Shown: positions 1 through 64,000 of the stretch, piece after piece
Layout of the letters: every line of letters starts with the position of its first letter
How positions within the stretch are numbered: the stretch's first letter is position 1
Assembly (NCBI RefSeq): GCF_016918765.2
Contig: NZ_CP092104.1
Coordinates: 2,170,001-2,234,000 of the forward strand
DNA: 64,000 nucleotides
Reading direction: 5' to 3'
Origin: Flagellatimonas centrodinii
GTDB taxonomy: Bacteria; Pseudomonadota; Gammaproteobacteria; Nevskiales; Nevskiaceae
The notes under the pieces: model-generated
What the model was told of the DNA's origin: nothing
The model's input: only the letters and a program-made list of their open reading frames with translations
Databases searched by the model: none
Position numbers and translations under genes: made by a program

Positions 1-390
1 CTCTTGAAGGGGCTGTCGGCGGCGCTGGATGGCGATGTCGCCGCCCTCCACGCGGTACTCTTCGTGCTCGATGCGTTGCCGGTCGATGCCCACGATCCGC
101 AGGTGCGGCAGCAGATCGGCACGACCTTGGCGCCCGCATATCGCGCCATGCTCGAGGTGACGGTCGATCGCCTGGTGTCGGCACCGCAATTCGACTTTGC
201 TGACACGGAGCTCATCGACGAGGCGCGACGCGTGGTTCGCCAACACTTGCGTCTCTGGCGGTTGTTCCGGCCGGTACCGCCACTGGCCTTCGCGGCCCGC
301 GCCGTCAGCGGCCATTACTGGATGCTGCGCGCGCTCGGCGCCCGAGTGCCGGTGGCAGGCTTGTTGCGCCATTGGTCGGATACACCCTGA
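1..390 (+). CDS. AarF/ABC1/UbiB-family atypical kinase, C-terminal fragment (5' end outside window)
   Basis: The reading frame is open from base 1 to the TGA at 388-390, so only about the last 129 residues are present and the start lies upstream. The visible part is helical, and its end (a Phe-Arg-Pro-Val stretch, then a Leu-Gly-Ala-Arg-Val run about 20 residues from the C-terminus) resembles the tail of ABC1/AarF proteins, where a conserved LGARVDL-like motif closes the domain. These proteins act in ubiquinone biosynthesis or in lipid and quinone handling at the membrane. No kinase motif is inside the window, so the family call rests on the tail only. The gene is followed at 97 bp by the glutamate dehydrogenase gene on the same strand. 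Confidence 0.5.
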   Translation, partial: LLKGLSAALDGDVAALHAVLFVLDALPVDAHDPQVRQQIGTTLAPAYRAMLEVTVDRLVSAPQFDFADTELIDEARRVVRQHLRLWRLFRPVPPLAFAARAVSGHYWMLRALGARVPVAGLLRHWSDTP

Positions 391-487
391 GCCGGCTCGT
401 TGGCAGTTCGCGGTCTGGGCTACCCTGAAGGCTGCGTACCCCGACACAGGGCGGGTCGTCGTCACCGAGTCGCCCGAAGGAGACTGC

Positions 488-3400
488 ATGTCAGCTGAAC
501 TGGCTCCCGATGCTGCCGGCCGCGGGCCGGCCCATGCCGCACTGATCGAGGCCGCCGCGCGGTTTGCCAAGGATGTCCCCGGAAACGTCGACTGGGTGAG
601 TGCGTACTTTCGCACCACCGACGAAGAGATTCTTGCCGCGCTGCCGTTGGCGCAGTGCCTGGAAGCCGCCCATGCCCATCGCCGCTTCGCCGCCGTGCGC
701 CCTCCCGGGGCCGGTCACCTGCGGGTTGATGCCACCGGCGATGGCCGTCGGATGCGTTTGTTGGTGGTCAGCCCGGATCGCCCGTTTCTGGTCGACAGCC
801 TGCTGCTGAACTTGCGCCGGGCCGGCGCAACGATTCATTGGGTGGTTCACCCGTTGCTGGCGCTGGCGCGCACCGACGCCGCCTTGCCGGACGCTGCGGC
901 GAATGGTCCGGTTGAATCGCTGGTGCAGGTGCTGTTCGAGCCGCCACCGACCAATTCGACCGAGGCGCTTGTCTCACGGTTGCGTCAAACCCTGCAGGAG
1001 GTCCACCAGGCGGTCGCCGACTATCCGGCCATCTGCGATCGCCTGAGGGCCCTGGCCGACGACCTGCGCGCCCTGCAGGGCGGCGCTGCGCAGGACGAGG
1101 CTGCCGCCTTCGTCGACTGGCTTGTCGACGGCCATTTCACCTTCCTCGGCCTGATGGAGACGACCCTGACCGATGCGGCGGGACGCTCCGGCTTCCATAT
1201 GCAGACCGAATCCGGGCTCGGTCTGGCCCGTCCGAACGGCCCCTTGGCCGATACCGATGCGCTGATGGCGCCCAGCGCCGAACTCGACAAGTACGCCGGA
1301 TCGACCCGGCTGGTGGTGGTGACCAAGGCCATGCGGCGCGCCACCGTGCACCACGACGAGTACCTCGACGTCATCTCGATCAAGCATCTCGGACCGCAGG
1401 GTGGCATCGGCGGCACCGTGCGCGTCATCGGCCTGTTCACCAGCGATGTCTACGACGAACGTCCCCGACATATCCCGCTGTTGCGCGCCAAGATCGGCCA
1501 GTTGCTGGACCGCGCCGGCGTTGGCCCGGGCTCCCATGCCGGCAAGCAGCTGCGCGACGTGGTGGCCATGTTGCCCCGCGACGAGTTGTGGCAGTCCTCG
1601 GAAGAGGAGCTGTATGCCCTGGCGCGGGGGGTTCATGCCCTGCGCGACCAGCCGCGGCTGCGATTGTTCCTGCGTCGTGACCGCTACGGGCGTTACTTCT
1701 CGGCACTGGTGTATGTCCCGCGAGAGCGGTATACCCGCGACTGGCGAGACCAGGTAGTCGACACCCTGATGTCCGCGCTGAGCGGGACCGAGGTTGATCG
1801 CCGGGTCGAGTTCCCGCGGGGTGGGGTTCATGCGCGCTTGCATCTGCTGATTCGTACCCCCCCGGGGACCGCATCGCCGCCCGATGTGACGGCGATCGAG
1901 GCGGCGCTGGAGGCGGCCACACGCACCTGGGCCCAGGGTCTCGAAATGGCGCTGCGACGATTGCCGGACGGCGATGCGCTGTGGCGTCGATGGGGACAGG
2001 CCTTTGACCGCGGGTTCACCGAGGCGACGCTACCCGAGGCTGCCTGCGACGATATCGCGGTGCTCGAGCAGCTTGATGACGCCCAGCCGATACGCGTCCG
2101 ACTCCTGGTGACGGACAGTGAAGATGCGGCTTGTGTCACCCATCTCCGGCTCTACAGCCGCGGTCAACCGGCGGCGTTGTCGGAGGTGCTGCCCCGGCTC
2201 GAACATTTCGGACTTTTTGTGACCGAGCAGGACCCGGGGGAAGTCCGGCCGGTGGGTGCGCCGCCGGCGTGGGTCCACCGATTCGAGGTACGAGTGCACG
2301 GGCGCTGTGTCGGCACCGCCGCCGAGCAGCAGCAACGTTTCGAGTCTGCATTTCACGCGTTGTTGCGGGGCGAGGTCGAGGACGACAGCCTGCATCGGCT
2401 GGTGCTCCTTGGCGGACTGGGGGTCCGCGACGTGGTGATCCTTCGTTTGCTGACCCGCTATCTGGTACAGACCGGACTGCCGTATTCGCGCAATTTCATG
2501 ATGGATCGGCTGGTGGCGTCGCCATCACTTGCGGCGAAGCTGGTGGCGCTGTTTCACGCCCGCTTTGACCCGGCGCAGCCGCGCGACGGACGTGCTGCGG
2601 CAGTGGCCGGCGTCGACGCCGAACTTGATGCGGCGCTCGACGCGGTTCCGGGCCTCGACGCAGACAGGGTGTTGCGGGCCTGTACGGCGGTCATTCGCGC
2701 CGGGCTTCGCACCAATTTTTATCTCGGCAAGCCTGAAATCAGCCTCAAGCTCGATCCCCGGCGACTGCCAGAACTGCCGTTGCCTCGCCCGATGTTCGAA
2801 ATCTATGTCTACAGCACGACCATGGAGGGCGTTCATCTGCGCGGGGGACAGGTGGCCCGTGGCGGTCTTCGCTGGTCCGACCGTCTGCAGGACTATCGCA
2901 CCGAAGTGCTGGGCCTGATGAAGGCGCAACAGGTGAAGAACAGCATCATCGTCCCGGGCGGGGCAAAGGGCGGGTTCGTGCTTCGGGGAGGCGATCGCAG
3001 TGATCGCGAAGCCTGGTCTGCGGCCGGCCGTGCCGCGTATGTCGCCTTCCTGCGCGGCCTGCTCGATCTCACCGACAACCGCGAGGGGCAGCGGATCGTG
3101 GCGCCGGCCGGCGTCGTCTGTCATGACGGACCCGATCCCTATCTGGTGGTCGCGGCCGACAAGGGGACCGCCCGTTTTTCGGATCTCGCCAACGCCACTG
3201 CCGCCGAGTACGGCTTCTGGCTCGGCGATGCCTTTGCCTCCGGCGGCAGCCAGGGTTATGACCACAAGGCCATGGGGATCACCGCGCGGGGTGCGTGGGA
3301 AAGTGTGCGTCGACACTTCCGTGCACTGGGCGCCGACAGTCGCGATATCCAGACCGCGCCGTTCACCGTGATCGGCATCGGGGACATGAGCGGCGACGTG

Positions 3401-5266
3401 TTCGGCAACGGCATGTTGCTGTCACCGCAGATCCGGCTGATCGCCGCGTTCGACCATCGTCATATATTCATCGACCCGAACCCGGATCCGGCGCGCAGCT
3501 TTGCCGAGCGCCAACGACTGTTCGCGCTACCCCGTTCCAGTTGGGCTGACTACGATCCGGCGGCGCTGTCAGCGGGGGGAGGCATATTCGAGCGCAGCAC
3601 CAAGCAGATTGCCCTGTCGCCCGAGGCCAGGGCGGCACTTGCGACCGATGTCGAGCGAATGGGGCCATTCGATCTGATCCACTGCATTCTGCAAGCGCCG
3701 GCAGACCTGCTGTGGAATGGCGGCATCGGCACCTACGTCAAGGCCAGCCACGAGTCGCATGCGGTTGCAGGCGATCGTGGTAACGACGCCGTCCGTATCG
3801 ACGCCCGTGATCTCAGGGTGCGCGTCATCGGTGAGGGCGGCAATCTCGGCCTGACCCAGGCGGCCCGAATCGAGTTTTCGCTGGGCGGCGGGCTGGTCAA
3901 CACCGATGCCGTCGACAACGCCGGGGGTGTGCACAGCTCCGACCGGGAAGTGAATATCAAAATCCCGCTCAATACCCTGATGCGTGAAGGCACGCTTGAT
4001 CGCGCGACGCGCGATCCGCTGCTGGTATCGATGACCGACGACCTGATCGCGGCGGTACTGCATGACAACCGACTGCAGAGTGGGGCGCTGGGGCTGATGG
4101 CGGCGGGTGGCGTGGCGCGGCTGGATGAACACTTGCAGTTGCTGACGCGACTGGAGCGCGACGGCTATCTTGATCGTCGTGTTGAGGGCTTGCCCGATGA
4201 CGAGCGTTTGCAGGAACGCCGTCGACGCGGACTGGGACTGACCCGACCGGAACTGGCAGTGCTGCTGGCATACGCCAAGATTGCGCTCTTCGATGAGCTG
4301 GTGGCCAGCGAGGTACCGGACGACCCCGCCCTGCTGCCCTGGCTGATCGGCTACTTTCCGGCAGCCTTGGTCGAGCGTTATCCCACGGCGCTGGAGCAGC
4401 ACCAGCTGCGCCGGGAGATCATTGCCACCGTGTTGGCCAACGCGATCTGCAACCGCATGGGGGCACCGTTTGCCCATCGCGTTGCGGCTGAGCTGGGCGT
4501 GCGCCGACCGCAAGTCGTGCAGGCCTGGGCGCGTGCGCACGCGCTGATGGACGCCGACGTCTACTGGGCCTGGACCGATGCCCCAGCCTCGCCGCTGGAC
4601 CTGCCGCAGCAGCAGGTGGTGGGCCAACGGGTTGGCGGGCTGTTGAAGCATGTCACCCGATATCTGTTGACGCTGCCGCCATCGATCGATTCAGCGACGC
4701 TGCAGTCTCGCTATGCTGCCTGGCGAGCGCTACTGGCCGATCCGGCCCTGCAGGCAGCATTGCCCCCGGCTTACGCCGCCGACCATCAGCGGGTCATCGA
4801 ACAGCATGTCGAATCCGGCTTCGACCGTGCACCGGCCATCACGCTGGCCACCACCCGGTTGTACGGTCTGATCCCCGACCTGGTCATGCTTGACCCGCAA
4901 GGTCGGCATTCACCCCGCGCACTGGTGGATCTGCACCTGGCAGTGGGCGAACGGTTTGCCTTGCCGTGGCTGCAGGCGCAGGTGGCCCAGTTGCAGGTGA
5001 GCGGGCGCTGGCCGGCGCTGGCACGGGGGAATCTGCGAGACGATGTCTATCGGGTGCATCGCCAGCTTACGGCACAGGTGTTGTCGCAGTCCGGCGACGT
5101 CGTGGACACCGCAATGACGATGCAGCACTGGTCGGCGCCGCGTGAGGAGCGACTCCGATTTCTCGAACATCGGCTGTCGGCGCTCAGGGCCGACAGTGGT
5201 GACGACTTCATGCGGCTGGTGGTGGCGGTGCGCGAACTGTTTCGTCTCTGTGCAGCAGGTGCCTGA
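488..5266 (+). CDS. gdhB: NAD-specific glutamate dehydrogenase, large (180 kDa) class
   Basis: It catalyses NAD-dependent oxidative deamination of glutamate to 2-oxoglutarate and ammonia, feeding amino-acid carbon into the TCA cycle. At 1592 residues it matches the about 1600-residue bacterial NAD-GDH class. The long N-terminal half is the regulatory part. The catalytic core begins near residue 795 with a GGLRWSDR block, followed by K812 in LMKAQQVKNS and K827 in PGGAKGGF, the substrate and catalytic lysine region. GGSQGYDHK and the glycine-rich VIGIGDMSGDVFGNG nucleotide-binding segment follow. The frame stays open upstream to 197, but the ATG at 488 has an AAGGAG Shine-Dalgarno and begins where homology begins. 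It is convergent with rlpA, 15 bp away. Confidence 0.95.
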   Translation: MSAELAPDAAGRGPAHAALIEAAARFAKDVPGNVDWVSAYFRTTDEEILAALPLAQCLEAAHAHRRFAAVRPPGAGHLRVDATGDGRRMRLLVVSPDRPFLVDSLLLNLRRAGATIHWVVHPLLALARTDAALPDAAANGPVESLVQVLFEPPPTNSTEALVSRLRQTLQEVHQAVADYPAICDRLRALADDLRALQGGAAQDEAAAFVDWLVDGHFTFLGLMETTLTDAAGRSGFHMQTESGLGLARPNGPLADTDALMAPSAELDKYAGSTRLVVVTKAMRRATVHHDEYLDVISIKHLGPQGGIGGTVRVIGLFTSDVYDERPRHIPLLRAKIGQLLDRAGVGPGSHAGKQLRDVVAMLPRDELWQSSEEELYALARGVHALRDQPRLRLFLRRDRYGRYFSALVYVPRERYTRDWRDQVVDTLMSALSGTEVDRRVEFPRGGVHARLHLLIRTPPGTASPPDVTAIEAALEAATRTWAQGLEMALRRLPDGDALWRRWGQAFDRGFTEATLPEAACDDIAVLEQLDDAQPIRVRLLVTDSEDAACVTHLRLYSRGQPAALSEVLPRLEHFGLFVTEQDPGEVRPVGAPPAWVHRFEVRVHGRCVGTAAEQQQRFESAFHALLRGEVEDDSLHRLVLLGGLGVRDVVILRLLTRYLVQTGLPYSRNFMMDRLVASPSLAAKLVALFHARFDPAQPRDGRAAAVAGVDAELDAALDAVPGLDADRVLRACTAVIRAGLRTNFYLGKPEISLKLDPRRLPELPLPRPMFEIYVYSTTMEGVHLRGGQVARGGLRWSDRLQDYRTEVLGLMKAQQVKNSIIVPGGAKGGFVLRGGDRSDREAWSAAGRAAYVAFLRGLLDLTDNREGQRIVAPAGVVCHDGPDPYLVVAADKGTARFSDLANATAAEYGFWLGDAFASGGSQGYDHKAMGITARGAWESVRRHFRALGADSRDIQTAPFTVIGIGDMSGDVFGNGMLLSPQIRLIAAFDHRHIFIDPNPDPARSFAERQRLFALPRSSWADYDPAALSAGGGIFERSTKQIALSPEARAALATDVERMGPFDLIHCILQAPADLLWNGGIGTYVKASHESHAVAGDRGNDAVRIDARDLRVRVIGEGGNLGLTQAARIEFSLGGGLVNTDAVDNAGGVHSSDREVNIKIPLNTLMREGTLDRATRDPLLVSMTDDLIAAVLHDNRLQSGALGLMAAGGVARLDEHLQLLTRLERDGYLDRRVEGLPDDERLQERRRRGLGLTRPELAVLLAYAKIALFDELVASEVPDDPALLPWLIGYFPAALVERYPTALEQHQLRREIIATVLANAICNRMGAPFAHRVAAELGVRRPQVVQAWARAHALMDADVYWAWTDAPASPLDLPQQQVVGQRVGGLLKHVTRYLLTLPPSIDSATLQSRYAAWRALLADPALQAALPPAYAADHQRVIEQHVESGFDRAPAITLATTRLYGLIPDLVMLDPQGRHSPRALVDLHLAVGERFALPWLQAQVAQLQVSGRWPALARGNLRDDVYRVHRQLTAQVLSQSGDVVDTAMTMQHWSAPREERLRFLEHRLSALRADSGDDFMRLVVAVRELFRLCAAGA

Positions 5267-5281
5267 GCTGTATTGACGGAT

Positions 5282-6181
5282 TCAGGGCTTGACCCACAAC
5301 GGTCTGAGGCCACGCTGCTGAAGCGCCGTCACGGCCGCATGTGCCACCTCGACGTCGGCGAAGGGGCCCAACACAACCCGATGCCACGTCACGTCTTTGT
5401 CACTTTCGACCCAGATGGCGGTCGGTCCGAGGTTCCGCTGGGACAGTTCCTCACGCAGATTCACGGCATTGATCGGATCGACGAACGAGGCCACCTGGAG
5501 AAAGCCGGGTGCATCGGTGGTGTCCTCATGCGGGGGGCGCTGCAGGGGCTGTTCGCCGGGCACCAGCGCGGTGACCTCGACCTGGGCGGAACCGCTCGCC
5601 AGCATGTCCAGACGCGCTGCCGCCGCATAGGACAGGTCGATGATTCGACCTTTGTGAAAGGGGCCGCGGTCGTTCACCTTGACCACGACCGAACGGCCAT
5701 TGCCAAGGTGGGTGACACGAACATAGCTGGGCAGGGGCAGCGTCTTGTGGGCGGCGGACATGGCGAACATGTCGTAGCGGTCGCCACTGGCGGTGGTGTG
5801 GCCGTGGAATTTCTTGCCGTACCACGAGGCACCACCTCGCTCGCGGTAACCGGCGGCATTGTCGAGCACCCGATAGGTGACGCCGAACACCGAATATTGC
5901 GGTGAATTGCCCGATCGCGATCGAGGCTCGGCACGGGGAACGGCATCCGGGATGCGATCGAGATCGGGCGGGACTTCATCCGGTTTGGGCGCGACGTCGT
6001 GGTCCAGAGCGTATCGGCCACCGGGCTCGTGGCCGGGCGGCGGGCGCGGCTTGCCGGGTGGTACGGGGCGTGGGATTTTCGCTTGCGAAGATTCGGTTGG
6101 CCGCGGCGGGGGGCGCTCCCGCAGACTACTGCAACCTGCCAATGCCAGGATCAGCAGGGCCGGGATGGCGACCGCCCTCAC
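5282..6181 (-). CDS. rlpA: RlpA-like septal/lateral-wall lytic transglycosylase lipoprotein with SPOR domain
   Basis: An outer-membrane lipoprotein that cleaves denuded peptidoglycan glycans. The N-terminus is a lipoprotein signal ending in the lipobox LAGC (Cys17), followed by a Pro/Arg-rich linker. The double-psi beta-barrel domain spans roughly residues 115-205, with ASWYGKKFHG, a TASGDRYD segment and the VKVNDRGPF signature. A C-terminal SPOR domain (about 220-299) would bind denuded glycan at division sites. The ATG overlaps the mltB stop by 4 bases, so it is probably translated as the last gene of the mrdA-rodA-mltB-rlpA unit. In enterics dacA often follows rlpA; here the convergent glutamate dehydrogenase gene follows. 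Confidence 0.93.
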   Translation of the reverse strand: MRAVAIPALLILALAGCSSLRERPPPRPTESSQAKIPRPVPPGKPRPPPGHEPGGRYALDHDVAPKPDEVPPDLDRIPDAVPRAEPRSRSGNSPQYSVFGVTYRVLDNAAGYRERGGASWYGKKFHGHTTASGDRYDMFAMSAAHKTLPLPSYVRVTHLGNGRSVVVKVNDRGPFHKGRIIDLSYAAAARLDMLASGSAQVEVTALVPGEQPLQRPPHEDTTDAPGFLQVASFVDPINAVNLREELSQRNLGPTAIWVESDKDVTWHRVVLGPFADVEVAHAAVTALQQRGLRPLWVKP

Positions 6182-7188
6182 CGGGATGGCAACGCAGGAT
6201 CGTCACCAATCGCCCGGGCCAGCTGGGCGACCGCCATGGCGTAGTAGGTGCGGGGGTTGTAGGTCATCACGGCATAGAAGTTGGGTAGCCCCACCCAGTA
6301 TTCCGTGCTGCCGTCCTCGAGTGTCAGCGCGATGATGCCAGCGGGCGTCTCGGCCGGCAGGGTATCTTTGGTGCGGATGCCGAGTCGCGACAGATCACCG
6401 GCGCGGTACTCGGCGGTCCGCTGGTTGACCTTCGCGGTGTCGGCCAGCGTTCCGGAAACGGTTGCGGGGACCATCAGCGGCTCACCACGGCGCCACGCCT
6501 GTGCCGGTCGGTAGTCGACCAGATAGCGGCCGATGGAGCCGATCGCATCGTCGAGCTGCCAGAGGTCGCGGTCGCCATCCTGGTCAAAGTCGACCGCCAG
6601 TCTTCGGTAGTTGCTGGGCATGAACTGGGCGGCTCCCATGGCGCCGGCATACGAGCCCGTGGGCGTGCGCGGGTCGCGGCCCGTTTCCTCGCAGAATGCG
6701 AGGAACTCGATCAACTCACTGCGGAAGAATGGGCTGCGCGTCGGGTGGTCGTAGCCTTGTGTGGCCAACGCATCCAGCACCCGCACATTGCCGGTGATGC
6801 GGCCGTACCGTGTTTCGATCCCGAGGATGGCGGCGACCACACTTGGTGCGACACCGAATTCCGCTTCAACCCGGGCCAGCGTTTCAGCGTGATCGCGCAG
6901 CAGCTTGCGACCATTGTCGATGCGCGCAGCATCGATCCGGCTGGCATAGCGGGTCCAGGTCTCGGTACGTTCAGGTGCCGTCTGCTCGCGCACGATGAGC
7001 TGGGGCAGGGTGCGGGCATCGCCCAGCGCCGATTGTGCGCGCGCCAAGGCGGCAGAATCGAAGCCGTACTCGCTGCGCAGTGTTTCGAGGATACCTTTCG
7101 TCTCGGGGTGTTCGGCGTACTGCGCCGCAGCCGCCAGGGGCAGCAGCAGGCTCGCAGCGAGGCATCCGGACTTCAGCCAGTCGTTCAT
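6178..7188 (-). CDS. mltB: Lytic murein transglycosylase B
   Basis: A periplasmic enzyme that cleaves the MurNAc-GlcNAc bond to give 1,6-anhydro products. At 336 residues it has a hydrophobic export signal ending near LAAAAQ (about residue 23), without a clear lipobox, so it may be the soluble Slt35-like form. The catalytic glutamate is E125 in the conserved ILGIETRYGR block. GAMGAAQFMPSNY and DFDQDGDRDLW are also typical of the MltB family. Its ATG shares one base with the rodA stop (TGATG), and its stop overlaps the rlpA start, which points to translational coupling in a peptidoglycan operon. Confidence 0.94.
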   Translation of the reverse strand: MNDWLKSGCLAASLLLPLAAAAQYAEHPETKGILETLRSEYGFDSAALARAQSALGDARTLPQLIVREQTAPERTETWTRYASRIDAARIDNGRKLLRDHAETLARVEAEFGVAPSVVAAILGIETRYGRITGNVRVLDALATQGYDHPTRSPFFRSELIEFLAFCEETGRDPRTPTGSYAGAMGAAQFMPSNYRRLAVDFDQDGDRDLWQLDDAIGSIGRYLVDYRPAQAWRRGEPLMVPATVSGTLADTAKVNQRTAEYRAGDLSRLGIRTKDTLPAETPAGIIALTLEDGSTEYWVGLPNFYAVMTYNPRTYYAMAVAQLARAIGDDPALPSR

Positions 7189-8315
7189 CAGTTGGAAAGT
7201 AGCTTTCGGTGGGTCTGTATGGACATGAGCATGCCGAAACCGGCCAGCAGGCTCACCGCTGAGGTGCCACCGTAGCTGATCAGTGGCAGGGGCACCCCCA
7301 CCACCGGCAGCAGACCGATGACCATGCCTATGTTAATGAAGACATAGACAAAGAATTTGAGCGAGAGTGCCGCCGCCAACAAGCGCTGGAAGGTGTCTTG
7401 CGCCCGCAGCGCGATGACCAGGCCGCGGCCGACGATGCCAAGATAGAGCAGCAGCAGGAACAGCGTTCCGATCAGGCCGAATTCCTCGGCGATCACCGAA
7501 AAAATGAAATCGGTGTGTGATTCCGGCAGGAAGTCGAGCTTGGCCTGGGTGCCCTCCAGCCACCCTTTGCCGAACAGGCCACCTGAGCCGATGGCGATCT
7601 TCGACTGGGTGATGTGGTAGCCGGCCCCCAAAGGGTCGCGCTCGGGGTTGATCAGCGTCAGGATGCGGCCGCGTTGATAGTCGTGGAGCTGGTGCCAGAG
7701 GATGGGGGTCGCCGCGGTGACCACCAGGACCGCACCAATGATCCACCGCCAGCGCAGACCCCCGAAGAAGAGCGCGAAACCGCCGGCCGCAATCATCAGC
7801 AAGGCAGTGCCGAGATCCGGCTGCTGCATCACCAGCATCGCCGGTACGGCAACCAGGGCCAGGGCAACCGACATCGTGCCGATGCTGGGTGGCAGCAGAC
7901 GGTGGTGAAGGTATGCAGCGACCAGCATCGGCATGGCCAGCTTCATCATTTCCGATGGCTGGAAGCGGATCACACCCAGATCAAGCCAGCGCTGCGCGCC
8001 CTTGGCCGCGTCGCCAAGAATCAGTACCAGGATCAGCAGCAGGACGGTGACGCCATAGAGCCAGGGGGAGGCCGTGCGGTACCACTCGGGCGGCGATTGC
8101 GCCACCGCCACCATCACCACGAAGCCGAGCGCCAGTCGCTTGCCCTGGGCCCATACAGCATCGGTGTCGTGTCCGGAGGCGGAGTACAGCACCACCAGTC
8201 CCAGGCCGGATACCAGCAGCAACAGGACCAGCAGCCAGGAGTCTATGCGCCAGTGCTCCAGCCAGTCGCTGAGGCTGGGCTCCTCGGTGCGCCGACCGAC
8301 CTCAAGGAGTGGCAT
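7188..8315 (-). CDS. rodA: Rod-shape-determining peptidoglycan glycosyltransferase RodA (SEDS family)
   Basis: RodA polymerises lipid II glycan strands with PBP2 in the elongasome of the inner membrane. The 375-residue protein is almost entirely hydrophobic, with about ten membrane segments. It carries the SEDS signatures GVIRFQPSEMMKLAMP near residue 115 and, near the C-terminus, PVVGVPLPLISYGGTS. It starts inside the end of mrdA (14-base overlap) and shares a base with mltB downstream, the usual mrdA-mrdB arrangement. The ATG at 8315 is the first available and gives a normal N-terminal cytoplasmic tail before the first membrane segment. Confidence 0.96.
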   Translation of the reverse strand: MPLLEVGRRTEEPSLSDWLEHWRIDSWLLVLLLLVSGLGLVVLYSASGHDTDAVWAQGKRLALGFVVMVAVAQSPPEWYRTASPWLYGVTVLLLILVLILGDAAKGAQRWLDLGVIRFQPSEMMKLAMPMLVAAYLHHRLLPPSIGTMSVALALVAVPAMLVMQQPDLGTALLMIAAGGFALFFGGLRWRWIIGAVLVVTAATPILWHQLHDYQRGRILTLINPERDPLGAGYHITQSKIAIGSGGLFGKGWLEGTQAKLDFLPESHTDFIFSVIAEEFGLIGTLFLLLLYLGIVGRGLVIALRAQDTFQRLLAAALSLKFFVYVFINIGMVIGLLPVVGVPLPLISYGGTSAVSLLAGFGMLMSIQTHRKLLSN

Positions 8316-10239
8316 TGGCAGGCTCCGGTGTCGGGCGGGGTGTGGGGCGACTCAACGCGGGCACGACAGGCGGAGGACTCTCGAAGCGCACCTCGCCCAA
8401 CAGGTACTGGTCCATGACCTTGCGGGCGATCGGCCCCGAGACCGCGCCACCGTGTCCTGCGTGTTCGGCCAGTACGGCAATGGCGATCTGCGGATCGTCC
8501 GCCGGTGCAAAGGCGATGAACAAAGCGTGGTCGCGCAGGTGCAGTGGGGTCTGCTCCAGACTGCGTGCCACACGGTCCTCTTGGGACAGGCCGGCAACCT
8601 GCGCGGTGCCGGTCTTGGCGGCGATCAGATAGGGTGCGCTGCTGCCAACCCGATAGGCCGTGCCACCCGGCTGATGGGCAGTATCGATCATCGCCTGGAT
8701 CACCTTGTCCCAGTGACGGCTGTCGCTGAGCACCACCGGCGGTAGCCCGGTGGTGGTCTCGTCGATGCTGGTGCCGCTGGCCGGGTCCCGGGATGCGCGC
8801 AGGACATGTGGGGTGAAGCCGTTACCGCGCATCGCGATGCGTGCGGTCATCTGGGCCAATTGCAGCGGCGTGGTCAGGGTGTAGCCTTGGCCGATGCCGA
8901 TGTTGAGGGTCTCGCCGGGGTACCAGGCCTCGGCGCGGGTACGTCGCTTCCACTCGCGCGAAGGCATCAGACCGGTGCTCTCCAGCGGCAGATCGATGCC
9001 GGTGCGATCGCCAAGGCCGAACTGAATCATGGCATCGTGAATGCGATCGATCCCGAGGGTCATTGCCAGCTGGTAGAAATAGATATCGCAGCTGTGCATG
9101 ACCCCCGACACCATGTCCATCCAGCCATGGCCCTGGCGGCGCCAGCAGCGATAGCGGCGGGTCGAGCCCGGCAGCTGCATGCTGCCACCGCAGAATTCGC
9201 GGTGTTCCGGGTCGGTGACGTTGTATTCCAGCCCGGCCAGTGCCATCGCCGGTTTGACGGTTGACCCCGGGGGATATTGACCTTGCAGGGCGCGGTTGAA
9301 CAGTGGCCGCGAACGGTCTTCAAGCAGCGCTTGATAGGAGGCCACGTCGATGCCCTCAACAAAGCCGTGCGGATCGAATCCAGGTTTGCTGACCAGCGCG
9401 ATCACCTCGCCATTGCGGGGGTCCAGGGCGACCACCGCGCCGTTGAGCTCGCCGAGCGCAGTCTCGGCCACCTGTTGCACCCGGGCATCAAGGCTCAGTA
9501 CCAGGTTCTGCCCCGACTTTCCGGGTCGGTGGTCCAGCTCGCGCAACGGGCGCCCGAGTGCATTGGCCTCGATGATCTTGGCGCCCGGCAGGCCGCGCAG
9601 GCGTTCCTCCTGACTGCGTTCGACCCCCGCCTTGCCGATCTGCGTGAGTCCTTGGTAGGCCGTGGTGTCGATGCGCTGCAGATCGGCTTCCGAGATGCCG
9701 CCGACATAGCCGATGACATGGGCGGCGGAGACCCCCAGCGGGTAGTTGCGGGTGAGGCCGGCGGTTACTTCCACCCCACCAAGGTCGTGACGATTGACCT
9801 CGATGCGGGCGACTTCTTCCATCGACAGGTTGCTGCGCAGCGGAACACCCCGGTAACGCGGGGTTTTGCGCACACGCTCCTCGAACCGCGTGATGTCGGC
9901 GTCGGTCAGTTGTACGAGGCCACCGAGCTGGGCGATCAGCGCCGGCATGTCCTCGACCTGTTCCGGGACCACGTCCAGCACGAAGGCAGGGCGGTTTTCG
10001 GCGAGTACCACGCCGTTGCGGTCGAAGATCAGGCCACGGACCGGGGGTACCGGGGTGACGCGCAGCCGGTTTTCGTCAGCACGGGTGGTGTAGTAGCGGT
10101 GGTCTTCCACCTGCAGACGCACGAGGCGACCGATCAACAGCAGCGATAGACCGACGCAGACGAGCGCGCCCACCGCGATGCGGCTGGAAAACAGATTCTT
10201 TTCGCGGTGAAGATTCTTGAGGGGCTCGTAGCGCGCCAT
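8302..10239 (-). CDS. mrdA: Penicillin-binding protein 2 (elongasome D,D-transpeptidase)
   Basis: PBP2 crosslinks side-wall peptidoglycan made by RodA. The 645-residue protein has one N-terminal membrane anchor (about 20-40), a pedestal domain beginning with the VRGLIFDRNG block (about 68-77), and a transpeptidase domain. Active-site motifs are S326-T-V-K329, S383-C-D385 and K542-T-G544. A Cys-containing insert (C350, C365) resembles the one seen in other proteobacterial PBP2 proteins. The ATG at 10239 lies about 70 bp from mreD, behind an AT-rich stretch with a hairpin, so mrdA may also have its own promoter. The last 14 bases overlap rodA. Confidence 0.97.
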   Translation of the reverse strand: MARYEPLKNLHREKNLFSSRIAVGALVCVGLSLLLIGRLVRLQVEDHRYYTTRADENRLRVTPVPPVRGLIFDRNGVVLAENRPAFVLDVVPEQVEDMPALIAQLGGLVQLTDADITRFEERVRKTPRYRGVPLRSNLSMEEVARIEVNRHDLGGVEVTAGLTRNYPLGVSAAHVIGYVGGISEADLQRIDTTAYQGLTQIGKAGVERSQEERLRGLPGAKIIEANALGRPLRELDHRPGKSGQNLVLSLDARVQQVAETALGELNGAVVALDPRNGEVIALVSKPGFDPHGFVEGIDVASYQALLEDRSRPLFNRALQGQYPPGSTVKPAMALAGLEYNVTDPEHREFCGGSMQLPGSTRRYRCWRRQGHGWMDMVSGVMHSCDIYFYQLAMTLGIDRIHDAMIQFGLGDRTGIDLPLESTGLMPSREWKRRTRAEAWYPGETLNIGIGQGYTLTTPLQLAQMTARIAMRGNGFTPHVLRASRDPASGTSIDETTTGLPPVVLSDSRHWDKVIQAMIDTAHQPGGTAYRVGSSAPYLIAAKTGTAQVAGLSQEDRVARSLEQTPLHLRDHALFIAFAPADDPQIAIAVLAEHAGHGGAVSGPIARKVMDQYLLGEVRFESPPPVVPALSRPTPRPTPEPANATP

Positions 10240-10290
10240 GGGCAGAGCTTACCGTGCGGGGGGCGCGTGAGGGTGTGATTATTTATTAAA

Positions 10291-10312
10291 TTAAGAAACT
10301 ACTGTTTCTTAA
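10291..10312 (-). terminator. Hairpin at the mreD stop codon (weak terminator or processing site)
   Basis: A perfect 9-bp inverted repeat (TTAAGAAAC / GTTTCTTAA) with a 4-base TACT loop covers the mreD TAA stop codon. On the minus strand it is followed by the AT-rich TTTAATAAATAATC. The stem is AU-rich and the U-tract is interrupted, so termination would be partial. It could instead be an mRNA processing or stability element between mreBCD and mrdAB. The surrounding 40 bases are strikingly AT-rich for this genome. Confidence 0.4.
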
Positions 10313-10794
10313 TCATCACGACGGGGCCGCAGCCATCGGACCATCAGGCCATAGACCAGAGGCCACAGCAGGGTGGTCGGAATGATCGGCATCCATCGAA
10401 GCTGGGCGCTGGCCTGATGGCCGGTAAGCCCGTCGATCCAGAACAACAGGAAGGTGTAGAGCGCCCAGATCGGCACCAACACCAGTGTCGCCTGCCACAG
10501 CTCGAATAGGACGAACACGCCACGCAGCCGGCTCACCAGATAGGCCACCACCACCAGTGCCAATGCGTGTTGCCCCAGCACCGTGCCGAACACGACGTCT
10601 GCGGCCAGCCCGACAATGAAGCCGCCGACCAGGCTGGAGACACGCGGCTCGCACAGGGCCCAGTAGGACAATATCATCGGCAGCCAGTAGGGGCGGACAA
10701 CGCCGAGCCAGTCGGGGAGGGCGATCAATTGCAACAGGAGCGCGAGAACCAGGCTCAGCACGAAGCTGAACTGGACGGACCGCTGACGTCTCAC
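10309..10794 (-). CDS. mreD: Rod-shape-determining membrane protein MreD
   Basis: An inner-membrane partner of MreC in the MreBCD shape complex. With the GTG at 10794, which overlaps the mreC stop as GTGA, the product is 161 residues, the usual MreD length (about 162 in E. coli). It begins with a basic stretch (VRRQRSVQF), then five or six hydrophobic segments, including PYWLPMILSYWALCEPR and the FIVGLAADVVFG block typical of MreD. A longer frame opens at 10917 inside mreC, but its extra 41 residues are Arg/Gly-rich shadow sequence. The stop codon lies inside a hairpin. Confidence 0.92.
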   Translation of the reverse strand: MRRQRSVQFSFVLSLVLALLLQLIALPDWLGVVRPYWLPMILSYWALCEPRVSSLVGGFIVGLAADVVFGTVLGQHALALVVVAYLVSRLRGVFVLFELWQATLVLVPIWALYTFLLFWIDGLTGHQASAQLRWMPIIPTTLLWPLVYGLMVRWLRPRRDD

Positions 10795-11741
10795 GGTGTC
10801 GCGGCCGCCGTCGGGGCCTCGGGGGGCATGTCGGGGGCCGCGGCATCGCCGCCGCCGTTGATGGCCGCTGCCTCGGCATCCGCCGCAGGTGTTTCGGTAT
10901 TGCGCCGTTCGCTCCACACCAGCAGCGCCTGGCGTCCCTGATTCAGCTGTGCGCTGGGATGTGCCAGCGCTTCAAGAAAATGCTCGCCAGCGGTGTGGCG
11001 CAGCGTGTGGATGCGCCCGACCGGGTAGCCCGCCGGGAACCGCCCGCCAAGTGGCGAAGACACCAGCAGGTCGCCCTCCTTGATATCGGCATTGGAGGGG
11101 AGGAACGGCAGCTTCAGTCCCTGACCATCGCCACGTCCGACCGCAATGGTCTGCAGGCCGGTTCGGTTGACCTCCACCGGGATGCCGTGATCCGGGTCGG
11201 TAATCAACAAGGCTTGCGACAAGCTCGGCGACACCTCGACAACCTGTCCGAGAACGCCGTGCGCGTCGACCAGTGCCTGGCCGCGATAGACGCCGTCGCG
11301 GATGCCCTTGTTGAGTGTGATCTGGTGGCGGTACGGGTCCTGATTGATGGCGATGATCTCGGCGATCAACACCTTTTCGTCCAGGGCCTCGCGGGAGGCC
11401 AGCAGTTCGCGGATTCGGCGGTTCTCCGCCTCCAGCGCATCCAATTTCTGCGCGCGTACCTGCAGCAACATGAGGCGCTGGCGCAGCTCTGCATTGTCAC
11501 GGGCCAGTGATTCCCGGCTCTGCATGCGGTCGGCGGCAATGCCGGCCCGGGTCGGCAGACTGGCGACCCAGATCAGCGGGGTCAGCGCCGTGGTCATGAT
11601 TTCGCGGGTGAGTTGCAGCCGTTCGCCGCGTGCATCCGTCAGAATCAGGGCAAGCGCGCAGAACATCAGCGTCAGAGTCCTCAACCCGAGGCCGGGGCCT
11701 CTGGGGAAGTAAGAACGATGACCGGCGCTGATCGTGTTCAA
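10791..11741 (-). CDS. mreC: Rod-shape-determining protein MreC
   Basis: A bitopic periplasmic scaffold that links MreB and MreD with PBP2/RodA. The 316-residue protein has a short cytoplasmic tail, one membrane segment (about 20-37), a coiled coil rich in Glu/Arg/Leu (about 75-115), and two beta-barrel domains. The latter include GVLGQVVEVSPSLSQALLITDPDHGIPVEV-type sequence, of which GVLGQV and LLITDP are the clear MreC signatures. The C-terminal 45 residues are Ala/Pro-rich and low in complexity, a common variable tail. Its stop overlaps the mreD GTG. The gap to mreB upstream is about 200 bp. Confidence 0.95.
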   Translation of the reverse strand: MNTISAGHRSYFPRGPGLGLRTLTLMFCALALILTDARGERLQLTREIMTTALTPLIWVASLPTRAGIAADRMQSRESLARDNAELRQRLMLLQVRAQKLDALEAENRRIRELLASREALDEKVLIAEIIAINQDPYRHQITLNKGIRDGVYRGQALVDAHGVLGQVVEVSPSLSQALLITDPDHGIPVEVNRTGLQTIAVGRGDGQGLKLPFLPSNADIKEGDLLVSSPLGGRFPAGYPVGRIHTLRHTAGEHFLEALAHPSAQLNQGRQALLVWSERRNTETPAADAEAAAINGGGDAAAPDMPPEAPTAAATP

Positions 11742-11943
11742 TTGATGGCAAACCCAAACATTTGTCGCGTTTTTGTCACAACGCGACTTCCACCGCGAGC
11801 ATACGGCGACTGCTCGCTGTCCGCAATGGGGAGACGGCGGGAATTCTCAAGGAAACCGACGGCTTGAGACATTTGCCTCATGAACCGCTGGAGCACTCCC
11901 GCCTAAGGTCAGGGCATCGTGGGAGGATTTCTCGCCGACGCCT
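11742..11943. other. Intergenic gap between mreB and mreC with one inverted repeat
   Basis: These 202 bases hold no convincing gene. An 8-bp perfect inverted repeat, GTCGCGTT / AACGCGAC (11764-11771 and 11780-11787, 8-base loop), lies 23 bases upstream of the mreC start on the transcribed strand. It could be an mRNA hairpin or a regulatory site for mreC. No U-run follows it, so I do not call a terminator. I see no clear sigma-70 promoter. Confidence 0.35.
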
Positions 11944-12987
<1,044 letters not shown>

Positions 12988-13059
12988 TCAGGTTTCCGAA
13001 GGTCTTGAAAGCGTGGAAGCACCAGACGAATGCCGGTGCGGGCGGGCGGCGCAGGCCGT

Positions 13060-13089
13060 ACACTATGCAATCGGATAATCATAAACCAA
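13060..13089 (-). promoter_or_regulatory. Candidate sigma-70 promoter for mreB
   Basis: On the minus strand there is a TTGGTT -35-like element (13084-13089), an 18-base spacer and a TAGTGT -10-like element (13060-13065), about 80 bases upstream of the mreB ATG. The matches are moderate, but the region is the only AT-rich part of the mreB/gatC divergent intergenic space. The gatC promoter would have to lie in the same segment. Confidence 0.3.
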
Positions 13090-13116
13090 TTCCACGGTTC
13101 CCCACGGCAAAAAATT

Positions 13117-13404
13117 ATGAGCCTCAGTCCCGAGCAAGTCCGGCAGGTGGCGCATCTGGCGCGCCTCGACCTCCAGCCCGAGCTGGTCGAGCCCTATGCG
13201 CGGCAGCTCAGCAACATTCTCGATCTGGTGGGTCGGCTGTCTTCGGCCGACACGGCCGGGGTGACCCCGATGGCCCACCCGATGGACATGACCCAGCGGC
13301 TGCGGCCCGACGTCGTCACTGAGACCGATCGTCGCGAGACCTACCAGGCGCACGCGCCTTCGGTTGATAGCGGTCTGTTTCTGGTCCCCAAAGTCATCGA
13401 ATAA
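13117..13404 (+). CDS. gatC: Asp-tRNA(Asn)/Glu-tRNA(Gln) amidotransferase subunit C
   Basis: The small stabilising subunit of the GatCAB transamidosome, which converts misacylated Glu-tRNA(Gln) and/or Asp-tRNA(Asn) to the correct amides. With the ATG at 13117 the product is 95 residues, the family norm. It contains the helical LARLDL segment and the C-terminal wrapping segment ending in [11 protein letters not shown]. The frame is open upstream to 13030, but those residues carry no homology. It is first in gatC-gatA-gatB and 74 bp before gatA. Confidence 0.95.
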
Positions 13405-13478
13405 CCCGTCGGCGGCAGGGTGGGGCGAGGGTGTCGCCCCGCAACCCTGCGGCCGCGCGCTCCACCAAGCAGGATCCC

Positions 13479-14932
13479 ATGCACACACTGTCGATAGCAG
13501 CACTGGCCGAGGGGCTGCGCGCCAAGCGCTTCTCCTCGCGCGAGCTGACTGCACACTTCCTCGGACGCATCGAGCGTCTTGACCCTCAGCTCAACAGCTT
13601 CATCACCGTTACCGCCGACCAGGCGCTGGCCCAGGCGGATGCGGCTGACGCCCTGTTGGCCCGTGGCGGTGGCGGGCCACTGACCGGGATCCCCCTGGCA
13701 CAGAAGGATATTTTTGCCACGGAGGGTGTGCGGACCAGTTGTGCCAGCCGGATGCTCGACCGGTTCATCGCGCCCTATGACGCCACGCTGGTGAAGAAGC
13801 TGCACGGCGAGGCCGGCATGGTGATGCTGGGCAAGTGCAACATGGACGAATTCGCCATGGGGTCGTCCAACGAGACTTCCTGGTATGGCCCGGTGAAGAA
13901 CCCCTGGGACACTGGCCGCGTGCCTGGCGGCTCGTCGGGTGGCAGCGTTGCCTGTGTTGCTGCGGGTCTGGCGCCGGTGGCCACCGCCACCGATACCGGG
14001 GGGTCGATCCGCCAGCCCGCGGCGCTGACCAACCTTACCGGCATCAAACCCACCTACGGGCGGGTGTCGCGGTTCGGCATGATCGCCTTCGCCTCGAGTC
14101 TCGATCAGGCCGGTGTGGTGGCGCACAGCGCAGAGGATGCCGCCTGGGTCCTGCAGGCCATGAGCGGCTTTGACCCGCTGGACTCGACCAGCGTCGAGCG
14201 GCCGGTCGACGACCTGGTGGCGCCGCTGACGCAGTCGATCAAGGGGCTGCGGGTCGGCCTGCCGACGGAATACTTCGCCGATGGCATGTCGCCCGGGGTG
14301 CGTGCCTGTGTCGATGCCGCGATCAAGGCGCTGACCGAGCAGGGGGCGGAATTCAGTGAGGTCAGCCTGCCGAATGCGCCGCTGTCGGTCCCGACCTACT
14401 ACGTGGTGGCCCCGGCCGAGGCCAGTTCCAATCTGGCTCGCTACGATGGCGTGCGCTTCGGTCATCGTGCCGAAAGCGTAAAAAATCTTGAAGAGTTGTA
14501 TAAAAAATCACGAGGGGAAGGCTTCGGCGCCGAAGTCCAGCGGCGCATCATGATCGGCACCTATGTGCTCAGTCATGGCTACTACGACGCCTATTATCTG
14601 CAGGCCCAGAAAGTGCGGCGGCTGATCGCCGAGGACTTCCGTCGGGCCTTCGAGCAGGTGGACGTGATCCTCGCGCCGACCACCACCGATGTCGCCTTCC
14701 GCTTCGGCGAGAAGACCGACGATCCGGTTGCCATGTATCTCAACGACATCTACACCATCGCTGCCAACCTGGCCGGAATCCCTGCGCTGAGCATGCCGGC
14801 CGGTTTTTCCGAGGGACTACCAGTGGGTGTGCAGTTGATGGGCAACTACTTCGACGAGGCGCGGCTGCTCAACGTGGCGCACCAGTATCAGCAGGCGAGC
14901 GACTGGCACCTGCAGCGGCCGGAGGCGTTCAA

Positions 14933-14936
<4 letters not shown>
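13479..14936 (+). CDS. gatA: Glutamyl-tRNA(Gln)/aspartyl-tRNA(Asn) amidotransferase subunit A (amidase)
   Basis: GatA releases ammonia from glutamine (or asparagine) for GatB. The 485-residue product is an amidase-signature protein with the Ser-cisSer-Lys triad at K76 (LAQKDIF), S152 (GGSSGGS) and S176 ([10 protein letters not shown]). The start is the ATG at 13479 with AGGA upstream. The 16 in-frame residues before it are Pro/Arg-rich and unlike the family. The last four bases overlap the gatB start (ATGA), which suggests coupled translation of the two main subunits. Confidence 0.97.
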
Positions 14937-16374
<1,438 letters not shown>

Positions 16375-16378
<4 letters not shown>

Positions 16379-17253
16379 GTGCCGGAGGCGTCAACCCGCT
16401 GATTCCGTTTCTGCTGCCGGGGCGCGGTGTCCGCGGCTTTGCGGTCAACCTCACCGAACAGCTCAACAGCATGTTCGGCTGGCGCGACTACCCGCCGGAT
16501 GTGGCACAGCAGCTCGGGCAGGCCCTGGCGGCAGCTCCGCTGCTGGCGGCCGACATGCGTCAGGAGGGCCGTTTCAACCTGCAGTTCCAGGGGCAGGGGC
16601 CGGTCAAGTTGATGGTGACGCAGATTGACGAGGCGCTGCAGTTGCGCGGCATGGTCAAGCACGATGCCGATGCCGAGGGCGACTTTCAGGCCCTGTTTGG
16701 CGGCGGCCTGCTGGCGGCGCTGGTGGAACCGAAGCGGGGCGACAATCGCTACCAGGCGATGGTGGACGTCGTCGGGCTGGAATTGGCCGAGGCCCTGCAG
16801 ATCTACTTCGCCCGTTCCGAGCAAACCCAGACGTTGATCCGTCTGGCGGCCACGCCCGAGAAGCTGGCAGGCGTGATGTTGCAGCGCCTGCCCGAGGGCG
16901 AAGGCCGCAATGACGACAATTGGCACCACGTCTACACCCTGTTCAGGACCGTGAGCGCCGGCGACCTGTTGCGCTGGGAAATTCCGGACCTGCTCGCGCG
17001 GGTGTTTGCCGAAGACGAAGTGCGGCTGTTCGAACCGCGCGCGGTCGCGCTGCGCTGCCAGTGTTCGCATGCCCAGATCTCGGCCATGCTGTTGGGCCTG
17101 GGGCGCGAGGAGGTGGATACGGTGCTGGCCGAACAGGGAAAGGTCGAGGTGACCTGCGAATTCTGTGGTCGCCAGTACCGCTATTCGCCGGCAGAGGCGC
17201 ATGCGCTGTTCGTCGCCGAAACGGCGGCCGCCGCCGGCCAGACCCGGCAATGA
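16375..17253 (+). CDS. hslO: Redox-regulated holdase chaperone Hsp33
   Basis: A cytoplasmic chaperone activated by oxidation and unfolding, which prevents aggregation during oxidative stress. The 292-residue protein has the N-terminal substrate-binding fold. Its C-terminal zinc redox switch has all four ligands: C228 and C230 (CxC) and C261 and C264 (CEFC, CxxC). The ATG overlaps the gatB stop, and the TGA overlaps the start of the SET-domain gene, both as ATGA, so this is the middle of a translationally coupled chain. The acidic/polar linker is typical of the family. Confidence 0.95.
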
Positions 17254-17717
17254 TCATCCCGCCCTACCGGATCGGGCCCTCGCAGATTGCCGGCGCCGGC
17301 AAGGGACTGTTTCTGGCGGCGCCGGTGGCGCGGGGGGCGGTGATCATCGCGCCTGACAATGTGCACACCGTCTGGCCCGAGTCGCGGCTGCGGGCGCTGC
17401 CCGCGGACAGCCTCGAAGTGCAGGCCAGCGTCCGTTGGTTCGAGCAGTGGTTCTCGATCACCCCGGAGTGGAGTGACGAGTGCTACGTCAACCACGCGTT
17501 CAAACCCACCGGGCTGTGGCATCTGGGATTCATCTTTGCACTCGCCGACCTGCCGGCGGACACCGAAGTGACCAGCGACTACCGGCTGTTGCTCGGGGAT
17601 GGCGAGAATCCGGGCTTTGTCTGCTCGCAGACCGGGCAGCCGATTATCGGACTGCCCTGGCAACTCAGCCTGCAGACCTCTGCGCGTCAGCTCCTGGGCC
17701 TGTTCGAACGCAGTTGA
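17250..17717 (+). CDS. SET-domain protein (putative protein-lysine methyltransferase)
   Basis: A 155-residue protein consisting of little more than a SET core. Visible hallmarks are the N-terminal SQIAGAGKGLFL turn (the GxG SAM-binding element), CYVNHAF in the place of the eukaryotic NHS-C motif, and FALADLPADTEVTSDY, which matches the aaxdIxxGeEltxdY block. Compact bacterial SET proteins of this kind exist, but their substrates are mostly unknown. Its ATG overlaps the hslO stop as ATGA, hinting at a link to Hsp33 or to stress. The 3' end overlaps the convergent thioesterase gene by 31 bases. The fold is clear; activity and substrate are not. Confidence 0.82.
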   Translation: MIIPPYRIGPSQIAGAGKGLFLAAPVARGAVIIAPDNVHTVWPESRLRALPADSLEVQASVRWFEQWFSITPEWSDECYVNHAFKPTGLWHLGFIFALADLPADTEVTSDYRLLLGDGENPGFVCSQTGQPIIGLPWQLSLQTSARQLLGLFERS

Positions 17718-18136
17718 TAGACGCCGTGTGACTGCGCCACGACCACCCCGCTGGGGTCAGTGAGGTCGCCGGTCAGCACGAACTCCGCCTTGCCGTGGGC
17801 GTCCAGATCGGCCTCGATACGCGCAATCTCGCTGTCGTCGATGCGGATGTCGATGCGGACATCAGCGGTGGCCGGCTTGAGGAACTTGAGGTCGAGGGAC
17901 TTCACGATCGGGAAGCACTTCGCCGGGTCGAAGGTCGACAGGAACAGGGCGCCCCCGGGGATCTCGGCACAGGTGAACAGGGCACCGGCATACATGGTGC
18001 CGATATGGTTGCCATTGCCGGCAAACGGCATGCGACAGACCACGTGCCCCCGTTCCAGCCGTTCGACCTGCAGACCGGTTCTTTCGACAAAGGCGATACC
18101 CTTTTCGAGCATCTGGATCGCCGGCTGTGCATCCAT
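17687..18136 (-). CDS. Hotdog-fold thioesterase-like protein (PaaI/DUF4442 type)
   Basis: A 149-residue single-domain hotdog protein. The GNGNHIGTMYAGALFTCAEIPGGA segment corresponds to the hotdog helix, with its HxGxxxxGAL-like motif (about residues 43-55). This group includes acyl-CoA thioesterases and the DUF4442 proteins. No catalytic Asp/Glu can be assigned with confidence. It is convergent with the SET gene and divergent from the CFA-synthase-like gene 75 bp upstream, in a neighbourhood rich in lipid-related functions, which supports an acyl-thioester substrate only by inference. Confidence 0.75.
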   Translation of the reverse strand: MDAQPAIQMLEKGIAFVERTGLQVERLERGHVVCRMPFAGNGNHIGTMYAGALFTCAEIPGGALFLSTFDPAKCFPIVKSLDLKFLKPATADVRIDIRIDDSEIARIEADLDAHGKAEFVLTGDLTDPSGVVVAQSHGVYQLRSNRPRS

Positions 18137-18210
18137 TCGACATACTCCCCGCGTAATGAAGGCGCGAGTGTACCCTTGTCTCCATCCCTCCCCATCATCC
18201 TTGAATCTTC

Positions 18211-19254
18211 ATGAATCCCATCCAGTGGGTTGAACGGGGCCTGGTCCCCGACGTTGTTGCCCGAGCCGGTATGCGCGCGCTCATCGCCAAACGGCTGCAG
18301 GCGCCGGAAAGCGTCGACCAGGAGCGTCGCGTTGAAGCGTTCGCCTCGTTTCTCGATGACCTGCGGCGCAGCCCGATCGCCATCAACACTCGCGATGCCA
18401 ACGTGCAGCACTACGAAGTTCCTGCCGAATTCTTTCATCGTCACCTTGGCCCCTGCCTGAAGTATTCCTGCTGCCTGTATCCGGACGGCAACGAGACGCT
18501 GGCACAGGCCGAAGAGAAGATGCTTGCCCTGTATGCCGAGCGTGCCGGGCTGGTCGACGGCATGCGCATCATGGATCTCGGCTGCGGCTGGGGGTCACTG
18601 TCGCTGTGGCTGGCGCGGCAGTACCCGAATTCACAGGTGGTCGGGCTCTCCAACTCCCACGGCCAGCGCGAATTCATCATGGCGCAGGCCAAGTCCAGGG
18701 GGCTGACGAACCTGACGATCATCACCGGCGATATCGTCGACTTCGACTACCCGGCACAGGGGGTGGAAGCAGGCTTCGACCGTGTCATGTCGATCGAAAT
18801 GTTCGAGCACATGAAGAACTACGGCCTGCTGCTGAAGAAGATTGCCGGCTGGTTGAACCCCGAGGGCAAGCTGTTCGTCCATATCTTCGCCCACAAGTTG
18901 CTGGCCTATCACTACGAAGTGCGCGACGAAAGTGACTGGATGACGCAGTACTTTTTCCTCGGTGGCACCATGCCCAGCGAACACCTGCTGGCGCATTTTC
19001 AGGACGATCTTCGTCTGGCCCGCCAGTGGTGGGTGAACGGCCAGCACTACGAAAAGACCTCCAACCACTGGTTGGCCGGCATGGACGCCGCGCGTGCCGA
19101 CATCATGCCCATCTTCGAGCAGGCCTACGGCCGTGCTGACGCCGGTATCTGGTTCAACCGCTGGCGAATGTTCTACATGGCCGTCGCCGAGTTCTTCGGC
19201 TATGCCGACGGCAATGAATGGGGCGTGGGCCACTACCTGTTCGAGAAGCGGTAG
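18211..19254 (+). CDS. Cyclopropane-fatty-acid-synthase-like SAM methyltransferase
   Basis: A 347-residue class I SAM-dependent methyltransferase of the Mycolic_acid/CFA synthase superfamily. Evidence is the HYEVPAEFFHRHLGPCLKYSCC entry segment (about 70-90), the SAM-binding IMDLGCGWGSLSLWLA motif (about 115-130), the SIEMFEHMKNY motif and a C-terminal FYMAVAEFFGY helix. The MFEHMKNY form and the shorter length resemble the coclaurine-N-methyltransferase-like branch rather than the 380-residue E. coli Cfa. Substrate could be an unsaturated acyl chain or a small amine. It is followed by the MBL lipoprotein gene on the same strand with an 8-base gap. Confidence 0.85.
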   Translation: MNPIQWVERGLVPDVVARAGMRALIAKRLQAPESVDQERRVEAFASFLDDLRRSPIAINTRDANVQHYEVPAEFFHRHLGPCLKYSCCLYPDGNETLAQAEEKMLALYAERAGLVDGMRIMDLGCGWGSLSLWLARQYPNSQVVGLSNSHGQREFIMAQAKSRGLTNLTIITGDIVDFDYPAQGVEAGFDRVMSIEMFEHMKNYGLLLKKIAGWLNPEGKLFVHIFAHKLLAYHYEVRDESDWMTQYFFLGGTMPSEHLLAHFQDDLRLARQWWVNGQHYEKTSNHWLAGMDAARADIMPIFEQAYGRADAGIWFNRWRMFYMAVAEFFGYADGNEWGVGHYLFEKR

Positions 19255-19262
19255 CGTCGCCA

Positions 19263-20327
19263 ATGCGGAGGTCCGGTCGGTCACTCCAGCTGCTGATGGC
19301 CGCCGTCTGCCTGGCGGGTTGCGCCGGCGGCCCCGGATATCACGGGCCGGTGAGCGATCACTTCGACGGTGAGCGGTTTCACAACGACACACCATTCGAT
19401 GTTGGCTGGGCGGACCTCTGGCGCTACTACCGGGAACGCGATCCCGGTCCTTGGCAGCGGGACCTGCGCCCGCCTTCGCAGCCCGCGCCGCCAGCGCGGG
19501 TCGCTGACGGTGAGCTGCGGGTGACGGTGGTCAACCACGCCACGGTGCTGTTGCAGTACGACGGTCTCAACGTACTGACCGACCCGATCTGGAGCGAGCG
19601 TGCCAGCCCGGTGTCATGGCTGGGGCCGCGGCGCCATGTGGCCCCGGGGCTCACTTTTGCGCAACTGCCTCCGATTGATGCGGTTCTGATCTCGCACAAC
19701 CACTATGACCATCTCGACCTGCAGACGCTGCGGCGCCTCGACGCCGCGCATGCGCCGCTGTTCGTGGTGGGTCTCGGGGAAGACCGCTGGCTCCGCGACG
19801 CCGGGCTGCGACGGGTGCAGGCCCTCGACTGGGGCCAGCGGACATTGCTTTCCGACGCGCTCGGCGTGCGCGCACTGCCGGCAAAACACTGGAACGGGCG
19901 CAGCCTGCTGCCGGGCCGTCGCAATCGCAGTCTGTGGCTGGCGTTTCTGATCGAAACCCGGGGTGGCCCCGTCTACTTCGCCGGTGATACCGGCTACGGC
20001 GCCCACTTCGCAGATACCGGCGATAGGTATGGTCCGTTTCGGCTGGCCCTGCTGCCGATCGGGGCCTACAAGCCACGATGGCTCACGGCTTACCAGCACA
20101 CCAGCCCGGAAGACGCGGTGCGAGCCCACACCGACCTGCGCGCCGCGCAGAGTATCGGAGTGCACTTCGGCACCTTTCAGCTGTCCGAGGAAGGGCAGCA
20201 TGAACCGGTCACCGATCTGGTTGCAGCCCGCCAAGCCTCCGGGCTTGCCGACACCACCTTCATCGCGCCGACATTCGGTGCGGCCCGGGCCATTCCGGTC
20301 CTGCCCTCGATGCTCACGGAGCCCTGA
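19263..20327 (+). CDS. Metallo-beta-lactamase-fold lipoprotein, NAPE-PLD/UlaG-like
   Basis: A 354-residue predicted lipoprotein (lipobox LAGC, Cys20) with an MBL-fold hydrolase domain. Metal ligands are visible as H145, H147, D149 and H150 (HNHYDH). The region before the domain (FHNDTPFDVGWADLWRYYRERD) and the domain order fit the NAPE-phospholipase-D-like/UlaG branch, which acts on phosphodiesters or lactones. Periplasmic or outer-membrane anchoring next to a lipid methyltransferase makes a phospholipid-type substrate plausible, but that is inference. The start at 19263 gives a proper signal peptide; the 15 residues upstream in frame belong to the end of the previous gene region. Confidence 0.85.
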   Translation: MRRSGRSLQLLMAAVCLAGCAGGPGYHGPVSDHFDGERFHNDTPFDVGWADLWRYYRERDPGPWQRDLRPPSQPAPPARVADGELRVTVVNHATVLLQYDGLNVLTDPIWSERASPVSWLGPRRHVAPGLTFAQLPPIDAVLISHNHYDHLDLQTLRRLDAAHAPLFVVGLGEDRWLRDAGLRRVQALDWGQRTLLSDALGVRALPAKHWNGRSLLPGRRNRSLWLAFLIETRGGPVYFAGDTGYGAHFADTGDRYGPFRLALLPIGAYKPRWLTAYQHTSPEDAVRAHTDLRAAQSIGVHFGTFQLSEEGQHEPVTDLVAARQASGLADTTFIAPTFGAARAIPVLPSMLTEP

Positions 20328-20328
20328 C

Positions 20329-21075
20329 ATGATCCGAACCGTTGCCCACGCCTGTGGTGCCCTGCTGCTGGCGAGCACACTCGCCGCCCAGGCCGAGACC
20401 GTCCGCTTCTACGGCTATGCCTTTGATCTCGAGACCGACGCCTATCTCTACACCGAAGTCCACGAACAAGAGATCGTCGACGGCCAGTGGCGTGGCGGTC
20501 GCATCCGCTACTTTGATCCGGCGGGTGAGTTGATCGGCGACAAGCCCCTCGACTTCAGTCAGAGCCCGTACATCCCGGTTTATCGGCTCGACCTGCCGTA
20601 CAAGCAGTATGCCGAGGGCATCAGTGCGGTCGACGACGAGGTCACGCTGTTCAAGGAAGTCGACGGCACGCGTGAAGAGGAGCGGGTGGACGCGCGGCCG
20701 ATGATGGCGGCCGATTCCGGGTTTCACTCGCTGCTGCGTGACAATTTCGACACCCTGATGGCCGGTAAGACCGCGAAATTCCGATTGCTGGTTGCGGGGA
20801 ATCTGGACGCCTACAGCTTCCGGGCGCGCAAGGTGGGTGACATCACCTTCGACGGCGCACCTGCAGTGCAGCTGGTGGTCGAGCCGGACTCGCTGCTGCG
20901 GCTGCTGGTGGACCGGCTGGAACTGGTCTACGAGCCGACACAACGGCGGCTGCTGGAGTATCGGGGGATCTCCAACATTCACGATCCTGCGACCGACAAG
21001 CCCTACAACGCGCGGATTGTCTATCCGTCGAAGCCGCCTGCGGGGGCGCCAGAGACGCTGCCACCGCTGCAGTAG
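20329..21075 (+). CDS. Secreted/periplasmic protein of unknown function
   Basis: I do not recognise a family. The 248-residue product has a cleavable signal peptide (hydrophobic 7-19, cleavage near AAQA-ETV at about 22). It is then a beta-rich, Tyr- and Asp-rich protein with alternating hydrophobic strands and a Pro-rich tail (PSKPPAGAP). No cysteines or catalytic motif stand out in the mature part. It begins one base after the stop of the MBL-fold lipoprotein gene, so the two are almost certainly co-translated and may act together at the envelope. It is convergent with the TetR regulator. Confidence 0.7.
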   Translation: MIRTVAHACGALLLASTLAAQAETVRFYGYAFDLETDAYLYTEVHEQEIVDGQWRGGRIRYFDPAGELIGDKPLDFSQSPYIPVYRLDLPYKQYAEGISAVDDEVTLFKEVDGTREEERVDARPMMAADSGFHSLLRDNFDTLMAGKTAKFRLLVAGNLDAYSFRARKVGDITFDGAPAVQLVVEPDSLLRLLVDRLELVYEPTQRRLLEYRGISNIHDPATDKPYNARIVYPSKPPAGAPETLPPLQ

Positions 21076-21077
21076 GC

Positions 21078-21770
21078 TCAGAACGTTGGAAAGCGCAGCG
21101 CCGGGTCCTTCAGCAGTTCCGGGCTGCGGGCGGCGATCGCCCCCCAGAACAACAGCAGGATGAAGCGCTCGGCCTGGCGACGGATCTCCGGGCGACGCGC
21201 CTCTTCTTCGAGATAGTCCATCGAGAAGAACACCATCTGTCGGACGATGATGCGGGCGATCTCGATCAGCTCGGCGGAGGTCACGCCCGGCAGCTTGAGG
21301 ACCTCCATCAGATCCTCCGTCATGTCCTGAGCGATGCCTTCCAGCAGATCCTGCATGGCCTTGCGCATCACCGGGCTGCTGCCGTAAAGCTCGCGCACGC
21401 CGACGGTATAGGCTTCACGGTGCTCGGTCACGAAGTCGAGGACCAGGCCGACCGACTCGCGGGCAATGGCCTGGGCTTCCTGCAGGCCTTCCGCCGGGCT
21501 GCTGAAATCCGCCATGCGGAAACCCTTCTGTGCCGGCTGCATGCGCCGCTCCCGGAGGCCGCTGCGCAGGGCGGTGCCGAGTTCCGCCAGCATGGCGACC
21601 CCCAACTCATCGAAGTCGCGGAAGTGGCGGTAGAAGGTGTTGGGGTTGAGCCCGGCATGGCGGGCCACCTCGCGCAGCCCCAGCGAGGCGATGCTGCGGG
21701 TGGTCGCCGCCAGTTCGAGTGCAGCCTCCATCAGCCGTTCGCGGCCGCTCAGCGGGTTCTTTGACTTCAT
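21078..21770 (-). CDS. TetR-family transcriptional regulator, FabR-like
   Basis: A 230-residue TetR protein. The N-terminal helix-turn-helix (about 25-55) reads SLGLREVARHAGLNPNTFYRHF, close in pattern to FabR, the repressor of unsaturated fatty acid synthesis genes. The remaining 170 residues form the ligand domain. It is divergent from the PF10118 gene over 161 bp packed with inverted repeats, the usual arrangement of a local TetR regulator and its target. An acyl-chain or acyl-CoA ligand is an inference from HTH similarity and the neighbouring lipid genes. Confidence 0.88.
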   Translation of the reverse strand: MKSKNPLSGRERLMEAALELAATTRSIASLGLREVARHAGLNPNTFYRHFRDFDELGVAMLAELGTALRSGLRERRMQPAQKGFRMADFSSPAEGLQEAQAIARESVGLVLDFVTEHREAYTVGVRELYGSSPVMRKAMQDLLEGIAQDMTEDLMEVLKLPGVTSAELIEIARIIVRQMVFFSMDYLEEEARRPEIRRQAERFILLLFWGAIAARSPELLKDPALRFPTF

Positions 21771-21826
21771 CGTTTGGCCAGAATCCTGTAATAATTACAT
21801 TTAATATCAGTATGTTGACAATTAGA

Positions 21827-21901
21827 CATCAATTGATGGCACATTGACGGTTGACGTCAATGTGTACATCCGTCTACTCTGCAGGTAGACGATTGTATAC
21901 A
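21827..21901. promoter_or_regulatory. Palindrome-rich control region between the TetR and PF10118 genes
   Basis: Three inverted repeats lie in 75 bases of AT-rich DNA. CATCAATTGATG (21827-21838) is a perfect 12-bp palindrome. ACATTGAC-N7-GTCAATGT (21841-21863) is perfect. A long repeat has 17-base arms (21861-21877 and 21885-21901) that match at 14 of 17 positions around a 7-base centre, with a perfect CGTCTAC/GTAGACG core. One or more are probably operators for the divergent TetR protein. The last, ending 30 bases before the PF10118 ATG, could also fold in the 5' UTR. Confidence 0.65.
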
Positions 21902-21931
21902 CCATGAGATGTCGACCTGAGGAGGCCGATC

Positions 21932-22825
21932 ATGACTGCCAAAAAACCCGCCCCGACGTCCCGCAGTGCCAAGACGCTGTCGGTGATGCCGACGCGCCGC
22001 GACGTGACGTTCGATCTTCCCGCAGACCGCGTGCATGACTGGGCCAGCGGCAATGTTCACTTTACCCACCTGATGAACACCATGTCGTTGGTGATTCCGG
22101 TCGGCGAACGCTTCTTCATTGACGCCGTGCGGTATTACCGCGATCAGGTGACCGACCCTGAGCTGAAAAAGGCGGCCACCGCATTTATCGGCCAGGAGGC
22201 GATGCACGGGCGTGAGCACGACGAGTACAACGCCAAGGTATTCGAGCGTCTGCCCAACGCCGAGCGTTTCGAGAAGCGCATCACCGCACTGTTGCGCTGG
22301 TTCCAGACCCGCACGCCGCCCTCCATGCGGTTGTCGGGCACGATTGCGCTGGAGCACCTCACCGCGATCATGGCCGATGGCCTGCTGCAGGAACCGCGGC
22401 TCAAGGAACAGTCGGAGCCGGGCTACTCCGCGCTGTGGCACTGGCATGCGCTTGAAGAGACCGAACACAAGGCGGTCGCCTTCGATGTCTGGACCACCAC
22501 GCAGGGGACCGGTCCGCGCGCCTACCTGGAGCGCAGCTTCGGGTTGGTGCTGGCCACCACCATTTTCTGGGCCGAGGTGATTCCGGCCTATCTCAGCTTC
22601 CTGCGCCATGAAGGCAAGCTGACCGACATCAAAGGCTGGCGCGCGTTCTACCGCCTCGCCTTCGGTGAGATCGGCTTCCTGCGCAAGATGGTGCGGCCGT
22701 GGTTTGACTACTTCCGTCCCGGGTTTCATCCCTGGCATCACGACAATCGGGCCTTTCTCGAGGACATCGATGCGTTCGTCGACCAGTACACCCGTACCCA
22801 GGGGCCGATGGCCCGGGCCGCCTGA
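21932..22825 (+). CDS. PF10118-type predicted metal-dependent hydrolase with ferritin-like di-iron motif pattern
   Basis: A 297-residue helical protein of the family annotated only as predicted metal-dependent hydrolase (PF10118). Reading the sequence, acidic and His residues fall into E59, E89-x-x-H92, E141 and E176-x-x-H179, the E/ExxH/E/ExxH order of carboxylate-bridged di-iron proteins (ferritin-like oxygenases, desaturases, N-oxygenases). This suggests a four-helix di-iron centre rather than, or in addition to, a hydrolase. Start: ATG 21932 with a GAGGAGG Shine-Dalgarno. It is divergent from a FabR-like TetR gene and ends at a strong terminator, so it is a monocistronic regulated gene. 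Substrate unknown; a lipid is plausible from context. Confidence 0.8.
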   Translation: MTAKKPAPTSRSAKTLSVMPTRRDVTFDLPADRVHDWASGNVHFTHLMNTMSLVIPVGERFFIDAVRYYRDQVTDPELKKAATAFIGQEAMHGREHDEYNAKVFERLPNAERFEKRITALLRWFQTRTPPSMRLSGTIALEHLTAIMADGLLQEPRLKEQSEPGYSALWHWHALEETEHKAVAFDVWTTTQGTGPRAYLERSFGLVLATTIFWAEVIPAYLSFLRHEGKLTDIKGWRAFYRLAFGEIGFLRKMVRPWFDYFRPGFHPWHHDNRAFLEDIDAFVDQYTRTQGPMARAA

Positions 22826-22833
22826 GCGGCAAC

Positions 22834-22860
22834 AAAAAGCCCGGCATTGCCGGGCTTTTT
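22834..22860. terminator. Bidirectional Rho-independent terminator
   Basis: A perfect GCCCGGC / GCCGGGC stem (22839-22845, 22849-22855) with an ATT loop is flanked by five A on the left and five T on the right. It can therefore stop both the PF10118 transcript (plus) and the convergent lipoprotein/acyl-CoA synthetase transcript (minus). It fills the gap between the two gene ends. Confidence 0.9.
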
Positions 22861-22869
22861 GTTGGGGGG

Positions 22870-23670
22870 TCAACGACACCAGACTGGTTTCTCGTAGGGG
22901 TCGTCCCGCAACTGCGTCAGGCGCGCCACCACTTGCGGTCGCACCGTGGTCTCCGGAAAGCGCTCGATGAATTCTGAAAGGGTCTGCTCCACCGGGGCCT
23001 GTGCCTCGGTGCAGGTGCAGGTGCCATGCGCAACGACATCCTCGATATCGGCCAACCATTGGCGGCTGAAATCGCCATAGCTGTCCGGGTGCTGAGCCCG
23101 AAACTGCTGCCAGGCTGCGTACTGATCGAGCAGAACCGGCTCGCCGAAGCGGACGCAGGGCGAGGCGCTATCGGCAAAGCGCAAGTACACCGGGAGTGCC
23201 TGGTCGCTGTAGGAGGCGACGAACTGTTCGAAAAACGCAACGTCGGCAGGGCGGCCGGAGGATTGCGCCAGCGCCAGCAGGGCCGGGCCGTCGATTTCGG
23301 CATGGATGTCGTAACCCCGATGGAAGACGAATCCGGGGACCTCCGATTGCAGTTGCGCGAAACGATCGGCGTCGAGCCGCTCAAGCCATGCCTGCTGACT
23401 GTCATCCAGCAGCATGACCGCATCCTGCACCTCGGCAGCGGCGATCAGCAGTGGCTCCAGCGACTGCGGTGCCTCGGCCTGGTGGATCGCCTGCCACAGG
23501 GCGCTGAAGCGCTCGATGGCGGGCAGCGTTTCGTGCCCGGTGTCGGCAGTGGGCGTCGGCACGTCCACGGTCGTGGCAGTGTCGTTTCTGCACGCCGTCA
23601 ACAACAGCGCGGACGCGAGGGTAACCGCTGTGATGGTCCGCTGGACGCCGCGGGCGCTCACGCCTCCCAT
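22870..23670 (-). CDS. Hypothetical lipoprotein
   Basis: A 266-residue protein with a lipoprotein signal (SALLLTAC lipobox) and a Thr/Pro-rich tether, then a mostly helical, acidic domain. Cysteines are unusual for a periplasmic protein. There is one in ASPCVRF, a CTCT pair (HGTCTCTEAQ) and one three residues from the end in VWCR, so disulfides or a metal site are possible. I do not recognise the family. The ATG at 23670 overlaps the end of the acyl-CoA synthetase gene. A GTG forming a GTGA overlap at 23661 is an equally good start. It is the distal gene of a two-gene unit ended by the terminator at 22834-22860. Confidence 0.65.
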   Translation of the reverse strand: MGGVSARGVQRTITAVTLASALLLTACRNDTATTVDVPTPTADTGHETLPAIERFSALWQAIHQAEAPQSLEPLLIAAAEVQDAVMLLDDSQQAWLERLDADRFAQLQSEVPGFVFHRGYDIHAEIDGPALLALAQSSGRPADVAFFEQFVASYSDQALPVYLRFADSASPCVRFGEPVLLDQYAAWQQFRAQHPDSYGDFSRQWLADIEDVVAHGTCTCTEAQAPVEQTLSEFIERFPETTVRPQVVARLTQLRDDPYEKPVWCR

Positions 23671-25313
23671 CCCAGTTTCTCGCGATCGCCGCACTGTTTC
23701 TCGATCAGGGCTGCGTAACGGCTTTCGACCTCATTTCGCTTTACTTTCATGGTCGGCGTCATCAGGCCGTTGTCGATGGTCCAGAGGTCCTTGACCACCA
23801 CCACCTTGGCGATCTGCTCGTGGGCTTCTAGCGGCTGGTTGACGGCTTCGACGTCGGCGACCAACGCCTGGCCGGCATCCTCGCGGCTCATCGCGCGCCC
23901 GGCATCGTTGAGCGAGACCAGCAGGATCGGCTGCTTCAGGCCGCTGCCGACCAAGCACAGCTGGTCGATCAGGGTGTTCCGCGCCATGGCGCCCTCGATC
24001 GGCGCTGGCGCCACGTACTTGCCCTTCAAGGTCTTGAAGATGTCCTTCACGCGGCCGGTAATGAACAGATAGCCGTCTTCGTCGATGCGGCCGCGATCAC
24101 CGGTGCGCAGCCAACCATCTTCGGTGAAGGTCTCGGCGGTCTTGTCGGGGGCCTTGTAGTACCCGGCCATCACGGCCGGGTGTTTGAACTGGATCTCGCC
24201 ATCGGCGGCGATGCGCATGTTGGCGCCCGGCTGGGCTCGGCCCACAGAGCCCCAGCGGTTGGCCTTGGGCAGATTGGCGGTGGCATAGATATTGTTCTCG
24301 GTCATGCCGTAGCCCTGCAGCACCTTGATACCAAGTTTGTCGAACCACTCGATCAACGGGATCGGCATCGGCGCTGCGCCGACGAACAGATAACGGGCAT
24401 TCTGCAAGCCGATGGCCGTCTTGATCTTTTTGCGGATCAACCCTGACAGCAAGGGGATCTTCAGCAGTCGGTCGAGCTTGGCTTGCGGCATCTTCTTGAG
24501 CACACCGGCCTGGATGCGGCTGAACACCAGCGGCACGCCAAAGAAGCGGGTGGGGGCCACTTCCGCCAGCTGCTCGGCCAGCTTGTCGATGTGCTCGAGG
24601 AAGTAGACCTGGGCGCCGAAGAACAGGCTGCCCAGTTCGACCGCGCCGCGTTCGAAGGCATGGGCCAGCGGAAGGTAGGAGAAAAAGCGTTCCTGGCCTT
24701 CGGCCGGCATTGCCTTGTTCATGCCTTGGGCGGCAAACAACATGTTCTCGCCGTTGATCATCACGCCCTTGGGATTGCCGGTGGTGCCCGAGGTATAGAC
24801 CAGCGTGACCAATGCCGACGGGTCCGGCGGCGTGTAGCCCTGCAGCGGCTTGGCCCCGGCCAGCAGTGCATCCCATTGATGGTCGCAGTCGATGCCGAGG
24901 TCCGGATAGGGCATGGCGATCTTGACGATGCCGTCTGGCAGGCCGGGGGCGAACTCCTGTGGGTCCGGCATCGGGCCGATGAAGATCGCCTTGGCCTCAC
25001 AGTGTTTGAGGATGTACGTCACCGCGCTCTCGGCCTGCTTCGGATAGAGCCCGACGCTGATGTAACCGGCCATGGCAATCGCCAGATCGGCCAGGAACCA
25101 GTGGGCGGTGTTGCGTCCGGAGATGGCAATTGCACTGCCGGGGGGGAAGCCGAGCCCCTTGAGAGCCGCCGCCATGGTACGAACCTGGGCTTCAGCCTGC
25201 GACCAGGTGATCGGCTGCCACTGTCCGTTGACGGGCTGGAACAGCCAGGGTGTGTCCGGCCGCTCCTGTGCCCAATGCAGCAGCATCTCGATCGGATTCT
25301 TCTGCGTGGTCAT
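23658..25313 (-). CDS. AMP-dependent long-chain acyl-CoA synthetase/ligase
   Basis: It activates fatty acids through an acyl-adenylate to acyl-CoA. The 551-residue product has the ANL-superfamily motifs in order: VYTSGTTGNPKGVM (A3, about 175-188), GYGMTENN (A5, about 330) and GWLRTGDRGRIDEDGYLFITGR with the DIFKTLKGKYVAP hinge (A7-A8/A10). The pattern is that of the long-chain (FadD15-like, LC-FACS) group. The frame is open to 25385, but the ATG at 25313 (MTTQKNPIE) follows a GGGGAG sequence and matches the usual start. It is followed by an overlapping lipoprotein gene. It is divergent from the SMP-30-like gene. Confidence 0.92.
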   Translation of the reverse strand: MTTQKNPIEMLLHWAQERPDTPWLFQPVNGQWQPITWSQAEAQVRTMAAALKGLGFPPGSAIAISGRNTAHWFLADLAIAMAGYISVGLYPKQAESAVTYILKHCEAKAIFIGPMPDPQEFAPGLPDGIVKIAMPYPDLGIDCDHQWDALLAGAKPLQGYTPPDPSALVTLVYTSGTTGNPKGVMINGENMLFAAQGMNKAMPAEGQERFFSYLPLAHAFERGAVELGSLFFGAQVYFLEHIDKLAEQLAEVAPTRFFGVPLVFSRIQAGVLKKMPQAKLDRLLKIPLLSGLIRKKIKTAIGLQNARYLFVGAAPMPIPLIEWFDKLGIKVLQGYGMTENNIYATANLPKANRWGSVGRAQPGANMRIAADGEIQFKHPAVMAGYYKAPDKTAETFTEDGWLRTGDRGRIDEDGYLFITGRVKDIFKTLKGKYVAPAPIEGAMARNTLIDQLCLVGSGLKQPILLVSLNDAGRAMSREDAGQALVADVEAVNQPLEAHEQIAKVVVVKDLWTIDNGLMTPTMKVKRNEVESRYAALIEKQCGDREKLGWEA

Positions 25314-25450
25314 CGACTCAAGCTCCCCAAAGAATGGTTCCCGCGCGCGATTGGCGGAAACTGGTTTATGTTCGTAGGCTTGCAAGTGTATCCAAAGGCC
25401 CCCGCAGGTGCAGGTCGCAGGGGCGCCACACCATTCAGAGGAGCCAGATC

Positions 25451-26515
25451 GTGGGCAAGATCGTCACCGTTGTCATCATCCTGGGGTTGGCCTATCTGCT
25501 CTTCTGGCCGGTGCCGATCAGCCCGCAGGCCTGGACACCGCCGCCCGCGCCACCGACCGACCAGGGGCTGTTCGCCCTCAAGCAGCGATTGCAGGCTGCC
25601 GAAGTGCTGGCCGCCGGGCAGGGCAATGGACCGGAAGGCGTTGCGATCGGCCCCGATGGTGCGGTCTATGCCGGTTTTGACGACGGACGGGTCTTCCGTC
25701 TGGGCCCGGATGGCACCACCATCGACGTACTGGCCGATACCGGCGGGCGCCCCCTCGGCATGGTCATGACCGATCGTGGACTGGTCATCGCCGATGCCCT
25801 GAAGGGCTTGCTGCGGCTGGAAGCGGACGGGCGTCTGACCGTCCTGTCGACGGGCTCGGATGGGGTTCCCTTCCGCTTTGTCGATGATGTCGATGTCGGT
25901 CCGGATGGGCGCCTTTATTTTTCCGACGCCTCACACCGATTCGCGCCGGACGTCCTGATGGACGACTTCTTCGAGCATTCCGGGAACGGACGCCTGTTGC
26001 GGTACGACCCCGTCAGCGGCGAGACCGAGACCCTGCTGGACGGCTTGTACTTTGCCAACGGCATCGCCGTTGGCCCGGGGGGCGACTACGTGTTGGTGAA
26101 TGAAACCGGGCGCTACCAGATCACCCGGTACTGGCTGCAGGGGCCACGTGCCGGACAGTCGGAGCTGTTTGTCGACAACCTCCCCGGGTTTCCCGACAAC
26201 ATCAGCTGGGACGGTGAAGGGCGGTTCTGGCTGGCGCTGTACGCCCCGCGCGACCCGATACTGGACCGTATCCTGCCGCATCCATGGGTGCGCAAGGTGC
26301 TGCGGCGGTTGCCGGAGGCCATCCATCCGGCGCCGGCCAAGCATGCCTGGCTGATGGCGCTCGATACGGATGGGCAGATCGTGCTCAGTGCCCAGGCCAA
26401 GGGCGAGGCGGTGTTCGCGCCGATCACCAGCGTCGAGCGCCGTGGCGAATGGCTGTATCTCGGCAGCCTGTCCTACCCCGGGATGGCGCGGGTCCGAATC
26501 GACGCTATTCGTTGA
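25451..26515 (+). CDS. SMP-30/gluconolactonase/strictosidine-synthase-like beta-propeller protein, membrane-anchored
   Basis: A 354-residue six-bladed propeller protein of the SMP-30/LRE/strictosidine synthase-like superfamily, with repeated GPDGAVYAGF, GPDGRLYFSD and DNISWDGEGRFWLAL blade motifs. The uncleaved N-terminal hydrophobic segment (about 4-20) looks like a signal anchor, as in eukaryotic APMAP. The GTG start at 25451 follows AGAGGAG at good spacing; the longer frame to 25250 has no homology. Lactonase or arylesterase activity is typical of relatives, but the real substrate is unknown. It is convergent with the DUF4426 gene (11-base overlap). Confidence 0.85.
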   Translation: MGKIVTVVIILGLAYLLFWPVPISPQAWTPPPAPPTDQGLFALKQRLQAAEVLAAGQGNGPEGVAIGPDGAVYAGFDDGRVFRLGPDGTTIDVLADTGGRPLGMVMTDRGLVIADALKGLLRLEADGRLTVLSTGSDGVPFRFVDDVDVGPDGRLYFSDASHRFAPDVLMDDFFEHSGNGRLLRYDPVSGETETLLDGLYFANGIAVGPGGDYVLVNETGRYQITRYWLQGPRAGQSELFVDNLPGFPDNISWDGEGRFWLALYAPRDPILDRILPHPWVRKVLRRLPEAIHPAPAKHAWLMALDTDGQIVLSAQAKGEAVFAPITSVERRGEWLYLGSLSYPGMARVRIDAIR

Positions 26516-26936
26516 AGAACTGCTGCTGGAATTTCAACGGAATCGGAGCTGAGGCGCCGTCCGCAAGCACGGAGACCTCAATGGTGAGGTATTCCGCCGT
26601 CAGCGTTTCGAATCGGGCGATGACGTAGTGCACACCGCCTTCCTGCATCGGCCGCAGTGACAGGGTTTGCCGATGTCCCAGCAGGCTGGTGACCGTCCCC
26701 GTGGCGGTGGCGGGCACCGGAGATGGCAACGGCGCCCCGTCGTCACGTTGCACGTTGAGCACCAGTAGCGCCTGCTTGGCGCTGCGCCGGACGCCGAACT
26801 GGCGAGCGACGTCGGGCGTGAGGTCGGTGGTGCGGATCGCCGCGTAATGCACCGTGTAGGGGCCACTGCGAACGGCCTGCTCAGCCCCTGCCAGCTGCGA
26901 CAGGGTCATCAGGAAGATCAGCAACAGGGTTCTCAT
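26505..26936 (-). CDS. DUF4426 periplasmic protein
   Basis: A 143-residue protein with a signal peptide ([18 protein letters not shown]) and a single beta-sandwich-like domain. It belongs to DUF4426, a family regularly found just after metW in gammaproteobacteria; its function is not known. It starts with an ATG that overlaps the metW stop (ATGA), which is why the shorter start was chosen over the open frame to 27080. It is the last gene of proC-yggT-metX-metW-DUF4426. In Pseudomonas rdgB and hemW follow; they are absent here. Confidence 0.85.
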   Translation of the reverse strand: MRTLLLIFLMTLSQLAGAEQAVRSGPYTVHYAAIRTTDLTPDVARQFGVRRSAKQALLVLNVQRDDGAPLPSPVPATATGTVTSLLGHRQTLSLRPMQEGGVHYVIARFETLTAEYLTIEVSVLADGASAPIPLKFQQQFFNE

Positions 26937-27565
26937 GGCGTGCCGCCGGAAGCCGGCGCCTCGAGCAGGTAGAGCGCATGCTCGGCGAACAGGTTGGGCG
27001 CCATGCGGATGCGCGCGCCTTCGCGATGTGATCGGTCCAGTAGCCGGCGGGCGCGAACCTGCCAACCGCGGTCGCGACACAGGGCCTCGAAGTCCTCAAC
27101 GGTGCACAGGTGGATGTTGGGCGTCGCAAACCACGGTGCCGGTAGCGACGGGGTGACCGGCATCCGGCCACCGAACAGCGAGCCGCGCACCCGCCAGTGT
27201 CCGAAATTGGGGAAGGTGATGATCGCCTGCCGGCCGACCCGCAGCATTTCGGCAATGGTCAGGTCGGGGCGGACCAGCGCCTGCAGCGCCTGCGTCATCA
27301 TCACCACATCGAAGCTGTTGGTTCGGAAGTCACGCAGGCCGTCATCGATGTCGGCCTCGATGACATTGACACCGGCATTGATGCAGGCGGTGATGTTGGG
27401 CTCGTCGATATCCAGCCCGTAGCCCTGCACCTGGCGGTGTCGGGTGAGATAAGCAAGCAGTGCCCCCTCGCCGCAGCCGAGGTCGAGGACGCGGGCGCCG
27501 GGCCGGATCCAGTCGACGATCAGCGCGAGGTCCGGGCGCAGGGCAGGGTGGGTCGTGATGCTCAT
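26933..27565 (-). CDS. metW: Methionine biosynthesis protein MetW
   Basis: A 210-residue SAM-methyltransferase-fold protein that works with MetX in the homoserine acylation step. It has the [18 protein letters not shown] motif I (about 23-40), a GLDIDEPNI motif and the family-specific [18 protein letters not shown] opening; the strongly conserved FPNFGHW segment is near residue 120. It overlaps metX by 4 bases upstream (ATGA) and the DUF4426 gene by 4 bases downstream. Confidence 0.95.
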
Positions 27566-28707
27566 GCCGGCGCCTCGTCGGCGACCCGCCGCAGGTAGCC
27601 TCCCAGCACATCCTGATAGTGCTGGATCGGCATCAGAAAATCGTCATGGCCGAGTTCCGAGTCGATCAGGGTGTAGCTGACGTCCTTGCCGGCGTCCACC
27701 AGCGCGTGAACGATCTCGCGCGAACGCTCCGGGGAGAATCGCCAGTCCGAAGTGAATGCGATCACCAGGAAGCGGGCGCGGGTTTCACGGAAGGCGTTGG
27801 CGAGCTTGCCGTCATGATCGCGTGCGGGGTCGAAGTAATCGAGCGCCTTGGTCATCAGCAGATAGGTGTTGGCGTCAAATCGCTCGACGAATCGCTGACC
27901 CTGATAGCGCAGATAGCTTTCCACCTCGAATTCGACGTCGAAGTTGAAGCCCGGCCGTGGCGCCTTCAGCTCGTTACCGAACTTGGCGCGCATCGCCTCG
28001 TCCGACAGGTAGGTGATGTGCCCCAGCATGCGCGCCAGTTTCAGTCCGTTGGACGGTACCGTGTTGTGAGCATAGAAACGGCCACCGTGGAAGGCGGGAT
28101 CGGTGAGGATCGCCTGCCGGGCAATTTCATTGAAGGCGATGTTCTGGGCCGACAGCCGCGGCGCGGCAGCGATCACCACCGCGTGGCGCAGACGCTCGGG
28201 GAAATCGATGGCCCATTGCATGACCTGCATGCCGCCGAGCGACCCGCCAACGACCGCGGCCCAACGAACGATCCCCAGATGGTCGGCCAGCAAGGCCTGC
28301 GACCGGACCCAGTCGCGCACCGTCAACAACGGGAAATCCGGCCCGTAGGGCTGGCCAGTGTCGGGGTTGGGTGTGCCGGGGCCGGTGGAGCCGCGACAGC
28401 CGCCGAGGTTGTTGAGGCTGACCACGAAAAAGCGATCGGTGTCGATCGGTTTGCCCGGCCCGATACAGGTATCCCACCAGCCTGGCTTGCGGTCGTCAGC
28501 ACTGTGCACGCCCGCCGCGTGATGATCACCGGATAGCGCATGGCAGACCAGCAACGCGTTGCTGCGGTCGGCATTGAGGCTGCCGTAGGTCTCCACCATC
28601 AGGTCGAAGCGGGGGAGCTGGCGGCCGCACTCCAGGTTCAAGGGGTGTTCGAACGCGATCTTTTTCGGCACCACGATGCCGACGCTGTCGGAGGGCGGGG
28701 TGCCCAC
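27562..28707 (-). CDS. metX: Homoserine O-acyltransferase MetX
   Basis: It acylates homoserine (with acetyl- or succinyl-CoA) in the first committed step of methionine synthesis. It is an alpha/beta hydrolase fold with nucleophile S156 in GGSLGGMQ, acid D321 in TSDWRF and H354 in LGHDDFL. The GTG at 28707, one base overlapping the yggT stop (TAGTG), gives 381 residues, as expected. The longer frame to 28848 adds 47 Ala/Gly-rich shadow residues. Many MetX enzymes paired with MetW in proteobacteria prove to be succinyltransferases; I cannot decide the acyl donor here. Confidence 0.95.
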
Positions 28708-29264
28708 TAGCGGAACACCCCCGGCAGCGGCACCAGCCGGCTCAGCACCTGCAACGCGAGGATCACCACCAGCGGAGACAGATCGAGCCCCCCCATCGGC
28801 GGCAGTACGCGGCGCACCGGCCGCAACAGTGGCTCGTTCAGGCTCCACAGAATATTCGCGGCCGGGTTATGGACGCCGGGGCCGAGCCAGGACATCACCG
28901 CCTGTACGAACAGCGTGAAGGTGTACAGGCCGAGTGCCATGACCAGCAGTTTCAGCGCGCCATACCAGAGGGCCGCCAGCAGACCCACCTGGAGGCCCAG
29001 GAGTGCGGCAACGGCATAGACATAGACCATGCCCAGCAGGGCCAACGTGAGCCCCACGCCCAGATTGATGTTGCGATAGGCCGGCAGCAGCCGGCTCAGG
29101 GTATCGGTCGGAAATCGGGTGAACTGCCAGATGAATTGCGAAATCGGGTTGTAGAAATCGGCGCGCGCCGCTTGCAACAGCAGGCGCAGGGCGAAGATCC
29201 AGATCACCAGGTCAAACAGCGTGGTGACCAGAAAATACAGTGCGTTAGCTCCGTTGGCGCCCAT
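28707..29264 (-). CDS. yggT: YggT-family membrane protein
   Basis: A 185-residue inner-membrane protein made of two tandem YggT units, each with two membrane segments and an RLLLQA / [12 protein letters not shown]-type motif. The linked function is poorly defined (osmotic and cation homeostasis, or envelope and division roles in plastid homologues). Its ATG shares one base with the proC TGA (TGATG), and its TAG shares one with the metX GTG, so the three genes are tightly coupled. The proC-yggT order is standard; the usual upstream yggS is not in this unit. Confidence 0.92.
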
Positions 29265-30103
29265 CAGACCTTGTCCTCCAGTTGTATGCGGATGTCAGCG
29301 CCGAGTTCGGCGCCCCGGTCGCGGGCAGCGTGCATGGCCGTTCCCACCAGAGCTTCCAGCCCGCCCTGGTCAAACGCCCGCAGCGCGGCTTCGGTGGTCC
29401 CGCCCTTCGAGGTCACCTGGCTGCGCAGGGTACCGACCGACGCGTCGTTCTCGGCGACCAGCCGCGCCGCGCCGACCAGCGTCTGCCGGGCCAGGGTCGC
29501 TGCGATGTCATCCGGCAGGCCCAGGGCCACCCCGGCGGCGGTCATTGCCTCGGTGAAGCGAAAAAAGTACGCCGGCCCGGAGCCCGAAAGGGCGGTCACG
29601 GCATCAAGCTGGGCTTCGTCGTCAACCCAGACGCAGGTGCCGGCCGTCGACAGCAGCCGGTCTGCGCGCTCGCGCGCCTCGGTGCCGACCGATGCCGGTG
29701 CGTACAGGGCGCTGATGCCGGCGCCCACCAGCGCCGGCGTGTTGGGCATGCTGCGGACGATGGCGCAGCCGGGCAGGCGACGGGTCAGCGCAGCCACCGG
29801 CACGCCCGCGGCAATCGACAGCACCAACGTGCCGTCGGCCGGCTGCAGGCTTGCCAGCGCGGCCGCCATCTGCTGCGGTTTGACGGCCAGCACCAGGACA
29901 TCGGCCTGGAGGCCGGCGGCATGCTCGCTGGTGCTGATGTCGTAACGCTCGCGCAGCAGGGCGCGTCGCTCGGCCACCGGCTCGACCACGGTCAGGGACT
30001 GTGGCCGATGGCCGGCGCGGACCAAACCTGCCACCAGCGCAGCCGCCATGTTGCCGCCGCCGATGAAGGCGATCGGAAGATCGGGAGACAAAGCGTTGGA
30101 CAC
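29264..30103 (-). CDS. proC: Pyrroline-5-carboxylate reductase
   Basis: It reduces P5C to proline with NAD(P)H, the final step of proline synthesis. The N-terminal Rossmann motif is AFIGGGNMAAALVAGL. The C-terminal ProC signature includes VTALSGSGPAYFF and VTSKGGTTEAAL. The chosen GTG at 30103 gives 279 residues with the usual short leader before the Rossmann fold. A TTG at 30139 would add 12 residues and cannot be excluded. It is divergent from ilvA, with 42 bp between chosen starts. Confidence 0.95.
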   Translation of the reverse strand: MSNALSPDLPIAFIGGGNMAAALVAGLVRAGHRPQSLTVVEPVAERRALLRERYDISTSEHAAGLQADVLVLAVKPQQMAAALASLQPADGTLVLSIAAGVPVAALTRRLPGCAIVRSMPNTPALVGAGISALYAPASVGTEARERADRLLSTAGTCVWVDDEAQLDAVTALSGSGPAYFFRFTEAMTAAGVALGLPDDIAATLARQTLVGAARLVAENDASVGTLRSQVTSKGGTTEAALRAFDQGGLEALVGTAMHAARDRGAELGADIRIQLEDKV

Positions 30104-30145
30104 GGTGGGCAACGGGCGCGGAAAGCCGGTGGAGATCAAGCGCGT

Positions 30146-31744
30146 ATGATAAGCGACTTCACTTTCCCCGACCCCGCTGCCTTGAGCGCAAAAGTCCCCT
30201 CACCGCGCCTGCACGCGGATGTCGAGAAGATCCTGACACGCTACCGTCAGCGGATCGAGGACGCGCGCGTCTACGACGTCGCGATCGTCAGTCCGTTGCT
30301 GGAGGCCGAGCGCCTGTCGCAGAAGCTCGGCAACCGGGTGCTGCTCAAGCGCGAGGACCTGCAGCCGGTGTTCTCGTTCAAGCTCCGGGGCGCCTACAAC
30401 AAGATTGTCGGCCTCAGCGACGAGGAGCGTGCCCGCGGGGTGATCACTGCCTCTGCCGGCAACCATGCCCAGGGTGTCGCGCTGGCCGCGAAACGGCTTG
30501 GCCTGACCGCATGGATCGTGATGCCGAAGACCACCCCCGCGGTCAAGGTCGAGGCAGTGCGCCGGTTCGGGGGCAAGGCCATTCTCCACGGCGATACCTA
30601 TGACGAGGCGCGCGAACATGCGTTGGCGCTGACGGCCGAGCGCGGCATGACCATGGTGCATCCCTACGACGACCCGGCGGTGATTGCCGGCCAGGGCACC
30701 GTTGGCAAGGAGATCTTCGAGCAATGCCCGGAGGCGGACGTGGTGTTTGTCTGTGTCGGCGGCGGTGGCCTGCTGGCCGGCGTCGCCGCCTATCTGAAGG
30801 CGCTCAAGCCTTCGATCAAGATCATCGCGGTGGAACCTGACGATTCCAACTGCTTTGCTGCCGCGCTGGCAGTGGGCCGACGGGTGACGCTGGCCCGCGC
30901 TGGATTGTTTGCCGATGGGGTTTCGGTGCGGCAGGTGGGTGAAGAGACCTTCCGCGTCGCGCGGCATCTTGTTGACGATACCGTGCTGGTCGATGCCGAC
31001 GAGATCTGCGCTGCCATCCGTGATGTCTTCTACGACCAGCGGGCACTGCCGGAGCCTGCGGGCGCCCTCGCCGTGGCCGGGATGAAGAAGTGGGTGGCCG
31101 AACATGGCATCAACGGGCAGACCCTGGTTGCCACGGTCTCCGGCGCCAACGTCAATTTCGATCGCCTCCGCCACATCGCCGAACGAGCGGAACTCGGCGA
31201 CAACGCCGAGGCGCTGCTGGCGGTCACGATTGCCGAGAAGCCCGGCAGTTTCAAACGGTTTTTGCGCGAGATCGGCCGACGTCCGATTACCGAGTTCAAC
31301 TACCGCTACAGCGGTCCCTCACAGGCCCATGTGTTTGTCGGCGTCAAGCTGACCGAGGGCGACGTCGAGCGCGATGCCCTGATCGGCGCCTTGCGCGGGC
31401 ATGGCTATCCGGTGGTCGACATGTCGGCCAACGAAATGGCCAAGGTGCACGTGCGGTTCATGGTCGGTGGACGGGCGCCCGACCTCAAGAACGAACGGCT
31501 ATTCCGCTTCGAATTTCCGGAGCGACCCTCGGCCTGTCTCGACTTTCTCGGCGCCGTCGGCAGTCGCTGGAATATCTCGCTGTTCCACTATCGCAACCAC
31601 GGCGCCGCCTATGGCCGGGTGCTGTGTGGCCTTCAGGTGCCGCGCGGAGAATGGGGCGAGTGCCGGCGCTCATTGGATGCGCTGGGCTATCGCTACTGGG
31701 AAGAAACCGCCAACCCCGCCTACGACCTGTTTCTCGGCACCTGA
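30146..31744 (+). CDS. ilvA: Biosynthetic L-threonine ammonia-lyase
   Basis: A PLP enzyme converting threonine to 2-oxobutyrate for isoleucine synthesis. The 532-residue full-length form has the PLP lysine K79 in VFSFKLRGAYN, the SAGNHAQGVA phosphate-binding region, the CVGGGGLLAGV loop and two C-terminal ACT-like regulatory domains (about 345-430 and 440-530), where isoleucine feedback would act. The ATG at 30146 has GGAG 11 bases upstream; the very long open frame before it is the antisense of proC. Confidence 0.96.
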   Translation: MISDFTFPDPAALSAKVPSPRLHADVEKILTRYRQRIEDARVYDVAIVSPLLEAERLSQKLGNRVLLKREDLQPVFSFKLRGAYNKIVGLSDEERARGVITASAGNHAQGVALAAKRLGLTAWIVMPKTTPAVKVEAVRRFGGKAILHGDTYDEAREHALALTAERGMTMVHPYDDPAVIAGQGTVGKEIFEQCPEADVVFVCVGGGGLLAGVAAYLKALKPSIKIIAVEPDDSNCFAAALAVGRRVTLARAGLFADGVSVRQVGEETFRVARHLVDDTVLVDADEICAAIRDVFYDQRALPEPAGALAVAGMKKWVAEHGINGQTLVATVSGANVNFDRLRHIAERAELGDNAEALLAVTIAEKPGSFKRFLREIGRRPITEFNYRYSGPSQAHVFVGVKLTEGDVERDALIGALRGHGYPVVDMSANEMAKVHVRFMVGGRAPDLKNERLFRFEFPERPSACLDFLGAVGSRWNISLFHYRNHGAAYGRVLCGLQVPRGEWGECRRSLDALGYRYWEETANPAYDLFLGT

Positions 31745-31756
31745 TCGGCCACCGGC

Positions 31757-32230
31757 TCAGGGCTTCTCCCCGGCCAGGGCGCAGATCGCGGCCCAGTGCT
31801 CCGGGCGCACCGGCATTACCGACAGCCGATTGCCCTTGGCGATCACCTGCAGGCCGGCCAGCGCATCGGCATTGTCCTTCAGGGTGGCCAGGCTGACCGG
31901 GCGTTTCCACTTGCGGCGGTACTTGACGTCCACCAGCAGCCAGCGCGGCTGATCCGGGCGGCTCTTGGGGTCGTAGTGGTGGTGCCCCTGCTCGAATTGG
32001 GTGGGGTCGATGTAGGCCGGGCTGGCAATGGTCATCACCCCATAGATCCCCGGCACCTCGCAGTTCGAGTGATAGAAGAAGGCGGTGTCACCGACCTTCA
32101 TCTGATCGCGGAACATGTTGCGCACTTGATAGTTGCGCACGCCGTCCCAGGGCTCGATACGGTTCGGGCGTGCCGCCAGGTCGTCGATCGAGAAAGTGTC
32201 GGGTTCGGATTTCATCAGCCAGTGGCCCAC
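31757..32230 (-). CDS. EVE-domain protein
   Basis: A 157-residue single EVE domain, related to PUA/YTH folds that recognise modified bases in RNA or DNA. Signature segments are GHWLMKSEPDTFSI at the N-terminus, WDGVRNYQVRN, DTAFFYHSN and RWLLVDVKYRRKW. The GTG at 32230 is preferred, because a GGAG lies 6 bases upstream and the WLMKSEP strand belongs to the domain core. The ATG at 32215 (TGATG with the cyclo-ligase stop) would cut this strand. Likely co-transcribed with the cyclo-ligase gene. Confidence 0.9.
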   Translation of the reverse strand: MGHWLMKSEPDTFSIDDLAARPNRIEPWDGVRNYQVRNMFRDQMKVGDTAFFYHSNCEVPGIYGVMTIASPAYIDPTQFEQGHHHYDPKSRPDQPRWLLVDVKYRRKWKRPVSLATLKDNADALAGLQVIAKGNRLSVMPVRPEHWAAICALAGEKP

Positions 32231-32808
32231 AGCATGCTCCGGTCGGTGGCGATACGGTCGAGGGAAACGTCCCAGGGGTCGCGCGGCAAGTGCTTCACGC
32301 CCTGTTGATGATAGGCAAAGCCGACCCTCAGGGGCCGGCGAAAGGCTCGCGCCGGCACCCGGTCGTAGTAGCCGCCACCGGCACCGAGGCGGGTGCCATG
32401 ATCGTCGAAGCCCACCAGCGGCAGGACCAGCAGCTGCAACGCCCGGGACGGCACCCGCGGTAAAGCCCTGCGGGGCCGCCGGATATCGTGCGCGCCGGCC
32501 CGGCATGGCGTACGCGGATGCAGTCGGACCCAGTGCAGGCGCTTCTCCGCCCGGATCACCGGCACGTAGGTTTCGGCACCTCGGCGCCACAACACCTGTA
32601 GCAAAGGCAGGGTATCGAGCTCGCTGCCGCTGGCCAGATACAGGCCCCAGCGGCGGCAGTCGCGCGCGACCGGACATCGCAACAACTTCAGGGCTGCCCG
32701 GCGCGCAGCCAGCCGGCGTTGGCGTGGGCTCAACGCCTGTCGGGCTGCGCGCAGGGTGCGGCGCAGCGCGACTTTGGATTCAGAGGTGTCTCCCGCCGGT
32801 GCCGTCAT
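32215..32808 (-). CDS. fau: 5-formyltetrahydrofolate cyclo-ligase
   Basis: It converts 5-formyl-THF to 5,10-methenyl-THF with ATP. The product (about 197 residues from the ATG at 32808) has the N-terminal KVALRRTLRAARQALSP helix, the ELDTLPLL region and the C-terminal GTRLGAGGGYYDR substrate-binding signature. This ATG lies inside the 3' part of the 6S RNA sequence. No other ATG or GTG precedes the first conserved helix, so the overlap looks real. Linkage of 6S RNA with this gene is conserved in gammaproteobacteria (ssrS-ygfA). Confidence 0.9.
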   Translation of the reverse strand: MTAPAGDTSESKVALRRTLRAARQALSPRQRRLAARRAALKLLRCPVARDCRRWGLYLASGSELDTLPLLQVLWRRGAETYVPVIRAEKRLHWVRLHPRTPCRAGAHDIRRPRRALPRVPSRALQLLVLPLVGFDDHGTRLGAGGGYYDRVPARAFRRPLRVGFAYHQQGVKHLPRDPWDVSLDRIATDRSMLWATG

Positions 32809-32974
32809 GGGCTCTGTCACCTTGAGACGTCGTCTCAAGTGGGTGCGTCTCGACGTCTTTGGGCTTCCCGCTAGACGCTGCGGGCTTGCACGCCCGACGC
32901 AGATAGGCTCCCGGGGTTTTGCAAATAGGCTCAAGGGGTTGGGAGCCCTTGTCGAACACTGCAGGAGACACCGA
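32783..32974 (-). ncRNA. ssrS: 6S RNA
   Basis: About 190 nt between zapA and fau, the standard location. The closing stem is GGTGTCTCC (32964-32972) paired with GGAGACACC (32785-32793). Next to the 5' arm stands the GTTCG motif. The interior holds CCCCTTGAGCCTAT and GTGCAAGCCCG, and the 3' half has the CTTGAGACGACGTCTCAAG hairpin followed by GTGACAGAGCC, closely parallel to E. coli 6S (CTTGAACC...TCAAGGGTTACAGCC). A TACACT -10-like box at 32979-32984 gives a start near 32973. The RNA mimics an open promoter and sequesters sigma-70 RNA polymerase in stationary phase. Exact ends are estimates. Confidence 0.93.
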
Positions 32975-32987
32975 GGCCAGTGTATCG

Positions 32988-33305
32988 CTATTCGAGCGCA
33001 AGGGTGGAGTCGATATCGAGACGCAACTGACGAACGCGCGCAATCGCCGTCTCATCGGCAGGCGCGACGCCCTCCGTGCCATGCGCCTCCAGCAGCTCCC
33101 GGGCGAGATTCAATGCCGCCATCACGGCAATTTTCTCCGACCCCAAGGCCTTGCCTCGGCGACGGATGGTGGTCATCCGCTCATTGAGATAGTCGGCGGA
33201 GCGGACCAGCGCTTCATGCTCCTCCGGCGGGCAAGCCACGGTGTACTCCTTGCCCATGATGCGGACCGTGATGCTCAAGGGATCGGACGGCTTCGGTGTC
33301 GTCAT
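32988..33305 (-). CDS. zapA: Cell division protein ZapA
   Basis: A cytoplasmic FtsZ-ring-associated protein that bundles FtsZ filaments. At 105 residues it has the N-terminal ITVRIMGKEYTVACPPEE block, then DYLNERM and a C-terminal coiled coil (ARELLEAH and onward). It overlaps the upstream coiled-coil gene by 4 bases and lies just upstream of 6S RNA, whose promoter probably sits in its 3' end. Confidence 0.95.
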   Translation of the reverse strand: MTTPKPSDPLSITVRIMGKEYTVACPPEEHEALVRSADYLNERMTTIRRRGKALGSEKIAVMAALNLARELLEAHGTEGVAPADETAIARVRQLRLDIDSTLALE

Positions 33306-33571
33306 CGCAGCACATCCTCCTCGGTGGATTCAGCCTCGGCGGCCGGCGCGTCGAGCTCGCCGATCTCGGCATCAGCGGCCGCGTCCGGCACCACCTCGAG
33401 GGTTCGGACGCGCTCGACAATGGCTTCAATGCGTCGCCGCAGTTCGCCATTGAGCGCGAGCAGACGGTCGCGTTCCTGCAGCGCGCGCTTCAGCTCCAGT
33501 CGCGACTGCCGGTAGCCCGTTGTCAGGCGTTGAATCCGTTCTTCAAGCTGTTTGAGTTCGGCGTCGAGCAT
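33302..33571 (-). CDS. Small coiled-coil protein (TIGR02449/ZapB-like)
   Basis: An 89-residue protein: residues 1-60 are a continuous heptad-type coiled coil (LKQLEERIQRL, LLALNGELRRR), followed by an acidic Ala/Glu tail. It matches the small family regularly placed directly before zapA in gammaproteobacteria, which is thought to be ZapB-like. The stop overlaps the zapA ATG by 4 bases. A division role is inferred from this linkage. Confidence 0.85.
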   Translation of the reverse strand: MLDAELKQLEERIQRLTTGYRQSRLELKRALQERDRLLALNGELRRRIEAIVERVRTLEVVPDAAADAEIGELDAPAAEAESTEEDVLR

Positions 33572-33580
33572 GGCAACACG

Positions 33581-33615
33581 AAAAAGGCGGCGGCCGTCAG
33601 TATACGGCCGCCGCC
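33581..33615 (-). terminator. Rho-independent terminator after the Do-type protease gene
   Basis: A perfect 11-bp stem GGCGGCGGCCG / CGGCCGCCGCC (33586-33596, 33605-33615) with an 8-base loop is followed on the minus strand by TTTTT (33581-33585). It ends the protease transcript and insulates the zapB-like/zapA unit downstream. Confidence 0.88.
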
Positions 33616-33635
33616 CGGGGCGTACAGCGTCGGCT

Positions 33636-35060
33636 TTACTGGATCAGCAGGAACAGCGCCCCCGGACCCCGGCGAACATGCAACAGCAGCTCGCCGTCAC
33701 CGGCTTCTTTCAGGCGCGCCTGAAGGTCGGCAACGTCGGCGACGGCGCGGCGGTTGACGGCGATGATGATGTCGCCCTCGCGCAGGCCGGTACGTGCGGC
33801 CGGTGAACGCGGATCGATTGACTTGATCATCGCGCCTTTCTCGATGCCGGCCTGGCGGGCGGCATCACTCGGCGGACCGAATTCTGCGCCTTCAAGCCGC
33901 GGGCTTAGGGCCTGACCGGTGGCCACGACCTCCTCGCTGGCGCCGATCTTCACTTTCACGGTCTGCTTCTTGCCGCTGCGGATCACGGCCAGTTCCACCG
34001 TGTCGCCGACACGCAGCAGGCCGACCTGATTGCGCAGCTCGGAGAAATCGCGCACCGATTTGCCATTGATGGCGGTAATGATGTCTTCCGCCTTCAGGCC
34101 GGCCTTGTCCGCGGGCGAGTCCGGCAGCACCTGGGTGACCAGGGCGCCGCGGGTGCTCTCGAGATCAAAGGCCTTGGCCAGTTCCGGTGTGAGATTCTGG
34201 CCGGTGACGCCGATCCGACCGCGCTGAACGGAGCCGTGCTCGATCAGCTGGTTCATCACATTCTTCGCCAGATTGGTGGGGATGGCGAAGCCGATGCCGA
34301 TGTTGCCACCGGAGCGCGACAGGATATTCGAGGGAATGCCGACCAGCTCGCCGCGCAGGTTGACCAGGGCGCCGCCGGAGTTGCCGGGGTTGATGGAGGC
34401 GTCGGTCTGGATGAAGTCCTCGTAGCCGCCTTCGCTAATGCCGGTCTGTCGTGACAGGCCGGAGACGATGCCGCTGGTCACCGTCTGGCGCAGGCCGAAG
34501 GGTGATCCGATAGCGACCACGAAGTCACCGACCTGCAACTGTTCGGAGTCGGCCATCGGCAGCGCCACCAGATCGTCGGCCTTGATCTTCAGCACCGCGA
34601 TGTCGGTATCGGGGTCCTTGCCGATCAGCTCGGCATCGAACTCGCGGTCATCGTTGAGCCGCACCTTGATCGTGTCGGCCTTGTCGACCACATGGTTGTT
34701 GGTGATCACATAGCCGTTCGCCGCATCGACGATGACGCCCGAGCCGATGGACTGGGCTTCACGCTCTGGCTGCTGGTCGGGGATGCCAAAGAAGCGACGG
34801 AACATCGGATCGTCCATGAACGGCCCGAAGGGTGAGTTTGCCGGCCCCTGGGCCGACATCGTCACCGAGATGTTGACCACCGCCGGCATCGTCTGTTTGA
34901 GCATGGGCGCGAGTGAGGGCAGGGCGCCCTGCTGTGGCGCTACAGCCGGAAGCTGCGCCTGCGCCGGTTCGGGCGCGCTCGACATGATGCAGGCGGCGGT
35001 GACCAGCGCCGCCGAGACAGCCAGCGGGGCGAGAATCTTGGTGCTGATGGAGTGAGCCAT
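33636..35060 (-). CDS. Do/HtrA-family periplasmic serine endoprotease
   Basis: A periplasmic protease and chaperone for misfolded envelope proteins. The 474-residue protein has an export signal (cleavage near AQAQ, about 36), a trypsin-like domain with H123 (TNNHVV), D153 (TDIAV) and S228 (GNSGG), and two PDZ domains (about 270-360 and 375-465). A Cys24 in VTAAC is a poor lipobox (Thr at -3). Length and the LA-loop size fit DegQ/MucD-type enzymes, so I leave the symbol open. It ends at a strong terminator. No sigma-E promoter could be confirmed. Confidence 0.94.
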   Translation of the reverse strand: MAHSISTKILAPLAVSAALVTAACIMSSAPEPAQAQLPAVAPQQGALPSLAPMLKQTMPAVVNISVTMSAQGPANSPFGPFMDDPMFRRFFGIPDQQPEREAQSIGSGVIVDAANGYVITNNHVVDKADTIKVRLNDDREFDAELIGKDPDTDIAVLKIKADDLVALPMADSEQLQVGDFVVAIGSPFGLRQTVTSGIVSGLSRQTGISEGGYEDFIQTDASINPGNSGGALVNLRGELVGIPSNILSRSGGNIGIGFAIPTNLAKNVMNQLIEHGSVQRGRIGVTGQNLTPELAKAFDLESTRGALVTQVLPDSPADKAGLKAEDIITAINGKSVRDFSELRNQVGLLRVGDTVELAVIRSGKKQTVKVKIGASEEVVATGQALSPRLEGAEFGPPSDAARQAGIEKGAMIKSIDPRSPAARTGLREGDIIIAVNRRAVADVADLQARLKEAGDGELLLHVRRGPGALFLLIQ

Positions 35061-35141
35061 TCTTGGGGTTCTCTTGATGGAATTGAGGATTTGGAGGCCG
35101 CAATGGGCGCTATGACCGCGGCCGTTGCCGCAAGTTCGGGC

Positions 35142-36179
35142 TCAATGCAGGCTCGTCGGTGGTTGCAGGACCTCGTCGGCCCCCCGGCGCAGTGACAGGC
35201 CCAGTCGTAGAAGTCCGCCGGCGAGACGGTCGGCCAATCGCTGTGGCTTGCGGAACTGCAGGTGCAGGAGATCGGCTTGCTTCACCCTGCCCAGCAACCA
35301 GTCGTCGCTGGTCATCAGGGCATCGACCAGCTTCAGGCCGAGGGCCTGTGTGCCGTACCAGTGCTCGCCGGTGGCAACCTGGTCGATGCTGAGCACCGGG
35401 CGATGTTCGGCCACGAACTGCTTGAAAAGATCATGGGTCTGTTCCAGTTCTTCGCGGAACTTGGCTCGGCCGGCTTCGGTGTTCTCGCCCAAGACCGTCA
35501 GCGTGCGTTTGTAGGCACCCGCTGTGTGCATTTCGATATCGACTTCATGTTTTTTCAACAGGCGGTGCAGGTTGGGCAGCTGTGCCACCACCCCGATCGA
35601 CCCGAGGATAGCGAACGGCGCTGCAATGATTCGGTCGGCCACCGCCGCCATCATGTACCCGCCGCTGGCGGCGACCTGATCAACCGCGACAGTGAGCTTG
35701 AGCCCATGATCGCGCAGCCGCCGCAGCTGCGAAGCGGCGAGGCCGTAGGCGTGGACAAGGCCGCCGGCGCTTTCCAACCGGAGCAGTACTTCGTCGCCGT
35801 CACGTGCCACCTGCACGATGGCACTGATCTCCTCGCGGAGGGTATCGGTGCCGTCGGCACGTAGGTTGCCATCGAAATCGAGCACGAAGATTCGTGGACG
35901 AGCAGGTGGTTGCTTGGCTTTGCGTCGCTGTTTGGCCTCGGTCTTGCGCGCCTTGCGCGCCTGCTTGGCCTCGACGGGGGTTTGCAGTTCGGCCTGGAGG
36001 GCGTCCGCCAGCCGCTCGAATCGCCGATTGAGGTCGGTGATCTCCAGACGCTCCCCGGGGCCGTGCTGGCGGGCGCTGCGGATCGCCGCCACCAAGGCGC
36101 CGAGCACGATGATGACGACTACAACGATCGTCGCCGACTTGGCGACGAACAGGCCGTAGTCGGTCAGGAAACTGGTCAC
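35142..36179 (-). CDS. sohB: Inner-membrane protease SohB (S49 family)
   Basis: A membrane-bound S49 peptidase. The 345-residue form has one N-terminal membrane segment (about 17-33), a Lys/Arg-rich linker (70-92), and the protease domain with the Ser-Lys dyad S172 (AASGGYM) and K224 (GAYKRTL). The GTG at 36179 is preferred because AAGGGAG lies 5 bases before it; an ATG at 36194 would place that Shine-Dalgarno inside the coding region. The open frame to 36338 is longer than the family. It is divergent from the OmpA-like gene. Confidence 0.92.
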   Translation of the reverse strand: MTSFLTDYGLFVAKSATIVVVVIIVLGALVAAIRSARQHGPGERLEITDLNRRFERLADALQAELQTPVEAKQARKARKTEAKQRRKAKQPPARPRIFVLDFDGNLRADGTDTLREEISAIVQVARDGDEVLLRLESAGGLVHAYGLAASQLRRLRDHGLKLTVAVDQVAASGGYMMAAVADRIIAAPFAILGSIGVVAQLPNLHRLLKKHEVDIEMHTAGAYKRTLTVLGENTEAGRAKFREELEQTHDLFKQFVAEHRPVLSIDQVATGEHWYGTQALGLKLVDALMTSDDWLLGRVKQADLLHLQFRKPQRLADRLAGGLLRLGLSLRRGADEVLQPPTSLH

Positions 36180-36254
36180 GTTGACTCCCTTCATGAAAAT
36201 GTAGGTGATTTCAGACTGTTGCACGACCGTGGGTCGCAGAGCCCGGTCGGACCC

Positions 36255-36260
36255 TATAAT
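36255..36260 (+). promoter_or_regulatory. Perfect -10 box upstream of the OmpA-like gene
   Basis: A consensus TATAAT lies 53 bases before the ATG of the OmpA-like gene. No convincing -35 stands at 16-18 bases, so it may be an activator-dependent or weak promoter. This is the only -10-like match I found in the sohB/ompA-like divergent region. Confidence 0.35.
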
Positions 36261-36312
36261 ACGGGGTGAATAACAATTGACGGTGCCAGTACGCGGCCGG
36301 GGGACAGCGAAC

Positions 36313-37383
36313 ATGAAACGATCATCCAGTGCCGCCATCGGACTTCTGCTCGCCTTGCTGGGTGCCCAGAGTCACGCCGACGAAGCGGATGGGGTCGATA
36401 CGCGCCCTTATATTTCCATCGGTGGCAGCTATGTCTTCGAGGACGCCACTCGCGACAGCGAGGGGGGCGAAGGCTACTGGCTCGGTGTCGGCAAATCGTT
36501 CAACCGGTTCTGGGGCCTGGAGTTCTCCGGGTTCCGTAACGACTTTGATGCCAGTCGCGCCGGTGGGCCGGAGTGGCAGGAGCAGGGCGCCGAGGTCTCC
36601 GCCCTTTACTACTACGCACGCGGCGAATCGTTTGCCCCCTATTTCAGTCTCGGTGCCGGGTGGGTTGAGACCGAGGAGCAGACCTCGGGGGCCGATGCCA
36701 GCAGTCCGTTCGGCGCCGCCGGCCTGGGTTTCTTCAAGTCGTTCGCCCTCGGCAGCACCGATCTCGGGCTCCGCGGCGATGTGCGCTACCGCTGGCTCGA
36801 TGCCGATGACATCGCCGGGGTGTCGCCGTTCGAAGAGGCGGTGGTTCGTCTGGGCCTGGTGGTGCCCTTGGGTAGTCGCACCGCGCCCACCGAGGCGCCG
36901 GTGTCCGCCCCGGCACCGGCCAAGGCATCGGATGCCGATGGCGATGGCGTGCCGGATGGCCGCGATACCTGTCCCGATACCGCCTCCGGTACGACCGTCG
37001 ACGCCAACGGCTGTCCGCCGCCGCTGCCGCCCGCCACTGACTTCGAGCCGGTCAGCTTCCCGTTCGACGAATCCGGGCTGACCGATTACGCCAAAGCCAT
37101 CCTCGATCGTGCCGCGGTGCGGATGCGCGAGCGCCTGGCGGCCACGCCGAACCTGCTGGTGCAGCTCAGTGGGCATACCGACTGGATCGGGACCGAGGGC
37201 TACAACCAGGCGCTGTCCGAACGTCGCGCCGCCGCCGTTCGCGACTATCTGGTCGGTAAGGGCGTCGATGGCGACCGTGTCCGCAGCTTTGCCTATGGCG
37301 AGACGCGGCCGGTTGACAGCAACGAGACGGAAGACGGGCGTGCCCGCAACCGCCGCGTTGAGCTGCAGTTGTCGGAAGGCTGA
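36313..37383 (+). CDS. OmpA-family outer membrane protein with a TSP3 calcium repeat
   Basis: A 356-residue envelope protein with a signal peptide (cleavage near SHA-DEA, about 23). It has an OmpA-like beta-barrel (about 28-195, with alternating aromatic strands such as YISIGGSYVF and GLEFSGF), a thrombospondin type 3 repeat (DADGDGVPDGRDTCPDT, about 216-236), and an OmpA peptidoglycan-binding domain (about 252-356). The last has the intact SGHTDWIGTEGYNQALSERR core, whose Asp and Arg contact diaminopimelate. It tethers the outer membrane to the wall. The ATG at 36313 restores a normal signal. A second TSP3 protein gene follows 90 bp downstream. Confidence 0.92.
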   Translation: MKRSSSAAIGLLLALLGAQSHADEADGVDTRPYISIGGSYVFEDATRDSEGGEGYWLGVGKSFNRFWGLEFSGFRNDFDASRAGGPEWQEQGAEVSALYYYARGESFAPYFSLGAGWVETEEQTSGADASSPFGAAGLGFFKSFALGSTDLGLRGDVRYRWLDADDIAGVSPFEEAVVRLGLVVPLGSRTAPTEAPVSAPAPAKASDADGDGVPDGRDTCPDTASGTTVDANGCPPPLPPATDFEPVSFPFDESGLTDYAKAILDRAAVRMRERLAATPNLLVQLSGHTDWIGTEGYNQALSERRAAAVRDYLVGKGVDGDRVRSFAYGETRPVDSNETEDGRARNRRVELQLSEG

Positions 37384-37473
37384 GATGTCGGCCCGGCGGT
37401 GGCGTCTTCCGACATTGCCGATGCCGTACCGGCAGCTTAGGCTCGGCACCATCACCACCTCGGGCCTGACCGG

Positions 37474-38511
37474 ATGAAGATTCGACTGCTGCCGCTGTTG
37501 CTACTGTTACCGCCAATACTGGCGACGGCAGCGACAGCCGTTTATGTCGTCGATGGCGATGCTGACGGTGTCGCGGATACCCGCGACCGCTGCCTCTACA
37601 CCCCACAGGGTGCCCGCGTCGACGCCTTCGGCTGTTCCGACGACGACGACCTTGACCAGGATCAGGTGGCCGACCTGCTCGACCGCTGCCCGAAGTCACC
37701 GATCGGCGCCCGAGTGGACCGCCATGGATGTGCCATCGACAGTGACTTCGACGGCATTGCCGACGGCCTGGATCGGTGCGAGCTGACGCCCCTCGGGGCT
37801 TGGGTCGATGCCGGCGGATGTCCGGTGTCCGCCACCGCCGTGGCCACCACGACACCGACAGACCCGATGCCTGCGGTGGCGCGTGCAAGCGTGTCGCAGG
37901 CGCGGCCCGCGCCGGCGCCCCGGGTGCTGCCAGCAGCGCCCATGGCCGAGGTCAGCGTGGCCGCCGTCCAGCAGCCGCTGCGGGTGGCGCCGCGCTCGGT
38001 GTTGGCGGCCATGCGGCCGGTTGCCGCGACGTTCCCAGCGCCGGCGTCGGAGACAGCGCCGATCCGGGTTGCCGCCAGGCCAGCGGCGCCCGCCGCCTCC
38101 CGGACCGCACTGGCAAGCGCCACACCGGCGCAGCCGATCATTGCGCCGCGCGCGACCCCGGTGCCACCGCCGCCGATCCGGGCCCGCCCGACCACGCTGA
38201 ACGCTGGTAGCCGCGTTGCCGAGGTCCCGTTCGACGGGGGAGGCAGTCGGCTACAGGCGGCGGGTGACGACGTCCTGCGCGAGGCGCTCGCTGCCCTGCA
38301 GGCACGTCTTGGTGAGAGCGCCGATCATTATGTCGAGCTGGTGGGGCTGACCTCTGGCGGGCGCGGCGATTCCGGCCTCATGGCACAACGCGTCGGCCAG
38401 GTGCGGTCCTTCATCGAAGCGCAGGGCATCCCGGCAGCGCGCATCGTCTACGCACTGCGGCCGGCACGCCGCGGCGAGCAGGCCGGCCGGGTGGAATTGC
38501 ACCAGCGCTGA
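37474..38511 (+). CDS. Secreted TSP3-repeat protein with degenerate OmpA-like C-terminus
   Basis: A 345-residue protein with a signal peptide (LLLLPPILATAATA). It has three tandem thrombospondin type 3 calcium repeats (about 26-115: DGDADGVADTRDRC, DQDQVADLLDRC, DSDFDGIADGLDRC, each closed by GCS/GCA/GCP). A roughly 130-residue Ala/Pro linker follows, then a C-terminal OmpA-like fold (about 250-345). In the last, the usual HTD is replaced by LTSGG, so the peptidoglycan Asp is missing while an Arg (QRVGQV) remains. Probably a divergent partner of the preceding OmpA-like protein. No family name is assigned. Confidence 0.8.
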   Translation: MKIRLLPLLLLLPPILATAATAVYVVDGDADGVADTRDRCLYTPQGARVDAFGCSDDDDLDQDQVADLLDRCPKSPIGARVDRHGCAIDSDFDGIADGLDRCELTPLGAWVDAGGCPVSATAVATTTPTDPMPAVARASVSQARPAPAPRVLPAAPMAEVSVAAVQQPLRVAPRSVLAAMRPVAATFPAPASETAPIRVAARPAAPAASRTALASATPAQPIIAPRATPVPPPPIRARPTTLNAGSRVAEVPFDGGGSRLQAAGDDVLREALAALQARLGESADHYVELVGLTSGGRGDSGLMAQRVGQVRSFIEAQGIPAARIVYALRPARRGEQAGRVELHQR

Positions 38512-38539
38512 GAGCGCTAGTGGTGGTGTTCGCAAGCGA

Positions 38540-39643
38540 TCAGCGGGTGCGTCCCAGATTGGCGTCGGGCAAGGCCGCAAGCGCGCGCTGCGCGCGTTGG
38601 TCATGCGTTTCAGCCGTCTCCGCTGGCCGCGCCCAGCCCCCCAGGTGCCGCTGGACCAAAGCCGCCAGGGCTTCGATGTGTTCGGGTTCGGCGTTTAGCG
38701 CCGGGATGTAGCGCAGTGCCGCCCCGCCGTGTTCCTGAAACTGGGCGTTGTAGCGGATCGCCACCTCTTCCAGCGTTTCCAGACAATCGGCCGAGAACCC
38801 AGGGCAGATCACGTCCAATGTGCGGGTGCCCGCCGCTGCCAGGTCGACCAGCCGACGGTCGGTATAGGGCTGCAGCCAGGGCATGCGCCCGAGGCGACTC
38901 TGGAAGCTGAGGCTCCACCCTTCGCGCGGCAATTGCAGCGCTTCCGCCAGCAGGCGGGCCGTCTTGTGGCAGTGACAGTGATAGGGGTCGCCGAGCAACA
39001 GGTTGCGTTGCGGAATGCCATGGAAGGACATCAACAGATGGTCACCGCGTCCATGCTGCTGCCAGTGTCTGCGGACCGACGCGGCGAGCGCGGCGATGTA
39101 GCCGGGGTCATCGTGATAGTCACGGATGGTGCGCAGGGCGGGCGGGCAGCGATCGGCCATCTGCAGTCTGAACAGGCTGTCCAGCGCCGCGGCGGTGGTG
39201 GTGGCGGAGTATTGCGGGTAGAGCGGTAGCAGCAGCAGGCGATCGACGCCTGCCGCCTGCAGGCGGGCCAGGGCTTCGGCGATGCCGGGGTTGCCGTAGG
39301 TCATGGCCAGCTCCACCCGCACGTCGGCGCCGAGTCGGGCCTGCAGTGCCGACTGCTGGGCGCGGCTGACGGCAAGCAGTGGCGAGCCCTGCGGTGTCCA
39401 CACGGCATGGTAGGCCTCGACCAGCTTGCGCGGTCGAAACGGCAGGATCACCAGATTCAGCAGCAGCCACCACAGCAGGCGCGGCACCTCCACCACCCGC
39501 CGGTCGGACAGGAATTGCCGCAAATAGCGGCGAATCGCGGTAGCGGTGGCGGCGTCCGGTGTGCCCAGGTTGACCAGCAGAACGCCGATGCCCCGCGTCG
39601 GCTGGCGGTGGCGCGTGGCAATGTCGTCAGCGGAGGGGGTCAC
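38540..39643 (-). CDS. hemH: Ferrochelatase
   Basis: It inserts ferrous iron into protoporphyrin IX in the last step of haem synthesis. The 367-residue product has GVLLVNLGTPDA at the start, the VELAMTYGNPGI region, the LLLLPLYPQYS motif and the catalytic-His segment LLMSFHGIPQRNL. ICPGFSADCLETLEE near residue 280 is the second family signature. The GTG start at 39643 is the only one giving the full N-terminus. The gene is last in an NSS-AGCS-hemH run of minus-strand genes and convergent with the TSP3 gene. Confidence 0.95.
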   Translation of the reverse strand: MTPSADDIATRHRQPTRGIGVLLVNLGTPDAATATAIRRYLRQFLSDRRVVEVPRLLWWLLLNLVILPFRPRKLVEAYHAVWTPQGSPLLAVSRAQQSALQARLGADVRVELAMTYGNPGIAEALARLQAAGVDRLLLLPLYPQYSATTTAAALDSLFRLQMADRCPPALRTIRDYHDDPGYIAALAASVRRHWQQHGRGDHLLMSFHGIPQRNLLLGDPYHCHCHKTARLLAEALQLPREGWSLSFQSRLGRMPWLQPYTDRRLVDLAAAGTRTLDVICPGFSADCLETLEEVAIRYNAQFQEHGGAALRYIPALNAEPEHIEALAALVQRHLGGWARPAETAETHDQRAQRALAALPDANLGRTR

Positions 39644-39670
39644 GGCAGGTCCGGGCAGGCAGGGGGGCGC

Positions 39671-41320
39671 TCATTGTCGGTCATCTGCGGGCGCCCCCAG
39701 GCGCCTGCAGTAATCCTTGTACGCGCGCATCGCGACCGGGCCCAGCGCCACCATCATCGGCAGGTTGATGATCAGCATGAAGCCGAGCGCGATGGTGCTG
39801 AGGGTATCGAGCTCAACATCGGTGCGGATGAACCCCAGACAGGTGACCAGAATCAGCAGGCACCAGAGCATGCGGAACGGCCGCACAGCACCGGCGCCGG
39901 CAAGATAGATGACGCCCTGCTCGCTGTAGTAGCTCCAGGTGATCATCGTGGAAATGGCAAACAGCCATACCGTGATCACCACCATCCAGCGCCCGAGTCC
40001 GGGTCGGGCAGTGTCGAAGGCCCTGGCGGTGAGGGTGGCGGCAGGATAGTCGGCGAAAAGCCCTGGCTCAGCTACCTGTGGTGCCTGTGCCGCGGACATC
40101 GGGCGCCAGTCGATCGCGCCTCCGTCAGCGGACACTTGACCGAACAGCCGGGCCCGTTGGCCCTCGCCATCGGCGACCACCAGAAACACCGGGTCGCCGG
40201 CGCCGAGACGGACGGCGCCCTCCGGCAAGGATGTGCGGTCCGGTATCCACTGACCGGAGGGCGTGCTGATCAGCGTCGGCGGCGTGGCCCACTGGGCTTC
40301 CGGGCCCCGGTTCCAGACACCGCTGACCAGAATCACCAGGGCAGTCAGCGTGCACACCACCAGCGTATCGATGAACGGTTCCAGGCCGGCGACGATCCCC
40401 TCGGTCACCGGCTCCGGGGTTTTCACCGCCGCGTGGGCGATCGGCGCCGAACCGAGACCTGCCTCCGACGAGAACAATGCCCGTTTCATCCCGAAGATAA
40501 AGGCGGTGCCGGTGGCAGCGCCGAGGAAGGCGCCACCGGCCTCGGTCGGCTGGAAGGCGCTGGTGAAGATCAGGCGGAGCAGACCCGGCAACTGCTCGCG
40601 CTCGGCCACCAGGACGGCAATGGCAGCGACCAGATAGACGCCGCACATCAGCGGCACCAGGGTGCCGGTGATGCGGCCGATGCGGCGGATGCCGCCGAGA
40701 ATGACCGCGCCCACCACCACCGCCATGATCACGCCGCTGACCCAGGGCGGCACCCCGAAGTAGGCCCGGGACAGTTCGGCGACGTTCCAGGCCTGGAACA
40801 TGTTGCCGCCGGTGATACCGAACAGAATCAACGGCAGACAGAATGCCGCGCCGATCAACCCGCCCCAGCGTGCCATGCCGGGCAGTTTCGACAGGCCGTC
40901 GCGGGCGACCACCATCGGGCCGCCATGCGGTTGGTCAGGATTCGAGGTGTCGCGATAGAGCATCGACAGCGTGACTTCGGTGCTCTTGATGGCCATCCCG
41001 GCCAGGCCCACCATCCACATCCAGAACACCGCGCCCGGGCCGCCCAGGCTCACGGCGATGGCGACGCCACCAATGTTGCCCAGCCCGACCGTGGCCGACA
41101 ATGCAGCCGACAGCGCCTGAAAATGGGACAGCACCCCGTCCCCCTCGCCGGCACGTGCGCCACGCCCGGTGACCAGCCGGATGCCGTGGGTCAGCGACCG
41201 ATACTGGCAAAAGCCACTCCACAGCGTGAACAGGATGCCGACCCCGAGCAGGGTCAGCAGCACCGGTACCGACAGCACGACGGCGTTGATGGCCGACAGC
41301 AGCGAAAAGAAAGCATCCAT
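39671..41320 (-). CDS. Alanine/glycine:cation symporter (AGCS family) with large internal insertion
   Basis: A sodium- or proton-coupled neutral amino-acid importer of the inner membrane. The 549-residue protein has AGCS signatures: LSATVGLGNIGGVAIAVSLG (about 75-93), VFWMWMVGLAG and GMKRALFSSEAGLGSAP (about 277-292). The family is usually 450-490 residues. The excess is one hydrophilic stretch, about 337-430, between two membrane segments, with a beta-rich character (VFLVVADGEGQRARLFGQV). It is 14 bp after the NSS transporter gene, so two sodium-coupled amino-acid transporters are co-transcribed. Confidence 0.92.
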   Translation of the reverse strand: MDAFFSLLSAINAVVLSVPVLLTLLGVGILFTLWSGFCQYRSLTHGIRLVTGRGARAGEGDGVLSHFQALSAALSATVGLGNIGGVAIAVSLGGPGAVFWMWMVGLAGMAIKSTEVTLSMLYRDTSNPDQPHGGPMVVARDGLSKLPGMARWGGLIGAAFCLPLILFGITGGNMFQAWNVAELSRAYFGVPPWVSGVIMAVVVGAVILGGIRRIGRITGTLVPLMCGVYLVAAIAVLVAEREQLPGLLRLIFTSAFQPTEAGGAFLGAATGTAFIFGMKRALFSSEAGLGSAPIAHAAVKTPEPVTEGIVAGLEPFIDTLVVCTLTALVILVSGVWNRGPEAQWATPPTLISTPSGQWIPDRTSLPEGAVRLGAGDPVFLVVADGEGQRARLFGQVSADGGAIDWRPMSAAQAPQVAEPGLFADYPAATLTARAFDTARPGLGRWMVVITVWLFAISTMITWSYYSEQGVIYLAGAGAVRPFRMLWCLLILVTCLGFIRTDVELDTLSTIALGFMLIINLPMMVALGPVAMRAYKDYCRRLGAPADDRQ

Positions 41321-41334
41321 GAGGGGGTCCGGGT

Positions 41335-42666
41335 TCAGGAAAGGTTGGTGACCAGAATCCAGACGATGGCGATCGGCGCCACCACCCGCAACACCCAGAG
41401 CCAGACGCCGGCCCAGGGTTGAGGCAGGTCACCGTCATTGGATAGCGCCTTCAGGGCTGGGCGCCCCCAGGCCCAGCCGACGAACAGGGCCGTCATCAGG
41501 CCGCCGACCGGCAGCATCAGATTGTTGGCGAGGAAATCCATCAGGTCGAACCAGGTCATCCCGAAGACGGTGATGTCTGACCAGGGGCCGAATGACAACG
41601 ACGCCGGAACGGCCAGCAGGAAGCAGACGACGGAGGCCACGGCCACCACGCGCGCCCGCGATACCTCGTGTTCGTCGATGAAGTAGGAGACCAGGGGTTC
41701 AAGAATCGACACTGCCGAAGTCAGCGCGGCAATCGCCAGCAGCGTAAAGAACAACACGCCGAAGAGGTCGCCGCCCGGCAGTGCCGCGAACACGGCGGGG
41801 AGGGTGATGAAGGTCAGACCGGGGCCGGCACTTGGGGAAAAGCCGAAGGCGAACACGGCCGGCAACACCATCAGCCCGGACAGAAACGCAGCGAGGCAGT
41901 CCAGCACGCCCACGGTGAGGGCTGCCCGCGGCAGGTTTTCGCGGGACGACAGGTAGGAGCCGTAGGTGAGCATCGTGCCCATGCCAATAGAGAAGGAGAA
42001 GAACACTTGTGAAATCGCAGCAAAATAAGTGCCTGCGTTTACCCGCGACCAGTCGGGGGTGAGGTAGAACGCCAGGCCGGCGCCGGCGCCGGGGAGGGTC
42101 AGTGCACGCAGCACGAGTACCAGCAACAGCACGAACAGGATCGGCATCAGCCACCGGTTGGCACGTTCAATGCCGCGGCTGATCCCGCCGGTGACCACCC
42201 ACGCCACAAGTGCCATGAAGACCGCGGCATAGAGCAGTGGCTGCCAGGGGTCGGCGACGAACTGTCCGAATGCTGCGCCCAGCACATCTGGGTCGCGGCT
42301 GTGCAGCAGGCCTCTCGCCATCTGACCGATATAGGCCAGAGTCCAGCCGGCGACCACGATGTAGAAGGACAGGATCACGAAGCCGGTCAGCACCCCGAGG
42401 TAGCCCACCAGTGGCCATGCCCGGCCGCCGAGTTGTCGGAACGCGCCGACCGGATTGCGCTGTGCTGTCCGGCCCAACAGCATCTCCGCCATTAGCAGTG
42501 ACAGGCCGAAACCGAGCACGATGGCAAGGTAGATCACCAGGAACGCGCCACCGCCGTTATCGCCGGTGACGTAGGGGAACCGCCAGATGTTGCCCAGACC
42601 CACCGCAGAACCGGCGGCAGCCATCACGAAACCGAAACGGCTTCCCCAATGCTCGCGAACGGTCAT
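41335..42666 (-). CDS. Neurotransmitter:sodium symporter (SNF/NSS) family transporter
   Basis: A LeuT-fold sodium-dependent amino-acid or amine transporter. The 443-residue protein shows the NSS N-terminal signature WGSRFGFVMAAAGSAVGLGNIWRFPYVTGDNGGGAF (about 6-41), which carries sodium and substrate contacts, and about eleven membrane segments. Tryptophan-, alanine- and glycine-transporting relatives exist, so the substrate is open. It lies 58 bp downstream of gshA on the same strand. Confidence 0.93.
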   Translation of the reverse strand: MTVREHWGSRFGFVMAAAGSAVGLGNIWRFPYVTGDNGGGAFLVIYLAIVLGFGLSLLMAEMLLGRTAQRNPVGAFRQLGGRAWPLVGYLGVLTGFVILSFYIVVAGWTLAYIGQMARGLLHSRDPDVLGAAFGQFVADPWQPLLYAAVFMALVAWVVTGGISRGIERANRWLMPILFVLLLVLVLRALTLPGAGAGLAFYLTPDWSRVNAGTYFAAISQVFFSFSIGMGTMLTYGSYLSSRENLPRAALTVGVLDCLAAFLSGLMVLPAVFAFGFSPSAGPGLTFITLPAVFAALPGGDLFGVLFFTLLAIAALTSAVSILEPLVSYFIDEHEVSRARVVAVASVVCFLLAVPASLSFGPWSDITVFGMTWFDLMDFLANNLMLPVGGLMTALFVGWAWGRPALKALSNDGDLPQPWAGVWLWVLRVVAPIAIVWILVTNLS

Positions 42667-42724
42667 CTGCTGTTCGTCCTCCCGGTGGTGAGCGGTCCCG
42701 TGACGCGGGTGGCGCCGCGGTGGC

Positions 42725-44038
42725 TCAGGCCGCTGCAGCCGTGGCGGACATCGAGGTCACCGCCGTCACCTCGCGCGCCGCTGCCAGAGCGGCGAGGCGG
42801 GCGATCACGCCATAGGCATAGAAGCGGTTGGGCTGGGCGTCCGGCGCTGCCGCAAGATCCGGGTGGCCGCAGCACTCGTCGAAGGCCAGCTGTTCGAAGC
42901 GCATGCCCGGCGCGTTGAGGTTCTCGTCATTGCCGCGCTGACTGTTGAGGCGGTAGAAACCGCCGACGACGAACTGGTCGATCATGTAGACCACCGGTTC
43001 GGCTGCGGCCTGCTCGGCGCCGACCCGCTCGAAGGTCGGAACCCCCTCCTGGATGATGGCACCGGTGACATCGCTGCCGTCCTTGGCGCTCGCCATGTGC
43101 GAGCGCGCACGGCGGTTCATCTCCCGCACATCGTCGGCCGACCGCGCGGTCATTACGCCCATGCCGTAGGTGCCGGCATCGGACTTGATGATGACGAAGG
43201 GCTCATGCGGAATCTCGTATTCACGGTACTTGGCACGGAGGTCGTTGAGCATCAGCTCGACGTTGCTGACCAGACATTCCTCGCCTTCACGTTTCATGAA
43301 GTTGATCTGCCCACAATTGCGGAACATCGGGTCGATCAACCACGGGTCGATGTCGAGCACGGCCGCCAGCTCGCGGGCGGTTTCGCGGTAGAAGCCGAAA
43401 TGCTGTGACTTCTTGCGCGCATGCCAGCCGAGACCGACCGGCGGCAGGACGTCCTGCCGCAGGTTCTGCAGGATCGGCGGTACGCCCGCCGAGAGATCGT
43501 TGTTCAGCAGTACCGCGCAGGGGGTGAAGTCGCCCACCCGGACCTGGTCGCCGTCGCGCACCAGCGGTTCCAGCAGCAGCTTGCGCCCGGACAGTTCCAG
43601 CGTGATCTCGCGCGGCTCGCTGAGGTCCGGCAGCAGCGAGCCGAGATGAACCCGGTAGCCCGCCTTCTGGATCAGGCTGAACAGGGTTGCCACGTTCTCC
43701 ATGTAGAACTTGTTTCGGGTGTGGTTCTCCGGCACCAGAATCAGGCCCTGGGCGCTGGGGCAAACGCGCAACAGGGCGGTCTTCAGGGCCTGCACACAGA
43801 GTGGTTCGAAGGTCGCATTGAGGTTGTTGAAGCCACCCGGAAACAGATTGGTATCCACCGGCGCCAACTTGTAGCCGGCATTGCGCAGGTCCACCGAGGA
43901 ATAGAACGGCGGAGGCGTCTCCACCCATTGACGACGGAACCAGGCCTCGATGTCCGCTGTGCGCTCTAGCAGGCGGGTCTCCAGTGACAGCAGCGGTCCG
44001 GTGTGGGCAGTCGCCAGTCGGGGCACGGGGTTTTGCAT
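42725..44038 (-). CDS. gshA: Glutamate-cysteine ligase, Acidithiobacillus ferrooxidans-type
   Basis: It makes gamma-glutamylcysteine, the first step of glutathione synthesis. The 437-residue protein is not of the E. coli GshA type. It fits the GshA family first described in A. ferrooxidans, with the NAGYKLAPVDTNLFPGGFNN block (about 50-70), NHTRNKFYMENV, an ATP-grasp-like region with IIKSDAGTYGMGV (about 282-294) and YMIDQFVVGGFYR. The start at 44038 gives a normal leader; the open frame to 44212 is antisense to pilG. It is divergent from the Chp cluster by 146 bp. No gshB lies in the window. Confidence 0.9.
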   Translation of the reverse strand: MQNPVPRLATAHTGPLLSLETRLLERTADIEAWFRRQWVETPPPFYSSVDLRNAGYKLAPVDTNLFPGGFNNLNATFEPLCVQALKTALLRVCPSAQGLILVPENHTRNKFYMENVATLFSLIQKAGYRVHLGSLLPDLSEPREITLELSGRKLLLEPLVRDGDQVRVGDFTPCAVLLNNDLSAGVPPILQNLRQDVLPPVGLGWHARKKSQHFGFYRETARELAAVLDIDPWLIDPMFRNCGQINFMKREGEECLVSNVELMLNDLRAKYREYEIPHEPFVIIKSDAGTYGMGVMTARSADDVREMNRRARSHMASAKDGSDVTGAIIQEGVPTFERVGAEQAAAEPVVYMIDQFVVGGFYRLNSQRGNDENLNAPGMRFEQLAFDECCGHPDLAAAPDAQPNRFYAYGVIARLAALAAAREVTAVTSMSATAAAA

Positions 44039-44184
44039 GAGACGTCTCGCGGCCGGTAGGGAAAGGGTCAGGTGGCAGTGTAGCGATTCAGCCCCGCCGG
44101 GGTCCGATCGCGCGGATAGAGCGGCCGCATGGAGTGTGTTACAAAGCCGGCATCCAATAACGATGGTTTCGGGAGGTCTTCCAC

Positions 44185-44571
44185 GTGGGAGATGCAACGC
44201 AGCCCAGGGCACGGGTGATGGTGGTTGACGACAGCCAGACCATCCGCCGCACCGCAGAGACCCTGCTCACGCGCGAAGGCTTTACGGTGGTCACCGCCCA
44301 GGATGGTTTCGAAGCCTTGGCCCGGATTGCCGATGCGCCGCCGGACCTGATCTTCATCGATATCATGATGCCGCGTCTCGACGGCTACCAGGCTTGTGCG
44401 CTGATCAAGGGCAACCCCCGCTACGCCAAGACCCCGGTGATCATGCTGTCGTCCAAGGACGGCATTTTTGATCGCGCCCGCGGCCGCATCGTCGGCTCCG
44501 ACGAATACCTCACCAAGCCGTTCACGCGCGACGAGCTGATCGGCGCCGTGCGGGCCCATGTCGACGGTTGA
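44185..44571 (+). CDS. pilG: Single-domain response regulator PilG (type IV pilus Chp system)
   Basis: A 128-residue stand-alone CheY-like receiver. The phosphoacceptor is D59 in IFIDIMMPRLDG, with acidic D15/D16 in VMVVDDSQTIRR, and K111 region LTKPFTRDEL. PilG promotes pilus extension in Pseudomonas and Xanthomonas. The GTG start at 44185 has GGGAGG 8 bases upstream. It is first in a plus-strand unit pilG-pilI-chpA-chpC. A pilH gene, normally next, is missing. Confidence 0.88.
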   Translation: MGDATQPRARVMVVDDSQTIRRTAETLLTREGFTVVTAQDGFEALARIADAPPDLIFIDIMMPRLDGYQACALIKGNPRYAKTPVIMLSSKDGIFDRARGRIVGSDEYLTKPFTRDELIGAVRAHVDG

Positions 44572-44580
44572 TGGCGGCAG

Positions 44581-45129
44581 ATGACCGCTGAACTCAGAGC
44601 GTGGCGTGAGGATCCCTTCGAGCTGTTGCTGCGGCTCGACGGCCAGGTGCGCTCGGCGCGCCTTGATGTTGCCGCCGGGCAGGCTGAAGACTGGACCGGC
44701 CTCGGGTTCCGCCTCGGTAGCGACTGGTTGCTGGTGCCGCGCGACGAAGTCCGCGAAGTGGTGCCGCCACCGGCGCGTACCCGAATCCCCAATGCCCGCG
44801 CCTGGGTGCTCGGTGTCGCCAACGTCCGTGGGGGGCTGTTGACGCTGGTTGATCTGCAACAGGTACTCGGTGGCCCCCCCGCGACAGCGGGTCGTGCTCA
44901 ACGTGTGCTGGTGCTGAACGCCGAGCGTTTGCCGGTGGGCTTTGTGGTGGACGAGGTAGCCGGTTATCGCCAGTTCCTGCCGCAGGATCAGGTGAGACTG
45001 TCTGCCGCCGACAACGAAGCCCTGCAGCCCCTGGAGCTCGGCGGGTTCCGCCGCGATGACCGGCTCTGGCGCGTGATCAGTCTGCACAAGTTGGTGCGGA
45101 CCGACACCTTCCGTCAGGCCGGCTGGTGA
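44581..45129 (+). CDS. pilI: CheW-like adaptor PilI
   Basis: A 182-residue CheW-domain protein (about 40-175) with GLGFRLGSDWLLVPRDEVREVV and WVLGVANVRGGLLTLVDLQQVLG, the hallmark CheW strands. It would bridge a methyl-accepting receptor to the kinase ChpA. It lies 9 bp after pilG and 10 bp before chpA. In most Chp operons pilJ (receptor) follows pilI; here it does not. Confidence 0.88.
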   Translation: MTAELRAWREDPFELLLRLDGQVRSARLDVAAGQAEDWTGLGFRLGSDWLLVPRDEVREVVPPPARTRIPNARAWVLGVANVRGGLLTLVDLQQVLGGPPATAGRAQRVLVLNAERLPVGFVVDEVAGYRQFLPQDQVRLSAADNEALQPLELGGFRRDDRLWRVISLHKLVRTDTFRQAGW

Positions 45130-45139
45130 GGAGGCTGAC

Positions 45140-48100
45140 ATGAGCGCCATCCCGGCTGTCGTCCCCGCGACCAGTCTGCTGCGCGCCTGCGCCGAGTTCG
45201 AGGCCGGCCTCGGGCGGGTACGCAAGGCGATCGAACAGTTCGCCGATCAGGACAAGCCGATCGAAGTCCTCGACCCGGCTGCGACCGAACTCGGCGAGCT
45301 GCGGCAGATTGCCGGTGTCTTGCAGTTCCCGGGGCTGGCGCTTGCGTTGGAGGCGATGTGCACCACGCTCGATCACCTGCGAAATGGCCGTGCGGGCGAC
45401 ATCGAAGCGGCCGCGTCGGCGCTACTCGGCGGTTGCGTGCAACTTGGCGACTATGTGGAGGTGGTGAGCGGCGGCCGTGATGACTGCGTGCTGGTGCTGC
45501 AGCCCCTGATCAACGAACTCCGCCTCGCGGCCGGCCAGCCGCTGGCGACCGAGTCGGTCCTGTTTGTCGCCCAGATGGCGGCGAGCGGTCTGAGCCTTCC
45601 GTTTACGCCGCCGGCGTCGACCGGCGAGTCCCTGGCGCAACTTCAGGCCCGCAAGCTGTTGCCGCTGTTCCAGGCAGCGCTGCTGGCGCACGTCAAAGGG
45701 CAGGTCGATGCTGACGTTGGCCTTGGCCGGATGGGGCGGGTGGCCGAACAGATTGCCGTGTCCACCCGCGAACCGGCGTTACATCAGTTGTGGCGGGTAT
45801 TCGCAGCAGTGATCGAGGCACTGCTTGGGCAGGGTATGGATGACGCCATCGAGCTCAAACGGCTGATGGGCGCCTGTGGCCAGCAACTGAAGCTGTTGGC
45901 CGCCGCCGGCGAGTCGGCGGCGCAGGCCCAGGTCGGCAACCTGTCACTGCAATTGCTGTTCTTCATCGGTCGTTCGCGGGCACAAGGCCCTCGGGTCCAG
46001 GTGCTGCGGCGCGCGTTCCGGCTGGCGGCGTTCCTGCCGCCGGATGCGCAGCTGCAGGAACTTCGCTCGCGCTTGCACGGCCCCAATACCGCCCTGCTCA
46101 ACCGTGTCGCCGAAGAACTGCACAACGATTTTCGCGATGTCGAGGATGCGGTCGACCTGATGGTGCGGACGCAGCAGTTTGGCGAGCACCCCGCGGTCGC
46201 GAAGCGCCTGCGGCGCCTGGGGTCGACCCTTTCCACGCTCGGCCTGACCACCCTGGCCCTGGCCATGAACAACCAGGCGGCTGCGCTGGAGGCGCTGCCG
46301 GAATCGCCTGAGGACGGCCCGTGGATGGAGCTGGCGACTGCCTTGCTGCGCTGCGAGCACAGCCTTGACCAAGCCCTGTTTCGGCAGCTGCACGCCAGTC
46401 ATCGCCCCGGCGAGGAGGCTGCCAACGAGGAGCGGATCCCGCATGGAGAAGACCTGCGTCGCGGGCGTCGAGCGCTGCTGCGCGAATCGCTGATCGATCT
46501 GGCGCGATTCAAGAACCTGTTCGACGGGCTCATGCGAGACCCGGAGCTGTCGTCGCGCAGCGATGCTCTGCGGCTGCTGCATGAAGTGACCGCCGCGCTT
46601 GATGTGCTCGGCGCCGCGCGTGCGGTCGGGCTGATGGCCCCGCTCACCGCCATGCTCGAGCCGGATACGCTGCAGCAGTTGCAACGGCAACCGCTGCTGG
46701 TGGATCGATTTGCCGATGCTGTGACAGCCCTCGATCTTCTGCTCGAAGCCTTGCGGGATGATCTCCACGACGTCACCGCGCGGCTCGAAGACTTCAACCG
46801 GTTCGTTACCGCGCTGGCGCCGTCGGGAGCGACGGAGCCGGTCGCAGCGCCGGTGGCGACTCCGGCGCCGGTGACGCCCGCCGCACCGCTGGCCGATGCC
46901 GCCGATCCCGAGATTCGCGACATCTTCCTGGAAGAGGCCGAGGAGGTCAGCGCGACACTCGCCGCCGCCGCCGCCCGTTGGGGCAGGCAGCCGGATACCG
47001 GCGATACCCTCGTCACCATCCGGCGGGCCTTCCACACGCTCAAGGGGTCCGGCCGCATGGCCGGTGCCGCCTGGATCGGCGAATTCGGCTGGGCGGTCGA
47101 GCACTTGCTCAATCAATGTCTCGATGGCGCGCTGGAGATATCGCCCTCGATCATCGACCTTGTTGAACGCGCGCAAGTGATGTTGCCGGATCTGATCGAG
47201 CGCTTCCGCACCGATCAGCCGCCCCCGGCATTGCTGGAAGCGCTGATTGCGGACGCTCGCCACCTCGCCGATGGCAATGAGCGGCTGGAAACCGAAACCG
47301 TCACGGTGTTCCGTGACGATGCGGTCGAGAAGCTGGATGCCGTGCAGCAGTGGCTCGATGGTGCACGCTATGCCCAGGTGCCCGAAGACGTGGTGAGGGC
47401 CTTCCACACCCTGCGAGGGTCGGCGTCAGTCGCCGGGGTGCCGGCGATCGCGGAAATCAGCACGGTTGCCGAGAGCTGGCTGGGAGCGCTCAAAGGCGCC
47501 GAGCTGGTTCCTGATGACGCTTCGCATGGCCTGCTGATCGAGCTGCTGCCGGTCTTGCAGACCTGGGTCGGCGAAGCCGGGACCGCCGCTGCTGCCCAGC
47601 AGGATCCAGCTGATTGGCTCGAGCGTATGCGCGCATTGCAGGATGCCCTGCCTGCCGCGGCCACCGTCAGCGCCGCTGATCGCGAGTTGGCCGACATCTT
47701 CTCGATGGAAGCGCTCACCCTGGTCAATCGACTCGAAGAGCAGGTCGCGGCCTGGGCCCAGGCGCCGGACCGCAACGGCCCGGCCGAGACCATCGACAAG
47801 CAGCTGCACACCCTCGCCGGTGCTGCCGACATGGCCAAGGCCGCAACATTCGCCGCCCTGACGCGCGCCCTGATGGAGCGGCTGCGCCAACGGCCGGCGG
47901 CATCGCTTCCCGGTGACCGCTTTTTCGGAGATCTCAAGGGCATCGTCGAGGGCTTCTATCAGCAGCTGGATGCATTCCGCGACGGTCAGCTGACGGCCGA
48001 AGCGCCGGTATTGATGGCGCAGATTGAGAGGCTCGACGTGTTGGCTGAACGGCCGCTCGGGGAACCAGAGCCGCTGCAGCCGGCTGCCCTCAATCCCACG

Positions 48101-51100
48101 TCCGACACGGCAGTGGCACCGGCGCCGCCGACGTTGCCCGACATTGAGGGCGCCGAGGCGCCACCGGCCCCGGTGCCCGCCCCGCCTGAGGACTCCGTCG
48201 ATGTGTCCTCCAGCTTCGATGACCTGGTGGAACCCGCCGGATTGATCGCCGCTGAGGCAGACGAGGGCGGGGGCGAGATCGTGGAGCCGGTGCGGTCGGC
48301 CGAATCCGACGCGTCGACCACCGCCAGTGACGGTGCAGACGACGTCGAGACTGCCGCCGAGGTTGACCGCGAGGCCGCCTTTGACGCCGAACTCCAGGAG
48401 ATCTTCATTGGCGAGGCACGGGAGCTACTGGAAGCCCTCGACACCGTCGCCCAGCGTTGGGCACGCGAACCCTCGAGTGCCGAGAACATGGCCGAGGTCA
48501 AGCGCATCCTGCACACGCTGAAAGGCAGTGCGCGTGTCGCCGGGCTGACCGACCTCGGCGCCATCGCCCACCACCTGGAATCACAGCTCATCGAGCTTCA
48601 GGGACAGGCCGTACCTGCGTCGGTGTTTGCGCGCCTGAGCCTGGTGACGGATCAACTGCATGGCGTCCTCGATGCGCTGGCAGCCGGTGATGTGGTCGAC
48701 ACCGAATCGGTGATGGCGGACGCTGATCTTCTGCAGGCGCTGCCGATGGTCAAGCCGCTAACGGCGATGTCGTCACCCCCGCCATCTCCAGACCTGGCGC
48801 CAACGCCAACGCCGGCGCCTCGGGTGATGAAGGCGTCCGAGGTTGCTGATACCGAGCTGCTGGACATCTTCGCAGCGGAAGCCGCAGAGCTGATGGAAAG
48901 CATCGATGCGGCCATGGCGCGCTGGCGCCAGCAGCCCCACGAAAGTGCGCCGCGTCGCGACGTTCAACGTGCCTTGCATACGCTCAAGGGCGGTGCGCGA
49001 ATGTCCGGTTGGCGAGAAATGGGGGACCTCGCGCACGGCCTCGAAACACGACTCGAAGCCCTCGATGATCTGCCGGACATGGCGGCTACCGAGACCTTGT
49101 TGCAGACGGTTTCGGGCGATGTCGAGCAGCTCCATGCCCAGCTCGACAGTCTGCGCGCGCCGGTCAGCCGGACCGCCGCTGTTGAAGCGCCGGCTCCAAT
49201 CCCGACCGCGGCTCCGGAGGTCGTCGAACCAGCACCCGCGCCGGATACCATCGTCGCAAGCCCGGTGGCCAACCCCGGCACCTGGGACCCGCTGCTGTTC
49301 TGGCACCCGGAAGACGAGCAGTCCGGTCTTGCTGCCCTGCGGCGCGAAACCGCCCGTGTGCCGGTGGAACGGCTAGACGGCATGCTCAATGAGGTCGGCG
49401 AGATCTCGATCTATCGATCACGGCTGGAAGAGCAGGTTGCCGGACTCGGCATGCAGTTGTCGGAAATGGTGCAGGCGATCGGCCGCATGCGTGACCAGTT
49501 GCGTGAGCTCGGCGCCGAGACCGATGCTCAGATCAACGCCCGCGGCCTGGTCGACACGGCACCCGAGCAGGATCGCTACGCCGGCGACTTCGATCCCCTG
49601 GAGATGGACCGGTACACGCGCATGCAGGAGCTGTCGCGCGCGCTGTCGGAGTCGGTGGGTGACCTCGGCGCGTTGCACGACAGCATGGATGGACTGGTCT
49701 CCGAGAGCGAGTCACTGCTGCTGCAGCAGGGGCGCATCAGCACCGAGGTGCAGCAACACCTGATGGGGACCTTGATGGTGCCCTTCGGCCGCCAGATCAC
49801 ACGCCTTGAGCGGGTGGTGCGCAATGCCGCACAGGAAACCGGCAAGCAGGTCACCCTGATTGTCGAGGGGGATGAGGCGGAACTGGATCGCAACGTGCTT
49901 GAACGCATGACGGCGCCACTGGAACATCTGCTTCGCAATGCCGTGGTTCACGGAATCGAGGCGCCCGAACAACGTGAGGCCGTGGGCAAGCCGGCGCTGG
50001 GGACGGTCCGCATCCGCCTGCAGCGTGAAGGCAGTCAGCTGCTGCTCGACCTGTCCGACGACGGCCGTGGTCTTGATCATGACGCCATCCGCGAGACCGC
50101 GATTCGCCGCGGGCTGATGCATGCCGAGGCTGTGGTTACCGGCGATGATCTCACTGCGTTCATTTTTGAACCGGGCTTCTCGACCGCACGAGAGCTGACA
50201 CAGGACGCCGGACGTGGGATCGGCATGGATGTGGTTGCCTCAGAGGTCAAACAGCTCGGTGGCACCTTGGCCGTGGAGGCGCGTCCGGGCGCCGGAGCCC
50301 GATTCCAGGTCCGACTGCCCCTGACCCTGGCCATTTCGCAAGCGTTGATGGTCGGGGTGAGCGGCGAGCTCTACGCGCTCCCGTTGGGCAGCATCGAAGG
50401 GATTGTCCGCATCGCCTCGGAAGCACTCGACAACCATCTGCGGGAAGGCGGCACGCCTTACCTATACGGCGGTCAGGCGTATCGCGTTCGGTATCTCGGT
50501 GACTACCTGGGTATGGCCCGGCCCAACCGGGAGGCCAGCCGGACCGTCCATGCCGTGTTGATTCGCACGCCCGAGGGGCCGGGGGCCGAGGCGCGGCACA
50601 CCGCGATGGTGGTGGATCAACTGCTCGGCAACCGTGAAATCGTCTCCAAGGCTGTGGGGCCGCTGGTCAGCTCCGTCAACGGCATCAGCAGTGCGACCAT
50701 CCTCGCCGATGGGCGGGTGGTGCTGATTCTCGATGCCCCGGCATTGGTGCAGGCGCGGGCGCGACGGGCTCGGGTGGCGCAAGTGTTGCAATCGCAGGAT
50801 GTCGATCTGCGTCCGCTGGTGCTGGTGGTCGATGACTCCATCACCATCCGTCGTGTCACCGAACGTCTGCTCGGCCGCAATGGCTACCGGGTGGCCACCG
50901 CCAAGGATGGTCTCGATGCCATGGCCCAGCTACAGACGCTGGCACCGGTGGCGATTCTTCTCGATATCGAAATGCCACGTGCCGATGGTTTCGAGGTGGC
51001 GACATTCATCCGCAACAGCGAGCGCATTCGCAACGTGCCGATCATCATGATCACCTCCCGTTCCGGTGAAAAACACCGGGCGCGAGCGCAGGACATCGGG

Positions 51101-51184
51101 GTCGATCGCTATCTCATCAAGCCCTACCAGGAAGAGCAGCTGATGACTGAACTCCAGGATGTGCTCAAGGATCGCGGCGCATGA
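45140..51184 (+). CDS. chpA: Multi-Hpt hybrid histidine kinase ChpA/PilL
   Basis: The kinase of the Chp pathway that senses surface contact and controls type IV pili. The 2014 residues contain: an N-terminal region with degenerate FimL/Hpt-like repeats (1-600); five Hpt domains with phosphorylatable His at H632, H756, H890, H1125 and H1280 in HTLKG-type motifs; Pro/Ala linkers; and a CheA core. The core has the dimerisation helices (about 1410-1560), the HATPase N-box N1600, the D1640-D1641-GRG G1 box and the GRGIGMDVV G2 box. A CheW-like domain (about 1730-1870) and a C-terminal receiver with D1942 follow. H756 and H890 motifs are weaker (HTLRG, HTLAG). Shine-Dalgarno GAGGAGG. It overlaps chpC by 4 bases. 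Confidence 0.95.
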   Translation: MSAIPAVVPATSLLRACAEFEAGLGRVRKAIEQFADQDKPIEVLDPAATELGELRQIAGVLQFPGLALALEAMCTTLDHLRNGRAGDIEAAASALLGGCVQLGDYVEVVSGGRDDCVLVLQPLINELRLAAGQPLATESVLFVAQMAASGLSLPFTPPASTGESLAQLQARKLLPLFQAALLAHVKGQVDADVGLGRMGRVAEQIAVSTREPALHQLWRVFAAVIEALLGQGMDDAIELKRLMGACGQQLKLLAAAGESAAQAQVGNLSLQLLFFIGRSRAQGPRVQVLRRAFRLAAFLPPDAQLQELRSRLHGPNTALLNRVAEELHNDFRDVEDAVDLMVRTQQFGEHPAVAKRLRRLGSTLSTLGLTTLALAMNNQAAALEALPESPEDGPWMELATALLRCEHSLDQALFRQLHASHRPGEEAANEERIPHGEDLRRGRRALLRESLIDLARFKNLFDGLMRDPELSSRSDALRLLHEVTAALDVLGAARAVGLMAPLTAMLEPDTLQQLQRQPLLVDRFADAVTALDLLLEALRDDLHDVTARLEDFNRFVTALAPSGATEPVAAPVATPAPVTPAAPLADAADPEIRDIFLEEAEEVSATLAAAAARWGRQPDTGDTLVTIRRAFHTLKGSGRMAGAAWIGEFGWAVEHLLNQCLDGALEISPSIIDLVERAQVMLPDLIERFRTDQPPPALLEALIADARHLADGNERLETETVTVFRDDAVEKLDAVQQWLDGARYAQVPEDVVRAFHTLRGSASVAGVPAIAEISTVAESWLGALKGAELVPDDASHGLLIELLPVLQTWVGEAGTAAAAQQDPADWLERMRALQDALPAAATVSAADRELADIFSMEALTLVNRLEEQVAAWAQAPDRNGPAETIDKQLHTLAGAADMAKAATFAALTRALMERLRQRPAASLPGDRFFGDLKGIVEGFYQQLDAFRDGQLTAEAPVLMAQIERLDVLAERPLGEPEPLQPAALNPTSDTAVAPAPPTLPDIEGAEAPPAPVPAPPEDSVDVSSSFDDLVEPAGLIAAEADEGGGEIVEPVRSAESDASTTASDGADDVETAAEVDREAAFDAELQEIFIGEARELLEALDTVAQRWAREPSSAENMAEVKRILHTLKGSARVAGLTDLGAIAHHLESQLIELQGQAVPASVFARLSLVTDQLHGVLDALAAGDVVDTESVMADADLLQALPMVKPLTAMSSPPPSPDLAPTPTPAPRVMKASEVADTELLDIFAAEAAELMESIDAAMARWRQQPHESAPRRDVQRALHTLKGGARMSGWREMGDLAHGLETRLEALDDLPDMAATETLLQTVSGDVEQLHAQLDSLRAPVSRTAAVEAPAPIPTAAPEVVEPAPAPDTIVASPVANPGTWDPLLFWHPEDEQSGLAALRRETARVPVERLDGMLNEVGEISIYRSRLEEQVAGLGMQLSEMVQAIGRMRDQLRELGAETDAQINARGLVDTAPEQDRYAGDFDPLEMDRYTRMQELSRALSESVGDLGALHDSMDGLVSESESLLLQQGRISTEVQQHLMGTLMVPFGRQITRLERVVRNAAQETGKQVTLIVEGDEAELDRNVLERMTAPLEHLLRNAVVHGIEAPEQREAVGKPALGTVRIRLQREGSQLLLDLSDDGRGLDHDAIRETAIRRGLMHAEAVVTGDDLTAFIFEPGFSTARELTQDAGRGIGMDVVASEVKQLGGTLAVEARPGAGARFQVRLPLTLAISQALMVGVSGELYALPLGSIEGIVRIASEALDNHLREGGTPYLYGGQAYRVRYLGDYLGMARPNREASRTVHAVLIRTPEGPGAEARHTAMVVDQLLGNREIVSKAVGPLVSSVNGISSATILADGRVVLILDAPALVQARARRARVAQVLQSQDVDLRPLVLVVDDSITIRRVTERLLGRNGYRVATAKDGLDAMAQLQTLAPVAILLDIEMPRADGFEVATFIRNSERIRNVPIIMITSRSGEKHRARAQDIGVDRYLIKPYQEEQLMTELQDVLKDRGA

Positions 51185-51666
51185 GCGACGAACAGCTCCA
51201 CGCCGTGCTGATCGCGCTCGAGGGCGACACCGCCCTTCTGCCCAACAGTGCCGTGCTTGAAGTGGTGTCGCGCGAGGCGGTGGACGTCGTGCCACAGGCG
51301 CCGGACTGGTTGTTGGGTGCCCTCACCTGGCAGGGGCGATCACTGCCCGTGGTGCGGCTGGAAGGTCTCAACGGTGCGGCAGAGGGGCTCGGGTCGCGTC
51401 GCAGCCGGGTGGTGGTGGTGCAGAGCGTCGGCCGTCACTGGGCACCGGCGCGATTTGCCATCCTTGCCCAGGGATACCCGCATCTCGTCACGCTCAATCG
51501 CGCGGCCATGGCGCCCCTGTCGCTGAAGGCGGACGATCACGACGACATGCTGTTGGCTCGCGTGCGGATCGCCAGCCAGGAAGCCATGGTGCCGGACCTC
51601 GAGGCGGTCGAACGGAAGTTGGCGGCGTGGTCGCCGGAGGCCGCAGCTCAGCCGCGCGGCGAGTAG
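51181..51666 (+). CDS. chpC: CheW-like protein ChpC
   Basis: A 161-residue CheW-like protein with TALLPNSAVLEVVSREAV and WLLGALTWQGRSLPVVRLEGL, matching the ChpC position and type at the end of Chp operons. The ATG overlaps the chpA stop (ATGA), implying stoichiometric translation. In Pseudomonas ChpC links additional receptors to ChpA; without pilJ here this adaptor may be important. It is convergent with the TetR gene, with a 19-base overlap. Confidence 0.85.
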   Translation: MSDEQLHAVLIALEGDTALLPNSAVLEVVSREAVDVVPQAPDWLLGALTWQGRSLPVVRLEGLNGAAEGLGSRRSRVVVVQSVGRHWAPARFAILAQGYPHLVTLNRAAMAPLSLKADDHDDMLLARVRIASQEAMVPDLEAVERKLAAWSPEAAAQPRGE

Positions 51667-52322
51667 GCCCGCAGGAATACCGTCACCGCATTCTCAACCT
51701 GTGCCACCCGCTCGGCATGTTTGGGTGCGGGTCGGCATGCCATTAACACCTGCAAGTGGCAGACGCCTTTCAGCAGACAGAAGAAATGACCTGCCGCCGC
51801 TTGGCTGTCTTCGACATCGAGCTCGCCGGCGGCGACTGCGGCGTCCAGTAGTCGCGCGAACTGATCGATGGTGCGTTGCGGGCCGGCGGTAAAGAACAGT
51901 CGACCGAGCTTGTCCGAGCTGCGCGCCTGTGCGGCCATCATCCGATAGACACTGATGACCTCCGGCTCCATCACCAGATCGATGAACCCGAGGCCGATTC
52001 GACGCAGCCGTTCGCGCAGGGGCAGGGCGCTGGCGGGGTCGAAATACGCGGGCGGCGCATGTTCCTCACAGGCCTGCACCACCGCCTCGGAGAACAGCGC
52101 GTCCTTGGCGGTGAAGTGCGAGTACAGCGTCAGTTTTGAGACACCCGCTGCCTGCGCAATGGCTTCCATGCTGCTGCCTGCATAGCCGCGCGAGGCGAAC
52201 AACCGAGTGGCGGCACGGAGGATCGCGGTTCGCTTCTCCGGATCCTTGGGGCGACCACGGCGTGGCTCCGCCGCCGGGTTGGCGCGCTCGGTTTGGCGTG
52301 GGCGTTTGGCAGCGGTTTTCAA
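51648..52322 (-). CDS. TetR/AcrR-family repressor of the adjacent RND pump
   Basis: A 224-residue TetR protein. After a basic N-terminal extension, the helix-turn-helix lies at about 45-75 (SMEAIAQAAGVSKLTLYSHF), followed by a TetR_C-type ligand domain of the AcrR/AefR sort. The only start for the full domain is TTG at 52322, with a purine-rich sequence upstream; the TTG makes the exact start less sure. It is divergent from the RND membrane-fusion gene with a probable operator between them, so it is inferred to be the local repressor. Confidence 0.88.
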   Translation of the reverse strand: MKTAAKRPRQTERANPAAEPRRGRPKDPEKRTAILRAATRLFASRGYAGSSMEAIAQAAGVSKLTLYSHFTAKDALFSEAVVQACEEHAPPAYFDPASALPLRERLRRIGLGFIDLVMEPEVISVYRMMAAQARSSDKLGRLFFTAGPQRTIDQFARLLDAAVAAGELDVEDSQAAAGHFFCLLKGVCHLQVLMACRPAPKHAERVAQVENAVTVFLRAYSPRG

Positions 52323-52362
52323 TGCAACCTGAATCCTTTTCTGGGCTCGGTGGAGTCTACGC

Positions 52363-52405
52363 TTGCGCGTGGATCGAATTTATATACTATACGGTACAGT
52401 TTATA
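52363..52405 (+). promoter_or_regulatory. RND operon promoter overlapped by a TetR-type operator
   Basis: A near-palindrome covers 52381-52405: TATATACTATA and TACAGTTTATA around CGG, with 9 of 11 arm positions matching. It overlaps plausible -10 sequence (TATACT 52383-52388 or TACTAT 52385-52390) placed 14-16 bases after TTGCGC (52363-52368). A bound repressor would therefore block polymerase. The site is 28 bases before the fusion protein ATG and lies in an AT-rich island. Confidence 0.6.
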
Positions 52406-52432
52406 AACAGCCGAGCGAAGGGCGGGAAGTGT

Positions 52433-53503
52433 ATGCGTATCTGGACAGCGGTGATGGTGGTTACGCTGGCCGCCTGTGGCGAGAACTCCGGGCTCACCGT
52501 GCCGCAGCGGCCAGTGGTGGTCGAGTTTCCGCAGCCGGTTGCCGTAGCGGGGACCTCCCTGTTTCCCGGCACCGTGGTGGCGCGTGAGGAAGCCGCGCTC
52601 GGCTTCCGCATTGGCGGCAAGCTGGTATCGCGTGAGGTGGATGCCGGCGACCAGGTGAAGGCCGGTCAGTTGTTGGCCCGGATCGACCCCGAAGACACCC
52701 GACTTGCCAGCAATGCGGCACAGGCCGCGGTGACCGCCGCCGAGGCCGACCTGCGGCTCGCGGAAGCGGAGCTTGAGCGCTACCGCGGCCTGCTCGAACG
52801 CAACTTCATCAGTGCCTCGGCCTTCGAGCTACGCGAGAATACCTACAAGCTGGCGATGGCACGGTTGGACCAGGCGAAGGCCGAGCATGCCGTAAGCCGC
52901 AACCAGCGACGCTATACCGATCTCACCGCTGACCGCGATGGCCTCATCACCCGAGTGCTGGCCGAGCCGGGGCAAGTGCTCACGCTCGGGCAGCCGGTGC
53001 TGCAGTTCGTTCCGGATGAGAGCCGGGAAGTCGAGGTCCAAGTGCCCGAGGGCCGACTCGACGGTCTCCGCCAGGCGCCCGGCTTGCAGGTCCGGCTGTG
53101 GGCGCTGCCAGCGTCTCGCTACACCGCGACCGTGCGCGAAATCTCGCCGCAGGCCGATCAGCTGACCCGGACCCATCGCGTGCGCCTCGCCTTGGTGGAT
53201 GCTGACGACCGCGTGCGGCTCGGCATGACCGCCTCGGCGTTCTTGCAGCTGGGGGCTGATCGTCCGCTGTTCGGTATCCCGTCTTCGGCACTGGGCGAGC
53301 TCGATGGCACACCCGTGGTGTGGCAGGTGGACGAGAACGACACGGTGCATCCGCTGTCGGTCGAAGTGGACCGCTACACCGAGCAGGGCGTGGTGGTGGC
53401 GGGTGACCTCGGCCCGGACCGCGCGCTGGTCTCGGCGGGGGTCCATCTGCTCAGTCCCGGTCAGGCGGTGACGGTGATCCAGCGCCAGCGTGCAGAGCGT
53501 TGA
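52433..53503 (+). CDS. RND efflux periplasmic adaptor (membrane-fusion lipoprotein)
   Basis: The adaptor linking an inner-membrane RND pump to an outer-membrane channel. The 356-residue protein has a lipoprotein signal (VVTLAAC), a lipoyl/barrel-sandwich domain split around a coiled-coil hairpin (about 60-170, with AAEADLRLAEAELERYRGL), a beta-barrel domain and the membrane-proximal domain. The ATG at 52433 is the first giving the signal peptide; the open frame before it crosses the operator. It lies 13 bp before the pump gene. No outer-membrane channel gene is adjacent, so TolC-like protein must come from elsewhere. Confidence 0.92.
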   Translation: MRIWTAVMVVTLAACGENSGLTVPQRPVVVEFPQPVAVAGTSLFPGTVVAREEAALGFRIGGKLVSREVDAGDQVKAGQLLARIDPEDTRLASNAAQAAVTAAEADLRLAEAELERYRGLLERNFISASAFELRENTYKLAMARLDQAKAEHAVSRNQRRYTDLTADRDGLITRVLAEPGQVLTLGQPVLQFVPDESREVEVQVPEGRLDGLRQAPGLQVRLWALPASRYTATVREISPQADQLTRTHRVRLALVDADDRVRLGMTASAFLQLGADRPLFGIPSSALGELDGTPVVWQVDENDTVHPLSVEVDRYTEQGVVVAGDLGPDRALVSAGVHLLSPGQAVTVIQRQRAER

Positions 53504-53516
53504 GTCGGACCGGCCC

Positions 53517-56500
53517 ATGAACTTCAACCTCTCCCGCTGGGCCCTGAATCACCAGGGCATCGTGCTGTATTTCATGGTGTTGTTTGCGGTGCTCGGCACC
53601 TACAGCTATCTCACGCTGGGGCAGTCTGAAGATCCGCCGTTCACCTTTCGGGTGATGGTGATCAACACCCAGTGGCCCGGAGCCACCGCAGAGGAAGTGG
53701 AAGCCCAGGTTACCGACCGTATCGAGGAAAAGCTGCAGGAAAGCGCCTACCCCGATTTCATCCGCTCTTACTCGCGGCCGGGTGAAAGTCAGGTGTTTTT
53801 CTTTGTCCGCGACGACATCGATCCCAAGCGGATTTCCGATGCGTTCTACGAAGTGCGCAAGAAGGTCGGCGATATCCGCCACACCCTGCCGGCCGGAACC
53901 TTTGGCCCCTTCTTCAACGATGAATTCGGCGACACCTTTGGCAACATGTATGCCCTCACCGGAAAGGATTTCAGCGATGCCGAGCTGGAGGACTACGGGG
54001 ATCGCATTCGTGCGCGGCTACTGCGGATCGCCGACGTTGCCAAGGTCGAATTCTTCGGGACCCAGCCGCAGACCATCGAAGTCCGGTTTGCCAACACCAA
54101 ACAGGCGCGTCTAGGGGTGCCGCCCGAGGTCGTGTTCGAGGCCATCCGGGCAGCCAACGCGATCGCTCCGGCCGGATACTTCGAGCTTGGACACGATCGC
54201 ATCTATGTCCGCACCAACAACCACATCAAGACGGCTGAACAGCTGGCTACGCTTGCCATCAGCTACGAAGGCCGAACCATCCGTCTCTCAGACGTTGCCG
54301 AAGTGCACCGGGGCTACGCCGATCCAGCAGCGCCGCAGGTCCGGTTTGGCGCCGAGCCAGCGCTGGCCATCGGCGTCTCGATGGTCAAAGGGGGAGACAT
54401 CATCCGGCTCGGCAAGGCGCTCGACCGCGAGTTCAACCGCATTCAGGAGACCTTGCCGCTGGGTCTCACCCTCAGTCGAATCGCCGATCAGCCTCGCGCG
54501 GTGAAGCGCGGCGTCGCCGAGTTCGTCAAGGTTCTGGCCGAGGCGGTCATCATCGTGTTGCTGGTGAGCTTCTTCTCGCTCGGTCTGCGTACCGGGCTGG
54601 TGGTGGCACTGTCGATTCCGCTGGTGTTGGCGATGACCTTTCTCGCCATGAAGTACTTTGGCATTGACCTGCACAAGATCAGCCTGGGCGCCCTGGTGTT
54701 GGCGTTGGGGCTATTGGTGGACGATGCCATCATCGCGGTGGAGATGATGGCCATCAAGATGGAGCAGGGCTGGGACCGCGCCAAGGCGGCGGCCTTCATG
54801 TACACCTCCACTGCGTTTCCGATGCTGACCGGCACCCTGGTGACGGCGGCCGGATTTCTGCCCATCGGCATCGCCGAAAGTTCTACCGGTGAGTACACGC
54901 GGTCGATCTTCCAGGTGGTTGGCCTGTCGCTGCTGATTTCGTGGCTGGCGGCCGTGGTGTTCGTGCCGTATCTCGGTTACAAGCTGTTGCCGGAGCGGGC
55001 GGCAGGCGAGCATCACGATCCCTATCAGACCCGCTTCTATCAGCGATTCCGTCGACTGGTGGCTCGCTGTGTCGATCATCGCTGGATTGTTATCGCCGTC
55101 ACCGTCGCCCTGTTCGTCGGCTCGGTGTCGCTGTTCCGTCTGGTGCCGCAGCAGTTCTTTCCGGCCTCGACCCGCCTGGAGCTGATGATCGATATCAAGC
55201 TGCCCGAAGGCGCGTCATTGCAGGCAACACAGGATGCCGCCCTGCGACTGGAGGCGCTGCTCAAGGGCGAACCCACCATCGCTGATGATCTCGAGAGCTT
55301 CGTTGGCTATGTCGGCAGCGGTGCGCCGCGCTTCTTTCTGCCGCTGGACCAGCAGCTGCCGACACCGAGTTTCACCCAGTACGTGGTGACCACCCGCGAC
55401 CTGCAGGCACGCGAACGCGTGCGTCGCGAGCTGGTGCAGCGACTGCCGGCAGTGTTCCCGGATGCACGCTGGCGCGTGTTGCGATTGGAGAATGGCCCCC
55501 CGGTGGGGTACCCGGTGCAGTTCCGGGTATCGGGTGAAGACCCGAAGATCCTGCATCAGGTGGCCGAGCGGATCGCCGCCATCATGCGGGCCAATCCCAA
55601 CGCTGCCAACACTCATCTCGACTGGGTGGAGCCATCGAAAACGGTGCGCGTGATTCTTGATCAGGATCGCGCCCAGGCCCTGGGCGTCAGCGCCGAATCG
55701 GTGGCCCAGTACCTTCAGAATTCCCTGATCGGACTGCGGGTGACCCAGCTTAGGCAGGACAACGAACTGATCGACGTCTTGTTCCGCGGGCCACCAGATG
55801 AACGCCAGCACATGAGCTTGATGGAATCGACCGCCATCCCCACCGCCACTGGCGGCAGTATTCCGCTCGATCAACTTGCCACGTTCGAATATGACCACGA
55901 GTACGGTATTACCTGGCGACGCGATCGACTGCCGACCGTGACCGTGCGCGCCGACGTCTATACCAACGTGCAGGCGCCGGTGGTCACCGCGCAGATCCAG
56001 TCACAACTGGGGCCGGTGCAGGACAGTCTGCCGCCGGGCTATCTCATCACCCAGGGCGGCACCGTTGAGGAATCGGCGAAGGGTCAGAAGTCGGTCAACA
56101 AGGGCATGCCGGTGTTCGTCATCGCCGTGCTGACCCTGCTGATCTTTCAGCTCAAACGCTTCTCGCTGGTGATGATGGTCGTGCTGACGGCGCCGTTGGG
56201 CATCATCGGCGTGGCGATCTTCATGCTGCTTCTGCAGGCGCCGTTCGGGTTTGTCGCCATGCTCGGGACCATTGCCTTGTCCGGCATGATCATGCGCAAC
56301 TCGGTGATTCTGGTGGACCAGATCGAGCACGACATTGCGGCTGGCAGTCCGCGCTACGAGGCCATCATCGACGCCACAGTGAGGCGCTTCCGTCCGATTG
56401 TGCTGACCGCGCTGGCGGCGGTGCTGGCGATGATCCCGCTGTCACGCAGTGTCTTCTTCGGGCCGATGGCGGTGGCGATCATGGGCGGCCTGATCGCCGC

Positions 56501-56572
56501 CACCGGGCTCACGCTGTTGTTCCTGCCGGCGCTTTATGCGGCGTGGTTTCGCGTACGCCGCGACGAGGCGGC

Positions 56573-56585
<13 letters not shown>
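53517..56585 (+). CDS. RND-family efflux transporter permease
   Basis: A 1022-residue proton-driven exporter with twelve membrane segments and two large periplasmic loops. The TM4 proton-relay aspartates are visible in LALGLLVDDAIIAVEMM (about 398-414), and a GxxS-rich MLTGTLVTAAGFLPIGIAE segment follows. The sequence fits the HAE-1-like acriflavine-resistance branch rather than metal pumps. Substrates cannot be predicted. It is co-transcribed with the adaptor. The 3' end overlaps the convergent AbgT gene by 13 bases. Confidence 0.94.
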
Positions 56586-58120
<1,535 letters not shown>

Positions 58121-58167
58121 GGGCGGTCCAGTCGCGGGTCAGCCCGCAGTGTAGTGGCAGCGCGCCG

Positions 58168-58797
58168 TCAGCCGGTGAGGGCGGCGGCAACCGCCTGCTG
58201 CAGCGCGGGCACCACCTCGGCCTCGAACCAGGGTCGGTCGCGTAGCCAGCGGGTGTTGCGCGGGCTGGGATGCGGCAGGGGGAAGAAGCCGTGATCGAGA
58301 AAGTCCCGATACCGGCGCACGGTGGTCTCCAGCGATTCGCCGCGTGTGTCGAGGTAGTACTGCTGGCCGTGGCGACCGGGCAGCACCGTAAGGCGGATGT
58401 TCGGCATCGCCGCACGCAAAGGCGCATGCCAGCGCGGCGCGCATTCCGGCCGCGGCGGCAGATCACCGCCCTGGCCCTTGCCGGGATAACAGAAGCCCAT
58501 CGGCATCAGCGCGAAGCGTTCGAGCGCATAGAAGGCGTCAGCATCGACGTCCAGCCAGCGGCGCAGGCGGTCGCCGCTGGGGTCATCCCAGGGCGTGCCA
58601 CTGGCATGCACGCGGGTCCCCGGCGCCTGGCCGATGATGAGGACGCGGGCGTGGACATCCAGCCGGATCACCGGGCGCGGGCCCAGCGGCAGGTGCGCGG
58701 CACACAGCGTGCAGGCCCGGACCTCGGTCGCCAGCCGGCCCAGCGGCGAGCCGGGGTCCGCCGGGCCATTGGGGTCGGCGACGAGTTCGGCGTTCAT
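58168..58797 (-). CDS. Uracil-DNA glycosylase-superfamily protein with probable Fe-S cluster
   Basis: A 209-residue UDG-fold protein. Motif A is VLIIGQAPGTR (about 52-62) and motif B is PLPHPSPRN (about 173-181). Four cysteines at 29, 32, 103 and 119 (C-x2-C-x70-C-x15-C) match the iron-sulfur ligand spacing of family 4/5-like UDGs. It probably removes uracil or related lesions, though motif A differs from the family-4 GEAPG. The ATG at 58797 is chosen over 58860 because the leader is not conserved. It is divergent from tag, 37 bp away, a small base-excision-repair pair. Confidence 0.85.
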   Translation of the reverse strand: MNAELVADPNGPADPGSPLGRLATEVRACTLCAAHLPLGPRPVIRLDVHARVLIIGQAPGTRVHASGTPWDDPSGDRLRRWLDVDADAFYALERFALMPMGFCYPGKGQGGDLPPRPECAPRWHAPLRAAMPNIRLTVLPGRHGQQYYLDTRGESLETTVRRYRDFLDHGFFPLPHPSPRNTRWLRDRPWFEAEVVPALQQAVAAALTG

Positions 58798-58834
58798 GCC
58801 TAAACTGTGCCGCAAACCACCCGTGAGAGCGACC

Positions 58835-59398
58835 ATGCCGCGCTGCCCCTGGGCCGACAAGGCCGACGAGGAACGCCACTACCACGACACCGAATGGGGT
58901 CGCCCCCAGCACGACGAACGCACGCTGTTCGAGTTTCTGATGCTCGAAGGGGCACAAGCCGGCTTGTCGTGGGCGACCATCCTGCGCAAGCGCGAGGGCT
59001 ACCGCGCGGTGTTCGACGGCTACGACATCGAGCGCATGGCGGCCTACAGCGACGACGATCTGGCGCAGCGCCTCACCGATGCCCGCATCGTCCGCAATCG
59101 GCTGAAGGTGGCGTCGGCGCGCCGCAACGCGCGCGCGTATCTGCGGCTGCGTGACGAGGTTGGTGGGCTGGGGCCGTATCTGTGGGGGCAGGTCGATGGC
59201 CAGCCGGTGGTCAACCGCTGGACCACGCAACAGCAGGTTCCGGCCCGCACGCCGCTGTCCGATCGCATCAGCAAGGACTTGCAGAAGCGCGATTTCACCT
59301 TTGTCGGCAGCACCATCCTTTACGCCTATCTGCAGGCGGTCGGGGTGGTCAACGATCATCTGCTGAGCTGCCCGCAGCATGCCGAGTGTCAGCGCTGA
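58835..59398 (+). CDS. tag: DNA-3-methyladenine glycosylase I
   Basis: It excises 3-methyladenine from alkylated DNA. The 187-residue product reproduces the zinc-snap ligands of E. coli Tag at the same numbers: C4, H17, H175 and C179. It also has the N-terminal RCPWADK and HDTEWGRP blocks, the LSWATILRKREGYR catalytic region and FVGSTILYAYLQAVG near the C-terminus. The ATG at 58835 fixes C4 exactly, supporting this start over the open frame to 58595. Confidence 0.96.
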   Translation: MPRCPWADKADEERHYHDTEWGRPQHDERTLFEFLMLEGAQAGLSWATILRKREGYRAVFDGYDIERMAAYSDDDLAQRLTDARIVRNRLKVASARRNARAYLRLRDEVGGLGPYLWGQVDGQPVVNRWTTQQQVPARTPLSDRISKDLQKRDFTFVGSTILYAYLQAVGVVNDHLLSCPQHAECQR

Positions 59399-59457
59399 GC
59401 CGTTGCCCGATTGCCCCCACCGACGCATCATCCCCCTTCTTTTGCACGAGCCCTGTC

Positions 59458-60024
59458 ATGCGCCTGCCGCTGCTGCTTCTGGTTTCTCTGACCCTCGCCG
59501 CCTGTGACCGCGGCACCGAGCCCGTCACGCCCGCCACACCCGCCGTGTCGGCGGCGCAGCCGGCACTGGTGGTAACCGATGTCTGGGTTCGCGAACCGAC
59601 GCCACCGGCACCGGTGGCCGGGGGCTACCTCACGCTGACCAACCCTGGTCCGCAGGACCGCCGGTTGCAGGCCGTCGCGACGATGGCCGCCGAACGGGTG
59701 GAGATCCACGAGATGCGGATGAATGACGGGATGATGCAGATGCGGCCGCTGACCGACGGGCTGTTGATTCCTGCCGGCGAGACCGTGACCTTGGCCCCTG
59801 GCGGCATCCACCTGATGTTGATCGCGCCTTCGCCGGGCCTGACGGCCGGCACCTCGGTGCCGCTGACCCTGCAGTTCACTGACGGCCCGGCGCAGACCGT
59901 GACGGCTGAAGTGCGGGGCTCGGCCACCCGGCCGAGCGATGACGCCGGCCATTCCCATGGCGACCATGGCGACCATGCCGATGTCGACCATGACCACGGC
60001 GGCGAGGGCGAACACACCCACTAG
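59458..60024 (+). CDS. PCu(A)C-type copper chaperone lipoprotein with His-rich tail
   Basis: A copper chaperone that delivers Cu(I) to cytochrome oxidase CuA or stores it in the periplasm. The 188-residue product has a lipobox (TLAAC, Cys16) and a DUF461/PCuAC domain (about 37-150) with the ligand set H84-x10-M95-x22-H118-x-M120, close to the canonical H-x10-M-x21-H-x-M. It also has a His/Asp-rich C-terminal tail (about 165-188, ten His), as in CopC/PCuAC fusions that bind Cu(II). Membrane tethering by lipidation is less usual. No oxidase genes are near. Confidence 0.9.
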   Translation: MRLPLLLLVSLTLAACDRGTEPVTPATPAVSAAQPALVVTDVWVREPTPPAPVAGGYLTLTNPGPQDRRLQAVATMAAERVEIHEMRMNDGMMQMRPLTDGLLIPAGETVTLAPGGIHLMLIAPSPGLTAGTSVPLTLQFTDGPAQTVTAEVRGSATRPSDDAGHSHGDHGDHADVDHDHGGEGEHTH

Positions 60025-60162
60025 GGGGTGCGGTCATCGCCGGGGCAACCGTAACGGCGGTTTCGGCGTGATGATCGTTTCCGCAGCGTCCGGTCGATAT
60101 CGGGCCCTGTCGATCGACGATCAGCGGGGCCACTCGCTCCGTACACCGAAGGCGCCCCAGGC

Positions 60163-61602
60163 ATGACCGACATCATCGAGACCCAACCCGCAGTGGCCGC
60201 ACTGCCGCCGCCACCGCCCAGTTCCCTGTGGCAGGGGCTGCGCGATGCCGTGCGCGGCACCGAAGCTGACTACACCGCCATCCCCCTGCGGCGCGCCATC
60301 CTGCTGTTGGGCGTCCCGATGGTGCTGGAACTGGCGATGGAGTCGCTGTTTGCGGTGGTCGACATCTTCTTCGTCGGCAAGCTCGGCGCCTCGGCGGTGG
60401 CCACCGTCGGCCTCACCGAGACCTTCCTGTTCCTGCTCTATGCGGTCGCCATGGGGCTGGGCATGGCGGTCACCGCTGCCGTGGCGCGTCGGGTTGGCGA
60501 AAAGCGGCCGGACCAGGCGGGGGTGGCGGCGGTGCAGGCGATCCTGGTCGGGCTGATGCTGTCGCTGCCCCTGGGTGTGATGGGCATCGTCTACGCCCGC
60601 GAACTGCTGGCCCTGATGGGGGCCGATGACTGGGTGCTGACCCACGGCGTGGCTTATACCCAGTGGATGCTGGGCAGCAACCTGGTGATCGTCTGGCTGT
60701 TCATCATCAACGCCATCTTCCGCGGCGCCGGCGATGCCGCCATCGCCATGCGCGTGCTGTGGGTCGCCAACGGTCTCAACATCGTGCTCGATCCGCTGCT
60801 GATCTTCGGCGGGGGCCCGGTGCCGGCGATGGGGATCGAGGGTGCCGCCATCGCCACCGTCATTGGCCGTGGGGTCGGCGTGTTGTTGGCGCTGTACTGG
60901 CTGCTGCGCGGCGGGCAGCACATCCAGGTGCGGTGGGCGCAATTGCGGCTGGACCTGTCGGTGGCGCTGTCGATCGTCCGCACCTCCCTCGGCGGGATCG
61001 GCCAGATGGTCGTCGGCATGACCTCGTGGATCTTCCTCATGCGCATCCTCGCCAGCATCAGCAGCGAGGCGGTGGCCGGCGCCACCATTACCATCCGTCT
61101 CATGATGTTTACCTTGATGCCGGCCTGGGGCATGTCCAACGCCGCCGCCACCCTCGTTGGGCAGAGCTTGGGCGCCGGTCAGCCCGACCGCGCCGAGGCT
61201 TCGGTGTGGGCAGTCGGGCGCTACAACATGGTGTTCATGGTCGGCGTGTCGCTATTGTTCTTCTGCTTCAATGAAGCGCTGATCGGCCTGTTCTCGGATG
61301 ACCCTGGCGTTGTCGCGGTGGGGGCAGAGTGGCTGCGCATCCTGTCCTATTCCTACTTCGTCTACGGCTGGTGGATGGTGGCTACCCAGGCGTTCAACGG
61401 TGCCGGCGATACGGTGACGCCGACCAAGATCAACCTGGTGTTCTTCTGGCTGATCCAGATTCCCCTGTGCTATGTACTGGCCCTGCTGCTGCAGGGCGGC
61501 TCCACCGGAGTGTTCTGGGGCGTGTTCGTCTCCGAGACCGCCGTGGGGCTGTTTACCCTTTGGCTGTTCACCCGCGGATCCTGGAAGCATCGTCAGGTCT
61601 GA
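60163..61602 (+). CDS. MATE-family multidrug/cation exporter
   Basis: A 479-residue multidrug and toxic compound extrusion transporter with twelve membrane segments in two MatE repeats (about 45-205 and 270-435). Characteristic segments are MVLELAMESLFAVVDIFFVGKLGASAVATVGLT-like helix 1 sequence and GNTRAD-type GAGDAAIAM and NGAGDTVTP loops in each repeat. Sodium or proton coupling and substrates cannot be read. A 138-bp gap without recognisable gene or signal separates it from the copper chaperone. The amidase gene follows after 44 bp. Confidence 0.93.
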   Translation: MTDIIETQPAVAALPPPPPSSLWQGLRDAVRGTEADYTAIPLRRAILLLGVPMVLELAMESLFAVVDIFFVGKLGASAVATVGLTETFLFLLYAVAMGLGMAVTAAVARRVGEKRPDQAGVAAVQAILVGLMLSLPLGVMGIVYARELLALMGADDWVLTHGVAYTQWMLGSNLVIVWLFIINAIFRGAGDAAIAMRVLWVANGLNIVLDPLLIFGGGPVPAMGIEGAAIATVIGRGVGVLLALYWLLRGGQHIQVRWAQLRLDLSVALSIVRTSLGGIGQMVVGMTSWIFLMRILASISSEAVAGATITIRLMMFTLMPAWGMSNAAATLVGQSLGAGQPDRAEASVWAVGRYNMVFMVGVSLLFFCFNEALIGLFSDDPGVVAVGAEWLRILSYSYFVYGWWMVATQAFNGAGDTVTPTKINLVFFWLIQIPLCYVLALLLQGGSTGVFWGVFVSETAVGLFTLWLFTRGSWKHRQV

Positions 61603-61646
61603 GGACAATATCCCGGCCATGCCGGACACCATGGAGGACCACGGAC

Positions 61647-63056
61647 ATGACCCAACACGCCTTTCGCGATGACGCCCTGGGCGACGACGATGCAGTCGGG
61701 CTGGCCGCCCGGATCGCATCCGGCGAGATTTCCGCGGCTGAAGCCTGCGAGGCGGCCATCGCGCGCGCCGAGGGTATGGCTGCGCTGAACGCCATTGCCC
61801 ATCCAGATTTCGAAGGCGCCCGGCGGGTGGCGACCCGGCCGGTGCAGGGCGTCTTTGCCGGCGTGCCGACTTTCATCAAGGACAACGTGGATGTTGCTGG
61901 TTTGCCGACCGGCCATGGGTCGGCTGCAGTGACGCCGCGACCGGCCAAGGGCGATGGCCCCTACGTGCGGCAGTATCGGGCGCAGGGCTTCGTCAATCTC
62001 GGCAAGAGCCGGTTGCCGGAATTCGGCTTCAACGCCGCCACCGAGTTTGCTGACGGCACGCCGCCCACCCGCAACCCCTGGGCCCCCGACTACTCGCCGG
62101 GCGCCTCGTCCGGTGGTGCCGCGGCATTGGTGGCGTCCGGCGTGGTGCCGATCGCCCATGCCAATGACGGCGGCGGCTCCATCCGCATCCCCGCCGCCTG
62201 CTGTGGCCTGGTAGGCCTGAAGCCGACACGCGGACGCCACGTCGACGACACCGCTGCACGCGGCCTGCCCATCAACATCATCTCGGAAGGGGTGGTGACC
62301 CGCAGCGTGCGCGACACCGCCCACTTCCTCGCTGGCATGGAGCGCACCTGGCGCCACCGCAAGCTGCCGCCGGTGGGTCTGGTGGAAGGGCCGGGGCGGG
62401 CCGGCCTGCGCATCGCCATGGTGATCGACTCCATCACCGGCACTGCCACCGATGGCCCCACCCGCGCCGCGGTGGAACACTCCGCGCGCCTGCTGGCCGA
62501 CCAGGGCCACCATATCGAAGCCATCGCGGCGCCGGTGCCGGACAGCTTCCCCGACGATTTCACGCTGTACTGGGGCTTTCTCGCCTTCATGCTGTCGCGC
62601 TTCGGCCGGCAGGTACTGGCTCCCGGTTTCGACGCCCGCCGTATCGACCCGCTCAGCCGCGGGCTGGCGGAACACTTCGCCCGCCACAAGTGGCGCTTCC
62701 CCGGCACCCTGCTGCGCCTGCGCAGGGCGCGCGCGCAATATGCCGAGACCTTCCGCCAGCGCCGTTTCGACGTCGTGCTCAGCCCGGTGCTGGCGCACAC
62801 TCCGCCGCGCATCGGTTACCTGACGCCGGCGCAGCCCTTCGAGTCGCTCATCGAGCGCCTCCGCCGTTATGTCGCCTTCACCCCGCTCAACAACGTGGCC
62901 GGCAGCCCCGCCATCTCCTTGCCGATGGGCTGGAGTGCCGAGGGCGTGCCCATCGGCATCCAGTTGCAGGGCGCGCACGGCGCCGAGCGCACCCTGCTGG
63001 AACTCGCCTACGGCCTGGAAGCGGCGCAGCCGTTCCGGCGCATTCAAAGCACCTGA
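61647..63056 (+). CDS. Amidase-signature family hydrolase
   Basis: A 469-residue amidase with the Ser-cisSer-Lys triad K78 (FIKDNVD), S154 (GASSGGAAA) and S178 (GGGSIRIPA). It resembles the broad-specificity amidases annotated from environmental proteobacteria (6-aminohexanoate-cyclic-dimer hydrolase-like), not GatA, which is already encoded at 13479-14936. The ATG at 61647 has GGAGG 9 bases upstream. It lies directly after the MATE gene and may share its transcript. Substrate unknown. Confidence 0.92.
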   Translation: MTQHAFRDDALGDDDAVGLAARIASGEISAAEACEAAIARAEGMAALNAIAHPDFEGARRVATRPVQGVFAGVPTFIKDNVDVAGLPTGHGSAAVTPRPAKGDGPYVRQYRAQGFVNLGKSRLPEFGFNAATEFADGTPPTRNPWAPDYSPGASSGGAAALVASGVVPIAHANDGGGSIRIPAACCGLVGLKPTRGRHVDDTAARGLPINIISEGVVTRSVRDTAHFLAGMERTWRHRKLPPVGLVEGPGRAGLRIAMVIDSITGTATDGPTRAAVEHSARLLADQGHHIEAIAAPVPDSFPDDFTLYWGFLAFMLSRFGRQVLAPGFDARRIDPLSRGLAEHFARHKWRFPGTLLRLRRARAQYAETFRQRRFDVVLSPVLAHTPPRIGYLTPAQPFESLIERLRRYVAFTPLNNVAGSPAISLPMGWSAEGVPIGIQLQGAHGAERTLLELAYGLEAAQPFRRIQST

Positions 63057-63065
63057 GCGCCGCGG

Positions 63066-63596
63066 TCAGGGTGCCTGCGGAAGCCGCTGGTCATAAGCGG
63101 CTTCCAACTGGGTGTGCAGCGGCCAGAAGCCCGGTGGCGTCTCGCCCTTGAGACGGGCGATGAGAATCTCCAGATGCGCATGCCAGCCGGCCGAAACGCT
63201 GAGCATGTTGTCGCGGTCGGGCAGCCGTGTGTGGAGCACCTCCAGCACCACCTGATCACCCTCTACCCTCAAGGTGAAGCAGACCTCCGAGGTCTTGCCC
63301 CAGCTCTGCCGCAGCAGGTGCGGCGGATCGCATTCCAGCACCTCGGCGGTCATTTCGGCCTGGCAGGCATGGGCCGCATATTTCGGCGGCGGTGTGCCGT
63401 CGTTGCCGGTGAGTTCGGAATTGTTGAAGGTGAGGGCGATGGCGCCACCCGGCCGCAGGTCCATGGGGCCGCTGGCGAGCCATTGGGCGCGCTTGTCGGA
63501 TTCCGTCAGGTAGGCCCAGACCCGCTCGATGGGGCCGGGCAGGCGACGGGTGATGTGTACGGTGTCGGGGGCGGTGATGACGCCGAAGTCGTTCAT
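63066..63596 (-). CDS. SRPBCC/AHSA1-type START-fold protein
   Basis: A 176-residue protein of the Bet v1-like SRPBCC superfamily, AHSA1 branch. Evidence is the VHITRRLPGPIERVWAYLTE opening, QWLASGPMDLRPGG, and a C-terminal GWHAHLEILIARL helix. These proteins bind hydrophobic ligands or act as small chaperone-like domains. The ATG at 63596 has AAAGGAG upstream and overlaps the ArsR stop by 4 bases. The ArsR-SRPBCC pairing is widespread in bacteria; the ligand is unknown. Confidence 0.88.
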   Translation of the reverse strand: MNDFGVITAPDTVHITRRLPGPIERVWAYLTESDKRAQWLASGPMDLRPGGAIALTFNNSELTGNDGTPPPKYAAHACQAEMTAEVLECDPPHLLRQSWGKTSEVCFTLRVEGDQVVLEVLHTRLPDRDNMLSVSAGWHAHLEILIARLKGETPPGFWPLHTQLEAAYDQRLPQAP

Positions 63597-63988
63597 GGAG
63601 TACTCCTTTTGGGTTTGCGAGGGGGTTTGCGGATTGATCGGCGTGGCGCTGCTGCATCGCGGTCCTCTGCCTGCAGCAGGGCTTCGAGGGTGTCGAGGCG
63701 GTCGGTCCAGAAGCGCTCGTAGTGGCGGATCCACTCCAGCCCGCCATGCAGCGGGTGGGCATCGAGGCGACAGGTATGGGTGCGGCCCTGCACCTCGCGC
63801 TGCACCAGGCCGGCGCGCTCCAGCACCTTGATGTGCTTGGAGGCGGCTGCCAGCGACATCGCGAAGGGCTCTGCCAGCGCGCTCACCGTCTGCGGTGTCT
63901 GCGCCAGGCGCTGCAGCATGTGTCGCCGCGTCGGGTCGGCCAGGGCGTGGAACAGGCAGTCGAGCTGAGGGTCTGAATGATTAACCAT
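63593..63988 (-). CDS. ArsR/SmtB-family transcriptional regulator
   Basis: A 131-residue winged-helix regulator: DPTRRHMLQRLAQTPQTVSALAEPFAMSLAAASKHIKVLERAGLV-type HTH at about 18-62 and the wing VQREVQGRTHTCRLD. It lacks the cysteine pairs of metal-sensing ArsR proteins, fitting the subgroup paired with SRPBCC proteins. The basic C-terminal tail (RKPPRKPKR) is variable. It is first gene of a two-gene unit; the ATG lies inside an inverted repeat that is probably its own operator. Confidence 0.9.
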   Translation of the reverse strand: MVNHSDPQLDCLFHALADPTRRHMLQRLAQTPQTVSALAEPFAMSLAAASKHIKVLERAGLVQREVQGRTHTCRLDAHPLHGGLEWIRHYERFWTDRLDTLEALLQAEDRDAAAPRRSIRKPPRKPKRSTP

Positions 63989-63994
63989 GTGGTT
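63983..63994 (-). promoter_or_regulatory. Probable ArsR autoregulatory operator over the start codon
   Basis: AACCA-TG-TGGTT (5-bp perfect arms, 2-base centre) overlaps the ArsR ATG at 63986-63988. A short palindrome of this kind at the front of an ArsR-SRPBCC unit suggests autorepression. The promoter itself would lie at or beyond the right edge of the window. Confidence 0.5.
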
Positions 63995-64000
63995 GAATAT

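Follow-up and report, generated by a model that had tools for sequence, protein, structure and literature searches.

Proteins annotated as metal-dependent hydrolases (PF10118) are probably di-iron oxygenases or oxidases

The window analyzed here is a stretch of 64,000 nucleotides from Flagellatimonas centrodinii (contig NZ_CP092104.1, positions 2,170,001 to 2,234,000). At its center of interest lies a gene for a protein of the Pfam family PF10118, which is transcribed divergently from a gene for a TetR-family regulator. The features referred to below are as follows, in window coordinates.

17687-18136: thioesterase-like protein, a neighbor in the window
18211-19254: cyclopropane-synthase-like methyltransferase, a neighbor in the window
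21078-21770, minus strand: TetR-family regulator, FabR-like, divergent (Pfam TetR_N, E = 3.2e-7)
21840-21864, unstranded: second inverted repeat, CACATTGAC-N7-GTCAATGTG, listed in the window only
21871-21891, unstranded: palindrome CGTCTAC-N7-GTAGACG between the TetR and PF10118 genes, putative TetR operator
21932-22825, plus strand: coding sequence of the PF10118 protein, 297 aa, ATG start
22106-22108, plus strand: codon of E59, predicted metal ligand on helix 42-70, invariant in 82/82 proteins
22193-22207, plus strand: codons of Q88-E89-x-x-H92 (QExxH), helix 76-106
22352-22354, plus strand: codon of E141, predicted metal ligand on helix 130-153, invariant in 82/82
22445-22468, plus strand: codons of H172-x-x-E175-E176-x-x-H179 (HxxEExxH), helix 163-178 and its end
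22831-22863, plus strand: hairpin AACAAAAAGCCCGGC-ATT-GCCGGGCTTTTTGTT with 15-bp arms just past the stop codon, probable terminator
23658-25385: acyl-CoA ligase-like protein, a neighbor in the window
25400-26512: strictosidine-synthase-like protein (sugar-lactonase fold), a neighbor in the window

The open reading frame (21932-22825, plus strand) has a GAGGAGG box just 5' of its ATG start. The hairpin behind it was absent from the list given by a consensus terminator scan and was read from the sequence instead; because it stands so close behind the stop codon, the PF10118 gene is probably monocistronic in its own genome. On the 5' side, the palindrome lies just downstream of TTGAC boxes, a position that would suit a repressor; a promoter scan gave no sigma-70 site above threshold. 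The original prediction had described the regulator next door as FabR-like. The likeness holds (NCBIfam FabR, E = 8.5e-24), but at 84.4 bits the match falls below the 151-bit cut-off of that model. Relatives of this regulator stand beside PF10118 in 9 of the 80 nearest loci from related genomes, and TCGTCTAC-N7-GTAGACGA, with an equal spacer, recurs in six of these nine (L007, L008, L009, L010, L012 and L047); the remaining three (L018, L025 and L027) differ at the palindrome.

Membership of PF10118, as previously assigned to the 297-residue protein, was borne out by a Pfam scan, in which residues 22-271 matched with an E value of 5.6e-82 and 275.6 bits, against a gathering cut-off of 33.2 bits. 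The residues earlier singled out as a di-iron pattern (E59, E89xxH92, E141 and E176xxH179) are exact in position and numbering in the translation. Missed at that time were E175 and, four residues N-terminal to E176, H172, which gives H172-x3-E176-x2-H179. We predict E89, H92, H172, E176 and H179 to be metal ligands along with E59 and E141, and place Q88 and E175 in the second sphere; among 82 homologous proteins Q88 is Gln in 78 and Glu in 4, whereas each of the other residues named in this sentence is invariant.

Taken alone, the ligand pattern is weak and only moderately above chance: a loosely spaced E/ExxH/E/ExxH arose in 3.3% of 50,000 shuffles of the window protein, and with the extra His added the pattern still arose in 0.11%. 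What settles the matter is conservation, assessed on 129 homologous open reading frames (the window's copy included) from 115 loci, 80 from near relatives and 35 from genome searches. Eighty-two proteins, the window protein among them, were kept at less than 75% identity, and all 297 columns were ranked by entropy. Nine columns held a single residue in 82/82 (E59, E89, H92, E141, E176, H179, P56, H172 and E175), and all nine are among the 25 invariant columns of alignment A1 (85 sequences). The same nine were invariant in 13/13 divergent members, a set that includes all six copies from the own genome plus members from Mycolicibacterium, Nostoc and Acinetobacter plasmids, and in which the identity of the other proteins to the window's copy is 23-34%. 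Thus the expectation that the six residues of the original pattern would be among the most conserved in PF10118 was borne out in both sets, and, because these six are invariant in 82/82, a chance origin of E/ExxH/E/ExxH can be rejected.

The protein had been called helical, and the element list of a predicted model agrees, with eleven helices and zero strands. This AlphaFold2 model (85-sequence alignment; pLDDT 92.6, pTM 0.88) places E59 on helix 42-70, E89 and H92 on helix 76-106, E141 on helix 130-153, and H172 and E176 on helix 163-178, with H179 just behind its end. The earlier refuting condition, a predicted structure with these residues far apart, was addressed at the level of helices, where the predicted ligands sit on the four expected. 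The four-helix bundle of the ferritin-like di-iron oxygenase/oxidase superfamily is present in the predicted model, as is the superfamily's conserved E/ExxH/E/ExxH set, one element to each of the four helices.

When the model was compared with the PDB using VIA-align 2, all 50 of the 50 listed entries were dimetal-carboxylate proteins by title, with CmlI first and AurF, R2lox, ribonucleotide reductase (RNR) R2 and soluble methane monooxygenase (MMO) hydroxylase among the other titles. The Z scores were 13.6 for CmlI (5hyg, 231 residues), 13.2 for R2lox, 13.0 for AurF (2jcd, 231 residues) and 12.5 for soluble MMO; on this scale differences of less than 1 are ties, and helical bundles may reach Z near 13 by their common arrangement. 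Foldseek also put CmlI first (E = 0.019, probability 1.00, TM about 0.5, rmsd about 9-9.9 over two CmlI rows), followed by acyl-ACP desaturases (stearoyl-ACP), R2, R2lox and AurF, and gave no PDB match at an E value of 0.001 or better. In a viral fold library R2 subunits topped the list, at E = 0.025 or worse; PHROGs gave no match for the window protein. At the sequence level, neither phmmer with the protein nor a profile of the close set found a homologue of solved structure up to E = 10, while the profile built from the divergent members matched a single chain among solved structures, 7twa ("4-chloro-allylglycine synthase"), not significantly (E = 1.4). Because the VIA-align 2 list is uniform and the ligand-bearing helices agree with it, we conclude that the predicted fold is that of the carboxylate-bridged dimetal oxygenases and oxidases.

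AurF carries the motifs DESFH (135-139) and HLRDETAH (223-230) in our alignment, and the spacing of H172/E175/E176/H179 equals that of its H223/D226/E227/H230. The window protein and AurF share the order E / ExxH / E / HxxxExxH, with the third histidine equally spaced, and would share with AurF and CmlI the predicted four-helix di-iron fold. According to the available part of one study, three His and four carboxylates bind the metals of AurF, and in the second sphere D135 and D226 are the partners of H230 and H139 (PMC12101540). This ligand set is matched by the window protein, as judged from sequence. Because H172 gives H-x-x-E-E-x-x-H as in AurF, the site is likely to be an AurF-like, seven-ligand 3 His/4 Glu layout, as opposed to the 2 His/4 Glu of desaturases. 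The two differ in the second sphere: AurF has Asp before both ExxH motifs, whereas PF10118 has Q88 for D135 (Q in 78/82, E in 4/82) and E175 (82/82) for D226. They also differ in setting, with lipid-type gene neighbors in near relatives of the window protein.

Shared ligands and CmlI as the best fold match raise the question of an AurF/CmlI-like N-oxygenase acting on an amine. We regard this as improbable, since the residue at the position of AurF's D135, a second-sphere partner in the available text of PMC12101540, is replaced by Q88, and no amine-synthesis family occurs in the top 25, by frequency, of the 100 operon-neighbor families.

PF10118 is not a member of the Pfam AurF family, PF11583: the window protein did not match that model at E ≤ 1. 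A paralogue in the same genome (L002) matched it at about 1e-4 to 1.3e-4 and 22.0 bits, below the 29.6-bit cut-off. In a search of 299 genomes no match was listed for the own genome, the first look there having passed 4 candidates as against 5 before, and three more PF10118 genes, in other genomes, gave matches below the cut-off (G054:C3:272920-273348, G032:C9:956432-956833 and G048:C29:5627-6031). Profile-profile comparison of PF10118 with an alignment of seven AurF members (A2) was not significant (probabilities 0.2% and 3.1%) and is, for that reason, not taken as proof, although the second comparison did pair QExxH with DExxH and HxxEExxH with HxxDExxH. We consider that PF10118 and AurF very probably belong to one superfamily.

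The AurF family was itself heterogeneous in our sample. Alignment A2 holds 7 of 17 AurF-model loci, kept by a filter requiring ExxH and Hxx[DE]ExxH, so that invariance of these motifs in A2 arises by construction; six of these seven have Asp ahead of their first ExxH. Among the ten loci dropped, five had Gln instead of the His of the filter and five had no match to the seven-member model. The five with Gln have DExxH motifs and match A2 weakly, at 14-23 bits. Proteins above the Pfam AurF cut-off with DExxH and with Gln at the place of the third histidine were seen at L157, L158, L159, L166 and L180. As the third histidine is missing from part of PF11583 as sampled, sharing it with AurF is no simple mark of family. 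The Pfam AurF family as sampled thus appears mixed by sequence, may hold several subfamilies, and includes an AurF-proper part that PF10118 resembles in its motifs.

In Q88, the second sphere resembles that of the di-iron halogenases CylC and NocO. As far as can be told from the accessible part of PMC12101540, Gln in place of D135 is a feature of these enzymes, whose motifs are QExxH and HxxDExxH, and alanine at any of nine positions of NocO ended chlorination. The same partial text names acyl chains borne on a carrier protein as their substrates, predicts that the site filled by E196 in AurF is open in CylC, perhaps for chloride, and holds that E252 of NocO, the Glu of one of the nine positions, does not bind metal (PMC12101540). 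PF10118 has QExxH (Q in 78/82), HxxxExxH, two more conserved positions and an AurF-like predicted fold, and shares eight of the nine letters of the NocO set, as far as that text tells. The ninth letter differs, PF10118 having HxxEExxH (82/82) rather than HxxDExxH, and E141 would, on sequence grounds, be a ligand, whereas E252 of NocO reportedly lies off the metal (PMC12101540), a difference that may matter. As the comparison was made by way of a published description of motifs, this resemblance is a likeness of motif and not proven kinship.

The nine-residue set, matched by QExxH, HxxEExxH, E and E except for E in place of D, and the carrier-tethered acyl substrates of CylC and NocO, both taken from the available text of PMC12101540, would suit a CylC/NocO-like dimetal halogenase or an enzyme directly related to these. 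Against it, the neighbors scanned in the window are not of natural-product type, save for the strictosidine-synthase-like protein (25400-26512), and, unlike a specialized halogenase, PF10118 is found in 55 of 61 relatives (own genome included), a single genome carrying as many as 14 copies. We hold this reading to be very improbable.

Stearoyl-ACP desaturase, soluble MMO, R2 and R2lox have the ligand core E / ExxH / E / ExxH. The window protein shares this core with them and, in the predicted model, their fold; it differs from the desaturase/MMO/R2 type in H172 (82/82), likely a third histidine. Most non-haem di-iron hydroxylases have 2 His/4 carboxylates, according to the part of PMC12101540 available. 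If H172 belonged to the second sphere, the site would be of the usual 2 His/4 Glu kind, and the enzyme would desaturate or hydroxylate acyl groups. Stearoyl-ACP desaturases and soluble MMO are indeed among the fold matches, and genes for a FabR-like regulator and for acyl-CoA ligase-, thioesterase- and cyclopropane-synthase-like proteins lie nearby. However, H172 is invariant in 82/82 and is spaced exactly as the third histidine of AurF, and CmlI and AurF rank first or close to first in the VIA-align 2 list, although within about Z 1 of R2 and MMO. A site of the desaturase/hydroxylase type therefore seems to us unlikely, while carrying a real share of the probability. The earlier claim that the order of ligands marks a di-iron protein gains from the dimetal fold and the conservation, but its likening of the site to ferritins and desaturases probably needs correcting, as H172, a candidate seventh ligand, would make the site AurF-like.

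The window protein is a member of PF10118, "Metal_hydrol", which we take to be the same as COG3687, and departs from the family's description only as to the name. That the family label, metal-dependent hydrolase, might be misleading was also part of the original prediction, and here the analysis agrees: nothing in the results backs hydrolysis, and the fold matches are to dimetal redox and oxygen-activating proteins. Carboxylate-bridged dimetal sites can serve non-redox roles too. Together with the database name, this would favor either a true metal-dependent hydrolase or a metal carrier lacking catalytic activity, built on a four-helix dimetal site. As neither a fold match nor a motif points to hydrolysis, we give that possibility little weight, and the "hydrolase" label is probably wrong.

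In the window some neighbors are lipid-flavored by sequence likeness (acyl-CoA ligase-, cyclopropane-synthase- and thioesterase-like). Among the 80 nearest loci, the genes within about 5 kb included short-chain dehydrogenases (SDRs; 48), alpha/beta hydrolases (ABH4 model; 31), MerR regulators (31), flavoproteins like flavin monooxygenases (FMOs) or Baeyer-Villiger monooxygenases (BVMOs) (30) and a relative of the hydrolase half, the first, of a hydrolase-SDR fusion (22), in a set that is biased to near relatives and in which one open reading frame may count for several models. Of the 30 flavoproteins, 28 carry FxGxxxHxxxW, which forms the core of the fingerprint of type I Baeyer-Villiger enzymes, and 19 of the 30 show the strict W[PD] form. 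An FMO lay within 5 kb of 9 of 111 PF10118 matches in relatives, among the matches listed, as against 1.2 expected; the count covers the genomes common to the PF10118 and FMO searches, and the expectation is a uniform-density estimate.

The natural fusion of an alpha/beta hydrolase and a short-chain dehydrogenase lies near PF10118 at L038:2965-4707, and a hydrolase like its first half stands directly 5' of a PF10118 paralogue in the own genome (L151:4786-5739). A family of about 340 aa, with no Pfam match in the one member scanned, was also seen near PF10118 (L046:3931-4962, L193:5819-6838 and L196:2819-3862), in 6 of the 80 nearest loci and in 2 of the 20 unbiased ones described below.

The gene order shared by the near relatives L007, L009, L010 and L047 is TetR, divergent from PF10118, then SDR, a second ferritin-like protein and flavoprotein; at L008 the stretch ends inside the ferritin-like gene. 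On a Mycolicibacterium chubuense plasmid an SDR, a ferritin-like protein and a flavoprotein likewise lie beside PF10118, followed by an alpha/beta hydrolase. The second ferritin-like protein is encoded at the following places.

L007:6891-7826: second ferritin-like protein
L009:6858-7793: second ferritin-like protein
L010:6905-7831: second ferritin-like protein
L047:6870-7805: second ferritin-like protein
L149:8648-9568 (Mycolicibacterium plasmid): second ferritin-like protein

This protein, of about 310 aa, has E53 / E83xxH86 / E143 / E174xxH177 invariant in 5/5, a 2 His/4 Glu pattern, and a weak match to Rubrerythrin (0.0019) below the cut-off. It had no match in the own genome and was found in 0 of 60 genomes in a search of the phylum.

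A different picture emerged from 20 unbiased loci, one per genome. A draw of 150 genomes had given 22 with a match besides the own genome, and two of these were omitted because their genus was already represented; one of the regions used, L195, is cut at a contig end. The 20 loci had SDR at 3, FMO at 2 and alpha/beta hydrolase at 0, as against 4, 0 and 1 in 20 control regions from 17 of the same genomes, three of them sampled twice. The SDR/FMO/hydrolase context was therefore rejected as a signature of the whole family. No genes of the SDR/flavoprotein/hydrolase cascade were recognized in the window by the same models, and among operon neighbors, of which the 25 commonest families out of 100 were surveyed, ferredoxins were not conspicuous. 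For the near relatives, the context suggests C-H oxidation of lipid-like substrates, and one hypothesis, for this subfamily only, is that the gene order represents a subterminal oxidation route in which either of the two di-iron-type proteins would be the hydroxylase.

PF10118 was present, counting the own genome in each case, in 23 of the 150 genomes drawn across the phylum and in 55 of the 61 relatives (up to 14 matches per genome). The own genome has six PF10118 genes with 23-29% mutual identity, apart from one pair at 57%. Tandem pairs were seen at L061, L062, L065, L066 and L071 (Salinisphaera, with one record labeled Endozoicomonas) and at L063, L068, L040 and L048; in the last two, one close and one distant member adjoin. 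Eighty plasmid records had a match, 57 from Acinetobacter and others from Burkholderia, Rhodococcus, Mycobacterium and Nostoc; among the 40 of these 80 that were listed, annotated records with a gene under the match name it "metal-dependent hydrolase". Plasmid pn4 of Nostoc sp. UHCC 0926 (L147) has a member at 7941-8780, with a TetR gene and a methyltransferase nearby. On an Acinetobacter pittii plasmid (L148, 1947-6804), PF10118 lies beside ferredoxin, cytochrome P450 and FAD oxidoreductase genes, with an IS5-family transposase gene separating it from this set.

Taking the fold, ligands and conservation together, we think it likely that the window protein belongs to the di-iron proteins of the ferritin superfamily, has a seven-ligand site of the AurF type and activates O2. 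That it binds two metals is very likely, and there is a good probability that its reaction is oxidative and not hydrolytic. E59, E89, H92, E141, H172, E176 and H179, contributed by four helices, would hold the two metals, probably iron, and Q88 and E175 would be second-sphere partners of the two ExxH histidines. The reduced di-iron center would most likely bind O2, after which an organic substrate would be oxidized. The divergent FabR-like TetR repressor probably governs expression through the conserved palindrome. In relatives, an SDR might then convert the alcohol to a ketone, a Baeyer-Villiger-type flavoprotein the ketone to an ester, and an alpha/beta hydrolase cleave the ester.

The substrate is where our reading becomes tentative. 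The suggestion that the protein might be an oxygenase or desaturase-like enzyme acting on lipids stands as regards its di-iron kind, but the lipid part is suggestive, a local hint. We think it possible, at somewhat less than an even chance, that the window protein and its near relatives hydroxylate or desaturate C-H bonds of a lipid-like substrate, followed in the relatives by SDR, BVMO and hydrolase. It is more doubtful that PF10118 as a whole is a widespread family of C-H-functionalizing di-iron oxygenases, with 3 His/4 Glu, a halogenase-like Gln, lipid-like substrates and, in near relatives, a subterminal cascade; under that proposal the substrates may be hydrocarbons, acyl chains or terpenoids.

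In a literature search that covered few subscription journals, we found no paper describing PF10118 as di-iron, nor, with most such journals again outside the search, any paper under the names COG3687 or Metal_hydrol. The "metal-dependent hydrolases" of PMC4520260, PMC10637631 and PMC4428276 were set aside, since in the available parts of these papers nothing identifies them as PF10118. The label has already influenced research: a lanthipeptide study, in the part available, retained a PF10118 group in its set of candidate proteases (PMC8960859).

On the evidence of sequence and predicted structure, PF10118 members are probably di-iron oxygenases or oxidases, and not hydrolases, and the label "metal-dependent hydrolase" should not be relied on. 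If this is true, many genes in Alcanivorax, Marinobacter, Mycolicibacterium and other genera would switch from hydrolases to oxidative enzymes, and the family, pairing AurF-like ligands with a second sphere like that of the halogenases, would provide a natural test of how di-iron chemistry is steered by the Asp-to-Gln swap.
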